DNA of 64,000 nucleotides, taken from assembly GCF_024323335.1 (NCBI RefSeq), contig NC_066580.1:84119391-84183390 (forward strand), in the 5' to 3' direction. The number at the start of each line of letters is the position of its first letter. Positions within the stretch are counted from its first letter, which is position 1. Positions 1-64,000 of the stretch are shown in pieces. This stretch comes from Lathyrus oleraceus (Eukaryota > Streptophyta > Magnoliopsida > Fabales > Fabaceae). Below the pieces are notes generated by a model that saw only the letters and a program-made list of their open reading frames with translations, did not search any database and was not told the DNA's origin. Made by a program: the position numbers and the translations under genes.

Positions 1-1322
1 GGTTCAACAGAGGTTAGTGGATGAAGGCACAACAGACCAAACTCGGATTCCTTCAGGTTTCTTAGCAGAAATTTCAAATGAAGGGAAAATGAGAATTTGA
101 AAGAGTGAGGATTTTTCTGTCTTGAGTGTGGCTGCTGTTTGCTAGGGTTGTGTTCAGAGAGAATATGAGGTATATATGTGGTGATTAGTGGAGCTAAACT
201 TCATTAATCAAAGTGGTAAAACAGAATTTTGTTTAAACGACAAGTTTTTTGCTAATTGGTGGTTTCTCACTCAAATGGTGCATGTGCATGAGCTGGCTGC
301 GAAATGGGCTTTGTACAGATCCCAAATGCATTTTCTGAACTATCTCAATTGGCAAAATGGATTGAAAAGGGTTAATTCAAAAGTTCATTTTTACACCACA
401 CTTGAAATTAATTCATGCAAGTCCAAAAAGGCCATTTTGATTGGTAATGTTTTGGTGAATGATGGTGACATTTTTGGAAAGAGGGGATCAAATGTGACTT
501 GTAGGAAAAAACCCCACCCAATTTGGCCAAATGGTTTGAGAGATATGGCCTTTTGAAGTTCAAAATTTTTTGAAAATGATTTGATCATATCTTGCCAACC
601 ATACATAGGAATTGAGTGTTCTTGGACTTTTTGAAAATGGGAGAACAAGATCTTCAACTTTCATGTTGGGCAAAAATTCATTTGAAGCTTGTATCATGAT
701 GCAAGTTTAGGATCAAGAAGTTTCCATTTTTGGCAGGTGAAAATTACAGGTCAAGTTTCTATTTTTGGAAATTTTTTGTCTGACTTTAAATTCTTCAATG
801 TGGATGCTTGACATGATATATGAAGCTTGTATGGACATGAATGAGACCTCTCAGACCAAATCCCACCATCAAATCACTAATTAAATGCACAGTTGACCAA
901 CAGTTGACTTTCTAGGGTTTTGGATGACTGGGCCATGTTCTGATGAATTCCAAGCCCTAATCCCTTGAGAACTTGATCCAAAATGATGTCACAATTCATA
1001 TGAACTCTTGATTATTGATCATGGTGCCCAAATTCTTCAAGAATGGCCACCATCCACTGCTTAATGACTGATTTGACTGTTGACTGTAGATTGCTTCAGC
1101 TGCAAGCAACATGGTTAGATGACAATATTTTTGTACTTTTTGGTTAGTAAACATATGAAAAGCAAAGATATACAAATACAAAACATGCTTGGTGATCAAG
1201 AACCACACTCACAAGGCAACCCACCCACTAGGAGGGAAGCTAGGTATGCAATGATCCTTGAGGCCATGATATGATATGATATGGGCCATGAGGGATCTTA
1301 GGGCCCAAAATTGGGGTCTTAC
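1..1322 (-). mobile_element. Ogre/Tat-like LTR fragment, minus orientation
   Basis: Read on the minus strand, this segment begins at 1322 with TGTAAGACCCCAATTTTGGG, close to the TGTCATACCCCGATTTTGG start of Ogre-type LTRs in legumes. The remainder is AT-rich, with no coding frame resembling a known protein; the open frames present are short and unrecognised. No second LTR, PBS or polypurine tract is visible next to it, so it is an LTR piece running off the window edge or a truncated copy. The family call rests on the LTR terminus and the Ogre-like neighbours. Confidence 0.4.
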
Positions 1323-1925
1323 ACTTCTACTACAGGCGAGTAAGTCTCCAAAGGTCGAGCATCCGGTAGATTGCGTAGTAACGTCGTTCATCCAAAAACA
1401 CAACCCCCTAACCCGTAGTTAGCCGAACTACGTTTTGCTCTGATTCTCATTCCAGATGAGATACGTAGGCATAAGACGCGATGTCTTACCGAGCACACTT
1501 CCCCTTAACCCATAGGTAGCCGAGCTACGAAGACTCTGATTCTCATATTCATATGAGATACGTATGTAGTGGATGCGACATCCGTGCGAGTCATTTTCTT
1601 TTGACCCTCTTTTAGTAAATAGTACATTAGATAAACCCATACACTTTAGACAAGAACAACAAGAGTGGATCCCGTAGAGTACTACGGGTGCGTAGGGGTG
1701 CTAATACCTTCCCTTCGCATAATCGACTCTCGAACCCAAGATTTGGTTGCGAGACCTTGTCTTTTCCTTTCCTTTTTCCAGGTTTACTTCGAGCGTTTCC
1801 TTTCCCTCCTTTGGGATAAATAACGCACGGTGGCGACTCTTCTGTCATTTCCTTTTCGCCGGTTGTTTTTTCGCATCTCCTTTTTCGCAGGTTGCAACAA
1901 ACTCATCTCACAAGAAACCACCAAG
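1323..1925 (+). mobile_element. Ogre-like LTR 3' part, plus orientation, hairpin-rich
   Basis: The stretch ends with the Ogre-type LTR/primer-region signature GGTGGCGACTCT at about 1830-1841, followed by CGCAGGTTGCAACA, and contains the usual LTR phrase GGTGCTAATACCTTCCC. At 1408-1590 an about 100-bp unit occurs twice in diverged form. Each copy contains several short inverted repeats, for example CGTAGTT-AGCCG-AACTACG at 1414-1432 and TCTCATAT-TC-ATATGAGA at 1541-1558. It faces the minus-oriented LTR end at 2095, so two elements abut here. No coding capacity is seen. Confidence 0.5.
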
Positions 1926-2070
1926 CATAGAAGCAATTAATATATCAAGCAATTCATACATTACAAACAATACATTCATCCCAAATTTGCACAAAAATAT
2001 GCCACAAATAAATATAAACATACAACACATACAAGCAAAAAGTAGGCTAAACCCACTAGGAAGATTTATG

Positions 2071-2088
2071 TCCCCAGCAGAGTCGCCA
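2071..2088 (-). promoter_or_regulatory. Primer binding site, tRNA-Arg type (Ogre-like)
   Basis: On the minus strand the 18 bases read TGGCGACTCTGCTGGGGA, the primer site complementary to tRNA-Arg that is characteristic of Ogre elements. It lies six bases past a minus-strand LTR end (...GCTACA at 2095-2100). It would prime minus-strand DNA synthesis for an element whose internal region extends towards lower coordinates, but that internal region is missing because a plus-oriented LTR piece sits there. Confidence 0.75.
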
Positions 2089-2094
2089 CTTTTT

Positions 2095-4500
2095 TGTAGC
2101 GGCGTTTTCGTTACCTTTAGGTTTATTGACTAAACCAAAAGTAAACATACAATTCGAGTCGCCACCGCACTTTTATTTGTCCAAAGGAAAGGCTAAAAAG
2201 AGAACAAAAGCCAAGTAAGAAGTTTTTCAAATCAAAAACTAATAAAAATGTCAGAGATCTGGGTAAGGGGGTTGGTTATGAAAAGGGAAGGTTTTACGCA
2301 CCGAAAATATCCTTAGTACTCTAAGGGAACCCTTTTTGCAAATATGTGTTGTAGGTTGGTATTTGTGAAAAGATTTGAACAAAAGATTGGAGGGATAAGA
2401 AGAGAATAGATTGTATTTACAAAAAAATTTGTTTGAATGGATGAACCCATTGCCTACGTACCATCACAAAGGAGTATCAAAACCTTGTAGTTCGGGGTAA
2501 AAATCTCAAAGATTGGTGAATTGATTTTAATCAAAAGCCTTAAGGTATTTTGTTATCAAAGGGAGAAAACTCAACCTAAACCAACAATCCACCATGTGAG
2601 GAAGGCTTCAACATACTAGTGAGGGGTTAACCCTATAATAAGCATGGAAGGCTTATAATCCAACACTAAGGTTGAGGTGAGATTTACATCAACCACTATG
2701 ATAACTCAAACCTATGACTAATGTTTTGAAAAAGGTTTTGACAAGTGGCCATTGGAACCACAAAAACAACTTGAAGTGAGTTACGTTTACAAATTAGACT
2801 TATTTACAAAATGAAGTCAAAGTTGGATCAAAATTTATTCACAATGAGTATTTATGAAGATGGTTTTGAAAAAGTCAAAGGCTTAAGGCCTAGGGTTCTA
2901 ATTTGAAACAAAGTCAAAGTTTTTGAAATGATTTTTGGCTTGGTTAGAGTGAGGAGAAGAAGAGAAGGGCTATTCCTAAAGCATACAAAGATAAGAGGGG
3001 AAAGATAAACCCTTGGAGTTCCTTTTCTTGGAGTCATAGAGATTACCCAAGATGCTCCTTTCCTTTGGACTTAACACACAAACAAGCAATCAATAATTGA
3101 ATTCAAGCTCCTAGGATCTCCATTTGGCTTGGCTCTTAACTTGGCTACTCGTGATAATGGTCCTCTTTTCACAATCTTAAGATGGGATCCCTATCACACA
3201 AGAGAAAACATCAAAAAGTTCACAAAATAATAAAGGGAATGGACAAAGAATAAGTTTAGAAGAGAAGTCCTTTTGAGGTTAACTTTGAGTTTAGCATTCT
3301 AAAGGCATGAGGCCTAGTTTCTCTTCAACAAATTTTTCATTCTAAAGGCATGAGGCCTAGTTGATCTTGAACTCCTTTTAAGCATGGGTAAGTCCTAATT
3401 CTAAGTCCTTTCTCCTTTTGCATTTGGGTTCACACAAAACAAACACAAAGCAACACAAAATAGCAATATATTTATATGCAATAATGGGCTCAAATGAGCA
3501 AAAGAAAAATGACATAAACATAAAATATGTGCTTAAGTGAGCAAAGATGAAAATCAATATGAATAATGAGCAAGAAATAAATGGCATTGAAAGCAAATGG
3601 CAAGAAATTAAAAGCTCAAATTAAAGTTAGTAGTTATTAAGGTTATGTTAGCTTGTCATAAGACAATGTAGCGCTATGTTAAGCCATCGTAAGTGGACTA
3701 ATGTAGTAGTCACACCTATCTGAGGTCGTTCAATAAGAATATAAGCAAAGAACATAAGTTAGAGATCATGACTAGTAAGCCAAGCTCCATAAACTTGCCA
3801 TGCCAAAACAAAAGGGGAAGGGCCTTGTATTGAGTTTTGGTTATTTGCTTGACCAAGAAGCAACCTATCTTGGACGCAAAACAACTCACTTGATCATGGA
3901 TCAAGTTGAGTTTGGTTTGGATCAAAGAAGGTTAAACTTCTCATTTGTCAAGACCAACTTCAAGACCTTAACTCATTGGCCATTGATGGAAAGAAAGGGA
4001 TGAAGATTAAAGGGAGGGGAAAAGAAGACAACAATCAAATCCAATTGATCAAATGTGAATCAAATCCACATCAATCAACACCAAACAGAAGAGAAATGAA
4101 GATAGCAAGTCAAGAAGTCAACAATATTTTTTGGTATTTTTTGAATTAAAATAAAATGCAAATAAAAAATAAACAAAACAAAAGGAACCTCAAATTCCAT
4201 TCAAATCAACTTCAAAAAGTCCAATTAAATTCTCATAGGTTCAACATAGTCAAACAAGCTTTGACTAATTTTCTCACAAAATTTTGAAATCAGAAAGTAA
4301 TTAAAAACAATTAAAAAACAACTAAAAATAGCATAATATGAATTAAAATCTCAAATAATCTCAAATCAAATAAGAAATTATTGAGACTATTTTTCATTGA
4401 CTTATCATGATGCATAGATGCCATGAAAATATTTTTGGATTTTTTAAAAGTCATAAAGTATTTTAAAATGAATTAAAACCATTAAAAACCAAATAATCCA
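2095..4500 (-). mobile_element. Ogre-like LTR, minus orientation, 5' end truncated
   Basis: The sequence carries the usual end of an Ogre-type LTR in reverse: AGTCGCCACCGCAC near 2159, GGGTAAGGGGGTTGG near 2262 and the AGGGAACCCTTTTT block near 2326. The rest to about 4500 is non-coding and contains a 39-bp repeat with the phrase GGCATGAGGCCTAGTT at 3303 and 3350. It is homologous to the LTR at 8266-10662, sharing the tracts at 2160-2350 and 2450-2510. The expected TGTCATACCC start is absent; a decayed copia fragment takes over near 4510, so the LTR is probably interrupted or truncated. No host gene is seen here. Confidence 0.6.
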
Positions 4501-4559
4501 TGAAAAATATCAAATGGAAGAGAAATTGCCCAAAGTACCTGGAAGATAAAAGGAATGGA

Positions 4560-5455
4560 GTAGAGACTTCAACTTCAGTTATTTTTGTTATTGAAATTAA
4601 TTTATCTACTTCTGCATCATGTTTATTATATACTGGATGCGGTTCTCACATTTGTACCAATGTGCAGGGGCTAAAAAGGAGTAGAGATTTGGCAAAAGGT
4701 GAAGTTGATCTACGAGTTGGCAATGGAGCAAAGATTCTTGAATTCAGTTAGAGAACTGTTATTATGTACCTGCAATTAGCAGGAATATCATTTTCGTTTC
4801 TTGTTTAGACAAGTTTGGTTTTTCATTTATAATAAAAAACAATTGTTGCTCCATTTATTTGAATGATATATTTTATGCTACTGCACAATTGAACAGTGGA
4901 CTATGTGTCCTTGATCTTGAAATGCCTATTTATAACATTAATACTAAAAGGATGAAACTTAATGAGTTAAATCCAACTTACCTTTGGCATTGTCGATTAG
5001 GCCACATAAATGAGAAACACATTTCCAAACTCCATAAAGATGGACTCTTGGACTCTTTTGATTATGAATCATATGAGACATGCAGATCTTTTGTTTAATT
5101 GGAAAGATGAAAGAGTCTCCATTCACAGGAAAAGGTGAAAGAGATAATGATCTTTTGGCCCTCATACATACTGATGTATGTGGACCACTGAACATACCAG
5201 TCAGAGATGGTTTTCAATACTTCATCACATTTACTGATGATTTCAGTAGATATGGTTATGTATATTTAATGAAACACAAAGCAGAGTCCTTTGAAAAGTT
5301 CAAGGAATTCAAGAATGAAGTACAAAACAAACTAGGTAAGAATATTAAAATTCTTCGATCAGATCGAGGTGGTGAGTATTTAAGCCTAGAGTTTGATGAC
5401 CATCTGAAATAATGTGGGATCCTATCCCAACTTACTCTTCCTGGAACACCCCATC
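4560..5455 (+). pseudogene. Ty1-copia Pol remnant (protease to integrase), broken
   Basis: Three frames together give a continuous copia Pol segment. It has a protease active-site region (YTGCGSHICTN, where the family has DTG, so the catalytic Asp is lost), the GAG-pre-integrase motif LWHCRLGHINEKHISKLHKD, then integrase core (LIHTDVCGPL, FITFTDDFSRYGYVYLMKHK, LRSDRGGEYLS). Breaks are a frameshift near 4745, an extra T near 5090 (after ETCRS, where the family has a Cys), and a TAA replacing Glu at 5410-5412. Homology stops near 5452 (LTLPGTP). RT, RNase H and both LTRs are missing. It is a dead fragment embedded in LTR debris. Confidence 0.85.
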
Positions 5456-6919
5456 TTAACTTATTGAGAATCTATTAAAATCATCTTCAAGAATAAAATT
5501 TCCTCTTACACATGGTCAACTATTTTCATTTTTATTTCTAATTATAACAATTTTGTCTTACTATTTTTGATAGGACTTTATATCATATATAAAAAAAAGT
5601 ACAACTTATAAGTTTATTTACTTGAACCTATTAAGAGTAAATTTGGAAATGTTTGGAATAAAATTGATTTCTTTTACTCTCAATTTTCTCTCCAAACGAA
5701 ACCATGAAAAGGTTCACACAGTATAGTAATACTTCCAATTTGACAAATGTAGTATATTATTATTAACTAAATTTTTTGTTACTCTTTGATAGGAGGCATG
5801 TATGTTTAAGACAAATAAAATTAATTTACAATCCAAATTTAGTTATTAATAATATTAATATACACAATAATATAAGATTAAACAGTTGGATGATAAGTAT
5901 ATATAACCTGGTAATACTTACACGTGTACGCACATGTACCCTCTCATGATCTCCAATTGCTAGTACTGGTACATCATCTCCTTACTGCCTGACTGAGGGT
6001 GTGGATTATCTGAACCCCGGAAGGAGGTAGCCAAATCATTGGTATGAATGAATCTTCGCAAATTGCATCTACGATGAAAGTTGAAGAAGAATTCAATCGA
6101 TGATATTTTAAGTTAGCATCCAACTGAACGTGATTGTCGAATTAGTTTGATCTGATAAAAAATTGATTGATTCATATTAATGGTTAGATCTAAGGTCTAA
6201 TTGTGTAAATATGTGGGGAAAAATATTGTTTCTGATTTCATAGTGGAGATGATTCACGTTCCTATAGTGCAGTTATGCAGGATGGACCTACAAAACTAAC
6301 ACTTCAATATTCAAGTTAATTTTTTAGTCACAGAGATGGTGTGAGTCATGAATAAAAAAATCATACACGTGTTATATGCCAATGATAGTATCTATAGGAT
6401 GGAAGCAATTGTGTCTCGTTGTCTTTGAACTTTGGGTCAGCCATATAATTATAAGGGCCACAAACGGGGCGATACGAGACTTCTTCGTCAGGCACCTGTC
6501 CCTTAATATATCGCCTAAACATAACCCTGAGTAGAAACATTGATGATGACGTATACATGACTCATAATCGCATGTGTAAGAAGTCATGGTCATGATTGCT
6601 TAAGAAGAAACACTTAACAACTTCCCTGGTCAAGGTGGAGTCATTACCACTTGGTAGGAGTTCTCAAATCCAGGCCCATTGCCCTCTATAAATAACTTAA
6701 CCTTAGGTTTGAGAGAATATTATAAATACACATAATATACTCCTAGATAAAAAAAAAATTCACCTCACATGAGTCTACTCTCTCCATACCAAAAACACCT
6801 TTGAAACATGGTCTCACACCATCTTGAGCTTGTCCTAAACCACCAAAAATCCTTAAAGCCTCTAGTCATTCCTACCAGCATAGGCGTCTAACACATATGT
6901 AATGTTTTAGCAATTACAG

Positions 6920-6936
6920 TGGCGCCCACCATGGGA
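6920..6936 (+). promoter_or_regulatory. Primer binding site, tRNA-Lys type
   Basis: TGGCGCCCACCATGGGA matches the complement of the 3' end of plant tRNA-Lys (TGGCGCCCACCGTGGGG) at nearly all positions. It starts two bases after ...CAATTACA, which would be the LTR 3' end. The decayed gag begins about 95 bases downstream. The same arrangement occurs at 14415. Confidence 0.6.
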
Positions 6937-7029
6937 TCCAATAAAACTAACTTGGATCGCACCTTCCATTATCACCGTCAGTTTAACATTCACCAAAAAC
7001 TCCACTTCTAACCTTAATCGTTCCTAGTC

Positions 7030-7925
7030 ATGGTTGCTAGGAGAGCACAATCCCCCACATAGGAGGATACGAGAGGTAGCAGCGATTCTAATGTCATAAC
7101 GGAGATGCACGCTGCCATTGATGAATTGTGCCGCCAAAATTTGAACCTAGAGGACAATCTCTTCAACTTCCAACAACGTCAACAAGAGGCTAATCCCACA
7201 TAGGAGATGGGAATGAAGGACCTTTATCCATTTTCATACAAAATATAGGAAGCACCTATTCTTAAAGGTTTAAAGCCTCTCTCTCCTTGGCAATTTTTGT
7301 TGGTTATGGCGACCCTTACGAACAGGTCGTATCCATCAGTATGCAAATGATAATCATTGAAGCGCCCCAATGGGACATGGGCCTACCCCGAGCTTCCATC
7401 TCCACCATAAATGTTTTCCACCCGAACTAAGAAATGCTCGTAGGTTCATTTTAGAATGGCCTCATAACCCATCACTTCATTAAGACCATATCCTAAAGGT
7501 TATCATATTCATTAGCATGGGTGGCCATAAGGGCAGAATGTTATATAAAGGGCGAGGGAAAAAATGTCGAGAAGAAATCTATTGGCGTGAAAGAATGTTT
7601 TTGTAGCGCCGAAGGCTCACAACACTCACAGAAGAACACTTACACCTCGCCCATCAAGAACAAAACGACATTTAAATGAGGTAGAAAAGTTGTAGAGGGG
7701 TTCACGCCCCGAACACTCGCCATGAATAGATCTAGCGGGAGTTTCTCCATTTACATAATATCCCCGCGCCTTCAACTTCAAAAGCATATGTTATAGTACC
7801 TGAACCTGACAGATGGTGCAAGTTTCACAAGGTTAAGAACACCACACCAAATATTGATACCAGCTCAAGAAGGAGATAAAGAGTTTGATCTATGAGGGAT
7901 ACTTTAATAAATATGGCAAAGGAAG
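7030..7925 (+). pseudogene. Ty3-gypsy Tat-like gag remnant, copy A
   Basis: Translation from the ATG at 7030 gives MVARRAQSPT then a stop, but the message continues: AAIDELCRQNLNLEDNLFNF, then GYGDPYEQVVSISMQMIIIE in another frame. That resembles the capsid core of Tat-lineage Gag (DP-E-----N-QM-I). Near 7812 EPDRWCKFHKVKN and YQLKKEIKSLIYEGYFNKYG match the conserved C-terminal CxFH...LK.EI..LI..G motif. Several frameshifts and stops separate these blocks. It cannot encode a working capsid. Confidence 0.65.
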
Positions 7926-7939
7926 GAGGCATTAATACC

Positions 7940-8165
7940 CAGGACCCACTGCTCTGTGCTGTCCAGAGGCCTAATAGCATGAGGTCCATGACCTAGCCTA
8001 CTTTGGCAGACCCAAGGTATAAATACCTTTATAAGAGGTTCTAAGGTACACAATATATAATCTCTATTTTCACTACCAACTATCTTAATCCCTAAATTGA
8101 CTTGGGTGTTAGAGTGTTAACCATACAGGTACCCTCCCCCCCTTAGGTCTACCGCATTGATGATC
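7940..8165 (+). mobile_element. LTR-like promoter fragment
   Basis: This piece has a TATA box (GTATAAATACC at about 8019), a leader-like tract, and GTGTTAGAGTGTTAACCATACAGGTACCCTCC near 8107-8137, wording typical of the 3' end of Tat-like Ty3-gypsy LTRs. It directly follows the gag remnant and is absent from copy B. I read it as an LTR fragment of another decayed element. The following 100 bases to 8266 show nothing recognisable. Confidence 0.4.
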
Positions 8166-8265
8166 GCAACCATCAGTTAACTTCAACGCAACGAGTCTGA
8201 TACCTCAGGTTCAAAGAGAATCGTGATCGCAACCTTCGATCCACTGTGTCACGTCAATGTATTGC

Positions 8266-10662
8266 TGTAGCGGTAAATTCATGACTATCAAGCTACGGAT
8301 GAGCTTAACATCAATAAAACCAGAGTCACCATCGCGCTTTTATTTTTTCCAAAGAAAAAGGAAAAAGTACGAACAAAACCCAAAGATAAGAAGTTTTCAA
8401 ATCAAAACTAATAAAATGCCATAGATTACAGGTAAGGAGGTTGGTTACACAGAGGGAATGTGTTAGCACCCAAAGTGTCCTAGGTACTCCTAGGGAACCC
8501 TTTTTCATGTGTGCATGTGTTTTTGGTATAAACGATGTTTGATAAACTAGAGTGTGGGGATGAGAAAAGAATTCATTGATTATATTTTTGTGTTCGACAA
8601 GACCTACGGTTTTGTGCCTACGTACCAACATAAAAATGAGGGATCAAAACCTCGTAGTTCGTGGTAGAAATTTCGAATGAATTAGTAAGTTGGTTTTAAT
8701 GAAAATTTAAGAAGACGGCACAAGAGGCCAAAGTTTGAATGGGGTTATTAGTCCCTTTTTGTCTTTTTGAAATTAAATAAATATGGTTAAGTTTATTTAC
8801 AAATTTGATTAAGAAAAGAGTTTAAAAATTCATTGGCATAAGGCCAAAGTTTCTAATCATTAAAACATGTCTCAGTTGAAATTACAAACAATGTGTATAT
8901 AATGATGCCAATAGGAATTTATGATTGTGTCAATACCAAATAATGACACTTATATGATATTATTCTAGATATATATTATACGGGTTGTTACAATGGTGGC
9001 GACTCTGTCAATTTTCCAACCACGACAAAACCCAATAATAATAAAATAAATAAAATCAAGCAGTATTGAAAATTCACTTGGCGTTGGACCAAGAGTTTCT
9101 AAATTAGAAAATATTTTTATCATCATTATAAAAATTCATTCAATTTAATTATTTAATTAAGCAAATTAACAAATAATAATAATAGCAGTATAATTCTAAG
9201 TGAGGCAAAAATGATATGTGGAAGTGCATGAGGTATGAGAGATATGATGGAGCAAATGGTATTTAAACAAGGAATTAATTAACTAAGACTTGATTAACTT
9301 GATTATTTATTATTTAATAAAATAATAAATAAATAAGTAAAAGAATTAAAAAAATAAACAAAAAATAAAAACAAAAGTGAAATAATAAAGTGGGAGGTAT
9401 GACGAAGTAGATGGATGATAGGGGTTTAGTAAATAAAAGAGGAGAAAAGAAAGTGGCTTAAGGCCCAACCCAATTTAACTAAACAAAAGAAATAAAATAA
9501 AAAACAAATTAGGGGGTAGGTTAGGAAAACCTCAATTTTGTCCAGACTCTTAGCGGCACATGGCAGCGCAGGATGAAAAAGAAAAAGCAGGATGTGCGGT
9601 CTAGATTAAATCTGGATTTATTCAAGAACAACAACATTTTCATCCTTATTTTGGCCATAAATTACTCAATTTTTCATGAAATTAAGCAAATGAATCATGA
9701 AAATTTATCTACTCGGTCTGACAAACAACATGGAATGCTCATATTTAAAAAGTAAGAAATTAAAATAATATAAATTAAATCACATTCAATCACTTTTGAT
9801 CATGGAGGTTCAAGAACCCTTTAAACTTTTGGTTTTGAATCAATTGAGTTTCCATGCAAAATGGTGATGATTAAGATATTAATTAAGTGCATAAAGAATA
9901 ATAATACAAAAAATAAATAAATAAACAAAAATTATTTTACATTTAATCACTTTTACACATGGATGTTCAAGAACACATTAAACTCTTAATTTTGAATCAA
10001 TTGAATTTTCATGCAAAATGGTGATGATTAAGATACTAATTAAGTGTAGAAAAAATAATAATGAAAAAATTAAATAAACAAAAATTAAAGCCTACGTAAA
10101 TAAAGAAGAATAAATAAGACATTTAAAAATTGGAGAGAAATTTGTGCAAAATTTTGCCTTGTTCTTGTGAGTGATTCTTTGTGAGATTTATGAATGAGAA
10201 ATATTTTTTTATAGGCTCTAAAAATGATAGTTTATGAATTATGCAAAGAGTGCGAGTGCCTTCAAGAAACTTATTTAATTAAATAGTGAATAATAATATA
10301 ATATATGCATGGAATAATGATGTAATAAATGAGAGAGATTTTGGATCTTCTAGAAACATTGATTTTTGTTTTATGTTGTATGAAAATAATTTATAAAACT
10401 AAAATTGATATTTTGATGATAAATCAAATGATCATGAATTTATTTTTCAAAATGCATAATGAAAATAATGCAATTTTAGTCAATTTCTTCAACATGTAAA
10501 ATGTTGACTTTATGTTGACTTTTTTTTTATTATAATGCATATATGCATGATTATGATGACTTTAATTGATGATAAAATTGCATATGTCTAAAAATATAAA
10601 ACTTGACAAATAGACATGTATCACATAAATTTAAAATGTCCAAAAAAAATTCGGGTATGACA
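8266..10662 (-). mobile_element. Ogre-like LTR, minus orientation, possibly solo
   Basis: On the minus strand the segment starts at 10662 with TGTCATACCCGAA, the Ogre LTR start, and ends near 8266 after the homologue of the terminal region of the LTR at 2095-4500 (shared tracts at 8317-8500 and 8600-8670). A plus-oriented TGGTGGCGACTCTGTCAA near 8994 marks an inserted piece of another LTR end. No internal region flanks either side and the 5-bp flanks do not match (ATTGC versus ACATG), so a solo LTR or a truncated copy is possible. The tract from 9015 to 10600 is AT-rich with no credible gene. Confidence 0.55.
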
Positions 10663-10672
10663 ACATGCACGA

Positions 10673-11446
10673 TTAGCCCTTCAACGCTCAATTCAGTAGC
10701 AGGTAGAGGTAGACATTTGCTCGCTCCTAGTGCAGATGCAGCAGCTTCACTTGCAACAGCTTATCGAGTGGGTTTAGATCCAACAATCCCCCGTAGTTGT
10801 CAAAACTATAAATTTGGAAATTCAAGAATCAAAGTTGAGATAATGATTAATTGAACAAAAACACGATGGATTCTCATGTTTGGTTCAGAACGGTCTTGGT
10901 TTGATGATCTAAAGAGGTTATGAATCGAAATTGTAGGAATCATAAGTCCACCCCCATAGATGGTGCCAATATTTTGTTCGGTAATCAGAAATGAGTTGAG
11001 AAACGGTGATGACGGTGGATCAATGCTTCAGGTGATGTGGAGTTAAGGGACCTGTACGGTTAGCACTTCAATGCTCAATTCAGTAACGGGTAGAGGTGGA
11101 CAATTGCTCGCAACTAGGGCAGGTGCAACATCTTATCGTGTGGTTTTAGATCCATCCATCCCTCGCAAATGTCGAAACTAAAAATCTGGAAATTCAAGAA
11201 TCAAAGTTGAGATAATGATTAATTAAACCAAGACGCGATGGATTCTCATGTTTGATTCGGAATGTTCTTAATTCGGTGGTTTGCAGAGGTTACAAACGGA
11301 TGAATTGGAGAGTGGCGTGAAATTGTGGAAATTGTAAAAATTAGAAGACAATTATCTCACATGGCGCCACTATTTCATTTAGGACCAGAAATGAGTTGAG
11401 AAATTGTGATGATGGTGGATCAATGCTTTAGGTGAATTGAGAAATT
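10673..11446. repeat. Two-copy tandem repeat, about 387-bp unit
   Basis: TTAGCCCTTCAACGCTCAAT at 10673 recurs as TTAGCACTTCAATGCTCAAT at 11060, and the following sequence keeps pace for the whole unit (for example ATTCAAGAATCAAAGTTGAG in both). A further short duplication of GAGAAATTGTGATGA sits at 11397-11450. The copies have drifted by substitutions and small indels, so this is not a recent duplication. No coding frame is conserved between copies and the family is not recognised. Confidence 0.75.
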
Positions 11447-11489
11447 GTGATGACGGTTGATCAATGTATATTATTCATGTATGATAGAA

Positions 11490-11680
11490 AAAATAGATGT
11501 TTATGGGCTAAAATTGTGTACTTAAAAAATAACGTAGAATCAGGGGATTGGTTGATTAATGGGGACTTTAATAATGAAATCATAAATTCCATGGAAATTA
11601 GAGGGAACTTTGATTAGTATGAAGGCATCTACATTAAATCTCATATCCAAAGAACCACCTAACACAGTTGATGGGAGATA
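11490..11680 (+). pseudogene. Possible LINE endonuclease scrap
   Basis: A short plus-strand translation reads SGDWLINGDFNNEIINSM, resembling the W-L--GDFN--- motif of the apurinic endonuclease domain of plant LINEs, preceded by RCLWAKIVYLKN. The rest of the domain and the reverse transcriptase are absent and stops follow. With so few residues this may be chance. Confidence 0.25.
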
Positions 11681-11699
11681 AATGTGTTCTAAGCTAAAT

Positions 11700-12829
<1,130 letters not shown>

Positions 12830-14414
12830 CCAATGAAGCATAAACTCCTCTCTCAACAAGAGAACAAGAATATGAGTTAGATTAACGATACAATTATTAA
12901 AAATCCATTTTCACACCTTCTTAACCTATTGAGAATAAATTAAAATCATTTCAACAATGATATTTCCTCTTACAACATGGTCAACTATTTTCATTTTTAT
13001 TGCTTATTATACCAATTTTGTCTTACTATTTTTTACAGGATTTTATATTATATAAAAAAAAGTACAACTTGTAAGTTTATTTACTTAACCTATTAAGAGT
13101 AAATTTGGAAATGTTTGGAATAAAATTGATTTCTTTTACTCTCAATTTTCTCTCCAAACCAAACCATGAAAAGGTTCACACAGTTTAGTAATACTTTTGC
13201 CCACATCTATATAAGAGAGACCCCAATTTGACAAATGTAGTATATTATTATTAACTAAATTTTTTGTTACTCTTAAATTTTGATAGGAGGCATGTATGTT
13301 TCAGACAGACAAAATTAATTTACAATCCAAATTTAGTTATTAATAAAATTAATATACAAAATAATATAAGATTAAACATAGTTGGATGATAAGTATATAT
13401 ATAACTTGGTAATACTTACACGTGTACGCACATGCACCCTCTCATGATCTCCAATTTCTAGTACTGGTACATCATCTCCTTACTCCCTAACTGAGGGTGT
13501 GGATTATCTGAATCCCAGAAGAAGGTAGGCAAATCGTTGGTATGAATGAATCTTTGCAAATCGTATCTATGACGAAAGTTGAAGAAGAATTCAATCAATA
13601 ATATTTGAAGTTAGCATCCAGCTAAACGTGATTGTCAAATTAGTTTGATCCAAATAAAAAATTGATCGATTCAGATAAATGGTTAGATCTAAGGTCTAAT
13701 CATGGAAATACGTGGGAAAAAATATTGTTTCCGATTTTGTATTGGAGATGACTCACATTGCTCTAGTGCAGTATGTTGGATGGACCTACAAAGCTAACAC
13801 TTCAATATTCAAGTTAATTTTTTAGTCACAGAGATGGTGCGAGTCATGAATAAAAAAATCATACAAGTGTTCTATGCCAATGATAGTATCTATAAGATGG
13901 GTGGAATTGTGTCTCGCTGTCTTTGAACTTTGGGTCATATATATACATAAGGGTCACAAACGGGGCGACACGAGACTTCTTCGTCAGGCACCCATCCCTT
14001 AATATGTCGCCTAAACATAATCCTGAGTAGAAACATTGATGATGATGTATACATGACTCATAATCGCGTGTGTAAGAAGTCATGGTCACGATTCCTTAAG
14101 AAGAAACAGTTAACAACTTCCCTGGTCAAGGTGGAGTCGTTACCACTTGGAAGGAGTTCTCAAATTCAGACCTATTGGCCTCTATAAATAACTCAACCTT
14201 AGATTTAAGAGAATACTATGAATACACATAATATACTCCTAGATAAAAAGTTTTTCACCTCACATGAGCCTACTCTCTCCACACCAAAAACACCTTTGAA
14301 ACATAGTCTCTCACCATCTTGAGCTTGTCCTAAACCACCAAAAATCCTTAAAGCCTCTAGTCATTCCTACCAGCATAGGCGTCTAACGCATATGTAATGT
14401 TTTAGCAATTGTAA

Positions 14415-14431
14415 TGGCTCCCACCATGGGA
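14415..14431 (+). promoter_or_regulatory. Primer binding site, tRNA-Lys type, copy B
   Basis: TGGCTCCCACCATGGGA differs by one base from the site at 6920 and sits at the same distance before the gag ATG. The extra mismatch to tRNA-Lys is consistent with decay. Confidence 0.5.
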
Positions 14432-14524
14432 TCCAATAAAACTAACTTGGATCGCACCTTTCATTATCACCGTCAGTTTAACATTCACTAAAAACTCCAC
14501 TTCTAACCTCAATCATTCGTAGTC

Positions 14525-15352
14525 ATGGTTGCTAGGAGAGCACAATCCCCCACATAGGAGGATACGAGAGGTAGCGGTGATTCTAATGTCATACGGAGAT
14601 GTGCTCCGTCATCGATGAATTGTGTCACCAAAATTAGAACCTAAAGGACAATCTCTTCAACTTCCAACAACGCTAATAAGAGGCTAATCCCACAGAGGAG
14701 ATGGGAGTGATGGACCTCTATCCATTTTCAGACAAAATATAAGAAGCACATATTCTTATGGGTTTAAAGCCTCTCTCCTTGGCAAAGTTTTTTGGTCGTG
14801 GCGACCCTTACGAACATGCCGTCTCCATCAATACGTAAATGGTAATCATTGAAGCGCCCCAATGGGACATGGGCCTACCCCGAGCTTCCATCGCCACCAT
14901 AAATGTTTTCCACCCGAACTAAGAAATGTTTGTAGGCGCATTTTAGAATGGCCTCATAACACAACACTTCATTAAGACCATCTCCTAAAGGCTATCACAT
15001 TCATTAGCATAGGTGGCCATAAGGGCAGAATGTTATACAAAGGGCGAGGAAAAAATGTCGAGAAGAAATCTTTTGCATGAAAGAATGTGTTCGTAGCACC
15101 GAAGGCTCACAAAACTCACGGAAGAACACTTGCACCTCGCTTATCAAGAACAAAACGATATTTAAATGAGGAAGAAAAGTTGTAGAGGGATTCACGCCCC
15201 CGAACACTCGCCATGAACAGATCAAGTGGGAGTTTCTCCATTTACATAATATCCCCATGCCTTCAACTCCAAAAGCATATGTTATGGTACCTGAACCTGA
15301 CAGATGGTGCAAGTTTCACAAGGTTAAAGAATGCCACACCAAATATAGCTAC
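14525..15352 (+). pseudogene. Ty3-gypsy Tat-like gag remnant, copy B
   Basis: The ATG at 14525 opens the same MVARRAQSPT-stop beginning as copy A. Downstream blocks matching the capsid and the WCKFHKVK motif occur in different frames, broken by stops and indels. Homology ends at about 15352, before the YQLKKEI block present in copy A. Non-functional. Confidence 0.6.
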
Positions 15353-15357
15353 CAACT

Positions 15358-16541
15358 TAAGAGTAAGACTATTATATTTATAAAAAGTACATACTAATTT
15401 ATTGATAACGAATAAAAAAGCATAAAAAATTAAGGTAACTTTTTTTTTATAATTCTCGTTCAACGTATTAACTATTTTAAGGTAACATTTTTTTTATAAT
15501 TTCGGGTCAAATAAAAATTCAAAACTCTTACAATATTACAATTGTCAATGTTGTCCATTTAATATCTTTTTTGAAGGATGGTTCACATAATAGCTTTGAT
15601 TATATATTTGTTTCTTTTATATTTTTTATTCATTTCTTCAATTACCTATTTTACGCCTAAGTTTATATATTAACTTATTTATAGTTTATTGAAAAAACTA
15701 AATTTGTATTTTATATTTTTTCTATAACGCATCAGGTGGAAGGCTTTACAATTTTTAATTTTCCTTTCTTTAATTTTAGTGCATATTATATTAATAAAAA
15801 ATATTAATTCCAGACTTCTTTGCATTATTATCTTGTAAAAAACTACAAATTTGTGGAATTACCAAGGATTGAACTCTAACTGACCAACAACTCGCACCCA
15901 TATAGCCCAACTAGCGAACCCATTTGAGTTACCTCACCCATAAAAAAAATTATAAGAGAACTTTTTTATATACAAAATTAAATATTTTTTAAATGAATAT
16001 TATTTTCAAATTTAAATATAAATTATATATATGTTTATCTATTTATCATCCTATTCGAGGGACGGTAGTGGTCAATGTTTCATATACTCCACACCAACAA
16101 TTCAAAAAGTCTCCCTGTCAGAGTCCATACCCATAATTTAAAAGAATCTTTATGCATGTATCCTTATCCACGTGGGAACCAATGTTTATAGTTGTATAAG
16201 TATGTAAGGAAATTTAAATGCCCTTATCCATATGCATATATCTTGAAAAAATAAATGTGTCAATTTTAAAATACTTATCTTTTTAAGATTTTAATAAAAT
16301 TAAAAAGGATTTCAAGCTTTTTTGTGGAGATATTAAATACACAAACCTTTTTTATTAAAATTCTTAATATTTTAGTAGTTATGATTTTTTAAAAATAATA
16401 TACATAAAAATTAATATAATTGTTTAAATTAAACTAAATAACCATATATTGAATGCGTAAAGGGTATAGTAGGTACTATGGTACCTGAGTCGCCTCATGC
16501 CTCTTTAATTTAGTATATAATTATGCAGCCCCCTGTCCATA
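15358..16541. repeat. Left part of 2.28-kb array unit 0
   Basis: Starts with GAGTAAGACTATTATATTT, as at 40535 and 49162, and follows the same order as the later units up to TGTCCATA at 16541, where the copia element has inserted. It resumes at 37985. It contains a tRNA-like segment at 15858-15940 (on the minus strand, B-box-like GAGTTCAATCC and A-box-like TAGTTGGGCT) and a G-box-like CCACGTGG near 16170. No open frame of note. Confidence 0.85.
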
Positions 16542-16892
16542 TGTTAGGAAACTACGCAACATTTCCTCATAGTCAGATTCATGGAATAGCGATATAAATA
16601 TGGAATAATAACACACAAAGTTGCTAAGACTTTTTATTTACTGGAAATATAAAATACACATTGTATTTAAGAATTTCTCTCACTAGTGTATTTCTCTAAC
16701 TATTGAAAATGCTCTCAATGTTAGAATGAATATTGTTTTGGCTTTTACATCTTATATAGCCAAAGCATTGGATACATCATCCGTAACCCATTTATTACGG
16801 TTCCTATAAAGTAGTAAAATCTTCCATTTATTTCTTAATAATAAGAAAACAATGATCATCCAAATAATAAGGAAACGGTGACTTTTTCAACA
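16542..16892 (-). mobile_element. Copia 3' LTR
   Basis: 351 bp bounded by TGTTAGGAAAC and TTTTTCAACA in plus-strand reading. It differs from the partner at 37629-37979 by 13 substitutions and no indels. Flanked by target copy CCATA on its outer side and by the polypurine tract on its inner side. Confidence 0.95.
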
Positions 16893-16904
16893 ATCTCCCA
16901 CTTG
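16893..16904 (-). promoter_or_regulatory. Copia polypurine tract
   Basis: On the minus strand CAAGTGGGAGAT lies immediately before the 3' LTR, the position where plus-strand DNA synthesis is primed. Confidence 0.8.
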
Positions 16905-16955
16905 AAGATTGACTTCAATCGGTCTTCACATCTCGATCATGCAGCAACCTTCTCT

Positions 16956-17912
16956 GGTATGTTATTCTAGCAAGCCAACTGAAGTTGAGCACAACTTCAG
17001 TTTATCAATAGTTACTACCTTTGTCAACATGTCTGATGGGTTCTTACTTCCCAGAATCTTCCTCAACGTTAGTATCTCATCCTTAAGCAGAGTTCTGATA
17101 AAGTGATAACGGAGATCGATGTGCTTCGTTCTAGAATGGAATGCTGAATTCTTAGCCAAATGTATTGCACTCTGACTGTCGCTGTGCAAAACACTCCTCT
17201 CTTAGATGAATCCCAACTCTGTCAATAATCCTTGAAGCCATATCAACTCTTTGCTAGCTTCTGTTACTGCTACATACTCAGCCTCTGTAGTGGATAGAGC
17301 AACGATCTTTTGTATCCTCGACATCCAACTAACAGCTGTAGTACCAACAATAAATATGTAACCGATGGTACTTCTTCGATGATCAACTTCACCAGCAAAG
17401 TCTACATCTACATAGCCTTGTACTTTTAATTCACCTTTACTAAAGCACAAACATTTCTCCTTAGTGCCTCGTAGATACCTCAAAATCCATTTCACAGCTT
17501 CCCAATGGGCTTTACCTGGATTTGACATAAACCTGCTTACAACTCCGACTGCATGGCCAATGTCTGGCCTCGTGCATACCATCACGTACATCAAACTTCC
17601 AATGGCTGAAGCATATGGAATCTTAGCCATCAATTCTTTTTCTTCCTCCGTCTTTGGGGTCTGGTCCTTTGATAAGCGAAAATGACTAGCTAAAGGTGTG
17701 CTAACTGGTTTGGCATTGTCCATGTTGAATCTTTGTAAAACACGGTTGATGTACTCCGCCTGAGATAACTGCAAAATTCCTCTTTGCTTATCTCTCGTGA
17801 TTTGCATTCCAAGAATCTTCTTGGCTGGACCCAAGTCCTTCATGTCAAATTCTTTTGACAATTGCATCTTCAAGTTTCTGATTTCATCAATATCTGGACC
17901 TGCTACTAACAT
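16956..17912 (-). pseudogene. Copia RT C-terminal part and RNase H
   Basis: The frame from 17912 starts MLVAGPDIDEIRNLKMQLSK, directly after the RT active site, and runs through the thumb (FDMKDLGPAKKILGMQ), connection (PYASAIGSLMYVMVCTRPDI) and RNase H (GYVDVDFAGEVDHRRSTIGY, LSTTEAEYVAVTEASKELIW). A TAG at about 17202 separates it from the tail, which resumes with LHSDSQSAIHLAKNSAFHSR and ends before 16956. The RNase H start has VDVDFAG where the family has DSDFAG. Not functional as it stands. Confidence 0.9.
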
Positions 17913-18574
17913 ATCATTGACATAAAGTAATAAAATGATATAACTTGAATGATATCTTTTGAAGAAACAACAATGGTCGGCATTGCACTTCTAGAAACCT
18001 TCCTTGTGCATGAAGCTTTCAAACTCCTATACCATTGTCTTGGAGCTTGTTTTAGACCATACAAGCTCTTCTTTAATCTGCACACCATTTTTTGTTTGCC
18101 TTCTTCTAAGAAACCTCTTGGTTGATGCATGTAGATCTCCTCATCTAAGTCTCCGTGAAGAAACACAGTCTTCACATCCAACTGCTCTAGGTAGAGCTCT
18201 TCACTGGAAATAATACTTAACATAGACCTGATAGTATTGAGCTTCACAACTGGCACAAAAATATCAGTGTAGTCAACTCCTTCTTTTTGCTGAAATCCTT
18301 TGACAACTAGTCGGGCCTTGTATCTCTTAGAGCCATCACGGTCTTCCTTCACCCGATACACCCATTTGTTGTGAAGTGCCCTTTTTCCCATAGGTAACTC
18401 AGCAAGTTCCCATGTCTGATTGGAGATCAAAGACTTCATCTCGTCTTTCATAGCAAGTTCCCACTTGCTAGCATCTGCTGTCTGACATGCTTCTGCATAA
18501 TCTTCAGGCTCCCCTTCATCTGTCAATAACATGTAATCCATGTATCTCCTGTTAGGAACATGAGTTCTAGAAGT
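17906..18574 (-). pseudogene. Copia RT N-terminal part
   Basis: Begins inside the integrase-RT linker at the Tekay insertion (RTHVPNRRYMDYM), then gives fingers and palm motifs NKWVYRVKEDRDGSKRYKAR, QLDVKTVFLHGDLDEEIYM and SLYGLKQAPRQWY. A frameshift follows near 18030. In the restored frame there is a TAG near 17993, and the active site reads YVND instead of YVDD, so one catalytic Asp is lost. The upstream integrase half is at 26636-27846, on the far side of the inserted element. Confidence 0.9.
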
Positions 18575-18856
18575 TGTAACACCCCAAATAAAGTAAAAGA
18601 ATTATTTAATTAAGTTAATAATATATTTAATAATTTAATTAAATAAATTGAATTATTGGATTATTATTATTATTTTGGAATAATAATTATTATTGGAAAA
18701 TATATAAGTGGAATAAGAGAAAAGGTTTTCATTTTTGGAAAAGGTTTTTACGTGAAAACTGAGAAGCTGCAGAGAAGAGGAAAAGGGCAAAGAGCTGTAG
18801 AGCAAAGGTTGGAGAACGGAAAAGCTTGAAGCTCGAAGAGTTGCCGGATTGTTAAG

Positions 18857-20022
18857 GTAAGGGGGGTTTATCGTCGTTTAATGGGTATTATCGATTAACA
18901 TGTAATGGGTAGTGATAAGCCGTCGATTGACCCTAATTGGGATTTAGAATGCTGAGAAATTATGTTGAATAAGTTGTATTAAAGCTGAAATTGAATTTGT
19001 GTTTGAGTGTATTGTGAATTTCTGAGCGTATAGCTTTTTACGGAAGTTGAATCGGAGGTCCGGAAGTCCTCCAACGGCGGAAAATGCGGAAACTCTGCAT
19101 TCTGCCTTGTGTTAGCGCAGGAACTGCTGTTTCGCCTGCGTTAACCGGTTAACCCAGGGTGTTAACCGGTTAACACTGTTATAAATTGTGAAAAATGTTG
19201 AGTTTTGCCTGCGTTAACCGGTTAACCTATAGCGTTAACCGGTTAACACTGTTGCGTTTTGCCTGGAAGTGTAATTTTCCTGCGTTAACCGGTTAACCTA
19301 TAGCGTTAACCGGTTAACACTGTTGCAGTATGAAAAAATGGTTGATTTTTATGATGTAAGCGTAATTGGTGATTGGCCTATTGTATCCAATTGTGATAAA
19401 TAAATTCGTGGAGTCTATGTTGCAAAATGTTGATGCAAATATGTTGATAAATTGTTTTTTGGAAAATATTAAGTTGTAGGCTGATGAGCCAAAGTTGAAT
19501 ATAAGTTGTTTTGTTGAAAATGCTGAGTTGTAGGCTGATGAGCCAAAGTTGATTTTTAAGTTGTTGTTGCTGAAAAAACTGTTATGTTGTCGTTGTTATT
19601 ATGTTGTTGAACTTTCAAGTCGTACATGCCATATACATTCATATGCATTAAGTCGGGGCTTTTGCTCACACCACGTTGGCCTGGATTGGCAAAAATTATG
19701 GGGCTTTTGCTCACACCACGTTGGCCTGGATTGGCAAAAATTTTAAGTTGAAAGTTGAAGGCTTATGCCTTGATGCCCACTAAACTGGCAATGATTTTAA
19801 GTTGGGAGTTTTACTCCAAATGGTACCACATGCATGAAGAGTCGAGTCTCATTTGAGTTGCATTTACGTTGTGTTTGAATATGATGTTGAGTTGAATATG
19901 CTGCTACCGAATGCATGATATGATGTGGGTGATTAACGTGTAAAGTTACTTAACATAACATGATGATTTATAATATTTGTTATATCGATTGAGGAACTCA
20001 CCCTTACAGTTATATTTTTCAG
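18857..20022 (+). promoter_or_regulatory. Candidate leader intron in Tekay element 1
   Basis: Donor context TTAAG|GTAAGGGGGG and acceptor TATATTTTTCAG|GTAACGAG flank 1166 bases. The same two junction sequences are kept in element 2 (28147 and 29554) although the DNA between them has diverged strongly. The palindrome array lies inside. Splicing is not demonstrated; the claim rests on conservation of the borders between two divergent LTRs. Confidence 0.4.
19140..19318. repeat. Six-copy GTTAACCGGTTAAC palindrome array
   Basis: Perfect 14-bp palindromes start at 19140, 19161, 19213, 19234, 19284 and 19305, arranged as three pairs with 21-bp spacing within each pair. Spacer sequence is otherwise ordinary. 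AACCGGTT-type dyads are the sort of site bound by dimeric transcription factors, but no specific plant factor can be named from sequence. The partner LTR has the same array at 25428-25606. Confidence 0.95.
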
Positions 20023-20352
20023 GTAACGAGCAGTGAGTTGAGTAGAAGCTAGTGCTTGAAGTCTAGAGTGGTTTTAGTGGGTCATGCTCTGATAGATGTA
20101 ACATCGGGACGGGATGTTTTATTTGTTGAATAAATGTTAATTTTAAGATATTACAGATGTTGAATGTTTCTATCCGCTGCGAATTTTTAAAGAAGTGTTT
20201 ATGTTGGATTAAATAATGAGCATGACTGATTTTTACGGTGAATTATGTGAAGTATTATGTGACACCCTTGGTGCATGATTACTCTGATATTGATTTATAT
20301 GTTGTTGTTTTAATTAAATATTTGGGGTATTTAGAAGGGTGTTACATTAGTG

Positions 20353-20365
20353 GTATCAGAGCAGG
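20353..20365 (+). promoter_or_regulatory. Tekay element 1 primer binding site
   Basis: TGGTATCAGAGCA, four bases after the LTR, complementary to the 3' end of initiator tRNA-Met. This is the usual primer of chromoviruses. Confidence 0.95.
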
Positions 20366-20461
20366 TCGGTCTGTCCGGCCAGTTGTCGTGTCGTTACTGT
20401 CTAACAATTGTGTAATTGTTACTAGTCTAACTTTTAAGTTGTGTTGTAGTGATAAGTTGAA

Positions 20462-23400
20462 ATGGCTGGAAGGAATGACGCTGCAATGGCTGCCGCAATG
20501 CAAGCAATGGCACAAGCGGTGCAGAACTTGCCAAATGCTGGTGGTGATGCTGGGTCACGTAGCTTGGCGACTTTTCAGAGAGAGAATCCGCCGGTGTTTA
20601 AGGGAAAGCATGATCCAGATGCAGCCTTGGGATGGTTGAAAGAGATTGAGAGAATCTTCCGTGTTATGGATTGCACTCCAGCTCAGAAGGTTCGGTATGG
20701 TACTCATATGCTAGCAGTCGAAGCTGATGACTGGTGGCTAGAGACTCACGAGAAGTTGACCGTGGCAGGTGAAGACATTACTTGGGATGTATTCCGTAGG
20801 GAATTTCTGAGAAAGTATTACCCGGAAGATGTCCGTGGTAAGAAGGAAATTGAATTCCTTGAGCTGAAGCAAGGAAACATGTCTGTCACTGATTATGCTG
20901 CGAAATTTGTGGAGTTGTCCAAATTTTATCCTCATTACACTGGCGCTGGTGCTGAATTTTCAATGTGCATCAAGTTTGAAAATGGATTGCGCTCTGAAAT
21001 TAAGAAGGCTGTTGGGTATCAGAAGATACGCATTTTCACTGAATTGGTTGATAGCTGCAGGATATTTGAAGAGGACAATAATGCTCATTACAAGATTGTC
21101 AGTGATCGCAGAGGCAAGCAACATCAAAACCGTGGCAAGCCGTATGATGATCCAGCTGGAAAGGGGAAGCAAAGAGCTGCTCCGGCTCAGAGAGCTAGTG
21201 GGGGAGGTGCTCCTACTGGTATAGTTTGCTTCAAGTATGGTCAGGCTGGTCATAAGAGTAATGTATGCACTGCTGAAGTAAAGAGGTGTTTTCGCTGTGG
21301 TAAGATTGGCCATGCAATAGCTGATTGCAAGCACAAGGAAGTGATTTGTTTTAATTGCGGAGAAGAAGGGCATATTGGAAGTCAGTGTCAGAAGCCGAAG
21401 AAAGGGAATCAGTCAGGAGGCAAGGTCTTTGCTTTATCGGGTTCTGAGACTTCTGCAGATGATCGTTTGATCCGAGGTACGTGTTATATTAATGGCTTTC
21501 CTCTTGTAGCTATTATTGACACAGGTGCGACTCATTCCTTTATATCTTTGGATTGTGCTGTGAAACTTAAGTTAGAGATATCTGAGATGTTTGGTAGTAT
21601 GGTAATTGATACTCCTGCGAAGGGTTCAGTGACTACTACTTCGGTTTGTTTAAATTGTCCTTTGAGTATTTTTGGTAGAGACTTTGGGATGGACCTAGTG
21701 TGTCTTCCACTAGTGCAGATTGATGTTATTCTGGGTATGAACTGGTTGGTGTTTAACCGAGTTTCTATCAATTGTTTTGATAAGACTGTGATATTTCCTG
21801 AGAGTGAGGAAGGAAAGAGTTTGTTTCTATCAGCGAGACAAGTGGATGAGGAAGTAGCTGATGGGGCAGAGTTGTTTATGCTGTTAGCGACTTTGGAGGC
21901 TAAAGATAAACTGATGATTTGCGATCTAGCTGTGGTGTGTGATTTTCCTGATGTGTTTCCGGAAGAAGTAAATGAATTGCCGCCAGAGCGTGAAGTGGAG
22001 TTCTCTATTGACGTGGTACCTGGTACTAGGCCGATATCGATGGCTCCGTACCGTATGTCTGCTGTTGAGTTAACTGAATTGAAGAGTCAGTTGGAAGATC
22101 TATTGGATAAGAAATTTATTCGTCCGAGTGTGTCACCGTGGGGTGCACCAGTGCTATTGGTTAAGAAGAAAGAAGGTACTATGAGGTTGTGTGTGGACTA
22201 CAGACAACTGAATAAAGTGACGATCAAGAATCGGTATCCTTTGCCGAGGATTGATGATTTGATGGATCAGTTGGTTGGTGCAAGTGTGTTCAGTAAAATA
22301 GATTTGAGATCTGGGTATCATCAGATCCGTGTGAAAACTGAAGATATTCAGAAGACTGCTTTCAGGACAAGGTATGGACATTATGAGTATTCTGTAATGC
22401 CTTTTGGTGTGACTAATGCGCCTGGAGTATTTATGGAGTATATGAATAGGATTTTCCATCGGTATCTAGACAAGTTTGTTGTGGTGTTTATTGATGACAT
22501 TTTGGTGTATTCGAAATCTGAAGAAGAGCATGCTGAGCATTTGAGAGTGGTTTTAGAAGTCTTACGAGAAAAGAAGTTATTTGCTAAACTGTCTAAATGT
22601 GAATTTTGGTTAGAAGAGGTGAGTTTTCTTGGTCATGTGATTTCAAGAGGTGGCGTTGCTGTTGATCCTTCTAAGATAGAAGCGGTATCTAAGTGGGAAG
22701 CTCCGAAGTCTGTTGCTGAGATTCGAAGTTTTCTTGGTTTGGCTGGTTATTATAGGAAGTTCATTGAGGGATTTTCTAAGTTGGCGTTACCGTTGACGAT
22801 GTTGACTAGAAAGGGGCAAGCGTTTGTTTGGGACTCAAAATGTGAAGAAGGTTTCCAAGAGCTAAAGAGAAGGTTGACTACTGCTCCTATTCTGATATTA
22901 CCGAGTTCGTCGGAATCATTTGAAGTTTATTGCGATGCTTCATTGTTGGGTTTGGGTGGCGTGTTGATGCAGAATAAGCAGGTTATAGCTTATGCTTCAA
23001 GACAGCTGAGGGTTCATGAGAGGAACTATCCGACGCACGATTTAGAGTTGGCAGCTGTGGTGTTTGTTCTGAAGTTATGGAGACATTACTTGTACGGGTC
23101 AAGATTTGAGGTTTTCAGTGACCACAAAAGTTTAAAGTATTTGTTTGATCAGAAAGAGCTGAATATGAGGCAGAGAAGATGGTTAGAGTTTCTGAAGGAT
23201 TATGACTTTGGGTTGAATTACCATCCGGGTAAAGCAAACGTAGTGGCTGATGCATTGAGTCGGAAATCATTACATATGTCTATGTTAATGGTTAAGGAAT
23301 TGGATTTAATTGAACAGTTTAGAGACTTGAGTTTGGTGTGTGAGAGTACTCACAATAGTGTTAAATTGGGAATGTTGAAGTTGACAAGTGGTATTCTGGA

Positions 23401-24820
23401 TGAGATCAGAGAGGGTCAGAAATCTGATATGCTTTTGGTTGATAAGTTGACTCTAGTGAATCAAGGTCAAGGTGGCGAATTCAGAGTTGATGAGAATGGT
23501 ATTTTGAAGTTTGGTAGTCGGGTGTGTATTCCGGATGTTACCGAACTTAAGAAGAGTATTCTTGAAGAAGGACATCGTAGTGGTCTGAGTATTCATCCTG
23601 GAGCTACGAAGATGTATCATGATTTGAAGAAGTTATTTTGGTGGCCGGGAATGAAAAGAGAAATTGCGAGTTTTGTCTATTCTTGTTTGACTTGTCAGAA
23701 GTCAAAGATTGAGCATCAGAAGCCGTCTGGGCTAATGCAACCGTTGGCTATTCCAGAGTGGAAGTGGGATAGTATCAGTATGGATTTTGTTTCTGGTTTA
23801 CCGAGGACAATTAAGAATTTTGAAGCCATTTGGGTGATTGTTGACAGGTTGACAAAGTCGGCTCATTTCATTCCGATTAGAATGGATTATCCGTTAGAAA
23901 AATTGGCTGAGTTGTATATCGAGAAGATTGTAAGTTTGCATGGTATTCCGTCGAGTATTGTTTCGGACAGAGATCCTAGATTTACATCGAAGTTCTGGGA
24001 AGGTTTGCAGAGAGCTTTGGGAACTAAGCTGAGATTGAGTTCTGCATATCATCCGCAGACTGACGGTCAGACTGAGAGGACGATTCAGTCATTAGAAGAT
24101 CTTTTGAGAGCTTGTGTTTTGGAAAAAGGAGGTGGTTGGGATTGTTATTTACCGTTGATTGAGTTTACCTACAACAATAGTTTTCATTCGAGCATTGGTA
24201 TGGCGCCGTTTGAAGCTTTGTATGGTAGGAGATGTCGGACACCGTTATGTTGGTATGAGTCCGGTGAGAGTGCTGTGGTCGGACCGGAAATTGTCCAACA
24301 AACTACGGAAAAGATTAAGATGATTCAGGAGAAGATGAGAATTGCTCAGAGTCGTCAGAAGAGTTATCATGATAAGAGGAGGAAGTCACTTGAGTTTCAA
24401 GAGGGAGATCATGTGTTTCTTCGTGTTACTCCGATAACAGGTGTTGGTCGAGCTCTGAAGTCAAAGAAGTTGACACCTCGATTTATTGGTCCTTATCAGA
24501 TTTTGGAGAGGATAGGAGAGGTAGCCTATCGTATCGCTTTACCGTCGTCACTTGCGAATTTGCATGAGGTTTTTCATGTGTCTCAGTTGAGGAGGTACAT
24601 TCATGATCCGTCGCATGTGATCCAAGTAGATGATGTACAGGTGAGAGATAACCTGACTGTTGAAACATCGCCTATGAGTATCGAGGATCGAGAGTTGAAG
24701 CAGTTGCGGGGTAAAGAGATTGCCTTAGTGAAGGTAGCTTGGGGAGGACCAGCAGGTGGCAATGTGACTTGGGAACTGGAGAGTCAGATGAAGGAGTCCT
24801 ATCCAGAGTTATTTGTTTGA
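20462..24820 (+). CDS. Gag-Pol polyprotein with chromodomain (Tekay element 1)
   Basis: An unbroken 1452-residue frame. Gag occupies residues 1-310, with three CCHC knuckles near 256, 276 and 295; the first reads [14 protein letters not shown], so its second Cys is Tyr. Then come protease ([12 protein letters not shown] near 352), RT ([11 protein letters not shown] near 643, [13 protein letters not shown] near 677), RNase H ([13 protein letters not shown] near 822), integrase with an HHCC finger near 1045-1085 and catalytic D, D, E in [16 protein letters not shown] and [13 protein letters not shown], and a C-terminal chromodomain ([18 protein letters not shown] near 1422) thought to steer integration to marked chromatin. 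The ATG lies 97 bases after the primer site. Pol is nearly identical to element 2, Gag is not. The mutated first knuckle may weaken RNA packaging. Confidence 0.97.
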
Positions 24821-24849
24821 GGTATGTTTTCGAGGACGAAAACTCTTTT

Positions 24850-24862
24850 AGTGGGGGAGAGT
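24850..24862 (+). promoter_or_regulatory. Tekay element 1 polypurine tract
   Basis: AGTGGGGGAGAGT directly before the 3' LTR, identical in element 2. Confidence 0.9.
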
Positions 24863-26635
24863 TGTAACACCCCAAATAAAGTAAAAGAATTATTTAATTA
24901 AGTTAATAATATATTTAATAATTTAATTAAATAAATTGAATTATTGGATTATTATTATTATTTTGGAATAATAATTATTATTGGAAAATATATAAGTGGA
25001 ATAAGAGAAAAGGTTTTCATTTTTGGAAAAGGTTTTTACGTGAAAACTGAGAAGCTGCAGAGAAGAGGAAAAGGGCAAAGAGCTGTAGAGCAAAGGTTGG
25101 AGAACGGAAAAGCTTGAAGCTCGAAGAGTTGCCGGATTGTTAAGGTAAGGGGGGTTTATCGTCGTTTAATGGGTATTATCGATTAACATGTAATGGGTAG
25201 TGATAAGCCGTCGATTGACCCTAATTGGGATTTAGAATGCTGAGAAATTATGTTGAATAAGTTGTATTAAAGCTGAAATTGAATTTGTGTTTGAGTGTAT
25301 TGTGAATTTCTGAGCGTATAGCTTTTTACGGAAGTTGAATCGGAGGTCCGGAAGTCCTCCAACGGCGGAAAATGCGGAAACTCTGCATTCTGCCTTGTGT
25401 TAGCGCAGGAACTGCTGTTTCGCCTGCGTTAACCGGTTAACCCAGGGTGTTAACCGGTTAACACTGTTATAAATTGTGAAAAATGTTGAGTTTTGCCTGC
25501 GTTAACCGGTTAACCTATAGCGTTAACCGGTTAACACTGTTGCGTTTTGCCTGGAAGTGTAATTTTCCTGCGTTAACCGGTTAACCTATAGCGTTAACCG
25601 GTTAACACTGTTGCAGTATGAAAAAATGGTTGATTTTTATGATGTAAGCGTAATTGGTGATTGGCCTATTGTATCCAATTGTGATAAATAAATTCGTGGA
25701 GTCTATGTTGCGAAATGTTGATGCAAATATGTTGATAAATTGTTTTTGTGGAAAATATTAAGTTGTAGGCTGATGAGCCAAAGTTGAATATAAGTTGTTT
25801 TGTTGAAAATGCTGAGTTGTAGGCTGATGAGCCAAAGTTGATTTTTAAGTTGTTGTTGCTGAAAAAACTGTTATGTTGTCGTTGTTATTATGTTGTTGAA
25901 CTTTCAAGTCGTACATGCCATATACATTCATATGCATTAAGTCGGGGCTTTTGCTCACACCACGTTGGCCTGGATTGGCAAAAATTATGGGGCTTTTGCT
26001 CACACCACGTTGGCCTGGATTGGCAAAAATTTTAAGTTGAAAGTTGAAGGCTTATGCCTTGATGCCCACTAAACTGGCAATGATTTTAAGTTGGGAGTTT
26101 TACTCCAAATGGTACCACATGCATGAAGAGTCGAGTCTCATTTGAGTTGCATTTACGTTGTGTTTGAATATGATGTTGAGTTGAATATGCTGCTACCGAA
26201 TGCATGATATGATGTGGGTGATTAACGTGTAAAGTTACTTAACATAACATGATGATTTATAATATTTGTTATATCGATTGAGGAACTCACCCTTACAGTT
26301 ATATTTTTCAGGTAACGAGCAGTGAGTTGAGTAGAAGCTAGTGCTTGAAGTCTAGAGTGGTTTTAGTGGGTCATGCTCTGATAGATGTAACATCGGGACG
26401 GGATGTTTTATTTGTTGAATAAATGTTAATTTTAAGATATTACAGATGTTGAATGTTTCTATCCGCTGCGAATTTTTAAAGAAGTGTTTATGTTGGATTA
26501 AATAATGAGCATGACTGATTTTTACGGTGAATTATGTGAAGTATTATGTGACACCCTTGGTGCATGATTACTCTGATATTGATTTATATGTTGTTGTTTT
26601 AATTAAATATTTGGGGTATTTAGAAGGGTGTTACA
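24863..26635 (+). mobile_element. Tekay element 1, 3' LTR
   Basis: 1773 bp, starts TGTAACACCCC and ends GGGTGTTACA, followed by target copy GAAGT. Same internal landmarks as the 5' LTR, including the six palindromes at 25428-25606. The 5' copy has an extra GT near its end. Confidence 0.95.
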
Positions 26636-27846
26636 GAAGTCCTTCTCAATATAGGAGTTGGATTCGGAGGCTCTGATATGCCAGGCTGCTGCTCACTGCC
26701 TTGTTTAATTGTTTCCTCTAGTTGAGGATTATCAACTATAGGACTTTCTAAGACATCGTCTACCTCTGCATAAACTGGCCCACTCAAATCTGAGTTGCTG
26801 ACACATGTATTTTGTTTGTCCTTGTACATCACTCTTTCATTGAAGACTACATCTCTATTGCGGATCATCTTTTTGTTTTCAGCATCCAATAAGTGATACC
26901 CAAACTCATCCTCACCATAACCGAGGAAAGTGCATTTCTTTGATTTGGGGTCAAGCTTGTTCCTACCATGATCACTAATGTGAACATATGCTACACAGCC
27001 GAAAACTTTAAGATGTGAGAGTTTTACCTCTTTTCCGCTCCATACCTCTTCTGGTATTCTATGCTCCAATGGTACTGATGGACCTCGGTTGATTAAGTAA
27101 GCTGATGTGTTGACTGCCTCTGCCCAGAACTGCTTCGGTAAGCCTGACTGCATGCGTAAGCTTCTGGCTCTTTTAGTCAACGTTCGATTCATACGCTCAA
27201 CTACACCATTCTGTTGAGGCGTACCTGGCACAGTCCTATCCATTCTTATCCCGTGCTCATAGCATAACTTCTTGAACCTGGTGTCTACATATTCACCACT
27301 ATTGTCAATTCGGAGCTTTTTGATCTTCAATCCGGTCTCGTTTTCTACCATCACTTTCCACACCTTGAAAGCCTCAAATACGTCAGACTTATATTTCAGA
27401 AAGTATACCCATACCTTTCTGGAATGATCATCAATAAAAGTCACGAAGTATTTCTTTCCACCAATAGATGAGACGGTAGTTGGACCCCAAACATCATAGT
27501 GGACAAGCTCGAGTATTTCCTTCTTTGGAGTTCTCCCACTTGTATGAAAGCTAACTCGTTTCTGCTTTCCAAGTATACAGTCTTCGCACATGTCAATTTC
27601 TATTGACTGAAGACCCGGTAGTTTTCCATTTAAGTGCATGACTTTCATCACTTTCTCACTCATATGGCCTAGTCTTTGGTGCCATAGATTGGAACTTTCA
27701 TTTGCTGCAACTGCAATCAAATGACATGCTTCAGCTGTCTTGTAAAGAAAACCACACTTTTTACCACGAACAAGTGTCATTGCACCTTTTGAAATCTTCC
27801 AATGATCTCCTTGGAAGATTGTTATGTATCCATCACTTGCCAACTG
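26636..27846 (-). pseudogene. Copia integrase segment between the two Tekay insertions
   Basis: On the minus strand the frame starts at the Tekay 2 junction (ASDGYITIFQGDHW) and covers GAG-pre-integrase (LWHQRLGHMSEKVMKVMH), the zinc-binding CEDCILGKQKR, and the integrase core: HYDVWGPTTV, FIDDHSRKVWVYFLK, RIDNSGEYV, PGTPQQNGVVERMNRTL. Two known hallmarks are altered: HYDVWGP where HSDVWGP is usual and RIDNSGEY where RSDNGGEY is usual, though the catalytic D, D and E remain. It ends in the linker PPNPTPILRRTS at the Tekay 1 junction. No stop occurs within this segment. Confidence 0.92.
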
Positions 27847-28146
27847 TGTAACACCCCGATAATAATATGATAATTATTTAAACTAAGTTAATAATATATT
27901 TATTAATTTAATTAGATAATTGGATTATTATTATTATTATTTTGGAATTATTGAATTATTATTATTATTATTGGGATAATAATTATTGGAAAATATATAA
28001 GTTGGAATTTAGAAAATCCCATTTTTTTGGTAAAAAGGTTATTTTCACGTGAAAAGGGAAAAGAGACAGAAAGTGGAAAAAGAGCAAAGGAACAAGGGTT
28101 GAAGGAAGGAAAGCTTGAAGCTTAAAGATTCTCCGGATTAACTCAG

Positions 28147-29554
28147 GTAAGGGGGGTTTATCATCGATTAATGGGTATTATGGGATAATATGTGATGGGT
28201 AGTGAGAAACCATTGATATGCCTCTGATTGAATGATGTATGATGAATTTGTGAACTTTTGGGATGAACGAAATTTGGATTAAAATTGAAGAAATTCGTAG
28301 GAATTAGAGGTAGAAACGTTAGAAATTTGTGAAATCGAAAGTGGATAATTCGTGTTAGATGAGATGAATGAATTGTGTGTAAAATTTGGACTGTGGAAGG
28401 TTGAATTGGATAGATCTCGTAGCAGAGAAAGCCATTGCAGATCTGGAAATTCTGGTTTCTGGTCATACGCGTATGGCACTAGGCAATACGCGTATGATAG
28501 GGCTGGTACGCGTATGGAGGAGGCCTTACGCGTATGGGTGAGGAAAATGATATTTTGAACGTAGATTTTGTCTCTGTTGGTACGCGTATGGGAGAGTGGT
28601 ACGCGTAGCATACGCGTATGAGACAGATGATACGCGTATGGGTTGGGCGAGGAAATGCGCCATACGCGTATGGGCATAGGCAATACGCGTATGGGCAGAC
28701 TTGTGGTTTTCCTGAACTGTTGTTGTGCAGTTTTTGGTTGTTTAGGCTGAGTGATGTAACTTAGCTGATGTATGACGTAGTAGGGATCATTTCCCGTTGT
28801 TTTGAGCAGTATAGGTATTAGTAGAGTGTGCTAATACTGTGTTTAATTATTTGACATGATATGATGTGTTGATACATGTGTTGATGATGTATGATGAAAT
28901 GCATAATGCTGTGAATGTATATATTATGCATGTAATTGTGAATGGACTGTTGTATGGCTTAGAGTGTGAGCATGTGTCCATTGTGGATTGTTGTTGATGT
29001 TGCATTGCTAGATGATTAGCGTGCATAGCATAGCCTGTGGGGCTGTAGCTAATTCCCATGGTGAGGAATTAGTGAGTGAATCATTGTGGATTTGTTGTTG
29101 ATGTCTGCATGCTAGATGATTAGTGTGCATAGCATAGCCTTCGGGGCTGTAGCTAATTCCCATGGTGAGGAATTAGTGAGTGAGTCATTAGATCTCAAAT
29201 GAGTGGGACTAGTGAGCTTAGTAGCCGTATCTGGATTTGATCGGTGAGCTTGAACTATATGTTCAAGAATAGTCGGTACCGCATGTGTGGAGTCTCATTG
29301 CATAAATTATGTATGGCGTATAATATGAATGGATGTATTCCAATATTATACGTGTGTTTGTGTTGTTATGGAGTATGATTTGAGATTATACTTGTGTTTT
29401 ATGTTGGTGTTGAGTATGACGTTGAGCTGATGTGCTGTTACTGATTGTATGTTGTGATTAGGGTGATTAATGTGTCAAATTACTTAACATGACATGAGAT
29501 TTTATAATGCTTATTATATCGATTGAGGAACTCACCCTTACAACTATTTTTCAG
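28147..29554 (+). promoter_or_regulatory. Candidate leader intron in Tekay element 2
   Basis: ACTCAG|GTAAGGGGGG and CTATTTTTCAG|GTAACGAG enclose 1408 bases that include the TACGCGTA array. Border sequences match those of element 1. No transcript evidence. Confidence 0.4.
28464..28694. repeat. Ten-copy TACGCGTA palindrome array
   Basis: Ten TACGCGTA cores, most extended to ATACGCGTATG, in about 230 bases with irregular spacing. Two are the full 12-bp palindrome CATACGCGTATG. The array occupies the same relative LTR place as the GTTAACCGGTTAAC array of element 1 but shares no sequence with it. CGCG-containing boxes are bound by CAMTA-type calcium/calmodulin factors in plants; whether that applies here is unknown. 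The 3' LTR repeats it at 35047-35277. Confidence 0.95.
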
Positions 29555-29895
29555 GTAACGAGAAATGAGTTGAGAAGAAGCGAATGCTTGGAGTCTAGTG
29601 TAGTCTCCCTAGTGGGTCATGCTCTGATAGATGTAACATCGGGAGGGAACCTTTTTAATTATGTTGTTAAAGATTGTTGAACCAGTTTACATGTAGTATG
29701 TTACATGTTTTGATTAATTTGATTTATATCCGCTGCGATTTATGCAAATGTTTAATTGGGTAAATAAAGAGCATGACAGTTATTTTGGAACATGGTGTGA
29801 ATGATTGTGTGACACCCTTAACTGCATAATTACTCTGATATATGTTTATTATTTTAATTAAATATTTGGGGTATCATAGAAGGGTGTTACATTAG

Positions 29896-29908
29896 TGGTA
29901 TCAGAGCA
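29896..29908 (+). promoter_or_regulatory. Tekay element 2 primer binding site
   Basis: TGGTATCAGAGCA, complementary to initiator tRNA-Met, four bases after the LTR. Confidence 0.95.
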
Positions 29909-30016
29909 TAGTCGGTCGAGTCGAGTCGTAATTATTATGTTTTCCCTGTACGGGATAGGTGTTGTGTAACCCTATCAGTACTCATTGTTTTAGTTGTTTG
30001 GGTTTTCAGAATAGAG

Positions 30017-33000
30017 ATGGCTGGAAGAGGTAGAGATGATGCTGCGATTGCTGAGGCTCTGGGTATGCTAGCTGGAGTACTTGGAGGGAATCCGAATGTG
30101 GTGGGAATGGGAGCTGCTCGTCAACTGAGTGAGTTCCAGAAGAACAATCCTCCAATGTTCAAGGGAGCATACGATCCAGATGGTGCTCAGAAGTGGTTGA
30201 AGGAGATTGAGAGGATCTTCCGAGTGACTGAGTGTGCCGAAAACCAGAAGGTCAGGTTCGGTACGCATATGCTGTCAGAGGAAGCAGATGATTGGTGGGT
30301 TGCTACCCGCACTGAGTTGGAATCTGCTGGAAATGCTGAGATCACTTGGGCTGTGTTCAGAGAGAGATTTCTGAGAAAGTATTTTCCAGAGGATGTCAGA
30401 GGAAAGAAAGAGATAGAGTTCTTGGAATTAAAGCAGGGTAACAAGTCTGTTACGGAGTATGCTGCTAAGTTCACAGAGCTGTCAAAGTATTATACTCCCT
30501 ATAATGAGGCTGCTGGAGAATTTTCGAAATGTGTGAAGTTTGAGAACGGGTTGCGTCCTGAGATCAAGCAGGCTATTGGATATCAGCGGATCAGAGTGTT
30601 TTCTGACTTGGTTGACTGTTGCAGGATTTTTGAACAGGATTCCAAAGCCAGAGCAGAGAGCTATCAACAGAGAATTGATAGGAAAGGCAAGAATCAGAAT
30701 GATCGTGGAAAACCGTATGCAGCTGGCAAAGGTTTCCAGAAGCAGAGTGGGATGAAGAGGCCTAGTGGGGGAGACTCTAGCGCCCCTGCTAAGTGTTATA
30801 GATGTGGTCGGGCTGGACATCGTGTCCATGAGTGTACCAGTGCTGAGATGAAGTGTTTCAAGTGTGGAAAAGGTGGTCACTTGGCTGCAGAGTGTCGGTT
30901 GAAGACTATAACTTGTTTCAACTGTGGAGAGTTGGGTCATATCAGTCCACAGTGTCCTAAGCCGAAGAGAGAGAACCAGTCGGGAGGCAAGGTCTTTGCT
31001 TTATCGGGTTCTGAGACTTCTGCAGATGATCGTTTGATCCGAGGTATGTGTTATATTAATGGCTTTCCTCTTGTAGCTATTATTGACACCGGTGCTACTC
31101 ATTCCTTTATATCTTTGGATTGTGCTGTGAAACTTAAGTTAGAGATATCTGAGATGTATGGTAGTGTGGTGATTGATACTCCTGCAAAGGGTTCAGTGAC
31201 TACTACTTCAGTTTGCTTGGGTTGTCCTTTGAGTATTTTTGGTAGAGATTTTGGGATAGACCTTGTGTGTCTTCCACTAGTACAGGTTGATGTTATCCTG
31301 GGTATGAACTGGTTGGTGTTTAACCGAGTCTATATCAACTGTTTTGATAAGACTGTGATTTTTCCTGAGATTGAGGAAGGAAAGAGTTTGTTTCTATCTG
31401 CAAGGCAGGTGAATGAGGAAGTAGCAGATGGGGCAGAGTTGTTTATGCTGTTAGCGACTTTGGAAGCTAAAAATAAACTGGTGATTGGTGATCTAGCCGT
31501 GGTGTGTGATTTTCCTGATGTGTTTCTGGAAGAGGTGAATGAATTGCCACCAGAGCGTGAAGTTGAGTTCTCGATTGATTTAGTACCTGGTACTAGACCG
31601 ATATCGATGGCTCCGTACCGTATGTCTGCTGTTGAGTTAGCTGAATTGAAGAGTCAGCTGGAAGATCTGTTGGATAAGAAATTTATTCGTCCGAGTGTGT
31701 CACCGTGGGGTGCACCAGTGTTATTGGTTAAGAAGAAAGAAGGTACTATGAGATTGTGTGTGGACTACAGGCAACTGAATAAAGTAACGATCAAGAATCG
31801 GTATCCTTTGCCGAGGATTGATGATTTGATGGATCAGTTGGTTGGTGCGAGTGTGTTCAGCAAAATAGATTTGAGGTCGGGATATCATCAGATACGTGTG
31901 AAAACTGAGGATATTCAGAAGACTGCTTTCAGGACAAGGTATGGACATTATGAGTATTCTGTAATGCCTTTTGGTGTGACTAATGCGCCTGGAGTATTTA
32001 TGGAGTATATGAATAGGATTTTCCATCCGTACCTAGATAAGTTTGTTGTGGTGTTTATTGATGACATTTTGGTGTATTCGAAATCTGAAGAAGAGCATGC
32101 TGAGCATTTGAGAGTGGTTTTAGAAGTTCTCCGAGAAAAGAAGTTATTTGCTAAACTCTCTAAATGTGAATTTTGGTTAGAAGAGGTTAGTTTTCTTGGT
32201 CATGTGATTTCAAGAGGTGGTGTTGCTGTTGATCCTTCTAAGATAGAAGCGGTGTCTAAGTGGGAAGCTCCGAAGTCTGTTGCTGAGATTCGAAGTTTTC
32301 TTGGTTTGGCTGGTTATTATAGGAAGTTCATTGAGGGATTTTCTAAGTTGGCGTTACCGTTGACGATGTTGACTAGAAAGGGGCAAGCGTTTGTTTGGGA
32401 TTCAAAATGTGAAGAAGGTTTCCAAGAGTTAAAGAGAAGGTTGACTACTGCTCCTATTCTGATATTACCGAGTCCGTCGGAATCATTTGAGGTTTACTGT
32501 GATGCTTCATTGTTGGGTTTGGGTGGTGTGTTGATGCAGAACAAGCAGGTTATAGCTTATGCTTCGAGACAATTGAGGGTTCATGAGAGGAACTATCCGA
32601 CACACGATTTAGAGTTGGCAGCCGTGGTATTTGTTCTGAAGTTATGGAGGCATTACTTGTACGGGTCAAGATTTGAGGTTTTCAGTGACCATAAAAGTTT
32701 AAAGTATTTGTTTGATCAGAAAGAGCTGAATATGAGACAGAGGAGATGGTTAGAGTTTCTGAAGGATTATGACTTTGGTTTGAATTACCATCCGGGTAAA
32801 GCAAACGTAGTGGCTGATGCATTGAGTCGGAAATCATTGCATATGTCTATGTTAATGGTTAAAGAATTGGATTTAATTGAGCAGTTTAGAGACTTGAGTT
32901 TGGTGTGTGAGAGTACTCACAATAGTGTTAAATTGGGAATGTTGAAGTTAACAAGTGGTATTCTGGATGAGATCAGAGAGGGTCAGAAATCCGATGTGTT

Positions 33001-34387
33001 TTTGGTTGATAAGTTGACTTTATTGAATCAAGGCCAAGGTGGTGAATTCAGAGTTGATGAGAATGGTGTTTTGAAATTTGGTAATCGAGTGTGTATTCCG
33101 GATGTTACCGAACTTAAGAAGAGTATTCTGGAGGAAGGACATCGTAGTGGCTTGAGTATTCATCCTGGAGCTACGAAGATGTATCATGATTTGAAAAAGT
33201 TATTTTGGTGGCCGGGAATGAAAAGAGAAATTGCGAGTTTTGTTTATTCCTGTTTGACTTGTCAGAAGTCAAAGATTGAGCATCAGAAGCCGTCTGGGCT
33301 AATGCAACCGTTGGCTATTCCAGAGTGGAAGTGGGATAGTATCAGTATGGATTTTGTGTCTGGGTTGCCGAGGACAAATAAGAATTTTGAAGCTATTTGG
33401 GTAATTGTTGACAGATTGACAAAATCGGCTCATTTTATTCCGATCAGAATGGATTACCCGTTAGAGAGATTAGCCGAGTTGTATATTGAGAAGATTGTAA
33501 GTTTGCATGGTATTCCGTCGAGTATTGTTTCGGACAGAGATCCTAGATTTACATCGAAGTTTTGGGAAGGTTTGCAGAAGGCTTTGGGAACTAAGCTGAG
33601 ATTGAGTTCTGCATATCATCCGCAGACTGATGGTCAGACTGAGAGGACGATTCAGTCACTAGAGGATCTTTTGAGGGCTTGTGTTTTGGAAAAGGGAGGT
33701 GCTTGGGATTGTCATTTGCCTTTGATTGAGTTTAGCTACAACAATAGTTTTCATTCGAGCATTGGTATGGCACCGTTTGAAGCTTTGTATGGTAGGAGAT
33801 GTCGGACACCTTTATGTTGGTATGAGTCCGGTGAGAGTGCTGTGGTTGGACCGGAGATTGTTCAACAAACTACGGAAAAGATTAAGATGATTCAGGAGAA
33901 GATGAAAATTGCTCAGAGTCGTCAGAAGAGTTATCACGACAAGAGGAGGAAGTCACTTGAGTTCCAAGAGGGAGATCATGTGTTTCTTCGTGTTACTCCA
34001 ATAACTGGTGTTGGTCGAGCTTTGAAGTCAAGGAAGTTGACACCTCGATTTATTGGTCCTTATCAGATTTTGGAGAGGATAGGAGAGGTAGCCTATCGTA
34101 TCGCTTTACCGCCGTCGCTTGCGAATTTGCATGAGGTTTTTCATGTGTCTCAGTTGAGGAGGTACATTCATGATCCGTCGCATGTAGTCCAAGTAGATGA
34201 TGTACAGGTGAGAGATAACCTGACTGTTGAGACATCACCTATGAGGATTGAGGATCGAGAGTTGAAGCAGTTGCGGGGTAAAGAGATTGCCTTGGTGAAG
34301 GTAGCTTGGGGAGGACCAGCAGGTGGCAATGTGACTTGGGAACTGGAGAGTAAGATGAAGGAGTCTTACCCAGAGTTGTTCACTTGA
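30017..34387 (+). CDS. Gag-Pol polyprotein with chromodomain (Tekay element 2)
   Basis: An unbroken 1456-residue frame with the same domain order as element 1. All three Gag knuckles are intact ([42 protein letters not shown]). Protease [19 protein letters not shown], RNase H YCDASLLG, integrase HHCC finger, D-D-E residues and a C-terminal chromodomain are all present. From [10 protein letters not shown] onward it is almost the same protein as element 1, while Gag is clearly diverged. With near-identical LTRs and no visible lesion it is the best candidate for an active element in the window. It could also supply proteins to element 1. Confidence 0.97.
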
Positions 34388-34416
34388 GGTATGTTTTCGA
34401 GGACGAAAACTCTTTT

Positions 34417-34429
34417 AGTGGGGGAGAGT
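34417..34429 (+). promoter_or_regulatory. Tekay element 2 polypurine tract
   Basis: AGTGGGGGAGAGT immediately before the 3' LTR. Confidence 0.9.
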
Positions 34430-36474
34430 TGTAACACCCCGATAATAATATGATAATTATTTAAACTAAGTTAATAATATATTTATTAATTTAATTAGAT
34501 AATTGGATTATTATTATTATTATTTTGGAATTATTGAATTATTATTATTATTATTGGGATAATAATTATTGGAAAATATATAAGTTGGAATTTAGAAAAT
34601 CCCATTTTTTTGGTAAAAAGGTTATTTTCACGTGAAAAGGGAAAAGAGACAGAAAGTGGAAAAAGAGCAAAGGAACAAGGGTTGAAGGAAGGAAAGCTTG
34701 AAGCTTAAAGATTCGCCGGATTAACTCAGGTAAGGGGGGTTTATCATCGATTAATGGGTATTATGGGATAATATGTGATGGGTAGTGAGAAACCATTGAT
34801 ATGCCTCTGATTGAATGATGTATGATGAATTTGTGAACTTTTGGGATGAACGAAATTTGGATTAAAATTGAAGAAATTCGTAGGAATTAGAGGTAGAAAC
34901 GTTAGAAATTTGTGAAATCGAAAGTGGATAATTCGTGTTAGATGAGATGAATGAATTGTGTGTAAAATTTGGACTGTGGAAGGTTGAATTGGATAGATCT
35001 CGTAGCAGAGAAAGCCATTGCAGATCTGGAAATTCTGGTTTCTGGTCATACGCGTATGGCACTAGGCAATACGCGTATGATAGGGCTGGTACGCGTATGG
35101 AGGAGGCCTTACGCGTATGTGTGAGGAAAATGATATTTTGAACGTAGATTTTGTCTCTGTTGGTACGCGTATGGGAGAGTGGTACGCGTAGCATACGCGT
35201 ATGAGACAGATGATACGCGTATGGGTTGGGCGAGGAAATGCGCCATACGCGTATGGGCATAGGCAATACGCGTATGGGCAGACTTGTGGTTTTCCTGAAC
35301 TGTTGTTGTGCAGTTTTTGGTTGTTTATGCTGAGTGATGTAACTTAGCTGATGTATGACGTAGTAGGGATCATTTCCCGTTGTTTTGAGCAGTATAGGTA
35401 TTAGTAGAGTGTGCTAATACTGTGTTTAATTATTTGACATGATATGATGTGTTGATACATGTGTTGATGATGTATGATGAAATGCATAATGCTGTGAATG
35501 TATATATTATGCATGTAATTGTGAATGGACTGTTGTATGGCTTAGAGTGTGAGCATGTGTCCATTGTGGATTGTTGTTGATGTTGCATTGCTAGATGATT
35601 AGCGTGCATAGCATAGCCTGTGGGGCTGTAGCTAATTCCCATGGTGAGGAATTAGTGAGTGAATCATTGTGGATTTGTTGTTGATGTCTGCATGCTAGAT
35701 GATTAGTGTGCATAGCATAGCCTTCGGGGCTGTAGCTAATTCCCATGGTGAGGAATTAGTGAGTGAGTCATTAGATCTCAAATGAGTGGGACTAGTGAGC
35801 TTAGTAGCCGTATCTGGATTTGATCGGTGAGCTTGAACTATATGTTCAAGAATAGTCGGTACCGCATGTGTGGAGTCTCATTGCATAAATTATGTATGGC
35901 GTATAATATGAATGGATGTATTCCAATATTATACGTGTGTTTGTGTTGTTATGGAGTATGATTTGAGATTATACTTGTGTTTTATGTTGGTGTTGAGTAT
36001 GACGTTGAGCTGATGTGCTGTTACTGATTGTATGTTGTGATTAGGGTGATTAATGTGTCAAATTACTTAACATGACATGAGATTTTATAATGCTTATTAT
36101 ATCGATTGAGGAACTCACCCTTACAACTATTTTTCAGGTAACGAGAAATGAGTTGAGAAGAAGCGAATGCTTGGAGTCTAGTGTAGTCTCCCTAGTGGGT
36201 CATGCTCTGATAGATGTAACATCGGGAGGGAACCTTTTTAATTATGTTGTTAAAGATTGTTGAACCAGTTTACATGTAGTATGTTACATGTTTTGATTAA
36301 TTTGATTTATATCCGCTGCGATTTATGCAAATGTTTAATTGGGTAAATAAAGAGCATGACAGTTATTTTGGAACATGGTGTGAATGATTGTGTGACACCC
36401 TTAACTGCATAATTACTCTGATATATGTTTAATATTTTAATTAAATATTTGGGGTATCATAGAAGGGTGTTACA
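34430..36474 (+). mobile_element. Tekay element 2, 3' LTR
   Basis: 2045 bp, same length and landmarks as the 5' LTR, including the TACGCGTA array at 35047-35277. Followed by target copy AACTG. Confidence 0.95.
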
Positions 36475-36479
36475 AACTG

Positions 36480-37566
36480 GCCTACTGAGATTTAGTTCTT
36501 CGTCAGGTCAGGAATGTGTCTGACATTTTTCAACTCCCAAACAAACCCGTTCAACATGATCTTCACTACACCTTTTCCCACAATCTCACAAGATTGTTCA
36601 TTACCAAGGTAAACTTTACAGAGGTTCCCGGGAACATAATTTTCAAAGAGTTGTTTCTGTGAAGTTGCATGAAAGGATGCTCCAGAGTCTAACACCCAAG
36701 ACTCTTCCTTGCTCTCTAAAGAACATATCAATGCATCACCTCCTCCTGAGGTTGAAGCAATGTTTGCCTCATCTTTCGCCTCCTTGTTCTTCGGTGCACT
36801 CCTGCGCTGATTTTTGTAGTGTTCGGTCTTCCCGCAATTCCAACACTCGATAGTCTTTGAGCTGTTAGAACTATGATGATTTCTGGACTTTGATCGTCTC
36901 ACCTTTGATTTACTGCGTTCGCTTCCTCTGGTTGAACTTCTACCTCTTGACTCTGTATGCAAGACTGAAGAGGTTGATGGTTCACCCGACTCTCTTCGTC
37001 GGATCTCTTCAATGAGAACCAAATCACATACATCATCAAATTTTAACTTGTTGCTTCCCGATGAACTACTCACAGTTGTGACTGTAGCATTCCAACTTTC
37101 TGGAAGGGAAGACAAGAGTATCAAAGCCCGTACTTCTCCATCAAAGTCGATTCCAACTGAACTCAATTGAGTTGTAATAGTGTTGAGTTCGTTCAAATGT
37201 TGCGCTGTTGACGTACCTTCTGTCATCCGTAAATTGAACAACCGCCTCATCAAATGAACTTTATTTGAGGCCGACGGTTTTTCGTACATGCTGGAAAGAG
37301 CATTCATAAGATCAACCGTAGTATTTTATTTTGCAATGTTGAAAGCAACATTACGAGATAACATCAAATCGAATGACTCCAAGAGCTTTTCTATCGAGAA
37401 GGGTCCAGGCACTGTCCTCCATTGTCGTTGGTTCTGTGCCCGTTAGAGGTTCATGCATACCTTTCTTATACAAATAATCCTCTATTTGCATCTTCCAAAA
37501 TCTGAAGCCCGCACCATCGAACTTCTCAATTTTTACCTTTCCTTCGTCTGCCGCCATCGCTCCCAC
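36480..37566 (-). pseudogene. Copia gag and protease, broken
   Basis: Gag starts at 37566 with MGAMAADEGKVKIEKFDGAG and FRFWKMQIEDYLYKKGM, typical of TNT1-like Gag. A frameshift near 37355 and a TAA near 37325 precede the resumed NALSSMYEKPSASNKVHLMR. The zinc knuckle is CWNCGKTEHYKNQRR: the last Cys is Arg, so zinc binding should fail. Protease WVLDSGASFHAT is intact in sequence. A TAA near 36493 interrupts RHIPDLTKN-ISVGQL just before the Tekay 2 junction. Overall dead. Confidence 0.9.
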
Positions 37567-37611
37567 TCGAATCTGACTCCTTTGGATCGCTTCTAAAACA
37601 GGAAGAACTAA

Positions 37612-37626
37612 CCAGCTCTGATACCA
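37612..37626 (-). promoter_or_regulatory. Copia primer binding site
   Basis: On the minus strand TGGTATCAGAGCTGG, complementary to initiator tRNA-Met, two bases from the 5' LTR. Confidence 0.95.
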
Positions 37627-37628
37627 GT

Positions 37629-37979
37629 TGTTAGGAAACTACGCAACATTTCCTCATAGTCAGATTCATGGAATAGCAATATAAATGCGGAATAATAACA
37701 CACAAAGTTGCTAAGACTTTTTATTTACTGGAAAGATAAAATACACATTGTATTTAAGAATTTTTCTCACTAGTGTATTTCTCTAATTATTGAAAATGCT
37801 CTCAATGTTGGAATGAATTTTGTTTTGGCTTTTACATCTTATATAGCCAAAGCATTGGATACATCATCCGTAACCCATTTATTACAGTTCCTATAAAGTA
37901 GTAAAATCTTCCATTTATTTCTAAATAATAAGAAAACAATGACCATCCAAATAATAAGGAAACAATGACTTTTTCAACA
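37629..37979 (-). mobile_element. Copia 5' LTR
   Basis: 351 bp, TGTTAGG...TCAACA in plus reading; 13 substitutions from the 3' LTR. Flanked outside by CCATA at 37980-37984. Confidence 0.95.
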
Positions 37980-38358
37980 CCATATAATTTTTAATGCATT
38001 TCAGCCTAACCGTTATGTTTTTTTAGGATTGCTTTTATATATTCATTAATGTCATGTTAATTCATATGATATTCTTCTCCTTCGATTTTATTAGTTATAA
38101 AATGGTCTATCGAGTGAAGAATGACTACAAAAATTCTTTTAGAATAAAAAGACATGTCAACAAAAAAATATCCCGTTGAGACCTTGCTTGCACTCAAACA
38201 TATACGCTCTAATAAAATTTACAATAAAATTAAATCAATAACAAATAACAATAGAATATAGTTTATTATCCAATCTTATTGATTAAATCATGACAAGACA
38301 TATATCTATTCCGATATGATAAATGATTGGTTCAAAATGATAGAAGAGATACAAATAC

Positions 38359-38526
38359 TTAGGGGTTCATATTATAAGATTTGGAGGAGTAACAACATGG
38401 GGGTTTGGAACATACAAGTGGTTGACAAATATCACCAGGATCTTTACAACAACGTGGTATGGCTTGTACATTTCCAACTTGTACACACGCAATTGTAAGT
38501 ACTAAAACCACAAACTTCAAGAACAT
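38359..38526 (-). pseudogene. Cys-rich peptide frame, unit 0, upstream deleted
   Basis: Same mature peptide and signal sequence as units 1 and 2 from the internal Met (MFLKFVVLVL) onward, 55 residues. The first six codons and upstream DNA were removed by the unit 0 deletion at 38527. Without its usual upstream region it is probably not expressed. Confidence 0.4.
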
Positions 38527-39806
38527 CTTCAATTACCTATTTTATGCCTAAGTTTATATATTAACTTATTTATAGTTTATTGAAAAAACTAAATTGTATT
38601 TTATATTTTTTCTATAACGCGTCAGGTGGAAGGCTTTACAATTTTTAATTTTCATTCCTTTAATTTTAGTGCATATTATATTAATATAAAATAATAATTT
38701 CAGACTTCATTGCATTATTATCTTGTAAAAAAACTACAAATTTGTGAAATTACCGAGGATTGAACTCTAACTGACAAACAACTCACACCCATATAGCCCA
38801 ACTAGCGAATCCATTTGAGTTACCTCACCCATCAAAAAAATATATAAGAGAACTTTTTTTTATACAAAATTAAATATTTTTTAAATGAATATTATTTTCA
38901 GATTTAAATATAAATTATATATATATTTATCTATTTATCATCCTATACGAGGGACGGTAGTGGTCAATGTTTGATATACTCCACCCCGACAATTCAAAAA
39001 GTCTCTCTGTCAGAGTTCATACCCATAATTTAAAAGAATCTTTATGCATGTATCCTTATCCACGTGGGAACCAATGTTTATAGTTGTATAAGTATGTAAG
39101 GAAATTTAAGTACCCTTATCCATATGCATATATCTTGAAAAAATAAATGTGTCAATTTTAAAATACTTATCTTTTTAAGATTTTAATAAAATTAAAAAGG
39201 ATTTCAAGCTTTTTTGTGGAGATATTAAATACACAAACATTTTTTATTACTATTCTTAATATGTTAGTAGTTATAATTTTTTAAAAATAATATACATAAA
39301 AATTAATATAATTGTTTAAATTAACTAAATAACCATATATTGAGTGCGTACATGGTATAGTAGGTACTATGGTACCTGAGTCGCCCCGTGCCTCTTTAAT
39401 TTACTATATAATTATGCAGCCCCCTGTCCATATAATTTTTAATGCATTTCAGCCTAACCGTTATGTTTTTTTAGGATTGCTTTTATACATTCATTAATGT
39501 CATGTTGATTCATATGATATTCTTCTCCTTCGATTTTATTAGTCATAAAATGGCCTATCGACTGAAGAATGACTACAAAAATTCTTTTAGAATAAAAAGA
39601 CATGTCAACAAAAAAGTATCCCGTTGAGACCTTGCTTGCACTCAAACATATACGCTCTAATAAAATTTACAATAAAATTAAATCAATAACAAATAACAAT
39701 AGAATATAATTTATTATCCAATCTTATTGATTAAATCATGACAAGAAATATATCTATTCCGATATGATAAATGATTGGTTCAAAATGATAGAAGAGATAC
39801 AAATAC

Positions 39807-39992
39807 TTAGGGGTTCATATTATAAGATTTGGAGGAGTAACAACATGGGGGTTTGGAACATACAAGTGGTTGACAAATATCACCAGGATCTTTACAACAA
39901 CGTGGTATGGCTTGTACATTTCCAACTTGTACACACGCAATTGTAAGTACTAAAACCACAAACTTCAAGAACATCTTCAATAAAAATTCCAT
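39807..39992 (-). CDS. Putative secreted cysteine-rich peptide, unit 1
   Basis: A 61-residue frame from the ATG at 39992: hydrophobic start MEFLLKMFLKFVVLVLTIAC, a likely signal cleavage after VGNVQA, then a mature part of about 33 residues with six Cys in the order CC-x6-C-x4-C-x4-CC (RCCKDPGDICQPLVCSKPPCC). The pattern suggests disulfide-stabilised folding outside the cell. It does not match legume NCR, defensin, PA1b or Bowman-Birk spacing as I know them, so no function is assigned. A longer frame from an ATG at 40064 exists, but the 39992 start gives a clean signal peptide. An A/T-rich TATA-like TTTATATAATC lies about 35-45 bases upstream. The frame is identical in unit 2, which may reflect recent duplication rather than selection. 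Confidence 0.45.
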   Translation of the reverse strand: MEFLLKMFLKFVVLVLTIACVQVGNVQAIPRCCKDPGDICQPLVCSKPPCCYSSKSYNMNP

Positions 39993-42089
39993 CAAAATTA
40001 GGTAGTCTTGCAAAGAAAACAATGTGATTATATAAAAGTGATTTATATTTCTAAAATATTGCACTTACTTATAGGCATATGGAGAATAAGTCATACTCAT
40101 ATATGGTAATACGCTAACGTAAAAAATTGAATCTAATTTTTTAAAACTATTTTTATATGACTTCGAGGTGTTGACCAACTACTAATATTTTAATTGTTTT
40201 TTACCAAATATTCTAAATACATTTAATCAAAAAAGTTTTTGTCTGTCTTGCTTGCCAATACTTATTTGTGACTAAATATATTTATATATGACTGTGAATA
40301 TTTGACTTATATGTCCACAATTAAATATCATGTGTCTTTATATAAAATTTAAAGCACTTAAAAAAATTAGTACCCGTTCATTCTTATATTAATTTTTATA
40401 TTTAAAGAATAAATTCAACATAAACAAGACCACAAACAATTAAATATTCGATTAAGTGTATGTAAAATAGAAAAACCACACATTTTTAATTGTTTAATAT
40501 AATATTGCTCAACATATTTTTTAGTACTTTTTTAGAGTAAGACTATTATATTTATAAAAAGTACATACTATTTTATTGATAACGAATAAAAAACCATAAA
40601 AAATTAAGGTAAATTTTTTTTATAATTCTCGTTCAACGTATTAACTATTTTAAGGTAACATTTTTTTTAATAATTTCCGGTCAAATAAAAATTCAAAACT
40701 CTTAAAATATTACAATTGCCAATGCTGTCCATTTAATATCTTTTTTGAAGGACGGTTCACATTATAGCTTTGATTATATATTTGTTTCTTTTATATTTTT
40801 TATTCATTTCTTTAATTACCTATTTTATGCCTAAGTTTATATATTAACTTATTTATAGTTTATTGAAAAAACTAAATTGTATTTTATATTTTTTCTATAA
40901 CGCGTCAGGTGGAAGGCTTTACAATTTTTAATTTTCATTCCTTTAATTTTAGTGCATATTATATTAATATAAAATAATAATTTCAGACTTCATTGCATTA
41001 TTATCTTGTAAAAAACTACAAATTTGTGAAATTACCGAGGATTGAACTCTAACTGACAAACAACTCGCACCCATATAGCCCAACTAGCGAATCCATTTGA
41101 GTTACCTCACCCATCAAAAAAATATATAAGAGAACTTTTTTTTATACAAAATTAAATATTTTTTAAATGAATATTATTTTCAGATTTAAATATAAATTAT
41201 ATATATATTTATCTATTTATCATCCTATACGAGGGACGGTAGTGGTCAATGTTTGATATACTCCACCCCGACAATTCAAAAAGTCTCTCTGTCAGAGTTC
41301 ATACCCATAATTTAAAAGAATCTTTATGCATGTATCCTTATCCACGTGGGAACCAATGTTTATAGTTGTATAAGTATGTAAGGAAATTTAAGTACCCTTA
41401 TCCATATGCATATATCTTGAAAAAATAAATGTGTCAATTTTAAAATACTTATCTTTTTAAGATTTTAATAAAATTAAAAAGGATTTCAAGCTTTTTTGTG
41501 GAGATATTAAATACACAAACATTTTTTATTACTATTCTTAATATGTTAGTAGTTATAATTTTTTAAAAATAATATACATAAAAATTAATATAATTGTTTA
41601 AATTAAACTAAATAACCATATATTGAGTGCGTACATGGTATAGTAGGTACTATGGTACCTGAGTCGCCCCGTGCCTCTTTAATTTACTATATAATTATGC
41701 AGCCCCCTGTCCATATAATTTTTAATGCATTTCAGCCTAACCGTTATGTTTTTTTAGGATTGCTTTTATATATTCATTAATGTCATGTTGATTCATATGA
41801 TATTCTTCTCCTTGGATTTTATTAGTCATAAAATGGCCTATCGACTGAAGAATGACTACAAAAATTCTTTTAGAATAAAAAGACATGTCAACAAAAAAAT
41901 ATCCCGTTGAGACCTTGCTTGCACTCAAACATATACGCTCTAATAAAATTTACAATAAAATTAAATCAATAACAAATAACAATAGAATATAATTTATTAT
42001 CCAATCTTATTGATTAAATCATGACAAGAAATATATCTATTCCGATATGATAAATGATTGGTTCAAAATGATAGAAGAGATACAAATAC

Positions 42090-42275
42090 TTAGGGGTTCA
42101 TATTATAAGATTTGGAGGAGTAACAACATGGGGGTTTGGAACATACAAGTGGTTGACAAATATCACCAGGATCTTTACAACAACGTGGTATGGCTTGTAC
42201 ATTTCCAACTTGTACACACGCAATTGTAAGTACTAAAACCACAAACTTCAAGAACATCTTCAATAAAAATTCCAT
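42090..42275 (-). CDS. Putative secreted cysteine-rich peptide, unit 2
   Basis: Same 61 residues as the unit 1 frame at 39807-39992, with the same signal peptide and six-Cys pattern. Its far upstream region is now interrupted by the CACTA transposon 354 bases from the ATG, which could change or abolish expression. Function unknown. Confidence 0.45.
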   Translation of the reverse strand: MEFLLKMFLKFVVLVLTIACVQVGNVQAIPRCCKDPGDICQPLVCSKPPCCYSSKSYNMNP

Positions 42276-42629
42276 CAAAATTAGGTAGTCTTGCAAAGAA
42301 AACAATGTGATTATATAAAAGTGATTTATATTTCTAAAATATTGCACTTACTTATAGGCATATGGAGAATACGTCATACTCATATATGGTAATACGCTAA
42401 CGTAAAAAATTGAATCCAATTTTTTAAAACTATTTTTATATGACTTTGAGGTGTTGACCAACTACTAATATTTTAATTGTTTTTTACCAAATATTCTAAA
42501 TACATTTAATCAAAAAAAAATTTGTCTGTCTTGCTTGCCAATACTTATTTGTGACTAAATATATTTATATATGAATGTGAATATTTGACTTATATGTCCA
42601 CAATTAAATATCATGTGTCTTTATATAAA

Positions 42630-42641
42630 CACTACGCCAAA
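42630..42641. repeat. CACTA left terminal inverted repeat
   Basis: CACTACGCCAAA, perfect inverse of 48962-48973, beginning with the diagnostic CACTA. Confidence 0.95.
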
Positions 42642-42651
42642 AACTGGAATA

Positions 42652-43222
42652 GACAGCGCACCTTAGAGGGCGCTTTATTACAAAAGCGCTCTCTAAAGTG
42701 AAGCGAAAAATAAGGAGCAATAGACAGCGCACTTTAGAGGGCGCTTTTGTAACAAAGCGCCCTCTAAGGTGAAGCGAAAAAATAAGGAGGAGATAGAGGG
42801 ACAACAATACATGGCGCTTTTTAGAAAGCGCCCTCTAAGGTTACCCTTAGAGGGCGCTTTTAATAAAGCGCTGTTATAAGTCCATGTGCATTTCCAGCTT
42901 ATAAAGCGCTTCTGGAAAGCCTTAGAGAGCGCTTTCATAAGCGCCCTCTTAGGCCCCCTTTAGAGGGCGCTTTGTTTCCACAAGCGCGCTCTAAGGTGAA
43001 ACGAAAAAATAAGGAGGAGATAGAGGGACAACAATACATGGCGCTTTTTAGAAAGCGCCCTCTAAGGTTACCCTTAGAGGGCGCTTTTAATAAAGCGCTG
43101 TTATAAGTCCATGTGCATTTCCAGCTTATAAAGCGCTTCTGGAAAGCCTTAGAGAGCGCTTTCATAAGCGCCCTCTTAGGCCCCCTTTAGAGGGCGCTTT
43201 TTTTCCACAAGCGCCCTCTAAT
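42652..43222. repeat. CACTA left subterminal repeats
   Basis: Many copies of TTAGAGGGCGCTTT and its inverse AAAGCGCCCTCTAA, often as closely spaced inverted pairs able to form stem-loops. A unit of about 227 bases is directly duplicated (GGAGATAGAGGGACAACAAT at 42788 and 43015). In the superfamily such motifs bind the TNPA-like protein. The short frames on the minus strand here follow the repeats and are not genes. The following 450 bases to 43679 hold a non-coding leader. Confidence 0.9.
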
Positions 43223-43678
43223 GTCCCCTTTAGTAAACATTAAAATTATAACATACTGCGCGTTTTGTTATTTTCGTTCTTTTTCACGTTAGGATTCTAA
43301 GGCGTTTTCCTTCCACCTCTGTTAGATCTACATTATTACTGCACGTTTCCTCCTTCTACCAATCAAAGGTACACGCTTTTCCCAATTTCTGTTTTATGTT
43401 ATTGCTTTGTTTTAGCTTTGCCCAATTTCTGTTTTACATTATTACTGCGCGTTTCCTCCTTCTACGTTTGTTTCGACCATGATAGCGCTTGCAATAGGAA
43501 ATTGACGGTTGGTTTTTAGTGACCATGATAGCGCATGCAATGGGACTACATTACCCAGTAGTTAGGGTTATACGACCTATGAACATATGATTTTGTGTCA
43601 ATACCAGTATCATTAGAAACCTAGGTCCGAATGTGTTTGAACTCTTCTGAAATTGTTTTTTGTTTATTCTAATTAGTA

Positions 43679-46600
43679 ATGGATAATACATGGATGTCTT
43701 CCAATCGATTGTCGAGAGAGTACGAGAATGGGGTATCAGAGTTCGTTAAGTTTGCCGTTGCGCACGCCGAAGACCCCAGTAGAATGATATGTCCTTGCTT
43801 GGGTTGTTGTTATGGGAAACGGGTTGACGCAGTTCAGTTGACATCGCATCTAATGAGGCATGGAATTGATCGAAGTTATACATGTTGGAATTTGCATGGT
43901 GAGAAAAGTAACGAGAATGTTGAATCGGGGGATAGTACGACCTATGCCTCAAACTATAGTGGCGCAGATACATACGATTGTGATCGAGTTGAAGAGATTG
44001 CAGAAGCACTTGAAGGAGATCTTAAGGATTGTCCCGAAATGTTTGAGAGGTTGGTAAGTGATGCAGAGAAACCTTTGTATGATGGTTGCACTAAATTCAC
44101 AAGATTGTCTGCGGTATTAAAGTTGTACAACTTAAAGGCGGGCAATGGGTGGTCGGATAAAAGTTTCACAGAGTTATTAGCCCTTTTGAAAGATATGCTT
44201 CCTGAGGATAATGTTCTTCCCAATTGAACATATGAGACCAAAAATATGTTGTGCTCTATTGGCATGAGCTATGATAAGATACATGCATGTCCAAACGATT
44301 GCGTTTTGTTTCGAAATGAGTATGCATCGTTAAATGAGTGTCCTAAATGTGGTGTCTCGCGATATAAGAACAAGTTGTCTCCAGCAAAAGTCTTGTGATA
44401 TTTTCCTGTTATTCCGAGATTTAGACGCATGTTTCGTAGTGAAACCGATTCAAGACACTTGACCTGGCATGCAGATGAAAGAATTATAGATGGAAAGTAT
44501 CGACATCCGGCAGATTCACCACAGTGGTTGAAAATTGATAATGATTATCCTGAATTTGGAGAAGAATCAAGAAACCTTCGCTTGGCATTATCTACTGATG
44601 GAATGAACCCACACGGTATCCAGAGTATCTCACACAGTACATGGCCTGTGATTATTATGATTTATAACCTACCTCCATGGCTATGTATGAAGCGTAAGTA
44701 CATGATGTTGTCTATGTTGATTTCTGGACCTAAACAACCAGGGAATGACATAGACGTGTACTTGAAGCCCTTAATCGAAGATTTAAAGATTTTGTGGGAG
44801 ACCGGTGTGGAGGTTTATGATGGATATAGGAAAGAAAGTTTCAACTTGAGGGCGATGTTGTTTGGCACAATTAATGATTTTCCAGCATACGGAAATCTAT
44901 CAGGGTATAGCATAAAAGGTCAATGTGCGTGTCCTATTTGTGAAGATAAAACAGATTGGAAGCGCTTGGAGTTTGCTCAGAAGAATGTCTTTCTCGGTCA
45001 TCGGAGATTCTTAAATTCAAATCATCACTACCGTGGATGGAGAAAGGCGTTCAATGGAGAGACAGAACAAGGCAGAGCTCCACCTGTATTGACGGGTGAT
45101 CAAATTTTTGAAAAGGTGAAAGATTTGGATACTCAGTTTGGCAAGCCTTTTGCCCACACACTTGTCAAAAGTGGGTGGAAGAAGAGGTCAGTTTTTTTTT
45201 AAATTGCCGTATTGGAAGTCCTTGTATGTGAGACATTTTCTTGATGTTATGCATATTGAAAAAAATGTATTTGAAAGTGTTATTGGCACGTTACTCAATA
45301 TACAAGGAAAGTCTAAGGATGGCCTTAAGGCAAGAAAGGACTTGATAGCGATGGGAATAAGAACTGAATTAGGACCCTTGAAGAAAGGAAAACGAACATA
45401 TCTACCTCCTGCTGCTTATACTCTATCTAGAAAGGAGAAAAAAACATTGTGTAAGTTTCTAAGTGAAGTTAAAGTTCCAGAAGGGTACTCTTCAGATATT
45501 AGAAGACTTGTGTCTATGAAAGACCTCAAGTTAAAGAGTTTAAAAACCCATGATTGCCATGTTATAATGGAACATTTTCTCCCAATAGGTATACGTTCTA
45601 TTCTTCCAGAAAAAGTAAGAAGCTCTATAACTAAGTTGTGTTCTTTCTTCAAGTCAATTTGCAGTAAGGTGATCAATCCTACGATCTTACCAATGTTGCA
45701 AAAAGAAATCGTTATTACTTTGTGTGAGCTTGAAATGTTTTTTCCTCCATCATTTTTTGACATAATGGTACATCTAGTTGTTCATCTTATGAAAGAGACA
45801 CAATTGTGTGGACCAGCTTATATGAGATGGATGTACCCTGTTGAACGTTATATGAAAATATTAAAAGGGTACGTAAAGAACCGAAGTCGACCAGAAGGTT
45901 GTATGGTTGAAAGATACATTGTTGAAGAAGCGATTGAGTTTTGTACTGAATATTTGTCTAATGTTCAGTCAATCGGACTCCCCAAGTCTCAGCTTGTCGA
46001 AAAGAAAGAAGGAAAAAATCTAATTGGAAATAAAATCGTGGCAGTATCAAGGGTCGAACGGGATCAAGTGCATTTGTATGTTCTGCACAATGAGAATGAG
46101 GTTGAGCCGTATGTTGAAATTCACAAGGATGTTCTCCGAGGTTTAAATCCCAATAGAAATGAAAATTGGATAGTACGAGAGCACAATCGATGTTTTATAC
46201 CTTGGTTTAAGGATCATATTTATTCAAAGTATTATTCAGATCCCGCTTCAATAACAGAAAGGTTGAGATGCTTAGCATATGGTCCAAGTTTCCATGTTTT
46301 TTCTTATAGCGCATACGCGATTAATGGATACACATTTTATACCAAAGAACAAGATGATAAAAGTATTATGCAGAATAGTGGTGTCACCGTGGTAGCTGAA
46401 GCAATGCACATATCAAGTGTGAAGGACTTAAACCCCAAATTTGCAAATTTGTCGTATTTTGGTGTTATCGAGCGCATTTGGGTGTTTGATTATGAGAAGT
46501 TTCAGATTCCTATATTTGGTTGCAAGTGGGTTGAAAATAATAACGGCATTCGAATGGATAAGTCAGGATTTTTGCAAGTGGATCTTAATAGGGTGGGATA

Positions 46601-46904
46601 CAAAGATGAGTCTTTTATTCTAGCCTCTCAAGCTAGACAAGTGTTCTATGTCAATGATCCGAAAAGTACGAAATGGTCTATAGTTCTTTTTTCCAACAAA
46701 GTAATTGATGAAAACACTGGAGATCAAGGTGATATTGATGTTGAGATTGAATCGTTTACCAGAAATGATCAAGATGAGAATATTATATCAAATGATTCAT
46801 ATATTAGAAATGATCATAATGAGGGTATTTGGATCAATCCAACCGTCCGTGTTGTTAAGAGACATGTAGAACATATTCCAACCAAGAAAAGAAAGAGAAC
46901 TTAG
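43679..46904 (+). pseudogene. TNP2-like CACTA transposase, three lesions
   Basis: Domain order matches plant TNP2 transposases: N-terminal transposase-associated domain (MDNTWMSSNRLSREYENGV, CPCLGCC), then the catalytic Transposase_21 region (NLRLALSTDGMNPHG, YNLPPWLCMKRKYMMLSMLI, GPKQPGNDIDVYL, TINDFPAYGNLSGYS, CPICED), a DUF4218-like part (YMRWMYPVERYMKILKGYVK) and a DUF4216-like part (IERIWVFDYEKFQIPIFGCK). Lesions: TGA at 44225-44227, TGA at 44396-44398 where KVLWYFP is expected, and nine T at 45192-45200 where eight keep the frame. Each is a single-base change, so inactivation is recent. No intron is apparent. It would otherwise act in the nucleus on the element ends. Confidence 0.92.
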
Positions 46905-47027
46905 TGAAAAAGGTACATGTCAAATGATTTTAATTGTTTTCTTTATTACAGGTAAAATGACTTTTATGATTTTAATTGTTTTTACATTTGTCATCTGATT
47001 TTAATTGTTTTCTTTATTACAGGTAAA

Positions 47028-47115
47028 ATGGCTATTATGAAGTCAATCATTCGTGCAAGAGACAAGGGTGTAAAATTTGAAGTACATTGGAGTGCTGAAG
47101 ACCAACTAATTTTTT
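47028..47115 (+). pseudogene. Start of CACTA accessory (TNPA/Transposase_24-like) gene
   Basis: From the ATG at 47028: [20 protein letters not shown] then WSAEDQLI, which resembles the opening of the second protein of plant CACTA elements (similar K-I--AR-KG---V-W---Q-I starts). The similarity stops at about 47115, where ARGONAUTE intron sequence begins. Upstream, ATTTTAATTGTTTTCTTTAT occurs twice (about 46927 and 46999), each copy ending in TTACAG|GTAAAATG, so the gene may have had an upstream splice acceptor. Confidence 0.5.
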
Positions 47116-47862
47116 TTCATCAGGCTTGTGTCTCAATAGAGGATGGGTATCTACCTAAAGTTACTTTTGTAGTGGTCCAAAAGAGACATCACACCCGTCT
47201 CTTTCCTGTCAACCCCAAAGAGACCGATAGAAGTGGAAATATTATGCCAGGTTTTTTCAATATATTTCTCAACGCAGCTGGTATATATTATCATTTGAAT
47301 TTATCACTTTTTGCTGATTTTGTTGTTCTAAATTGTCAAAGGAACCGTGGTAGACACCAGCATTTGTCACCCTAGGGAATTTGATTTTTACCTTAACAAC
47401 CATGCAGGAATTCAGGTAATATTAGCTATGTCATTTAACTTTATGCCATTGTTTACTATTTGTTGCTCAATCGCCTTTTGACAGTTCTGTGTTATTTGCA
47501 TTTGGACGTGTTCTTTTTGCAGGGGACTAGTCGACCAACGCATTATCATGTGCTGTATGATGAAAATAAATTCACTGCAGACCAGCTACAGAGTTTGACC
47601 AATAACTTGTGCTACACGTAATGATATGATTTGCTTTTTTAATCTTAATTAATGTTTTCTAAACTTGTACTGTTTTCATTTAATTTTAGAAGCCTTCTGA
47701 TACTATTTTTTTCCATTCAGTTATGCGAGGTGTACTCGATCTGTCTCAATAGGTTTGTTACTCGATTCCCTTTGCTTGTTTTTGTTTTAGGCTATACAAA
47801 ACTTTAGTTTAACAAAAATGTTATCTTGTATGCAGTTCCTCCTGCCTATTATGCACACTTGC
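47116..47862 (+). pseudogene. AGO: Captured ARGONAUTE PIWI-domain fragment with introns
   Basis: Five exon pieces with GT-AG borders read as plant Argonaute PIWI: 47124-47250 ([36 protein letters not shown]), 47342-47415 ([20 protein letters not shown]), 47523-47617 ([32 protein letters not shown]), 47721-47752 (YARCTRSVSI) and 47836-47862 (VPPAYYAHL). The His in HYHVL is the last residue of the DEDH slicer tetrad. Wording is nearest the AGO1/5/10 clade, with an AGO5-like TADQLQ. Intact introns mean genomic DNA, not a processed transcript, was captured. Similarity stops after YYAHL. With less than half of PIWI and no PAZ or MID it cannot act as Argonaute; it could give rise to small RNAs against the parent gene. 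Confidence 0.93.
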
Positions 47863-47921
47863 TATTATTCACCATGGGTGGATGGGCGTTATTTTGTTTA
47901 GTATTGGTTAGAACTACTAGA

Positions 47922-48255
47922 CAGCTTTTGGATACAGTGGTCACTGGGTGTTGGTTGCTATGGATCTTTCGAGACTAATAGTGTATTATCTCGATTCGTT
48001 ATCGGGTGATTGGAGTAAATATCCGAGTATGAAGAAGACGGTTGACGCGTAAGTGAAATTCCCCTAAATATTCGTGTGTATTTGTATATTTAATTATGTC
48101 TGTCAGATATTTCATCTAATTTGTTACTAAATCATGAATATGTTTTATTCTCTTAATTGTAGTACTTTGAGGAATACAAATCTTACTCAAGAGCTCATTT
48201 GGATGAAATGAAGGATGAATTGTGTCAATTCATTGTTGATCAAAGAATCATATAG
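47922..48255 (+). pseudogene. Ulp1-like (C48) protease remnant of CACTA accessory gene
   Basis: The frame AFGYSGHWVLVAMDLSRLIV then YYLDSLSGDWSKYPSMKKTV contains the His (GHW) and Asp (YLDSL) region of Ulp1/SENP-type cysteine proteases, a common C-terminal part of plant CACTA accessory proteins. A donor-like GC|GTAAGT at 48048 ends it. A last exon at 48163-48255 reads YFEEYKSYSRAHLDEMKDEL then CQFIVDQRII and a stop. The segment with the catalytic Cys is missing between them. Together with 47028-47115 this brackets the ARGONAUTE insert. Confidence 0.7.
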
Positions 48256-48587
48256 CTAGGTTGTATATTGTTGTACATATATGTATGGAATGTTGTTGTT
48301 GTATGCTGTTGTTGTATATATGTTGTATATTGTTGTTGTACTTTTACTAAATCATGAATATGTTGTTGTATATTGTTGATCAAAGAATCATATATTAATG
48401 TTGTATATATGGAGGATTAATGTTGTATATAAATGGATTCATGTTGTATATATCAATGGATTAATGGTGTATAACATTGGATTAAAGGATGAAATCAATA
48501 TGAATTTTACACTTTTGCAGCATTCAAAGAGGTTACCAATTAAATATCCACTGTTTTTCAAACAAATTTTTTTAAAATAACTAACAC
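48256..48587. other. AT-rich CACTA 3' untranslated region
   Basis: Contains scattered repeats of TTGTATATTGTTG and TTAATGTTGTATAT; no reading frame of interest. It separates the last Ulp1 exon from the subterminal repeats. Confidence 0.6.
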
Positions 48588-48961
48588 TTTAGAGGGCGCT
48601 TTTTCCTGAAAGCGCCCTCTAAACACTTTACATTGACAACTTTAGAGGGCGCTTTTTCCTGAAAGCGCCCTCTAAACACTTTACATTGACAACTTTAGAG
48701 GGCGCTTTTTCCTGAAAGCGCCCTCTAAACACTTTACATTGACAACTTTAGAGGGCGCTTTTTCCAGAAAGCGCCCTCTAAGGTGTCCCTGTATGGACCA
48801 CTCCAGAGGGCGCTTTTTTCTGAAAGCGCACTATAATGTGGCCACTTTAGACAGCGCTTTCTCCAGGAAAACAAAGCGTTGTCTTTACCTATGCCAGCGC
48901 CACTTTAGAGGGCGCTTAAAAGCGCTGTTATAGGCCAAAATAAGCGCCCTCTTTTCCCTTA
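48588..48961. repeat. CACTA right subterminal repeats
   Basis: Four direct copies of a 52-53-bp unit start near 48588, 48640, 48692 and 48745, each containing the stem-loop TTAGAGGGCGCTTTTT...GAAAGCGCCCTCTAA. Diverged copies follow to 48961. Same core motif as the left end. Confidence 0.92.
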
Positions 48962-48973
48962 TTTGGCGTAGTG
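48962..48973. repeat. CACTA right terminal inverted repeat
   Basis: TTTGGCGTAGTG, inverse of the left end, followed by target copy AAA. Confidence 0.95.
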
Positions 48974-48976
48974 AAA

Positions 48977-49662
48977 ATTTAAAGCACTTAAAAAAATTAG
49001 TACCCGTTCATTCTTATATTAATTTTTATATTTAAAGAATAAATTCAACATAAACAAGACCACAAACAATTAAATATTCGATTAAGTGTATGTAAAATAG
49101 AAAAACCACACATTTTTAATTGTTTAATATAATATTGCTCAACATATTTTTTAGTACTTTTTTAGAGTAAGACTATTATATTTATAAAAAGTACATACTA
49201 TTTTATTGATAACGAATAAAAAACCATAAAAAATTAAGGTAACTTTTTTTTATAATTCTCGTTCAACGTATTAACTATTTTAAGGTAACATTTTTTTTAA
49301 TAATTTCCGGTCAAATAAGAATTCAAAACTCTTACAATATTACAATTGCCAATGCTGTCCATTTAATATCTTTTTTGAAGGACGGTTCACATTATAGCTT
49401 TGATTATATATTTGTTTCTTTTATATTTTTTATTCATTTCTTCAATTACCTATTTTATGCCTAAGTTTATATATTAACTTATTTATAGTTTATTGAAAAA
49501 ACTAAATTGTATTTTATATTTTTTCTATAACGCGTCAGGTGGAAGGCTTTACAATTTTTAATTTTCATTCCTTTAATTTTAGTGCATATTATATTAATAT
49601 AAAATAATAATTTCAGACTTCTTTGCATTATTATCTTGTAAAAAACTACAAATTTGTGAAAC
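48977..49662. repeat. 2.28-kb array unit 2, right part
   Basis: Resumes the array exactly where the CACTA element broke it (ATTTAAAGCACTTAAAAAAAT, as at 40350) and follows the unit through GAGTAAGACTATTATATTT at 49162 to AACTACAAATTTGTGAAA near 49662, where homology to the other units stops. No gene. Confidence 0.85.
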
Positions 49663-51650
49663 AGACGAGGAGTGGATGCATACCACACATTGAACGGATT
49701 TATAAATCTACATTCGGAAAAGCGTCACTTATCTCGACTCAACAATTGTGGCCGAAATATTGTTTTGTATCACCTTAAGACAATATATCTTTCGTTTATG
49801 AAAAAGGTTTTGATTAATCGCACGGCGGCGAGAAAAGAGTTTGATCGGTTGGGTGTATTTTGAGTGATGGCGAGAACTTGGATGAGCGAGATATACATCT
49901 CGAATCCTAGCCTCAGGAGTGCACGGTATACACCATGTTCCATTTCCATCTTTATTGAAAAAGTACTAAGGTAGGAATTAGGTATTTTGAAGTTTGAAAG
50001 ACGAGTACTTGTGACTTACAAGCTCTTACAGCTTGGTTCTAGTACTCGAGACTACGTCTGGACATTCCACCCAGGCAGTCTGTTTCTTTCCAATATTTGT
50101 TAAGAAAATGATTCGAATACTTATAAATGTTTTGGAGGGAAGACGAATATTTATGGCTTGCAAGCTCTTACAGCTTGAGCCTAATATTCGGGATTACGAC
50201 TGGATATTCCCTCCAGGTAATCTTTTTCTTCCAACTTTATTAAGAAGAGGTTTAGATATTCATAACTATTTCAGAGAGAAGACGAATATTTATGGCTTAC
50301 AAGCTCTTACAGCTTGAGCCTAATATTCGGGATTACGACTGGATATTCCATCCAGGTAATCTTTTCTTCACGTTTTATTTAGAAAATGATTTGAATATTA
50401 AATTAAAACAATTAAAGTACCGATGTTTGAAATTATTGAAAGTTAAGTTGATGTTGCTTAAGAGCTCATTGTAAGAAGGCCCAAGAGTAAGCCATGTGAG
50501 GTTGATGGCGATACTTAAAAGCAATCGACTTACAAGGGTATGGAAATGGGCTCGACGTTGAATAGAGAATTAAGTGATATTTATCATTATTACTCTTTTT
50601 AATGTTTTTTTTATCAATGAAATTGAGATGATTTATCATGATTGAAACATATCTCACACATAAAAATGAATAATTCACATAAATCCCAAAGAAAGAATAA
50701 TCACCTAAGTTATGTTAAAAATAAAATTATAAAAATGAATAAACAATAGAAACATGTTAGTTAAGTAGTAAGACCATATAATCAAATGTGAGAATTAAAG
50801 AAATATGAGAAAATCAAAAATGTTGAAAAACCAAGACCACACACATGGGTGTCGAACACAGAACCAAAGAAGAAGTGAGCTAATCTCCATCTCCACTAGG
50901 CCACAAGTTTCCTGTTGCTAGACTTAGGACCAACAAATAACAAAATAAGGGTGGAAACCAACTAACCGAAAAAAAACAATAAAAGGAAAATATGGTCCAC
51001 TGGATTTTGGCTTTAGAAACAAACCCATAATACCCGTCATTAAGTAATCCCAGCTCATAAAAATAAAACGAAAAAATGAGAATAACAACGTCAAACCAAA
51101 CGACCTTCTTCCCAAAGCAATTTTTTTTTCTAGTAAATGAAAATCAAACAAAGTCGACCACGCCACAAACAAAGATGATGAGTCTGCAGCTCGAAACAAA
51201 TCGCGATGAACATAAACACCGACCCTTTTCTCATCCTAGGGACTGGACCGAATGCTACTGGTCGGGATCGAATAAACAAAGCAACAACATGATTCGAGAA
51301 GGAAAGTTTACCTGTTACGACGAGATCACACGGTCGAAGGGAAGGTAACGTCGTCTGCGTGAGCTTGCTCCGTGCTACACTTGGATAAAGGCCTTGTTAA
51401 TCTTCCGCCGTTTTGCCTTCTTTCCGTCGAGAACTTATTTTCTAGGGTTTTCTTAAGAAAAATTTCAACAGTAGCCGCTCTCTCCTCTAGAAAAATTTTG
51501 GGTTTTTTCCAGCTCTCCTCTTTTTATACTCATCTGGTTAGGGTTTTTGATTCAGCTTATGGAGATCAAAAGGGCATGCTCTTGGGAGTGCTTTAAGGTG
51601 CTCAGTTTGTTTGCCTCAATTTGGTACTCAATCTGAAGAGGTAATACGAT
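49663..51650. mobile_element. Unclassified LTR-retrotransposon-like non-coding region
   Basis: No protein motif is seen. The first part holds a perfect hairpin CGAGAT-ATAC-ATCTCG (49889-49904) and the three-copy repeat listed separately. A tRNA-like segment lies at 50840-50925 on the minus strand (GTGGCCTAGTGG and GTTCTGTGTTCGACACCC, like A and B boxes), as often found inside legume LTRs. 50930-51650 shows LTR-like wording without termini. It may be the remainder of the Ogre-like LTR that starts at 57585, with the gene-fragment mosaic lying between; that is only a suggestion. Confidence 0.35.
50002..50400. repeat. Three-copy ~140-bp repeat with paired stem-loops
   Basis: Units start near 50002, 50144 and 50283. 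Each has a 47-base stem-loop (50002-50048, 50144-50190, 50283-50329) with outer arms CGAGTACT/AGTACTCG in copy 1 and CGAATATT/AATATTCG in copies 2 and 3, and an inner AAGCT/AGCTT. A second stem-loop follows: AGACT...CTGG...CCAG...AGTCT in copy 1, GATTAC...CTGGA...TCCAG...GTAATC in the others. Arm changes are compensatory. Function unknown. Confidence 0.85.
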
Positions 51651-52092
51651 CCTATGCTTTCTTGCTTTGAATTTGTCTCAATTCCTTTTTTGGATTACTG
51701 GTGGAATTTTACCGCTTTGTTGAGTGTTAACGTGTGTTTTACTGCAGTGAAATGCAAGCAAAAGAATGGAAAAGCAATAACGGGTCCACTGTGTATCGCA
51801 TTTGTTGTTGGTGTATTAACAGTTGTTGCTCCTCCTGCTTCTGTTTTGCAGCAATGAAAAACCTCTGTCGGTTATTTTTGGAGCCTCCTTGTGCTGAGTT
51901 TCAGCAGGTTCTTCTAGCACTGGTGAATTGGTATGTTGAGACTCAGTAGGTTCTTCTGTATTTTTAACACATTCTCCAAATTAGTCAATCTGAATGTGAT
52001 AAATCAAAGCTGTTGTAAATGATTCCTGCATTCTCTGAATTGTTGTGGTTTAGTAGTATGGTTGAATTATTATTATTGGGCTGATGTGCACT
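51651..52092. other. Start of gene-fragment mosaic, unidentified exon-like pieces
   Basis: Contains acceptor-like TTTTACTGCAG at 51747 and TGTTTTGCAG at 51850, followed by GC-richer exon-like sequence, but the translations are not recognised. It lies at the left edge of the region of captured host gene pieces. Confidence 0.3.
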
Positions 52093-52464
52093 CTATTTTG
52101 CTCGTTTGGAGACAAAAACTGCAGGTTTGAGGTATGCAGCATGGACATGTTTAACACCATTATGATGAGGTAAATCATTTGGCTTGATCTCAACATCAGA
52201 CACCGAAGCTTCGGGCAAACCATGAACATCCGAAGACAAATTCATGGCATTTTCAAAAATGCTTGAATGAACTTGCTGCGTGTTAATAGTTTCTAGATCA
52301 TTATATCCATCCCAAGCACGGGATACATGGTATTTTTTGTGTTGAATTATTCCCAGAATACTGACTTCAAATTCAAATTCTCTCTGATTCTTAATGATTT
52401 TTCTTTTCACTGCAGCCTGACTACTATCTTTACATGTTGCTTTTATCCACCTCCAGATTATCAA
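52093..52464 (-). pseudogene. Unidentified open frame in the mosaic
   Basis: A 123-codon minus-strand frame with balanced composition (KRKIIKNQREFEFEVSILGI, VHGLPEASVSDVEIKPNDL, HVHAAYLKPAVFVSKRAK). No domain is recognised. It is immediately downstream, on the same strand, of the RING fragment and may be part of the same or another captured gene. Its first residues lie in an intron-like stretch, so the true start is unknown. Confidence 0.3.
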
Positions 52465-52469
52465 GAGTA

Positions 52470-52910
52470 TATTGTCTCATTGAATTCCATCTCCTTTCCA
52501 CAAACTGGACAGTTGTCACTTCTCTCCGTCCACTCAAGATGCAGCTAAGGTGAAAATGATGAGAGCATTTTGTCATTATCTTGGGATTCTCTTTAGTTTA
52601 TTCTTCGAGGCAAGTTGGACAGATATCCTCTTCTTCTGATGGTGACGTGTAAACAAGCCCGACTCCAAGTGTGTATTTTGATGATGAAAGTTCTTGATGC
52701 AGACTTAGAACGGTACATCTTCAATTCATCTTCTCGGGCATCATATGGCAAGGGCCTTGGAGGAGAACAGTACATGTCCGGTAGAGAATTATCAAGTGAT
52801 GCTGCAGATGTCATGGATGTTGTTCCGTAAAGAGATAAAGAAATTGAAAGTGCTTCGCCTCTTCGGAATATTGATGCACACACATTCAAAAGATTCTGTA
52901 CCAAACAACT
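52470..52910 (-). pseudogene. RING-H2 E3 ubiquitin ligase fragment
   Basis: On the minus strand, with two frame changes, the pieces read SLDNSLPDMYCSPPRPLPYD, then SSSKYTLGVGLVYTSPSEEE, then DICPTCLEE-stop-TKENPKIM, TKCSHHFHLSCIL and EWTERSDNCPVCGKEMEFNE. These give the C-x2-C...C-x-H-x2-H...C-x2-C zinc ligands of a RING-H2 finger of the small plant RHB1A-like E3 ligases. A TAA interrupts the finger (expected Tyr in LEEY), and the frame breaks near 52535 and 52700. Introns seem absent in the finger itself. It is a broken piece. Confidence 0.8.
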
Positions 52911-53074
52911 GAGACACATGCCGTTCCTGGAAGTGTGAAATTGAGAAGAGTATACAAAAGTTTTGAGGTGAAAGTTTGGATTTTTCGGCGAGAATTGCTA
53001 TGAAACTGCGAAATTGAAGCGATAATGTATTTTGTTGTTGTTCTCTTTCTTTTTGTAGTCTTCACATAATCTTC

Positions 53075-53450
53075 TTATTTCAGCCAGTCGGTGTGGAGGG
53101 ATACAGTAGACACAAGAAGAATGCTTGTGTGTACTATCCAGCAACCTTGATTGCCTCGCATCATCTCCGTCGCAACTCGACCACTGCCACGGAGTTACCT
53201 GTTCCAACTGAACACAACAGTCCGACACCAAAGATTCCATTCTTGAACCTTCAACAGAAACACGGAATAGAGGCCTTCATCAAACAGGTTTTGCATTTAA
53301 TTTTTGTGTTGTTGTATTCTCCAAAACTGTTCTTCATTATGTTTGTAATGCTGATAGAGTTTTAGTGACAGGGGACTATGCACATCGGTATTGACGGGAG
53401 GATCTGGTATTCTAGTGCAGTGCAATACAGTTGTTACAGATAAAACAGTG
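53075..53450 (+). pseudogene. Unidentified exon pair in the mosaic
   Basis: An acceptor-like TTATTTCAG at 53083 opens a frame reading VGVEGYSRHKKNACVYYPAT, later PKIPFLNLQQKHGIEAFIKQ, ending at a donor-like CAG|GTTTTG at 53289. A second piece after GTGACAG at 53373 reads GTMHIGIDGRIWYSSAVQYS then a stop. The source gene is not recognised. The second half of the first exon and all of the second are duplicated at 54504-54735. Confidence 0.4.
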
Positions 53451-55788
53451 ATGAAACCCACATAGCTCTGATGCAATACTGCTCATACTTTGTCCTGAAT
53501 AATCCTTAAACATGATTGCACCGGCTAATATTGTAAACAAAGTGAATAGTGCATAATAGATTGGAGAAACCACTGTTGTGCACTATTCATAAACCAAATA
53601 ATTAGAATTGGAGAAATCACCAACAAACCACATGTGAATCAATTTCAATGTTGACATGTATTTATTGGTTAGTAAACTTGCAAGTTGTTTTTCTAGGATG
53701 GAGGCAAGTTGTTAAGCCATTATCCAGCCAATACATTTGACCGAAAAATTGACCCATAATTACCTCGGGTGTGGTAGAACTTCAGTCGTAGACATAAAAA
53801 AAAGAGGAGTGCTAGGAACACGCTTTTCAACACCCACTCTAACTCTCGCTCGAGAGAACATGTCAAGTGAGTAAACTAGTCTAGAATAAGAGCAGAAGAA
53901 GTGAATTTTAATCAAGTTTTCCGTGAATGTTGAGGATTAGAAGACAATTTATGCCATAAACTCGGTGTTGTTGTATGACCATTCTTACAAGATCATATTT
54001 AAGACTTGCTCCTCTTTATCCAATAACAACTTGAGAACTGGTATACCCCTCTCTTCTGCTGCTGTTGTGCGCTGCCCTATCTTTTAAAGGGATAATCGTT
54101 GAGTAGCTGTAATTTGTATGAAAGAAATATTAGTTAAGAATGTATCTTAACAATTCTGGATGACTCATTCCTTTGTCTTGAGCTGACAATGTTCTTCCTG
54201 TGAAATTGGCATTTTCAGGTTGAGCTTCTTATTCTGTCCCATCACTTCTACAAATCATCTACTTGCCTTGATCGAGTTGATGTTCTTGTTTCCCTTGCTG
54301 CAACTAGGGTTGATGCTTATGTTTTGGAGGGTGATTTCCCGTGCTTGGCTCGCCTGATAACTGGAGTTGAAATTTTTTATGCTCTCAATTTCATTCTTGG
54401 CATTCTTATAGAAAATGGTCAATTGGATCTTCTTCTTCAAAAGTATTCTGCTGCTGCCGACACAAACACAGGCACTGCTGAGGCTGTCAGAGGTTTTCGA
54501 ATGAGTCCGACACCAAAGATTCCATTCTTGAACCTTCAACAGAAACACGGAATAGAGGCCTTCATCAAACAGGTTTTGCATTTAATTTTTGTGTTGTTGT
54601 ATTCTCCAAAACTGTTCTTCATTATGTTTGTAATGCTGATAGAGTTTTAGTGACAGGGGACTATGCACATCGGTATTGACGGGAGGATCTGGTATTCTAG
54701 TGCAGTGCAATACAGTTGTTACAGATAAAACAGTGATGAAACCCACATAGCTCTGATGCAATACTGCTCATACTTTGTCCTGAATAATCCTTAAACATGA
54801 TTGCACCGGCTAATATTGTAAACAAAGTGAATAGTGCATAATAGATTGGAGAAACCACTGTTGTGCACTATTCATAAACCAAATAATTAGAATTGGAGAA
54901 ATCACCAACAAACCACATGTGAATCAATTTCAATGTTGACATGTATTTATTGGTTAGTAAACTTGCAAGTTGTTTTTCTAGGATGGAGGCAAGTTGTTAA
55001 GCCATTATCCAGCCAATACATTTGACCGAAAAATTGACCCATAATTACCTCGGGTGTGGTAGAACTTCAGTCGTAGACATAAAAAAAAGAGGAGTGCTAG
55101 GAACACGCTTTTCAACACCCACTCTAACTCTCGCTCGAGAGAACATGTCAAGTGAGTAAACTAGTCTAGAATAAGAGCAGAAGAAGTGAATTTTAATCAA
55201 GTTTTCCGTGAATGTTGAGGATTAGAAGACAATTTATGCCATAAACTCGGTGTTGTTGTATGACCATTCTTACAAGATCATATTTAAGACTTGCTCCTCT
55301 TTATCCAATAACAACTTGAGAACTGGTATACCCCTCTCTTCTGCTGCTGTTGTGCGCTGCCCTATCTTTTAAAGGGATAATCGTTGAGTAGCTGTAATTT
55401 GTATGAAAGAAATATTAGTTAAGAATGTATCTTAACAATTCTGGCTGACTCATTCCTTTGTCTTGAGCTGACAATGTTCTTCCTGTGAAATTGGCATTTT
55501 CAGGTTGAGCTTCTTATTCTGTCCCATCACTTCTACAAATCATCTACTTGCCTTGATCGAGTTGATGTTCTTGTTTCCCTTGCTGCAACTAGGGTTGATG
55601 CTTATGTTTTGGAGGGTGATTTCCCGTGCTTGGCTCGCCTGATAACTGGAGTTGAAATTTTTTATGCTCTCAATTTCATTCTTGGCATTCTTATAGAAAA
55701 TGGTCAATTGGATCTTCTTCTTCAAAAGTATTCTGCTGCTGCCGACACAAACACAGGCACTGCTGAGGCTGTCAGAGGTTTTCGAATG
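53219..55788. repeat. 1285-bp direct tandem duplication
   Basis: 53219-54503 and 54504-55788 match almost perfectly; the one difference I noticed is GGATGACTC versus GGCTGACTC (54159/55444). The left copy ends inside the spatacsin exon (...TTTTCGAATG|AGTCCGAC); the right copy continues into the normal exon sequence. The near identity makes this the youngest rearrangement in the mosaic. Confidence 0.95.
54219..54503 (+). pseudogene. Spatacsin C-terminal exon, truncated duplicate
   Basis: Follows the acceptor CATTTTCAG and reads VELLILSHHFYKSSTCLDRV, LVSLAATRVDAYVLEGDFPC and onward to GTAEAVRGFRM, then runs into the duplicated SPTPKIPF exon. Same as the start of 55504-55845. It cannot make the domain. 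Confidence 0.8.
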
Positions 55789-56400
55789 GCCGTTCTTACA
55801 TCTTTGAAGCATTTCAACCCTAATGACCTTGATGCATTTGCCCTGGTTTGTATTTAATTTCTATATTGATGAAATGCTGGCTACTGAGCTTTGTCTGTAG
55901 ATTGATGGTTGTGTGTTGCTTACATTCAAATACAATTAATTAGTTAATTATATTTCAATGTTGCATACTGTTTCGAAGCATCTACTTAAGAAGTGTGCGC
56001 GTTGCATTTTTCACTTGCTCATATAGTTTTTTTTCTTTTTGTTTCTCTGTTCCCGGAGTCATTGTTGCTTAACATCTTTCATTTGTCTTCTTTACAGGTC
56101 TATACTCATTTTGATATGAAACATGAGACGGCCACTCTTTTAGAGTCCAGAGCAGAGCAATCATGTGAGCAGTGGTTTCGGCGTTATAACAAGGACCAGG
56201 ATGAAGACTTGTTGGATTCCATGCGCTACTTCATTGAAGCTGCTGAAGTTCACTCTTCCATTGATGCTGGCAATAAAACACGGAAGGATTGTGCTCAAGC
56301 TTCCCTTCTATCCCTCCAAATACGGATGCCATATTTCCAATGGCTTTATCTATCAGAAACCAATGCTAGACAGGCATTAGTTGAGCAGTCTCGTTTCTCC
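55504..56400 (+). pseudogene. Spatacsin C-terminal domain fragment, two exons
   Basis: Exon 55504-55845 (acceptor TTTTCAG, donor CTG|GTTTGT) and exon 56098-56400 (acceptor TTTACAG) read as plant spatacsin carboxy-terminal protein: LARLITGVEIFYALNFILGI, LDLLLQKYSAAADTNTGTAE, TSLKHFNPNDLDAFAL, then VYTHFDMKHETATLLESRAE, QSCEQWFRRYNKDQDEDLLD and NARQALVEQSRF. The protein family works in lysosome-linked processes in animals; the plant role is little known. The second exon is cut at RF, where the DNA2 fragment begins on the other strand. The parent protein is thousands of residues long, so this is a small captured piece. The intron is retained. Confidence 0.85.
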
Positions 56401-56401
56401 A

Positions 56402-56929
56402 AAACCAAATAATTAGAATTGGAGAAATCACCAACAACCTCTTTAGGTATATGTGATTTAGTACTTTCAACTAGATGGTTGACTCTGACAGGGAGCTCGT
56501 TAGCAATGCCATCTTGTGATTTAAAGGAATGAGTGTTTTTATCACAAATTGTATCATTATCAACACCAATTGCATCTTCAACTTGATCTAAAAGTTCAAG
56601 CAATGCCTCCATATTTCTGAACAGCATGATCCAATTGTATATTTTAGGGATACCATCAATCATGGTTTTGCGAACATCCTTTTCATTTACTCCACATGCA
56701 AACAAGCTTTCAACATTTTTTTTTAAAACCACTTTTGTATAACATTCCAAAAAGTTTATTGTAAGATTGTCATTTGTAAGTCCAGCCTGAAATATTTGGT
56801 GAAGCAACGTTCCACATAAAGCTGCAGTTGAATACTCACTGCTTTTTAGCCTCTCATCTAAGGCGGTTCTTCTTGGGCAACTAAAACTGGCAGAAACCCG
56901 TGTTCCAGACACAAGAATATCTTGTATGG
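56402..56929 (-). pseudogene. DNA2: DNA2 helicase/nuclease fragment, rearranged
   Basis: On the minus strand: DILVSGTRVSASFSCPRRTA then LDERLKSSEYSTAALCGTLL, HQIFQAGLTNDNLTINFLEC and VRKTMIDGIPKIYNWIMLFR, the conserved nuclease region (CPRR, iron-sulfur Cys, GTLLH) of DNA2. It is followed by LLELLDQVEDAIGVDND and GDFSNSNYLVLE, a part that lies N-terminal to the nuclease in the family as I recall it, so the two blocks appear permuted. The frame is open across both for 188 codons. A 35-base piece of the GDFSNSNYLV coding DNA also occurs at 53592-53626 and 54877-54911. Not a functional gene. Confidence 0.85.
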
Positions 56930-57271
56930 ACCTTCAGCAGCAGATGAATCAGCAGGTAGTAGAAAATGAAGCGTGAACGTAGCCATGTGGATATGAAACG
57001 TCGTGAAGACAATCGTATTGCACTTGTGAAGTCGTTTTCTCTCAGAAGATTCATCCAGATACTTCTTCTTCAAGAGTTCATATTCAGGACCGAGAAGCTG
57101 AATATAGTTCATAACATCAAGGCCGATAAAGGACTCAGTTGTGAATTTCACGTGATCAGATAATGCTACGTGCTTCTCTTTGTAAATTATGTATTTTTTG
57201 TTGGATAATCTATGATTTGCAATGAATGAAAATTGGTGTTTCTTGTAGCAAGACAAGGATCTCCTTTGCAT
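56930..57271 (-). pseudogene. Kinesin-14 fragment plus unidentified piece
   Basis: Minus-strand frame: ALSDHVKFTTESFIGLDVMN then LGPEYELLKKKYLDESSERK RLH, the neck region just before the motor domain of plant kinesin-14 proteins (family continues with N---ELKGNIRVFCR). The match ends near 57020. A following piece (MATFTLHFLLPADSSAAEGP, about 56935-57000) is from another unrecognised source. The motor itself is absent. Confidence 0.75.
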
Positions 57272-57285
57272 CTTAGAAACTTCAT

Positions 57286-57585
57286 GTATTCATGTGATGA
57301 GACGTTTTTTTATTTTATTATTATAAGTTATTCATATGCCATGTAAATTGATGATTATGATTGAATGAATGAACGAAGGAATCGAACTATGAATGAGTAT
57401 GTGGAAATTCTTGAATATGAATGGAACTTTTTTCAATGTGAATGAAGAAAATATGAATGTAGATTTGAAAAATATGAAATAGTAAACATGAACATGAATG
57501 AAGGATATGAAGGTGAATGAAGAAAGAATGCAAACGAGTGATTGATGGGGGGAAAATTTTTCAAGGCCAAAATCGGGGTATGACA
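57286..57585 (-). mobile_element. Ogre-like 3' LTR start, truncated
   Basis: On the minus strand the LTR begins at 57585 with TGTCATACCCCGATTTTGG, directly after a polypurine-like tract. It is low-complexity with many CATTCAT motifs and loses identity near 57286, where the gene-fragment mosaic begins. The full LTR should be kilobases long. Confidence 0.75.
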
Positions 57586-57598
57586 GTTGCCCCTATTT
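57586..57598 (-). promoter_or_regulatory. Ogre-like polypurine tract
   Basis: On the minus strand AAATAGGGGCAAC lies immediately before the LTR start TGTCATACC. Confidence 0.7.
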
Positions 57599-57961
57599 AA
57601 ACATCCTCCACCAGAGGAAAATGAAACAGCATTTTTCATCAGATCGTAGTGGGGGATGGTTAAATACCATGGAGATCCAGATTTTGAACCTGAAAAAAAT
57701 ATGAAAATGCTATGATATGATATGCATGGATGCGTGATTTTTTTTTGAATTTTATTTGTTAGGGACACGGTGAAATCTTAACAGGAGATGCTACTTGACA
57801 AACCAATCTGTGGGGAATACTGATGGTCCACAGGGAGACAGACAAATGGTAAAAACCAACTCGCTGGGGAAAACAATCTTGCTGGAGAATCAGACACACA
57901 CTAGAGAGTACTCAAAGTAAAATTCGATTAACGACACTTGGAATACAAGAGATTTCGGCAG

Positions 57962-59020
57962 TAAGTTCACACATGACTTACTAAAACCGAATAAGAAAGA
58001 CTTCTACAACAGGTTCATACATGACCTGACAACATTGAAACAAAAGGTTCAGCAACAGGTTCATACATGACCTGATAATACTGGAATAATCAAAGAAAAA
58101 GATTCTTCAAAATAAGTTCAGACATGACTTGGTAACACAGGAATAAAAGCTCAACAGCAGGTTCATACATGACCTGACAATGTTGGGGAATACCAAGAAC
58201 GGTTCTGACAGCAAGTTCAAACATGACTTGACAACAAACAGAAAAATCAAAAGAGTGTGTCAACAAGTTCATACATGACCTGACAACACTGAAATAAACA
58301 TAGAGAAAGATACTTCAAAACAGGTTCATACATGACCTGGTAATACTGGAATGAAAGCTCAACAGCAATGGGTTCATACATGACCTGACAATGCTGGAGA
58401 ATATCAAGAATTTCTGACAGTAGGTTCAGACATGACCTAACAAACTCAGAAAAATTCAAAAAGAGTATATCAATAGGTTCATACATGACCTGATGACAAA
58501 CTTGAATACTTCGAGAAAATTTCCAGAACAAGTTCATACATGACTTGCCGACATTGGAATAAAAGGTTCAGCCACAACGGGTTCATACATGACCTAACAA
58601 TGCTGGAACATTTTGAGAAAATTTCCACAACAAGTTCATACATGACTTGACACCATTGGAAAGATTCTTCAAAAACAGGTTCAGACATGACCTGGGAATA
58701 TTGGCATAAAAGCTCAACAGCAACAGGTTCATACATGACCTAACAATGCTGGAACATCCAAAGAATTTTCAACAGCAGGTTCATACATGACCTGTCAACA
58801 CTTGATTATTCAAAGAATTTTTAACAGGCAGGTTCATACATGACCTGACGACACTTGGAAAAAATCGAAGGGAGTTTTACCAATAGGTTCATACATGACC
58901 TGAGAACATTGGAAAACATACAAAGCAAGTTTCATCAATAGGTTCATACATGACCTGACATCACTTGGAAAAAAAAAACAAAGGGAGTCTTACCAATAGG
59001 TTCATACATGACCTGAGAAT
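57962..59020 (-). repeat. 21-copy hairpin array in Ogre-like 3' UTR
   Basis: Twenty-one copies of a 19-base imperfect inverted repeat, consensus CAGGTTCATACATGACCTG in plus reading, occur about every 50 bases with diverged DNA between. The arms CAGGT-CAT and ATGACCTG pair with one bulged T. Variants change both arms: CAAGT with ACTTG (58213, 58527, 58636), TAAGT with ACTTA (57962), TAGGT with ACCTA (58431). At the second arm position 20 of 21 copies remain paired. A degenerate copy lies near 59104. Tandem repeats in the 3' UTR of pea Ogre-like elements are known; the paired arms are my observation. Confidence 0.9.
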
Positions 59021-59044
59021 ATTGGAAAACAAACAAAGGAACAT

Positions 59045-60011
59045 CATTGGAGCTTTCTAACACGAAGAACCTCCAAGCTTCTGGAAATTCCTCAAGATGA
59101 TAAATCATACATGACTTTCACGGAACCATCAGGAAAGACAGGGTAATTAAACTTTCTGTACGTGCCAACAACAATTGGACTTTGAAAATGACTGCGAAAA
59201 CCGGGTGTTGGTTTAAGGGCACCAAAGACAAACCAGAATTAGATGTCAAAGGATGTAGGATCAACAACAAGACCTAGGTCAATGCAAAATGAGCACGAAG
59301 TACATTTCGGCTATGCATGCTTTGGATTTTGCTTATATGCATGATGTATGAATGATCATGAAATGCAAATGCTGACAATATACAGACTAAACATTAGGGA
59401 AAGCTTTATGGAGGTACTGAATCTTCAACACCAATAACTCAACCAAAGGAGTGAGTAAATGCATCAAAGGAGGATCTATCAAGCTAAACAGTTACAACTG
59501 GCCCAATAATCCTTCCAGAGAATGATCAATTTGTGCTCTCTGGAGATAGATATTGATCATCCAAAGGGAGTCTTGCAACTTGAGACTTGCGGGGAAAGAC
59601 GGAATATTTCCTTTTAATATTTCCACATGTCAAGGCAAAATTGTGTTTCTCAATATGTTGAAAAAATCTTTTTTTGAGTTCAAAATTTCATTATTAACAA
59701 ATAAATGACATTTTGCATAACAAAGAAAATCAGAGAAAAACAGCAAATGATAGAATTTGATGGGTAAACTTGTATTTATTCAAGAATGGTAGCACGCAAA
59801 TGGCATAGCTCCCTGGAATGTTACAAATTTGAAAATGGCAATAGGGAAAGGTTTACATTGAATCACAATGACTACTACTATCCCTAATAACAATGACTCC
59901 ATGAGACCTCGCTTCCGAAGGGAGTAACTAGATTGATCTTCCATTTTTAGCTCTTCTGTGTTGATCAGTGACAACCGATGCAGTCTATGCCTTTTGTCCC
60001 TAATTTTTGCC
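59045..60011 (-). other. Ogre-like 3' UTR, upstream part
   Basis: Non-coding sequence between the pol stop and the hairpin array. No recognisable frame; the 64-codon minus frame at 59780-59974 has no motif. Confidence 0.6.
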
Positions 60012-60149
60012 TGGATCGCCCTTTCGGGTTTTCAATCCACCGGGACGCTCTTTTTTGCCTAAGTCGCCCTTTCAGGTTTTCGACTTAGCGAGCTACCATT
60101 TTTTTATCCCTAACTTTTTCCTGGACCGCCCTTTCGGGTTTTCAGTCCA
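60012..60149 (-). repeat. Three 28-base stem-loops after pol
   Basis: At 60012-60039, 60060-60087 and 60122-60149. All share the core GCCCTTTC(G/A)GGTTTTC, while the outer arms differ by paired changes: TGGAT/ATCCA, TAAGTCG/CGACTTA, TGGAC/GTCCA. They lie 11-150 bases past the pol stop codon in transcript order. Confidence 0.8.
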
Positions 60150-60159
60150 CTGGGATTTG

Positions 60160-63100
60160 TTAGGCATAGTATCTTTTGACTGCATCAGAGTTCACAGGGT
60201 GACTGAGCTCTTCGCCATCCATAGTTGTGAGAAATAGAGCACCTCCAGAGTAGGCTCTCTTTACAACGTATGGGCCTTCATAGTTGGGAGTCCACTTCCC
60301 ACGTGAATCTTTGTGTACTGGCAAGATCTTCTTGAGCACAAGATCTCCTTCCTTGAACTCTCGAGGACGGACTTTTTTGTCAAAAGCTTTCTTGATTCAT
60401 TGCTGGTACAATTGTCCATGGCACAAAGCGGTCATACGCTTCTTATCAATCAGATTAAGTTGATCATAATTGTTCTGGATCCATTCAGCTTCGTCCAGCT
60501 TGGCTTCCATCAATATTCTTGTTGAAGGTATCTCTACTTCGATTGGGAGGACTGCGTCCATCCCATATACTAAGGAGAATGGGGTTGCCCCTGTTGAAGT
60601 GCGGACTGAGGTCCGGTATCCATGCAAAGCAAAGGGTAGCATCTCGTGCCAATCCTTATAAGTTTTCACCATCTTTTGCAGGATCTTCTTGATATTTTTA
60701 ATGGCAGCTTCAACAACACCGTTCATCTTTGGACGGTATGGAGAAGAATTATGGTGGTCAATCTTGAAACTCTCACATAATTCTGTCATTGTCTTGTTGT
60801 TCAAGTTTGAACCGTTGTCGGTGATGATCTTGCTTGGGATTCCATAGCGGCAGATAATCTCCTTCTTGATAAAGCGAGCAACCACATGTCTCGTCACATT
60901 GGTGTAGGAAGCAGCCTCCACCCATTTAGTAAAGTAATCAATGGCAACCAGGATGAAGCGGTGACCATTGGAAGCCTTAGGTTCTCTAGCACCAATCATG
61001 TCGATGCCCCACATTGAAAAAGGCCAAGGTGATGTCAAAACATTCAGCAGTGTTGGCGGTACATGCACCTTATCAGCATAAATTTGGCATTTATGACATT
61101 TTCTTGCATAGCTGAAACAATCGGACTCCATGGTCAACCAATAATAGCCAGCTCTCAAAATCTTCTTGGCCATGGCATGTCCATTAGCATGGGTTCCAAA
61201 GGATCCTTCATGAATCTCCTTGATTAACATGTCTGCTTCGTGTCTATCCACGCATCTGAGCAGAACCATGTCATGGTTTCTCTTGTAAAGCACATCATTG
61301 CTCAAAAAGAATTTGGACGATAACCTCCTCAGAGTTTTCTTATCCAACAATGTAGCATCTTCTGGATACTCTTGATTTAGAAGATATCGCTTGATGTCAT
61401 GAAACCATGGTTTACCATCAGTTTCTTCTTCAATCAGCTGACAGTAAGCAGGCTCATCCCTTCGCTCGATTCGAATAAGTGGAGCTTCATTATGGAATCT
61501 GACTTGGTACATTGATGCTAATGTTACCAAAGCGTCAGCCACTTGATTCTCTACTCTTGGGATGTGATGGAAAGTGATATCATCGAAGTATTCCATCATC
61601 TTCACAACATGAGCGCGATACGGGATCAGCTTCTTATCGCGAGTTTCCCATTCTCCTTTGACTTGGTAGATCACCAAGGCTGAATCTCCATACACCTCAA
61701 GGATCTTGATTCGGAGATCAATTGCAGCTTCAAGACCAAGGATACAGGCTTCATATTCGGCAACATTATTTGTACAATCAAAGCACAACCTTGTTGTGAA
61801 TGGAGTAAAGCCACCATTTGGATTCATCAAAACAGCTCCCACACCATGACCACTGTAATTGGAAGAACCATCGAACGCGAGCTTCCATCGAGATCCTGGT
61901 TCTGGTCCTTCATCTGGGCCTGGGATCTCACAATCCTTTATCACCATTATATCCTCATCGGGGAAATCAAACTTCAAGGGCTAATAGTCTTCAACTGGTC
62001 GGTGAGCAAGATACTCTGCTAACACACTTCCCTTAATTGCCTTCTGGGTTACGTACTGGATGTCGTACTCGGACAAAAGCATCTGCCAACGGGAAAGTCT
62101 TACCATTAAGGCAGGTTTCTCAAAGATATACTTTATTGGATCCATCTTCGAGATCAATAAAGTAGTATGGCAAATCATGTACTGCCTCAAACGACGAGCG
62201 GCCCATGCTAGCGCACAACAAGTTTTCTCCAAAAGTGAATATCGACTTTCACAATCGGTAAACTTTTTACTCAGATAGTAAATAGCATGTTCTTTCCGAC
62301 CAGTTTCGTCATGCTGCCCCAACACGCATCCCATTGATCCTTCAAGCACAATCATATACATGATTAATGGCTTTCCCGGGACAGGTGGAATCAAAATTGG
62401 AGGCTCTTGCAAGTATTGATGGATCTTCTCAAAAGCATTTTGACAATCCGAATTCCATTCAACAGCTTGGTCCTTTCGAAGCAATTTGAATATAGGCTCA
62501 CACGTGGCCGTCATGTGTGAGATAAACCTTGAGATGTAATTCAAACGTCCAAGGAAGCCTCTGACCTCTCGCTCGGTGCGTGGAGCAGGCATTTCCTGTA
62601 TAGCTCGGACCTTGTTAGGGTCTACCTCAATTCCTCGTTGACTAACGATGAAGCCAAGCAACTTTCCCGAACGGACACCATATGTGCATTTTGCAGGGTT
62701 TAATCGTAATCTAAACTTTCTGAGGTGTTCAAACAGCTTCTTCAGATGGCTCATATGATCTTCTTCATTCTGAGATTTAGCGATCATGTCGTCAACATAG
62801 ACCTCTATCTCCTTGTGCATCATATCATGGAAGAGAGTGACCATAGCTCTTTGGTAAGTTGCCCCAGCATTTTTGAGACCGAAAGGCATTACCTTGTAGC
62901 AAAAAGTCCCCCAAGGGGTGATAAAAGTGGTCTTCTCCATGTCATCTGGAGCCATCTTGATTTGATTGTATCCCGAAAAACCGTCCATAAAGGAGAAGAC
63001 AACAAATCTTGCAGTGTTATCTACCAAAGTATCAATGTGTGGTAGAGGGAAATCGTCCTTTGGACTAGCTCTGTTCAGATCCCTATAGTCAACACACATC

Positions 63101-63622
63101 CTCACCTTGCCATCCTTTTTAGGCACAGGTACAATGTTAGTTACCCATTGTGGGTACTTCGCCACTGCGAGAAAACCAGCGTCAAATTGTCGTTTGACTT
63201 CTTCACGAATCTTCAGAGCCATATCTGGTCTTGTTCTTCGGAGTTTTTGTTTTACTGGCGGGCATTCTGGCTGAAGCGGGAGCTTGTGCTCAACGATGTC
63301 GGTGTCTAGACCTGGCATATCCTGGTATGACCATGCAAACACATCCACATATTCTTGTAGCAGCTTAACTAATCTCTCCTTGATGCTTGCTTCAAGCGTG
63401 GTACCGATTTTGACTTCTTTCTTCTCTTCCTCTGTGCCAAGGTTGATTGTTTCCACCGGTTCTTCATGTGGCTGAAGGGCTTTAGACTCGTGCTCGAGCA
63501 GCCTTGCCAGTTCGTCGGGGATGTAACAATCTTCTCCACCCTCCTCTTCCGCTTGGTAGATAGGGGAGTCAAAGTTATGAGAGGTAGTAAAGTCATTGGA
63601 TTCAACGGGGTTATCGTTTATT
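60160..63622 (-). pseudogene. Ogre-like Pol: RT, dual RNase H, integrase; two nonsense codons
   Basis: Transcript order: acidic linker (EEEGGEDCYIPDELARLLEH), RT (RMCVDYRDLNRASPKDDFPL, FMDGFSGYNQIKMAP, VMPFGLKNAGATYQRAM, VYVDDMIAKS), a degenerate first RNase H, a second full RNase H (LAFDGSSNYSGHGVGAVL, NNVAEYEACILGLEAA, VYGDSALV, NQVADALVTLAS) as in the Tat/Ogre lineage, then integrase (H-H-C-C ending CHKCQ; GIDMIG, IITDNGSNL, KMNGVVEAAIKNI). TAG at 61981-61983 replaces an expected Gln after RPVEDY, and TGA at 60397-60399 replaces an expected Arg after QLYQQ; both fit C-to-T changes. The tail ends with DAVKRYYA and TAA at 60160-60162. There are no frameshifts, so inactivation is recent. Confidence 0.93.
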
Positions 63623-63869
63623 CTGCATGTTCGAATGATTGATTCTTTTTAGAAAAGTAAAAATAAAAGATGTATAAATGAAAAGTTTTTTGTTTTTGAA
63701 AAGATTGCCATTTTCTTATGAGAAAACCTAGTAAATGAAAAAAGAATTTAATAAAATGTCTTTCATTCATTGATAATGATTATTTGAAAATGAAAAGGGG
63801 CCCTACAACATGATCCATTTAGCCTTGGGCAGAGCTAAGGATTTGAAAGGAAAATACAACAATTATTAC
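63623..63869 (-). other. Candidate Ogre intron
   Basis: On the minus strand an upstream frame ends FPLSK-stop at 63866, and the RT frame resumes downstream. Donor TCAAA|GTAATA (intron begins 63869) and acceptor ACATGCAG (ends 63623) would remove the stop and join the frames in register as FPLSKINDNPVE. Ogre elements are known for an intron within their polyprotein region, which supports this reading. 247 bases. Confidence 0.55.
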
Positions 63870-64000
63870 TTTGACAAAGGAAAAATTTCGGGGATCTCAA
63901 CCGCCTTCCAGTTGTTCAAAGCTGTCTCACACCGGTAAACCAAACATGGCTCATCTTCATTCGCGGTGCTATCTTCAATTGCATTGACTTGATCTCCATG
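63870..64000 (-). CDS. Ogre-like Pol, exon upstream of intron (partial)
   Basis: Open from the window edge: HGDQVNAIEDSTANEDEPCL then VYRCETALNNWKAVEIPEIF PLSK. This matches the conserved stretch (C-V------NW-AV-IP--FPLSK) found in Ogre polyproteins before the RT block. Its 5' portion with protease and gag lies outside the window. Confidence 0.6.

What the first reader, a model, noticed from the sequence alone, without database searches (positions are those of the whole stretch)
47028..48255. A CACTA transposon carries an ARGONAUTE PIWI fragment, introns included, inside its accessory gene
Five exon pieces with canonical splice borders read as Argonaute PIWI, including the tetrad His (HYHVL) and RCTRSVSI...VPPAYYAHL. 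They are bracketed by the start of a CACTA accessory protein ([14 protein letters not shown]) and a Ulp1-like remnant (GHWVLVAM, YYLDSL). Retained introns show capture of genomic DNA. CACTA elements are known to capture genes; a piece of the silencing machinery is striking because small RNAs from it could act on the parent AGO gene and so weaken silencing of the transposon. The regulatory idea is inference.
Basis: partly seen in the sequence, partly recalled or inferred. Interest (0 to 1): 0.88.

Follow-up and report, generated by a model that had tools for sequence, protein, structure and literature searches.

The report
Pea transposon carrying a stolen ARGONAUTE5 piece
A DNA transposon in the pea genome has picked up the tail end of the plant's own ARGONAUTE5 gene, introns included, and copied it to about 700 places, which is notable because ARGONAUTE proteins belong to the machinery that silences transposons, although no effect on that gene has been shown.

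Summary
The window lies in a 3.8-Gb pea genome. 42630-48973 is a TIR-bounded CACTA element with a 3-bp target-site duplication, and its accessory gene contains five ARGONAUTE exons with GT-AG introns (121 aa; PIWI E 2.4e-48).

I found the parent gene: the intact-looking AGO5 gene on C7 (L043; 99% to the annotated "protein argonaute 5"). The longest copies read (L040, L042) hold about 1.28 kb of AGO5 genomic DNA at about 97%, from an intron through the natural stop codon into the 3' flank. It sits where AGO5-free relatives encode the middle of the accessory protein. The window copy is an internally deleted derivative with a 188-aa chimeric reading frame; a near-identical copy is publicly annotated as "argonaute 5".

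A 44-nt diagnostic pattern occurs 717 times genome-wide; 84 places besides AGO5 keep the natural AGO5 end. C-to-T excess at CG and CHG sites suggests methylation. Of 477 21-mers in the captured AGO5 coding part, 215 are perfect in the window, so small RNAs could match AGO5. No hairpin was found, and no small-RNA or expression data were available.

Best reading: a transduplicated AGO5 fragment, amplified as a passenger, with a testable but unproven anti-silencing role. Nearest precedent: rice CACTA/miR820-DRM2.

The parts
42630..48973 (+). Complete CACTA element, 6,344 bp
   Evidence: TIRs at both ends and 3-bp duplication AAA/AAA
42627..42629 (.). Target-site duplication AAA, left
   Evidence: read
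48974..48976 (.). Target-site duplication AAA, right
   Evidence: read
42630..42641 (+). Left terminal inverted repeat CACTACGCCAAA
48962..48973 (-). Right terminal inverted repeat (TTTGGCGTAGTG on + strand)
42659..43218 (.). Left subterminal repeats (GAGGGCGC / GCGCCCTC units)
48584..48951 (.). Right subterminal repeats
43679..44227 (+). Transposase gene, first piece: Transpos_assoc (PF13963)
   Evidence: E 5.3e-19; frame interrupted in the window copy
44429..45202 (+). Transposase gene, second piece: Transposase_21 (PF02992)
   Evidence: E 5.1e-94
45138..46904 (+). Transposase gene, third piece: DUF4218 and DUF4216
   Evidence: E 1.1e-41 and 4.1e-20
47028..47978 (+). Chimeric accessory/AGO5 gene, 5 exons, 188-aa frame
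   Evidence: 98% identical over its whole length to annotated P0121 'argonaute 5 [Lathyrus oleraceus]'
47028..47111 (+). Start of the transposon's own accessory protein ([28 protein letters not shown])
   Evidence: matches the longer N-terminus in L042 and in AGO5-free pea proteins
47107..47864 (+). Captured AGO5 genomic DNA, left piece: intron tail, 4 whole exons, 4 introns and the start of the last exon
   Evidence: 97.4% to L043 (AGO5), 758-column alignment; its first bases overlap the accessory part, where the join is ambiguous
47870..47937 (+). Captured AGO5 genomic DNA, right piece: 3' flank of AGO5 after an internal deletion
   Evidence: 97.1% to L043, 69-column alignment
47939..48049 (+). 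Ulp1-like (Peptidase_C48) remnant GHWVLVAM...YYLDSL, out of frame with the chimera and without the Cys exon
   Evidence: E 0.02 alone; fuller His-Asp-Cys stretch in L042
48163..48255 (+). Last exon of the accessory gene (FEEYKSYSRAHLDEMKDELCQFIVDQRII)

Best explanation
A CACTA transposon of pea carries, in place of the middle of its accessory gene (between the N-terminus and the Ulp1-like protease end), a roughly 1.3-kb genomic fragment of the host AGO5 gene. The fragment runs from an intron, through the last five exons and the natural stop codon, into the 3' flank (shown). The recombinant element multiplied and shed parts by internal deletion. The window copy is one such derivative, in which the accessory start reads straight into AGO5 exons that could still be spliced (shown as sequence; splicing predicted). 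About 700 places carry the piece today (shown). The host has probably methylated them (inferred from a C-to-T excess). The piece cannot work as an Argonaute because it lacks PAZ, MID and the first catalytic residues. It most likely spreads as a passenger, while giving the silencing system hundreds of templates for small RNAs that match AGO5. Whether these touch AGO5 is unknown; I put a measurable effect at about one in four (inference).
For: TIRs and 3-bp duplications: perfect in 5 of 5 copies with both ends in view (window AAA, L040 ATT, L041 ATA, L042 CCT, L048 CAG). Parent: L043 on C7 carries a whole AGO gene (22 exon pieces, 984 aa), 99% to P0001 'protein argonaute 5 [Lathyrus oleraceus]'. 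Captured extent: L042 4444-5725 = L043 4588-5864 (reverse strand), 1,285 columns, 96.9%. Exonic differences are 5 of 497 and non-coding 18 of 779. AGO5-free relatives: P0241 and P0243 have both the accessory N-terminus and the Ulp1 part without AGO; P0250 and P0253 run on into PF03004 (Transposase_24, name recalled). Copy number: 717 hits to a 44-nt intron pattern, 0 in the reversed control; 156 with the window-type deletion junction; 85 with the natural AGO5 end, one of them AGO5 itself. C>T excess over 83.6 kb of 26 copies: CG 35/3474, CHG 45/3890, CHH 75/22096; T>C 45/54154.
Against: No AGO5-free DNA copy was fetched, so the empty site is inferred from annotated proteins. Within the AGO5 segment alone the C>T rate at CG (3 of 693) is no higher than at CHH (26 of 5936); only CHG stands out (16 of 1528), so methylation of that part is less clear. 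The piece keeps near-perfect identity in the copies read, which could mean function, though recent amplification explains it as well. The exact donor could be an AGO5 allele or paralogue: at the 5' breakpoint L049 on C3 matches the element better than L043 does.
Confidence: 0.82

Rival explanations
1. Anti-silencing device: small RNAs made from the AGO5 segment in hundreds of copies lower AGO5 mRNA, weakening silencing where AGO5 acts, and the element gained copies because of this.
For: 215 of 477 21-mers of the captured AGO5 coding part are perfect in the window, 322 of 477 in at least one fetched copy, 0 of 477 in 19 other loci with AGO matches (whole window and loci, both strands). High recent copy number. 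Rice CACTA elements carry miR820, derived from DRM2, and lower DRM2 (PMC3459959, passages).
Against: None of the 25 longest of 65 inverted repeats touches the segment and Rfam finds no family at its thresholds. The segment is in sense orientation, so antisense RNA would need another step. AGO5 looks intact. No small-RNA data.
Confidence: 0.15
2. Camouflage or epigenetic conflict: carrying a piece of a needed host gene makes heavy methylation costly to the host, because siRNAs would spill onto AGO5, so the element is silenced less.
For: The review PMC13317346 describes this conflict for captured genes in maize (passages). The identity to AGO5 needed for spill-over is present. In the AGO5 segment CG scars are not raised over CHH (small numbers).
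Against: Over the rest of the element CG and CHG C-to-T changes are three times the CHH rate, so copies have probably been methylated. Legume AGO5 matters for nodulation (PMC5748670, abstract), but nothing shows that it is essential in pea.
Confidence: 0.12
3. Chimeric protein: the 188-aa product is made and acts as a dominant-negative PIWI fragment or a new accessory protein.
For: Open spliced frame. Near-identical proteins are annotated (P0121; P0140 and P0141 with other ends). A LOC-style model, P0314 'isoform X1', joins an accessory exon to the AGO5 exon.
Against: Only Piwi positions 177-293 of 302 are present, with a frameshifted tail. Annotation is not proof of translation, and P0314 and P0141 read on into an unspliced AGO5 intron. 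The copies read differ in the deletions they carry.
Confidence: 0.05
4. Assembly artefact or a mis-joined AGO5 gene.
For: None found.
Against: 717 places, different flanks in nearly all copies read (L019 and L020 look alike), and a matching protein (P0122) from a contig length that is none of the seven large contigs here.
Confidence: 0.01

Closest known systems
Rice CACTA elements carrying pre-miR820, derived from and targeting OsDRM2 (PMC3459959, passages)
   Same: CACTA superfamily. The captured piece comes from a gene of the silencing machinery and includes intron sequence. Amplified with the transposon.
   Different: There the piece forms a miRNA precursor with a shown effect on DRM2. Here it is a roughly 1.3-kb sense fragment of AGO5 without a detected hairpin, at about 700 places rather than the five copies in Nipponbare or at least 18 in the BB genome reported there, and with no effect shown.
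Pack-CACTA / Pack-TYPE elements (PMC8903248 and review PMC13317346, passages)
   Same: Host gene fragment between CACTA TIRs, spread to new places (transduplication).
   Different: Pack-TYPE elements are non-autonomous. The window copy still holds a (broken) transposase gene and the fragment lies inside the element's own accessory gene. L040 and L042 fit the Pack-TYPE picture better.
Soybean CACTA with captured gene fragments and chimeric splicing (Zabala and Vodkin 2007, seen only as a reference in PMC13317346)
   Same: Legume CACTA element with captured gene fragments (title).
   Different: From recall: other host genes, not silencing genes, and low copy number.
hAT-borne histone H3 in Pseudocercospora fijiensis (PMC6710886, passages)
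   Different: Fungus, histone gene, copies inactivated by RIP.

Membership tests
CACTA superfamily | TIRs beginning CACTA | tested here: met
   both ends
CACTA superfamily | 3-bp target-site duplication | tested here: met
   5 of 5 copies with both ends visible; in four further loci the left end lay outside the fetched stretch or was not found
CACTA superfamily | tnp2-type transposase with associated domain | tested here: met
CACTA superfamily | subterminal repeats | tested here: met
Pack-TYPE (Pack-CACTA) | captured coding-gene DNA between the TIRs | tested here: met
Pack-TYPE (Pack-CACTA) | no transposase gene of its own | tested here: not met
   the window copy holds transposase pieces; L040 and L042 have TIRs and AGO5 but no match to the window's transposase part
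miR820-like transposon miRNA against a silencing gene | fragment of a silencing gene inside a CACTA element | tested here: met
miR820-like transposon miRNA against a silencing gene | miRNA hairpin precursor | tested here: not met
   no inverted repeat in the segment among the 25 longest of 65; no Rfam match at gathering thresholds
miR820-like transposon miRNA against a silencing gene | small RNA that cuts or lowers the parent gene | not testable with these tools
   no small-RNA or RNA-seq data
Functional Argonaute | PAZ, MID and complete PIWI with catalytic DEDH | tested here: not met
   only Piwi 177-293 of 302; the two Asp motifs (recalled) lie upstream of the captured part in L043

The most novel reading that the evidence does not exclude
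The pea CACTA family owes part of its success to the AGO5 piece. Small RNAs from several hundred near-identical copies cut or silence the host AGO5, weakening reproductive or nodule silencing. AGO5 itself may be drifting away from the element: the AGO5 residue C in 'LQCLTNN' is derived, because the element and the Vicia and Trifolium AGO5 proteins have S (one site).
Probability: 0.12. Interest if true: 0.92.

Novelty: new member of a known kind. Interest (0 to 1): 0.64.

Why it matters
Transposons that carry a piece of the host silencing machinery are test cases for the arms race between genome and parasite. Here the parent gene is known, the shared 21-mers can be computed, and copy number is very high in a crop, so pea small-RNA, degradome and methylome data could decide whether the piece acts on AGO5. 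It is also a practical warning: a near-identical transposon piece and a partial one are annotated as 'argonaute 5' in pea, which would inflate gene-family counts and mislead read mapping to AGO5.

Tried and rejected
Chance match: rejected. Assembly error: rejected. Parent among other AGO loci: 11 other loci with AGO matches align with the piece only in separate stretches of 36-140 bp, each about one exon, at 68-83%, so rejected in favour of L043. L049 on C3 looked like a second donor. Its place has AGO5 upstream sequence at 98-99%, but further on L049 matches AGO5 only in broken pieces, so I treat it as a damaged AGO5 piece. Its 5' breakpoint letters match the element better than L043's, so an older AGO5 allele as donor is open. 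miRNA hairpin: not found.

Not obtained: the total number of family members by TIR and an AGO5-free DNA copy. The three searches meant for this did not complete (the first again in 94 and 96, the second again in 97). The search for the natural AGO5 end was unanswered 14 times and then answered.

Bias: the copies L010-L028 were picked as the best matches to the window, so their low divergence understates the spread of the family. The eight others (L036, L038-L042, L045, L048) came from the Piwi list. One search left out L040, L042, the subterminal repeats and columns with under 5 copies or under 70% agreement, and counts a change shared by several copies once per copy. L019 and L020 have near-identical flanks and may be one locus.

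Not in print: library searches listed no paper whose title or shown abstract reports an Argonaute piece in a CACTA element. Of the papers listed I saw passages of PMC13317346, PMC8903248, PMC6710886, PMC7140803, PMC10760457, PMC8616336 and PMC5639751, none of which reports it; the one pea paper (PMC7140803) mentions CACTA only for soybean. The rest I saw as listings. The library lacks most subscription papers.

Full report
What is there. The window is G000:C2:84119391-84183390 of a 3.795-Gb genome whose contigs C1-C7 are 464-653 Mb long. Protein records from contigs of exactly these lengths are named Lathyrus oleraceus / Pisum sativum, so this is pea. At 42630-48973 lies a CACTA element: left end CACTACGCCAAA, right end TTTGGCGTAGTG, flanked by AAA on both sides, with GAGGGCGC-type subterminal repeats. 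Its transposase region holds Transpos_assoc, Transposase_21, DUF4218 and DUF4216, with the frame interrupted. In 6 of 6 copies read, the window included, the frame does not run to the end (which allows for no introns).

The Argonaute piece. The spliced piece of 121 aa matches Piwi at E 2.4e-48, positions 177-293 of 302, and plant AGO10 at E 4.5e-62. It keeps the HYHVL histidine motif, which I recall as the last residue of the catalytic tetrad. The Asp motifs (GADVTHP, RDGVSEGQF; named from recall) lie upstream of the captured part in the parent. In the window, five exons with four GT-AG introns give an open frame of 188 aa that starts with 28 residues of the transposon's own accessory protein and ends in a frameshifted tail.

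The parent. A Piwi search of the genome gave 137 places (130 of 1815 candidates scored) and a PAZ search gave 17. One locus had both a PAZ exon and a near-identical copy of the piece with its introns: L043 on C7. It holds a complete AGO gene; joining 22 exon pieces gives 984 aa, 99% identical to the annotated 'protein argonaute 5 [Lathyrus oleraceus]', P0001, and 86-87% to Vicia AGO5. Nineteen other loci holding AGO matches share no 21-mer with the captured coding part. Against the majority of 28 copies, L043 differs by substitution at 5 of 497 exonic and 18 of 779 non-coding positions; two of the five exonic changes alter the protein.

Extent of the capture. In L042 and L040 the shared stretch is about 1.28 kb (1,285-column alignments) at 96.7-96.9%. 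It begins inside the intron before the ACVSIEDG exon and passes the natural stop (...ENVKEVMFYC) into the 3' flank. On either side lies the transposon's accessory gene: an N-terminal part before, and a Ulp1-like end with GHWVLVAM, YYLDSL and CPQQNNSVDCG after. AGO5-free pea proteins show the normal gene: P0241 and P0243 have both the N-terminus and the Ulp1 part, P0250 and P0253 run from the N-terminus into PF03004 (P0253 also DUF8039), and P0257 and P0258 carry the Ulp1 end. So the AGO5 DNA stands in place of the middle of this gene. This is inferred from annotated proteins; no AGO5-free DNA copy was fetched.

How the window copy arose. Compared with L042, the window copy lacks the accessory exons and intron start upstream (joined at ...CTAATT), lacks the AGO5 C-terminus, stop and most of the 3' flank (joined after CACTTGCTA), and lacks the Ulp1 Cys exon. 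The left deletion made an in-frame join of accessory start and AGO5 exon. Other copies show other deletions.

Scale and age. A 44-nt intron pattern that differs from L043 at two positions is found 717 times with at most one mismatch (355 + 362), and 0 times in the reversed control. The window-type junction occurs 156 times (79 + 77). The natural AGO5 end occurs 85 times (34 + 51, up to two mismatches, control 0), one of them AGO5 itself at C7:312311758 and two others L042 and L040. So 84 places besides AGO5 keep that end; I did not check each for its TIRs. A DNA search scored 40 of 786 candidates, and all 40 cover the whole 755-bp query at 100% after rounding. The right TIR and flank were read in 19 of 20 loci L009-L028 (L009 is the window itself; not found in L024); L019 and L020 look like one locus. 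Copies differ from the majority by 0.1-0.61%. With a recalled rate of about 1.3e-8 per site and year this is a few hundred thousand years, and the 2.3% non-coding difference to AGO5 suggests capture about a million years ago. Both are rough.

Silencing marks. Over 83,614 bases of 26 copies, C-to-T changes are at 1.01% of CG (35 of 3474), 1.16% of CHG (45 of 3890) and 0.34% of CHH (75 of 22096) positions, against 0.08% T-to-C (45 of 54154); transversions are 102. This is the pattern expected from methylation in CG and CHG; changes shared by copies are counted once per copy. In the AGO5 segment alone (28 copies) the picture is weaker: CG 3 of 693, CHG 16 of 1528, CHH 26 of 5936, T-to-C 3 of 14384, so CG is not raised over CHH there.

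Could it act on AGO5? Of 477 21-mers in the captured AGO5 coding part, 215 are perfect in the window and 322 in at least one fetched copy. Against a miRNA: none of the 25 longest of 65 inverted repeats touches the segment, and Rfam gives 0 matches at its thresholds. The segment is in sense orientation to the element's genes, so antisense small RNAs would need an RNA-dependent polymerase or transcription from outside (inference). One coding difference could be polarised: pea AGO5 has C where the element and the AGO5 of Vicia villosa, V. faba and Trifolium repens have S. So the host gene changed, not the element; one site proves nothing.

Expression hints. P0121, a 188-aa protein annotated 'argonaute 5', is 98% identical to the predicted chimera. 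P0314, named 'LOC127085189 isoform X1', joins an accessory exon (...GKEKIWSEIQ) to the AGO5 exon (ACVSIEDG...) and then reads on into the next AGO5 intron. Names of this style come from automatic annotation that uses transcripts (recalled). They hint at transcription but do not show it. P0122 comes from a contig of 563,422,397 bases, which is none of C1-C7 here, so another pea assembly probably holds the piece too. Of 120 hits listed (914 found) I read four sequences: all are pea, and three carry the accessory start.

Known relatives. In rice, CACTA elements carry pre-miR820, derived from DRM2 exon and intron sequence, and miR820 lowers DRM2 (PMC3459959, passages). Pack-CACTA elements capture gene fragments (PMC8903248, passages). 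A 2026 review describes captured genes as siRNA sources and a cause of conflict, and has no occurrence of 'argonaute' in its main text (PMC13317346, passages). A fungal hAT element amplified histone H3 to hundreds of copies (PMC6710886, passages). Lowering AGO5 in bean and soybean reduces nodulation (PMC5748670, abstract). My searches listed no report of an Argonaute piece in a CACTA element.

Verdict. The capture is secure. The regulatory role is a fair, unproven hypothesis that pea small-RNA data could settle.

Noticed in passing
L049 (C3:295395500-295397600) and C3:295393053-295393557: A second, broken AGO5 piece on C3 with 98-99% identity to AGO5 sequence upstream of the captured part, perhaps another mobile-element capture.
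   Followed up: partly
G000 C5:152011171, C6:130880086, C6:152349785, C2:395526551, C5:6379147, C7:409310362: A further repeated AGO fragment (Piwi positions 134-199, in four of these six with 47-147 beside it) at several places with identical or similar scores; possibly another captured AGO gene.
   Followed up: no
G000 C7:69130161, C5:91549887, C4:467999612 and others: About eleven places 70-81% similar to the AGO5 exon-intron region upstream of the captured part; perhaps older AGO5 fragments.
   Followed up: no
window 20462-24820 and 30017-34387: Two long gag-pol reading frames (1452 and 1456 aa), similar by eye, in direct orientation with starts about 9.5 kb apart; retrotransposons.
   Followed up: no
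P0121, P0140, P0141, P0122: Transposon-borne AGO5 chimeras are listed in public annotation as pea 'argonaute 5' (P0121, P0141 partial) or as hypothetical or unnamed proteins, a likely source of error in AGO gene counts.
   Followed up: partly
L040 and L042: Shorter family members (about 4.4 kb between TIRs) without a match to the window's transposase part but with the longest AGO5 piece read and a fuller Ulp1 end.
   Followed up: partly
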